Shown piece by piece: positions 1-9,537 of a stretch of DNA of 9,537 bases. This DNA is from Candidatus Eiseniibacteriota bacterium (GTDB lineage Bacteria > Arandabacterota > Arandabacteria > JAGLYR01): contig JAGLYR010000005.1 of the NCBI GenBank assembly GCA_023132135.1, positions 1 through 9,537 of the forward strand. The letters run 5' to 3'. The translations under genes were made by a program, and so were the position numbers. The stretch's first letter is position 1. Each line of letters begins with the position of its first letter. The notes under the pieces were generated by a model. That model was not told the DNA's origin. It searched no databases and worked only from the letters and a program-made list of their open reading frames with translations.

Positions 1-85
1 GCCTTCTGCGTACGGCTGGTGCCCGCCTTTCACCTTCTACCTTTCACATTTGCCCGTTCGACCTGCTGAAAGGAGTAGGGTAGCC

Positions 86-262
86 ATGCGATATCGCCGT
101 GGTCCCATTTCGATGATGATTCTGTTCCCCCCTTTCGCCATGATGTTCGCTCTCGTTTTCTGGCCCGAGGTATCCTGCGCGGCGAAGATAGGTTTCTTCG
201 CCGCCGGAGCTGGTTTTGGCGTGGGGTTGGGTCGGTTCCGTGCGCAGAAATCGAGCCCGTGA
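86..262 (+). CDS. Putative small membrane protein (58 aa), function unknown
   Basis: This is a short reading frame from ATG 86, with a purine-rich AAGGAG ribosome-binding site about 10 nt upstream (69-75). That site favours ATG 86 over the upstream in-frame ATG at 50. The peptide has a basic N-terminus (MRYRRG), a hydrophobic stretch around residues 9-26 and a second Gly/Ala/Phe-rich hydrophobic stretch around residues 34-48, then a basic tail. This could be one or two membrane segments. Its stop lies 7 bp before the start of the TPR/retropepsin-like gene, so the two may be translationally coupled. I recognise no family. It may also be a chance frame in the leader of the next gene; the start signal and membrane-like composition are the only positive evidence. 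Confidence 0.4.
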   Translation: MRYRRGPISMMILFPPFAMMFALVFWPEVSCAAKIGFFAAGAGFGVGLGRFRAQKSSP

Positions 263-269
263 GAAGGCC

Positions 270-1667
270 ATGAGATGTGTCGGCTGGGTTGTCTTCGCTG
301 TTGTTGCTGTGTGCCTGGTATGGCCAAGGAGCGCACTTGCGCGGGATCTGGAGGACTTCCTCGGCGAGGCCGAGGGATTGTACTGGGAAACACGGTACTA
401 CGAGGCGCTGGAGGTGGGGGAGGACGCGGTCGAGTGGTTCGGGCAGAGCCCGGAAGCGCACTCGATGATGGGGCGGATCCTGTTCAAGATCGCGCGATTC
501 GAAGAGGCAAGGGAGCGATTTGAGAAGGCGATTGAGCTCGATCCATATGATTTCTGGGGACATTACGGACTGGGGCTCTACTTCCTGGCCGCGGGCAATC
601 CGGAGGAGGCAGGCGAGCAGTTCACGGCGGCGCGGACCACCTGGCCGGAGAGTGATCTGCCGTGTCTGATGCTGGCCCGGGCTGCAGAGGAGCTGGATCG
701 CTACGACGAAGCGTACGGCTGGATGGATGCAGCGATCGGGGCGATTGAACATCAGGGGCGATCCGCTCCACGGTCGCTGGAGTTGGAGAGACATCGACTC
801 GACTACTTGTCGGACCGGGAACCCTGCCGGGTGTCGGCCGCTTTTGTCAAAGCTACCGTTCCCATGGTCGACGGACGTCCCGTGATCCGTGTTCGTCTCG
901 GCCCCGACGCCGAGGGGTTGTTTCTCCTGGATACGACGGCGGCCCAAGGCGTGACAGTACACCCTGCTGCCGTGTTCCGGACCCTTGGGGAACACATCGC
1001 GGATCTGGATGATCTGGGCCCCGGGGTCCGGGCAGCGAGCTACCTGTATCTTCTGGATCGTCTGGAAATCGGGGAGCTCACGGTCCGGGACGTTCCGTGC
1101 CTGGTCACCGAACGCGTGGTCCTTGCCGGAGTAGATGGGGTCCTCGGTCTTCCCTTCCTGCGGCGATTCTCGTGGACGTTCGATTTCTCCGGGGGCGAAA
1201 TCACCGTCCGCGATCCGGCGATGGACCCGGGACGGGCGTTCCGCTTCGGCCCCGATCTCGTGGAATCGGGAATCTATCCCGGCGGTCCGCTGATGATACC
1301 TCTGCTGCTCGATCGGCAATGGCCCGCGGTGTTTGTCCTGGACAGCGCGTCCGACGCGGTGTCCCTCGATCACGAATTCTTTGAGCGGGAACTGGAGGGG
1401 TTCATCCCGCCGGGGCAGCGGCGCGACCTGCAGCCCGGCGACAATCCCCACGGGGCGATTCCCATGGTGGCTTTCGAGCTGGCGTCGATCCGGGTCGACG
1501 ATGAGATGATCCTCGAGGATGTGACGGTCCGGACCTACGCTGTGGAGGACGTGCGGCGGCGGGCTGGTGTTGCAGCACCTGGGGTGTTGGGGATGGGGGC
1601 TCTCGCAGACTGGGTGATCGACCTTGATTTCCAGGCGGGGACGGCCACGCTTCGGAAATCCCGCTAG
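270..1667 (+). CDS. Secreted TPR protein with two degenerate retropepsin-like aspartic protease lobes
   Basis: I chose ATG 270 (465 aa) because it gives a clean signal peptide: a hydrophobic core at residues 4-18 and the probable cleavage site SALA|R after residue 24. The upstream in-frame ATG at 216 would bury it. GAGAAGG lies just before the start, with short spacing. Residues about 31-162 form roughly four TPR helix pairs; the clearest runs from about 60 to 92, ending AIELDP. Two retropepsin-like lobes follow. Lobe 1 has LLDTTA with Asp221 and the later VDGVLGLPF (288-296). Lobe 2 has VLDSAS with Asp358 and GVLGMGAL (438-445). Bacterial two-lobed members of the aspartyl protease family normally carry DTG or DSG. 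Here the Gly is Thr in lobe 1 and Ala in lobe 2, so activity is doubtful. The likely location is the periplasm or outside the cell, with the TPRs binding a partner. The fold assignment is fairly secure; the role is unknown. Confidence 0.85.
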   Translation: MRCVGWVVFAVVAVCLVWPRSALARDLEDFLGEAEGLYWETRYYEALEVGEDAVEWFGQSPEAHSMMGRILFKIARFEEARERFEKAIELDPYDFWGHYGLGLYFLAAGNPEEAGEQFTAARTTWPESDLPCLMLARAAEELDRYDEAYGWMDAAIGAIEHQGRSAPRSLELERHRLDYLSDREPCRVSAAFVKATVPMVDGRPVIRVRLGPDAEGLFLLDTTAAQGVTVHPAAVFRTLGEHIADLDDLGPGVRAASYLYLLDRLEIGELTVRDVPCLVTERVVLAGVDGVLGLPFLRRFSWTFDFSGGEITVRDPAMDPGRAFRFGPDLVESGIYPGGPLMIPLLLDRQWPAVFVLDSASDAVSLDHEFFERELEGFIPPGQRRDLQPGDNPHGAIPMVAFELASIRVDDEMILEDVTVRTYAVEDVRRRAGVAAPGVLGMGALADWVIDLDFQAGTATLRKSR

Positions 1668-1710
1668 TCCGCATTTCTCACCAGCGGCCGAAGCCCGAAG
1701 CGGCCTCTAT

Positions 1711-1741
1711 GAAATCCACACAATCCGTGGATTCTCTTTTT
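1711..1741 (+). terminator. Intrinsic terminator after the TPR/retropepsin-like gene
   Basis: AATCCAC (1713-1719) and GTGGATT (1727-1733) are perfect 7-bp inverted arms around a 7-nt loop, followed by CTC and a run of five T (1737-1741). It lies 44 bp after the upstream stop codon and separates that gene from the cassette starting at 1795. The stem is modest in G+C, so termination may be incomplete. Confidence 0.6.
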
Positions 1742-1747
1742 GTCCTG

Positions 1748-1756
1748 TGCTATGCT
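1748..1756 (+). promoter_or_regulatory. Candidate extended -10 promoter for the glycan cassette
   Basis: TGC followed by TATGCT (1751-1756) matches an extended -10 element, with four of six bases of TATAAT plus the upstream TG. No good -35 is visible at 17 bp. It sits just after the terminator T-run and about 40 bp before the radical SAM start codon, a sensible place for the cassette promoter. This rests on sequence pattern only. Confidence 0.3.
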
Positions 1757-1794
1757 GCGGCGTCGGCGGACTGTGAGAACTGAATGGAGCGGGC

Positions 1795-3273
1795 ATGAAA
1801 ATCCTTCTCATCGATCCTCCATACAACGTGTTCACTGGGTACGCGACCCGGTATTTCCCGATGGGGTTGTGCTCTATCGCCGCCGCGCTCAGGGACGCGG
1901 GTCACGAGGTCGGCGTGCTGCACACGGATACGCTCAGCCGGCGGGACGATCTGGATTTCAGCAACGAGTACGTGCGGCTTGAGGCGTACCTGGAGGGAAT
2001 AGGCAACCACTCCCACCAGGTATGGTCGAAGCTGGAAGGAATCGCCCAGGAATTCCGGCCGGATCTGGTTGGCATTACCTCCATGACCATGACCTTTGGG
2101 AGCGCTGTGCGGACGGCGGAGCTCTCCAAGCGCCTGTTTCCGGATGTCCCCGTCATCATGGGCGGCGCGCACGCGAAGGACTGGCCTGCAATGACACTGG
2201 CTACGGAGGCCGTCGACTACTGTCTGGGCGGCGAAGCGGAGGAGACAGTTCTTCTGTTTGTGGACATGCTTGATGCTGGTGGAAGTGCGAAGGACAAGAT
2301 TCCTGGTCTGGGGTACCGCGCCGAGGGTCAGACGGTTCTCAATCCTGCGGGGCGGCCACCCGGGAACCTGGACGCGTTCAGTGATCCGGCGCGCGATCTG
2401 CTGCTCGCCGACGGGTACACGTCTGAGGACATGGGCGCGATCATGACCTCCCGGGGGTGCGCTTTCCGCTGTGCGTTCTGCTCACACGAGCGGGTGGTGC
2501 GGTTCCGATCCATCGATGGCGTGATAGGCGAGATCCGGCGGGTGATGGAGCGCTACGGCACGCGGCAATTCGCTTTCAAGGACGATTCCTTCAGTCTCAA
2601 CCGGAAACGGACGGTGGAGTTCTGCCGGAGGCTGCTGCAGGAGAAGCTGCGGATCAACTGGGACTGTACAACCCGGGTCAATCTCCTGGATCCCGAGCTT
2701 GTGGATCTCATGATAGATGCCGGCTGCAACACAGTGAAGATCGGTGTTGAGACGGGCAGCCCCAGAATCCTGGAGGCCGTTGACAAAGGGGTCACTATCG
2801 ACCAGGTGCGGAGAGCCGCAGAACTGCTGAACGATCGGGGACTTTTCTGGAGCGGGTACTTCCTCTATGGTGTTCCGCAGGAGACGGAAGAGGACTTGGA
2901 GGCGACGCTCCAGTTCCTGGAGGAGCTGGATCCGCCCTATGCGGGTCTCGGGCTGTACGCGCCGTATCCAAACACGAAGCTGTGGGACATCGGGGTGGAG
3001 ATGGATATCGTCGACCCGGATGTGCCGCTGGAACACTTTTTCACAACGAATCCCAAGGACTACTTTTTCCGGGACCCGTCGAGGCGGGTTGCCGGAATGG
3101 AACCCGATCAGTTTGCGGAAGTGGCGGGCCGCATGCGGGAGATCTTCCACAAGCACAACACGCGGCCGAAGGGTCTCTTGCGCCGCGCCTGGGCGAGGCG
3201 CAGAGCCTACATTGGTGACCCGCGACTGGTATTCAGTGACTGCCGGAAAGTGGTGAGCTGGCTATCCGGATAA
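1795..3273 (+). CDS. B12-binding-type radical SAM protein, probably modifying a sugar or lipid carrier
   Basis: This 492-aa protein has the layout of cobalamin-binding-domain radical SAM enzymes. The N-terminus MKILLIDPPYN begins a Rossmann-like B12-binding domain (about 1-170) with PDLVGITSMTMTF and the GGAH motif at 123-126. The usual DxHxxG cobalamin-ligand motif is not evident, as in many members of this superfamily, so cobalamin may bind base-off or not at all. The radical SAM core carries the [4Fe-4S] motif CxxxCxxC at Cys222, Cys226 and Cys229, then FKDDSF (261-266) and GVETGS (317-322), which fit the barrel strands near SAM. A basic C-terminal tail follows. The start is ATG 1795, with GGAG 5 nt upstream. 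The glycosyltransferase starts 25 bp after its stop. Relatives include BchE-like, methyltransferase and hopanoid or glycan-cluster enzymes; the reaction cannot be read from sequence. A role in glycan or lipid-carrier modification is inferred from its neighbours. Confidence 0.9.
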   Translation: MKILLIDPPYNVFTGYATRYFPMGLCSIAAALRDAGHEVGVLHTDTLSRRDDLDFSNEYVRLEAYLEGIGNHSHQVWSKLEGIAQEFRPDLVGITSMTMTFGSAVRTAELSKRLFPDVPVIMGGAHAKDWPAMTLATEAVDYCLGGEAEETVLLFVDMLDAGGSAKDKIPGLGYRAEGQTVLNPAGRPPGNLDAFSDPARDLLLADGYTSEDMGAIMTSRGCAFRCAFCSHERVVRFRSIDGVIGEIRRVMERYGTRQFAFKDDSFSLNRKRTVEFCRRLLQEKLRINWDCTTRVNLLDPELVDLMIDAGCNTVKIGVETGSPRILEAVDKGVTIDQVRRAAELLNDRGLFWSGYFLYGVPQETEEDLEATLQFLEELDPPYAGLGLYAPYPNTKLWDIGVEMDIVDPDVPLEHFFTTNPKDYFFRDPSRRVAGMEPDQFAEVAGRMREIFHKHNTRPKGLLRRAWARRRAYIGDPRLVFSDCRKVVSWLSG

Positions 3274-3298
3274 TCCAACCGCTGGACTCTGCAGAGCC

Positions 3299-4573
3299 GT
3301 GAGCGAACCTACACATGAGAACCGAGAAAGTCGAACCGGATCCGGGATGCCTCGGGTTCTGATCGTCTTCAACCCGTTTCACCCGGATCCTGGTGTGAGC
3401 GCGCGACATTACTCCGAGTTCGCTCAAGCGCTCCGAGATCGGGGTTGGGACGTCTCGGTCCTGACGGCGAACCGCTCGTACCGGGACAGCGGGGTCATCT
3501 TCCGTGAGGAAGAAACCTGGCAGGGGATCAAGATCTATCGAACGCGTAGCCCCGCCCTGAACATCGACCGACCGCTCCAGAGGCTTGCGGCTTCGGTCTG
3601 GATGATCGCTCGCTGGTTCTCGAAGGCGCGTCGGATGAAAGATGTGGATGTAGTGGTCATTGGTTCCAACCCGGCCTTTGCCGCTGCTCTGGGTCCCCTT
3701 CTGGGGACAGCGCTGCCCCGAGCGAAATTCGCCCATTGGTGTTTCGACGTTTACCCGGACGCGATCGAAGCGGCCGGATTCTCCCGGGTATACCGGCCGG
3801 TTCTGGACCTGCTCCGGCGCATCATGCAAGCGTCGTACGGGCGATACGATCTCATCGCAGATCTCGGACCGAGGATGAGAGAACGCCTCTCATCGGGGAA
3901 CCGGGAAGTGAGGCGGTGTAGCCTCATGCCATGGGCGTTTGCGGAGACAGAGAATCTCTCTGCGCCGGATCCGGCTATTCGCAGAGACGTGTTCGGTGAC
4001 GCGGAATTGGGCATTCTCTACTCGGGTACTCTGGGGAGGGCGCACTGTTTCGAGAATCTGCTGCGTCTCGCCCGCTGTTGCCGGGAGCGGGATGCAAGCA
4101 TTGCGTTCGGGTTCTCGTGTCGGGATCGCCGGGAGGGAGAGCTCTGTCAGGCGCTGCGCGCGGACGACAAGAACGTCAGGATTGTTGACTTCGTGCCCCT
4201 GGAAAAGCTCGCTAACCGTCTAAACAGTGCGGACTTGCACATGATGAGCCTGAAGCCCTCGTGGAGCGGCATTTCCGTACCCTCGAAGTTTTTCGGCTCT
4301 CTTGCCGTTGGCAAACCGGTCATCTACGAGGGGTCTGCAGATTCAGATATCGCGAGGTTGATTCTGGACAGGGGTATTGGTATTGTCCTGTCTGATGAGA
4401 ACATCGAGGAAGTCGCACAGCGGTTGATAGAACTGAGTCAAGACAGAGTGAGCCTGCGGGCATGGCAGGCCAGGGTGCATGAGGTATATCAAGAGGAATT
4501 CAGGCGTGACTTGGTGATGGACAAGTGGGGCGAGGAACTTCGAGCTCTTCTGCCGTGCATCGGCGGGAGCTGA
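3299..4573 (+). CDS. WcaI-like family 4 glycosyltransferase
   Basis: This is a GT-B-fold retaining glycosyltransferase of the GT4 type, resembling WcaI of colanic acid synthesis. The N-terminal acceptor lobe opens VLIVFNPFHPDPGVSARHY, with the expected Gly/His-containing loop, and continues through QGIKIYRTRSP. The C-terminal nucleotide-sugar lobe has ILYSGTLGRAHCFENLL near residue 240 and PSKFFGSLAVGKPVIY from residue 328, the region that contacts the sugar nucleotide in this family. No transmembrane segment is obvious, so it probably works at the inner face of the membrane. The given start is GTG 3299 (424 aa), 25 bp after the radical SAM stop, with only a weak ribosome-binding site. ATG 3347 (408 aa) starts closer to the conserved fold and is a real alternative. 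Donor and acceptor are unknown; GDP-L-galactose from the next gene is an attractive guess. Confidence 0.88.
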   Translation: MSEPTHENRESRTGSGMPRVLIVFNPFHPDPGVSARHYSEFAQALRDRGWDVSVLTANRSYRDSGVIFREEETWQGIKIYRTRSPALNIDRPLQRLAASVWMIARWFSKARRMKDVDVVVIGSNPAFAAALGPLLGTALPRAKFAHWCFDVYPDAIEAAGFSRVYRPVLDLLRRIMQASYGRYDLIADLGPRMRERLSSGNREVRRCSLMPWAFAETENLSAPDPAIRRDVFGDAELGILYSGTLGRAHCFENLLRLARCCRERDASIAFGFSCRDRREGELCQALRADDKNVRIVDFVPLEKLANRLNSADLHMMSLKPSWSGISVPSKFFGSLAVGKPVIYEGSADSDIARLILDRGIGIVLSDENIEEVAQRLIELSQDRVSLRAWQARVHEVYQEEFRRDLVMDKWGEELRALLPCIGGS

Positions 4574-4597
4574 CAGGTACCGGCCTCTGGAGGAGAG

Positions 4598-5617
4598 ATG
4601 AGGGACAAGCAGACCCGGGTTCTGATTACAGGTGCCGGAGGATTCATCGGGAGCCATCTGATCGAGTTTCTGAAGGAGAGGGGCTATTGGGTCCGTGGTG
4701 TCGACCTGGTGTACTCCCAGTTCATGAACACGTCTGCGGATGAATTCCGGATTCTGGATCTACGGAGGTGGCGGGATTGTCTGGCAGCGACGGAAGGTGT
4801 TGAGCATGTGTACTCCCTTGCGGCCAACATGGGGGGCATCGGATTCATCGAGACCGTCAAGGCGGATGTAATGCGCGACAATGTGCTCATTAACACGCAC
4901 ATGCTGGAGGCGGCGAGGGTCAATCAGATCAAGCGCTATTTCTACTCGTCCTCGGCTTGCGTGTACCCGACCTACAACCAGAGGGATCCCGAAGTGACGC
5001 CACTCAAGGAAGCCGAGGCCTATCCGGCGGATCCCGACAACGAGTACGGATGGGAGAAACTGTTCACTGAGCGAATTGTGGCGAGCTACAGAGCAGAACA
5101 CGGTCTGGAGACGAGGATTGCCCGCTACCACAACGTCTATGGTCCACACGGAACCTGGCGTGGCGGGCGCGAGAAAGCTCCGGCGGCGATCTGTCGGAAA
5201 CTCGCCGAGGCAGAAGACGGCGATACCATCAACATCTGGGGTGACGGACGGCAGACTCGGTCTTTCTGCTATATCGACGATTGCCTGGAAGGCAGCTACG
5301 GGCTGATGATGTCGGACTACCATCAGCCGCTGAACATAGGGTCGGACGAGCTGGTCTCGATCAATCGTCTGGTGGAGATTGTTTCGGATATTGCCGGCAA
5401 GAGGGTCCTCGTGGACCATGACACGACCAAACCCGAGGGGGTCCGGGGTCGCAATTCAGACAACACGCTGATCCGGGAGGTGTTGGACTGGGTTCCGGGG
5501 ATCTCTCTGCAGGACGGTTTGCGGAAGACCTATCCCTGGATTGAGGACCAGGTACGGCGCGCCGCCGGACGTGATCCGGCGCTGGAAACAGCGCGCAGTG
5601 CCCCGTTGAGCGATTGA
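4598..5617 (+). CDS. GDP-mannose 3,5-epimerase-like extended SDR enzyme
   Basis: This 339-aa extended short-chain dehydrogenase resembles plant GDP-mannose 3,5-epimerase (GME), which makes GDP-L-galactose and GDP-L-gulose from GDP-D-mannose by C4 oxidation and C3/C5 epimerisation. Residues 12-18 are the NAD-binding GAGGFIG. Catalytic positions recalled for the Arabidopsis enzyme (Ser143, Cys145, Tyr174, Lys178, Lys217) correspond to Ser119, Cys121, Tyr150, Lys154 and Lys193, all at a constant offset of 24. This implies an ungapped match across the active site. Hallmark stretches AANMGGIGFI, SSSACVYP, YHNVYGPHGTWRGGREKAPA, WGDGRQTRSF and EGVRGRNSDN are present. The start ATG 4598 has a strong GGAGGA just upstream and lies 24 bp after the glycosyltransferase stop. 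The enzyme is probably cytosolic and supplies the activated sugar for the cassette. A generic NAD-dependent epimerase/dehydratase of altered specificity is the alternative. Confidence 0.9.
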   Translation: MRDKQTRVLITGAGGFIGSHLIEFLKERGYWVRGVDLVYSQFMNTSADEFRILDLRRWRDCLAATEGVEHVYSLAANMGGIGFIETVKADVMRDNVLINTHMLEAARVNQIKRYFYSSSACVYPTYNQRDPEVTPLKEAEAYPADPDNEYGWEKLFTERIVASYRAEHGLETRIARYHNVYGPHGTWRGGREKAPAAICRKLAEAEDGDTINIWGDGRQTRSFCYIDDCLEGSYGLMMSDYHQPLNIGSDELVSINRLVEIVSDIAGKRVLVDHDTTKPEGVRGRNSDNTLIREVLDWVPGISLQDGLRKTYPWIEDQVRRAAGRDPALETARSAPLSD

Positions 5618-5674
5618 CACAGATGGTGGAGCCCTGCGGGCGGTGCTGCTGAGTGTATGATGCACACTGCGTTT
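5618..5674. other. Short spacer between convergent genes, with weak hairpins
   Basis: These 57 bp separate the stops of the epimerase (plus strand) and the GTPase (minus strand). AGTGT (5652-5656) and ACACT (5664-5668) form a 5-bp stem followed by GCGTTTT on the plus strand, and GCCC/GGGC arms lie near 5633-5643. Either could contribute to termination, but neither is convincing. The spacer holds no gene. Confidence 0.3.
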
Positions 5675-6664
5675 TCACTTCAAGTGCAGCTCCAGCACAT
5701 CCCCATCATGCACAGCATGATCGGTTTTCACCCGCTGCCCATCGTACTTGCCCTCCCCCCAGATCTTCGCGAAGGTCAGGTTTTCGGCGAAGTCCTTGTG
5801 CACAAGCCGGGCCACGTCCAGGACGGTGTCTCCTTGCTTGACGACAAAGGGCTTGGTGAGGTCAGGGGGTTTCTGCGGCATCTTGGAATAGACGCGGACG
5901 AGGCGGAGGAGTTGGAAGAGTTCCCGCCGGACCGAGTTCAGGCCCTCCCCGGTGGCGGTGGAGAGGATCACCACGGGAAATCGGTCGCCGACCCATGCTC
6001 GGAGTTCCCGGACTCGTGACAATGCCCCCGCCTGGTCCACCTGAGCACCGACGATGATAGTCGGCCTGCGGAACCAACCGACCCTTTCGTCCTCCCCGTC
6101 TTCCCGCACGGGCTCGACCTTGCCCTTGCGGATCTCGTTCAGGAGCATTTCCGCCTGACTCAGGATGTCGGCTTCGGCCAGGTTGACCAGCAGGAGAATG
6201 CCGTCCGCGTTCCGGGCCGTGTTGGAAAGCCATGTGGGCGTCATGCTCTCCGCAAGGGGTGGGGTGTCGATGAGCTGGATCTGGACATCTTCATAGCTCA
6301 TCATCCCGGGGATTGGGTGTTGGGTGGAAAAGGGGTAGGGGGCGATCTCGGTGTTGGCGTTGGTCAGGGCCGCAAGGACGCTGGATTTCCCCGAGTTGGG
6401 CGCGCCCAGGATCGTGATCTGGCCACAGCCTTCCCGCTCGACGTGGTCGATCATGGCCCTTCGCCCGGTTTTCCCGGATTTCTGGATAGCTTCGGTGAGC
6501 TTCGAGATCCTCGTTTTGATGTCGGCCCGCATCTTCTCGGTGCCCTTGTGTTTGGGGATCACGGCCATCATGTGCCGGAGGGCTTCCAGTTTCTCCTCAG
6601 AGGTCTGCGCTTCCTTGAAAGCTTTCTCGGCCTGGAGGTACTCGGGCGTGAGGTTGGCCGGCAT
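5675..6664 (-). CDS. Drg/Obg-like GTPase with C-terminal TGS domain
   Basis: I chose ATG 6664 (329 aa) because AGGAGGGG lies 5 nt upstream (6670-6677) and the bacterial family typically begins MPANLTPEY. A frame extending to 6742 adds 26 residues without such a signal. Residues 1-62 are a charged, probably helical region including IPKHKGTEK. The G domain has G1 GAPNSGKSS (87-95), a G2 Thr in PFST (114), G3 DTPP (133-136), G4 AQVD (207-210) and G5 STATGEG (235-241). The TGS domain covers about 270-329 and contains KQGDTVLDVARLVHKDF. TGS domains in Drg, Obg and ThrRS relatives contact RNA or ribosomes, so a ribosome-associated role in the cytosol is likely. G3 lacks the usual final Gly, and G4 lacks the Asn-Lys of NKxD, which may loosen guanine specificity. 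The gene stands alone, convergent with the cassette and divergent from the lipoprotein gene. Confidence 0.9.
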   Translation of the reverse strand: MPANLTPEYLQAEKAFKEAQTSEEKLEALRHMMAVIPKHKGTEKMRADIKTRISKLTEAIQKSGKTGRRAMIDHVEREGCGQITILGAPNSGKSSVLAALTNANTEIAPYPFSTQHPIPGMMSYEDVQIQLIDTPPLAESMTPTWLSNTARNADGILLLVNLAEADILSQAEMLLNEIRKGKVEPVREDGEDERVGWFRRPTIIVGAQVDQAGALSRVRELRAWVGDRFPVVILSTATGEGLNSVRRELFQLLRLVRVYSKMPQKPPDLTKPFVVKQGDTVLDVARLVHKDFAENLTFAKIWGEGKYDGQRVKTDHAVHDGDVLELHLK

Positions 6665-6735
6665 GCATTCCCCTCCTGTGAAGTTGGCAGTTCTGCAGCT
6701 GGGACACGACACTAACACAATGAGCCGTTTTTGTG

Positions 6736-6764
6736 TTGCCAAACCGGAGACCCTTTGGTAAGAT
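6736..6764 (+). promoter_or_regulatory. Candidate sigma-70-type promoter of the lipoprotein gene
   Basis: TTGCCA (6736-6741) and TAAGAT (6759-6764) are separated by exactly 17 bp, matching five of six and four of six consensus bases. Transcription would start near 6771 and leave a leader of about 85 nt before the lipoprotein ATG at 6855. The region is the 190-bp divergent spacer between the GTPase and lipoprotein genes. TTGGCA on the opposite strand at the same place could serve the GTPase, but no good -10 follows it. Confidence 0.45.
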
Positions 6765-6854
6765 CCAGCGCTTCAAGGTTGGAATGGATTCTGGATCGGA
6801 GGAAACAAGTCTCCGGAGCTACGCTGCGTATCTTGGGCAGGCAGGGGGAGGGTC

Positions 6855-7334
6855 ATGAGGAAGCTGACGCTGGTGCTGGTTCTGATGTGCTTTGTGATGG
6901 GTTGCGCAGGTGCGGCAACGCAGAGCTCGAGCTCTGGATCGTCCGTGCAGAAGGCAAAGAGACTCCCTCACAACTTTGACGCAGTCTGGGACGCGACAAT
7001 GGCGACTGTGGAGGATGTCGGATGGCCTGTGGATGTGAACGCAACGAACAGGAATGCCGGCATAATCGCTACCGAGCTGTTTCCCATCGGGTTTGATGAG
7101 ATCAACGAGTATGCCAGTTGCCCCAGGGGAATGAACGTGCAGATTATCAAGGGCCGGATGCTCGTGCAGATGGCTATTTCGCGGATGTCGGACTACGAGT
7201 CCAGTGTTGGCTTGGCGGTTCGCCTGGACGGCTGGGATGAGGGCGCCCAGAAGATGTGGCGCAGCTGCGAATCCGGTGGCAAGATCGAGAAGATGATCAT
7301 CGAGGGAGTCGAGAGACGCCTCGCTATCCATTAG
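6855..7334 (+). CDS. Small lipoprotein of unknown function (159 aa)
   Basis: The N-terminus MRKLTLVLVLMCFVMGC is a lipoprotein signal with lipobox VMGC and lipidated Cys17, followed by a Ser-rich linker (about 22-30). The mature part is about 143 residues. Its pattern, a helix near FDAVWDATMATVEDVGWPV followed by an asparagine-rich turn and GIIATEL, resembles the small alpha/beta domains of BamC-like and other envelope lipoproteins. I cannot assign a family. Two further Cys lie near CPRGMN and SCESGG and could form a disulfide. A GGGAGGG ribosome-binding site lies 2 nt before ATG 6855, with further purines upstream. The gene appears to be a single-gene unit, with its own candidate promoter and the strong terminator at 7358-7401. 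It is probably anchored in the outer membrane or the periplasmic face of the inner membrane. Confidence 0.8.
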   Translation: MRKLTLVLVLMCFVMGCAGAATQSSSSGSSVQKAKRLPHNFDAVWDATMATVEDVGWPVDVNATNRNAGIIATELFPIGFDEINEYASCPRGMNVQIIKGRMLVQMAISRMSDYESSVGLAVRLDGWDEGAQKMWRSCESGGKIEKMIIEGVERRLAIH

Positions 7335-7357
7335 CGAAAAGAGGAGCGAAGATATAC

Positions 7358-7401
7358 GGTGGCCCCGTTGACCTGTGGAGGTTGACGGGGCCACCTTTTT
7401 T
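7358..7401 (+). terminator. Strong intrinsic terminator of the lipoprotein gene
   Basis: Arms 7358-7373 and 7380-7395 pair over 16 bp: eleven perfect outer pairs (GGTGGCCCCGT with ACGGGGCCACC), two G-T wobbles, then three Watson-Crick pairs. The loop is TGTGGA, and six T follow (7396-7401). This is a textbook rho-independent terminator and the strongest hairpin I found in the window. Confidence 0.93.
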
Positions 7402-7411
7402 GTGGTATCAT
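7382..7411 (+). promoter_or_regulatory. Candidate promoter of the M1 peptidase gene, overlapping the terminator
   Basis: TTGACG (7382-7387, five of six consensus) and TATCAT (7406-7411, five of six) are 18 bp apart, and TGG just before TATCAT gives an extended -10. The -35 lies inside the right arm of the terminator hairpin. Transcription would begin near 7418, about 50 nt before the start codon at 7468. This is a pattern match and was not tested. Confidence 0.5.
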
Positions 7412-7467
7412 TCAATCTCGTCAGGTTTCAAGACCAGTTCACGCGTTCAACGACTGGGAGGTATCTC

Positions 7468-9516
7468 ATGAAGCGCCGGTTACTGGTTCTTCTGCCGGCT
7501 GTCTTGCTTGGCTTGGTTTCGATGGCTCTTGCGGATGAGGGAGCGGGGCGGAGTCTCCGCGCCATGGAGAAGTTCCCGGACCCATCGCAGTTCGAACTGG
7601 GGTCCAGGGAATGGTTCAGGATCATAGACGCCGCCAAGTACCGCTGGTTGCTGAGCGATGGGCGGATCGACAACTGTCCTCACTCCTTCGACGTTCTGCA
7701 CTACAATATTGCTATCGAGATTGATTTTGCCAACCAGCTCATATATGGCGACACGCGTGTGATCTCGATGAGCGAGGAGGCCGATCTGTCACAGATCGAT
7801 CTGGATTTTACAGTGCTCACTGTGGACGCTGTCATGAGCGGGGCGGGCGACACGCTGAGCTACGCGTACAGCGACCCGGTCCTCACCATTGATCTGGGGC
7901 AGGCCTATGCTGTGAACGACTCATTCGAGGTACGCGTGGTCTACCACGGACATCCCGGCAATGAGGGGGGTGGGGGCTTCGGCGGCTTCTACTTCGAGGC
8001 GCTGCCTCAGATGGCCTACCAGATGGGAGTCGGGCTCGTCGCCGATCCTCCTTCCATGGGCAAGTTCTGGTTTCCCTGCTGGGACTGGCCCTGTGACAAG
8101 GCGACAGCAGAGTACCATATCACGGTTCCGGGCACCGTGAAGAAGGCGGTGTGCAACGGCACCCTGGTGGAGACGGCTGTCGATACCTTGGCGGACAAGA
8201 CAACCTATGTGTGGTTGGCGGCTCATGAGATGGCGCCGCACGTGATGATGGTGGCAGCGCGGAAGTTCACGGAGATCGTGGATTCGACATACGACTGGAT
8301 TCACTACTGGGTGTTCCCGCCGGATGCCGAGGATGCGCTCATCCATTTTCAGAACGTCGATATCATGATGGATGGCTTCATCCAGCGCTATGGCCCGTAC
8401 CCGTTCGACAAGTTCGGGTATGTTAGCGCGACCCGAGGTGATATGGAGCACCAGACGTGTGTGACTCACAACGGGTATCTGGTGGGGCCGCACAACTACT
8501 ACGACTGGCTACTGGCCCACGAGATGGCGCACCAGTGGTGGGGAGACTGCGTGTCGGTGAACGACTGGAGAGACCTCTGGCTGAGCGAAGGATTCGCAAC
8601 CTACTCGGAGGCCATCTACCAGGAGCATGCGTACGGGATGGATGCGTATCATGACTACATGCAGGACAATCTGATGCATCAGGTTCTGACGTCGGGGGAG
8701 AACTTCCCGATCTATGACCCGGAGATTCTCTGGGGTACGACATCCTACGAGAAGGGCGGGTGTGTTCTCCACATGTTGCGTCATGTTATCGGCGACTCGG
8801 TTTTCTTCGACGGTCTGGCCGCGTACCGACAGGCGCACGAGTACGAGAGCGCCACGACGCCGCAGTTCCAGCAGGCGATAGAGACGGTCAGCGGGCAGGA
8901 TCTGGACTGGTTCTTCGACGAGTGGATTTACGACCGGCACTGGCCCGAGTACGAGTACTCCTGGCAGGTTTCGGCTTCGCGATACGGCTATTCCATGAAT
9001 CTCGCCATCGATCAGGTGCAGACTACGGGGCCGGTGTTCGCAATGCCCGTGGAGGTCGGGATCACGACGGTGGCCGGGGATACCCTGGTCACGCTCTGGG
9101 TTGACGAGGCCCATGAGTTGTTCAGGCTGGATCTGGGGGCCGAGCCCACCGCCGTCGATCTGGATCCGGCGAACTGGATCCTGGACGAGCATGAGGAGGT
9201 TGCGTACACGGAAGTCGGGGAACAGACCGCCCTGGTTCCGGACCTTCGTCTCGAACAGAACGTTCCCAATCCCTTCAATCCTTCGACTACCATCCGCTAT
9301 TCCGTCCCGGGACGGGAGCACGTCCGGCTGGAAATCTTCAACGCCACCGGCCAGAGGGTTGCCTGTCTTTTGGACGAACGCGTGCCGTCGGGTTGGGGAC
9401 AGGTGGTCTGGAATGGGAGGGACGATAGCGGGGAGGCCGTTGCCTCTGGGATGTATTTCTGCCGGTTGACGACGGACGCTGGGTGCCAGGTCAGGAGAGT
9501 TGTACTGCTGAGATAG
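7468..9516 (+). CDS. Secreted M1-family zinc metallopeptidase with C-terminal sorting/FlgD-like domain
   Basis: I chose ATG 7468 (682 aa), which has GGGAGG 6 nt upstream and opens a signal peptide ending MALA|D after residue 22. A longer frame would start within the terminator hairpin. The N-terminal beta-rich M1 domain begins near SFDVLHYNIAI (residue 73 on). The catalytic domain has the exopeptidase motif as GDMEH (324-328), zinc site HEMAH (His351, Glu352, His355), third ligand Glu374 in WLSEGFATY, and the transition-state Tyr427 in YEKGG. All zinc and catalytic residues are present, so it should remove N-terminal residues from peptides. The last 90 residues, from LRLEQN at 593 with PNPFNP at 600-605, form an Ig-like domain ending GMYFCRL...VVLLR. 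This is typical of type IX-like sorting or FlgD-like tails, suggesting surface display or release. The gene stands alone after the lipoprotein terminator. Confidence 0.95.
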   Translation: MKRRLLVLLPAVLLGLVSMALADEGAGRSLRAMEKFPDPSQFELGSREWFRIIDAAKYRWLLSDGRIDNCPHSFDVLHYNIAIEIDFANQLIYGDTRVISMSEEADLSQIDLDFTVLTVDAVMSGAGDTLSYAYSDPVLTIDLGQAYAVNDSFEVRVVYHGHPGNEGGGGFGGFYFEALPQMAYQMGVGLVADPPSMGKFWFPCWDWPCDKATAEYHITVPGTVKKAVCNGTLVETAVDTLADKTTYVWLAAHEMAPHVMMVAARKFTEIVDSTYDWIHYWVFPPDAEDALIHFQNVDIMMDGFIQRYGPYPFDKFGYVSATRGDMEHQTCVTHNGYLVGPHNYYDWLLAHEMAHQWWGDCVSVNDWRDLWLSEGFATYSEAIYQEHAYGMDAYHDYMQDNLMHQVLTSGENFPIYDPEILWGTTSYEKGGCVLHMLRHVIGDSVFFDGLAAYRQAHEYESATTPQFQQAIETVSGQDLDWFFDEWIYDRHWPEYEYSWQVSASRYGYSMNLAIDQVQTTGPVFAMPVEVGITTVAGDTLVTLWVDEAHELFRLDLGAEPTAVDLDPANWILDEHEEVAYTEVGEQTALVPDLRLEQNVPNPFNPSTTIRYSVPGREHVRLEIFNATGQRVACLLDERVPSGWGQVVWNGRDDSGEAVASGMYFCRLTTDAGCQVRRVVLLR

Positions 9517-9519
9517 CCT

Positions 9520-9537
9520 GGGTTATTCATGAATCCC
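9520..9537 (+). terminator. Possible start of a terminator hairpin, cut by the window end
   Basis: Three nucleotides after the M1 peptidase stop, GGG (9520-9522) and CCC (9535-9537) flank the palindrome ATTCATGAAT (9525-9534). This could be the stem of a terminator, but the sequence ends before any T-run can be seen. Confidence 0.25.

Follow-up and report, generated by a model that had tools for sequence, protein, structure and literature searches.

A lineage-specific gene trio of a B12-binding radical SAM protein, a glycosyltransferase and a GDP-mannose 3,5-epimerase in Candidatus Eiseniibacteriota

Modification of sugars by radical SAM enzymes is known from antibiotics and from a few lipids. 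GenK and GenD1, the cobalamin radical SAM C-methyltransferases of gentamicin biosynthesis in actinomycete secondary metabolism, act on sugar carbons post-glycosylation, that is, on sugars that are already glycosidically linked (PMC12689558). HpnJ likewise acts on an already linked sugar (PMC12583986), in this case one carried on a lipid and after a glycosyltransferase, and the radical SAM 1,2-diol dehydratase AprD4 (PDB 6fd2) has a glycosidic sugar as its substrate, the pseudodisaccharide paromamine (PMC5461906). GDP-mannose 3,5-epimerase (GME), described from Arabidopsis (PDB 2c59) and, as GM35E, from Methylacidiphilum, is defined in Arabidopsis numbering by S143, C145, Y174, K178, N203, K217, R243, and R306, and yields GDP-L-gulose and GDP-D-altrose as by-products (PMC8787198).

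The window analyzed here is a stretch of 9,537 nucleotides that forms a complete contig (JAGLYR010000005.1) of a 3.4 Mb Candidatus Eiseniibacteriota genome (G000; 96% complete), from a poorly sampled phylum with few genomes, all of one class. It carries adjacent genes for a B12-binding radical SAM protein, a glycosyltransferase (GT), and a GME. The trio is real and coherent, yet it is a lineage-specific combination of known enzyme kinds; its main interest lies in the unnamed radical SAM clade and the polysaccharide context of that clade. A preliminary description of this DNA knew of no pathway with exactly this trio, and our literature search agrees, having found no paper that describes the combination; a search for bacterial L-galactose polysaccharides returned nothing useful.

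Locus and genomic setting

The features considered are as follows:

1795 to 3273, + strand: B12-binding radical SAM protein, 492 aa (open reading frame and domain matches)
3299 to 4573, + strand: GT4, WcaI-like glycosyltransferase, 424 aa counted from GTG; ATG 3347 is the likely true start
4598 to 5617, + strand: GDP-mannose 3,5-epimerase, 339 aa
1713 to 1733, + strand: weak terminator-like hairpin, separating the trio from the gene 5′ of it
5675 to 6742, − strand: convergent TGS-domain GTPase, bounding the trio and outside it
216 to 1667, + strand: TPR and aspartyl-protease-like protein, 5′ of the trio and outside it

The ORF coordinates confirm three genes on one strand, as first reported, with gaps of 25 bp (radical SAM to GT) and 24 bp (GT to GME); B12-binding, Radical_SAM, and GT4 domains, together with the GME match given below, bear out the gene identities, and the view that all three genes point to glycan synthesis is supported as well. 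GGAG-type Shine-Dalgarno sites precede the radical SAM and GME genes. The GT probably starts at ATG 3347 (MPRVL...) rather than at GTG 3299, because no Shine-Dalgarno site precedes the GTG and residues 1–14 of the predicted model have pLDDT below 50; this start would widen the first gap to 73 bp. The convergent gene said to lie downstream is indeed there. The upstream terminator is present as a hairpin but is weak: the window has nine terminator-like sites, and shuffled sequence gives 6.0 ± 2.4. Co-transcription of the trio, formerly rated very likely, is better called likely.

No glycan genes occur among the window neighbors of the trio, namely the TPR/aspartyl-protease protein on the 5′ side and, in downstream order, the GTPase, a small protein, and an M1 peptidase. 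Nor were flippase, polymerase, or further GT genes found around the trio on this one contig, whose ends limit the view; by these local neighbors, the trio is not part of an ordinary large O-antigen or capsule cluster. Other contigs of the same genome hold five sugar-phosphate transferase (Bac_transf) and four flippase matches, which would supply initiating transferases and flippases. The original label of an undescribed module survives for the combination, which is new, but not for the parts, which are of known kinds and appear to form a satellite of exopolysaccharide machinery encoded on other contigs.

Base composition gives no foreign signal (GC 0.585–0.609 in the trio, 0.571–0.638 in the flanks). 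Searches of seven class relatives found neither the radical SAM protein (E 1e-50) nor the GME (E 1e-60) in any of them; six of these relatives retain the GTPase, in another neighborhood. The trio is lineage-specific and perhaps acquired. An attempt to place an insertion site by synteny was unsuccessful: the GTPase neighborhood is conserved in trio-less relatives, the other window genes are absent there, and the upstream gene is unmatched, leaving no clean empty site.

Outside the trio, the upstream protein (216–1667) combines TPR repeats with a retropepsin-like aspartyl protease domain and is without a match in class relatives at E 1e-20. The M1-family peptidase (7375–9516) bears a C-terminal FlgD-like or type IX secretion sorting-like domain (26 bits, cut-off 23). 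After the small ORF at 6855–7334 comes a strong hairpin of 17 bp with a trailing T run (7358–7395); since it overlaps the annotated GTG of the peptidase, the true start of that gene is probably further in.

The radical SAM clade and its genomic context

An N-terminal B12-binding domain (66.8 bits, cut-off 32.1) and a Radical_SAM core (82.2 bits) with the CX3CX2C cluster motif CAFRCAFC at residues 222–229 assign the window protein, at the level of sequence, to the B12-binding (class B type) radical SAM superfamily. Its best NCBIfam score, to ApyD (NF050148), is 160.5 bits against a cut-off of 750; HpnJ (TIGR03471), also among the three best matches, scores 152 bits against 577.6, BchE (TIGR02026) 150.7 against 481.35, and the AprD4 diol dehydratase family (NF033070) 112.4 against 500. 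By these scores the clade lies outside every NCBIfam equivalog; the best E-value for its other members is 1e-67, to BchE. HpnJ and BchE, both non-methylating B12 radical SAM enzymes, are among the best-scoring families for all 46 clade members, yet the window protein falls far below their cut-offs and the window has no hopanoid or pigment genes. GenK and GenD1 belong to the same superfamily.

Clade sampling scanned one genome per species and covered 80 loci out of 422 matched stretches. Members score at least 557 bits in the profile search, and the next score down is 468; both domains occur in 46 of 46 members scanned. The clade has a patchy distribution over many phyla, mostly uncultured lineages in which binning errors of metagenome-assembled genomes are possible. 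In the tree, the window protein is next to one deltaproteobacterial (57% identity) and one armatimonadal protein, with support of 95 and 99. A search of plasmids returned only a 27% match. A DUF362 gene lies directly 5′ of the closest relative (57%), at 8003–9490 of locus L044.

The predicted structure (pLDDT 93.8) matches B12-type radical SAM enzymes along its length. AprD4 is the best match among solved structures both by profile (157 bits; MgmA follows at 120) and by fold (Z 28.7; MgmA 28.3, OxsB 28.3, CysS 27.4), though the cassette is without an AprD3-like reductase gene. Fold does not name the reaction: a dehydratase (AprD4), a methylase (MgmA), and a ring-contracting enzyme (OxsB) all lie within Z 0.4 of one another. 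Similarity does not fix the reaction, because the four matched enzymes, CysS being another methylase, span dehydration, methylation, and ring contraction.

Members of the clade stand mostly near glycan genes. A recognized glycan gene lies at most six genes from the radical SAM gene in 39 of 47 loci, a GT4 gene is directly adjacent in 15, and the frequency of glycan genes drops with distance, from 19/47 at position −1 and 26/44 at +1 to 3/31 at −6 and 1/27 at +6. Riflebacteria, Methylomirabilis, and others share a repeated order: a UDP-ManNAc-type dehydrogenase, the radical SAM gene, in some an XrtA-type amidotransferase, an alcohol-dehydrogenase/Gfo-Idh-MocA fusion, a heparinase II/III-like protein, and a WcaI-like GT. 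Because the clade is paired there with the dehydrogenase and amidotransferase, its substrate may be other than L-galactose; no GDP-sugar gene was seen in these loci, which hold the WcaI-like GT subfamily. In Saganbacteria the radical SAM gene stands beside sugar-phosphate transferase, Wzz, and Wza genes. On an armatimonadal contig the gene directly 5′ of the radical SAM gene encodes a fusion of a WcaI-like GT with a sugar-phosphate transferase, with non-glycan genes alongside. The dehydrogenase–radical SAM–heparinase-like–GT operon, seen at five loci (L058, L059, L062, L064, L065), is better conserved than the window trio.

Recurring pairs around the glycosyltransferase

The GT has GT4 domains and a GT-B fold. 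It matches the WcaI family (NF007640) over its full length, but at 83.4 bits against a cut-off of 276, and is treated as WcaI-like only; its relatives occur in exopolysaccharide loci. WcaI is probably a fucosyltransferase with a GDP-6-deoxy-L-galactose donor. With a subfamily profile built from four GTs (the window's and those of L142, L162, and L139), a subfamily member was found at most four genes from the radical SAM gene in 12 of 47 loci, after which the score drops from 98.9 to 75.5 bits.

The GME matches the Arabidopsis enzyme over its full length at E 2e-107, with GDP-fucose synthase as the next family at 1e-32. All eight defining residues are kept, as S119, C121, Y150, K154, N179, K193, R221, and R285. 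They would provide the Ser/YxxxK short-chain dehydrogenase triad (S119, Y150, K154), the Cys-Lys couple C121/K193, the Cys-acidifying R285, and the substrate-binding N179 and R221; the Lys base sets the protein apart from GDP-fucose synthase, which has His. It thus shares the catalytic and substrate-binding residues of the Arabidopsis and Methylacidiphilum enzymes but is a predicted bacterial GME encoded beside GT and radical SAM genes.

Three other lineages have the GT and GME adjacent. In G363, a GT sharing 40% identity with that of the window stands beside the GME (54%); a WecA-type gene comes next, and a carbamoyltransferase gene flanks the pair at its opposite end. In G136, the adjacent GT (24%) and GME (60%) belong to a cluster that also holds Wzz, O-antigen-ligase-type, and sugar-phosphate transferase genes. 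On a Thalassobaculum plasmid, the gene directly 3′ of the GME (53%) encodes a GT4 from the subfamily of the window GT. An ascorbate-type use of the GME seems less likely, as GT neighbors in four lineages point to glycan. The G136 cluster also carries a B12 radical SAM gene from outside the clade, and a family search returned only G136 itself. This locus (L139) is the only one to join the GT-GME pair and a B12 radical SAM gene in one exopolysaccharide cluster, and its radical SAM protein scores 317 bits, against at least 557 for the clade.

The neighborhood search proposed earlier, in which a trio kept across several lineages would have supported a functional unit, recovered no such trio. A true GME is within reach of the radical SAM gene in 0 of 47 clade loci, and among 386 sampled genomes only that of the window holds both genes at the cut-offs used (radical SAM E 1e-60, GME E 1e-90). 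The two genes gave 18 and 16 positives in these genomes, for which chance expects about one overlap, so the missing overlap is not evidence against a link and shows only that there is no conserved unit. With no other genome found to hold both, the joint pathway rests on one operon. The recurring units are instead two pairs, GT with GME and radical SAM with GT. As its subfamily pairs with both, the GT is the link between an L-galactose donor gene and an exopolysaccharide-type radical SAM protein.

Proposed pathway and competing readings

With somewhat better than even confidence, we read the trio as a satellite glycan cassette in which the GME makes GDP-L-galactose, the GT transfers the sugar, and the radical SAM protein alters a carbon of a sugar within the glycan. 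The GME would, with strong backing from its sequence, convert GDP-D-mannose to GDP-L-galactose and some GDP-L-gulose; as the latter is a by-product of the enzyme, the transferred sugar could be L-gulose. The GT would then use this GDP-L-hexose to glycosylate an acceptor, which is most probably a sugar carried on polyprenyl diphosphate. A GDP-L-hexose donor is suggested by the pairing of GT and GME genes in four lineages, though the wider subfamily occurs also in loci without GDP-sugar genes. Finally, the radical SAM protein would abstract hydrogen from an unactivated carbon of the L-hexose or a neighboring sugar in the glycan and modify it. The preliminary description had left open modification before or after transfer; the latter is better supported, because the clade is constantly accompanied by a GT and polysaccharide genes, not by any one nucleotide-sugar enzyme, and because sugar-acting B12 radical SAM enzymes work on glycosides. 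C-methylation via methylcobalamin is slightly favored, methylation being the commonest B12 radical SAM reaction (PMC13142503), and a non-methylating change (deoxygenation, ring contraction, or epimerization) follows closely in likelihood, as BchE, HpnJ, and AprD4, the nearest named relatives, do not methylate. The product would feed an exopolysaccharide system, and the cassette would be one lineage's joining of two older pairings.

It is also possible, and we put this forward tentatively, that the clade as a whole makes an undescribed carbon-centered change on exopolysaccharide sugars in many phyla, the cassette being a GT-coupled, L-galactose version that gives a branched, deoxygenated, or carbocyclic L-hexose. 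Should the clade prove tied to surface polysaccharides across many uncultured phyla, unfamiliar sugar chemistry would be common in bacterial coats; the minimal pairings also mean that only a few genes are needed to test donor and substrate.

The absence of GME from all 47 clade loci, the lack of the window's radical SAM clade beside GME relatives, and the GT-GME pairs without a radical SAM gene at L142 and L190 would suit a reading in which only the GT and GME cooperate, in L-galactosylation, and an independent exopolysaccharide modifier shares their operon by chance and acts on another residue. We consider this rather unlikely in view of the short same-strand gaps, the isolation of the trio from other glycan genes, and the pairing of the clade with the same GT subfamily in 12 loci. 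Less probable still, and doubtful in our view, is a glycolipid head group, in which a membrane lipid would receive L-gulose or L-galactose from the GT and the radical SAM protein would contract or rearrange the ring. HpnJ and calditol synthase do work on lipid-linked hexoses (PMC12583986, PMC9385802), HpnJ is among the top three family matches, and the cassette has no polymerase or flippase of its own; however, the score is far under the HpnJ cut-off, and the clusters around clade relatives are of polymer type, carrying Wza, Wzz, sugar-phosphate transferase, or heparinase genes. B12 radical SAM enzymes have very varied substrates (PMC13142503), and a nucleotide sugar or a non-sugar such as a peptide or cofactor might be acted on here, but the glycan context in 39 of 47 loci makes this very improbable.

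Beside the satellite cassette we favor, some features of other GME loci may be recorded. On an Azospirillum brasilense plasmid (L188; NZ_CP059454.1), the exopolysaccharide region that includes a GME has two genes annotated as radical SAM, of which one (10179–11534) is not of the window clade and the second is cut by the locus edge. Carbamoyltransferase genes occur near GME in two unrelated exopolysaccharide loci (L142, 10173–11921; L188, 14434–16275); bleomycin also combines L-gulose with carbamoyl-mannose.
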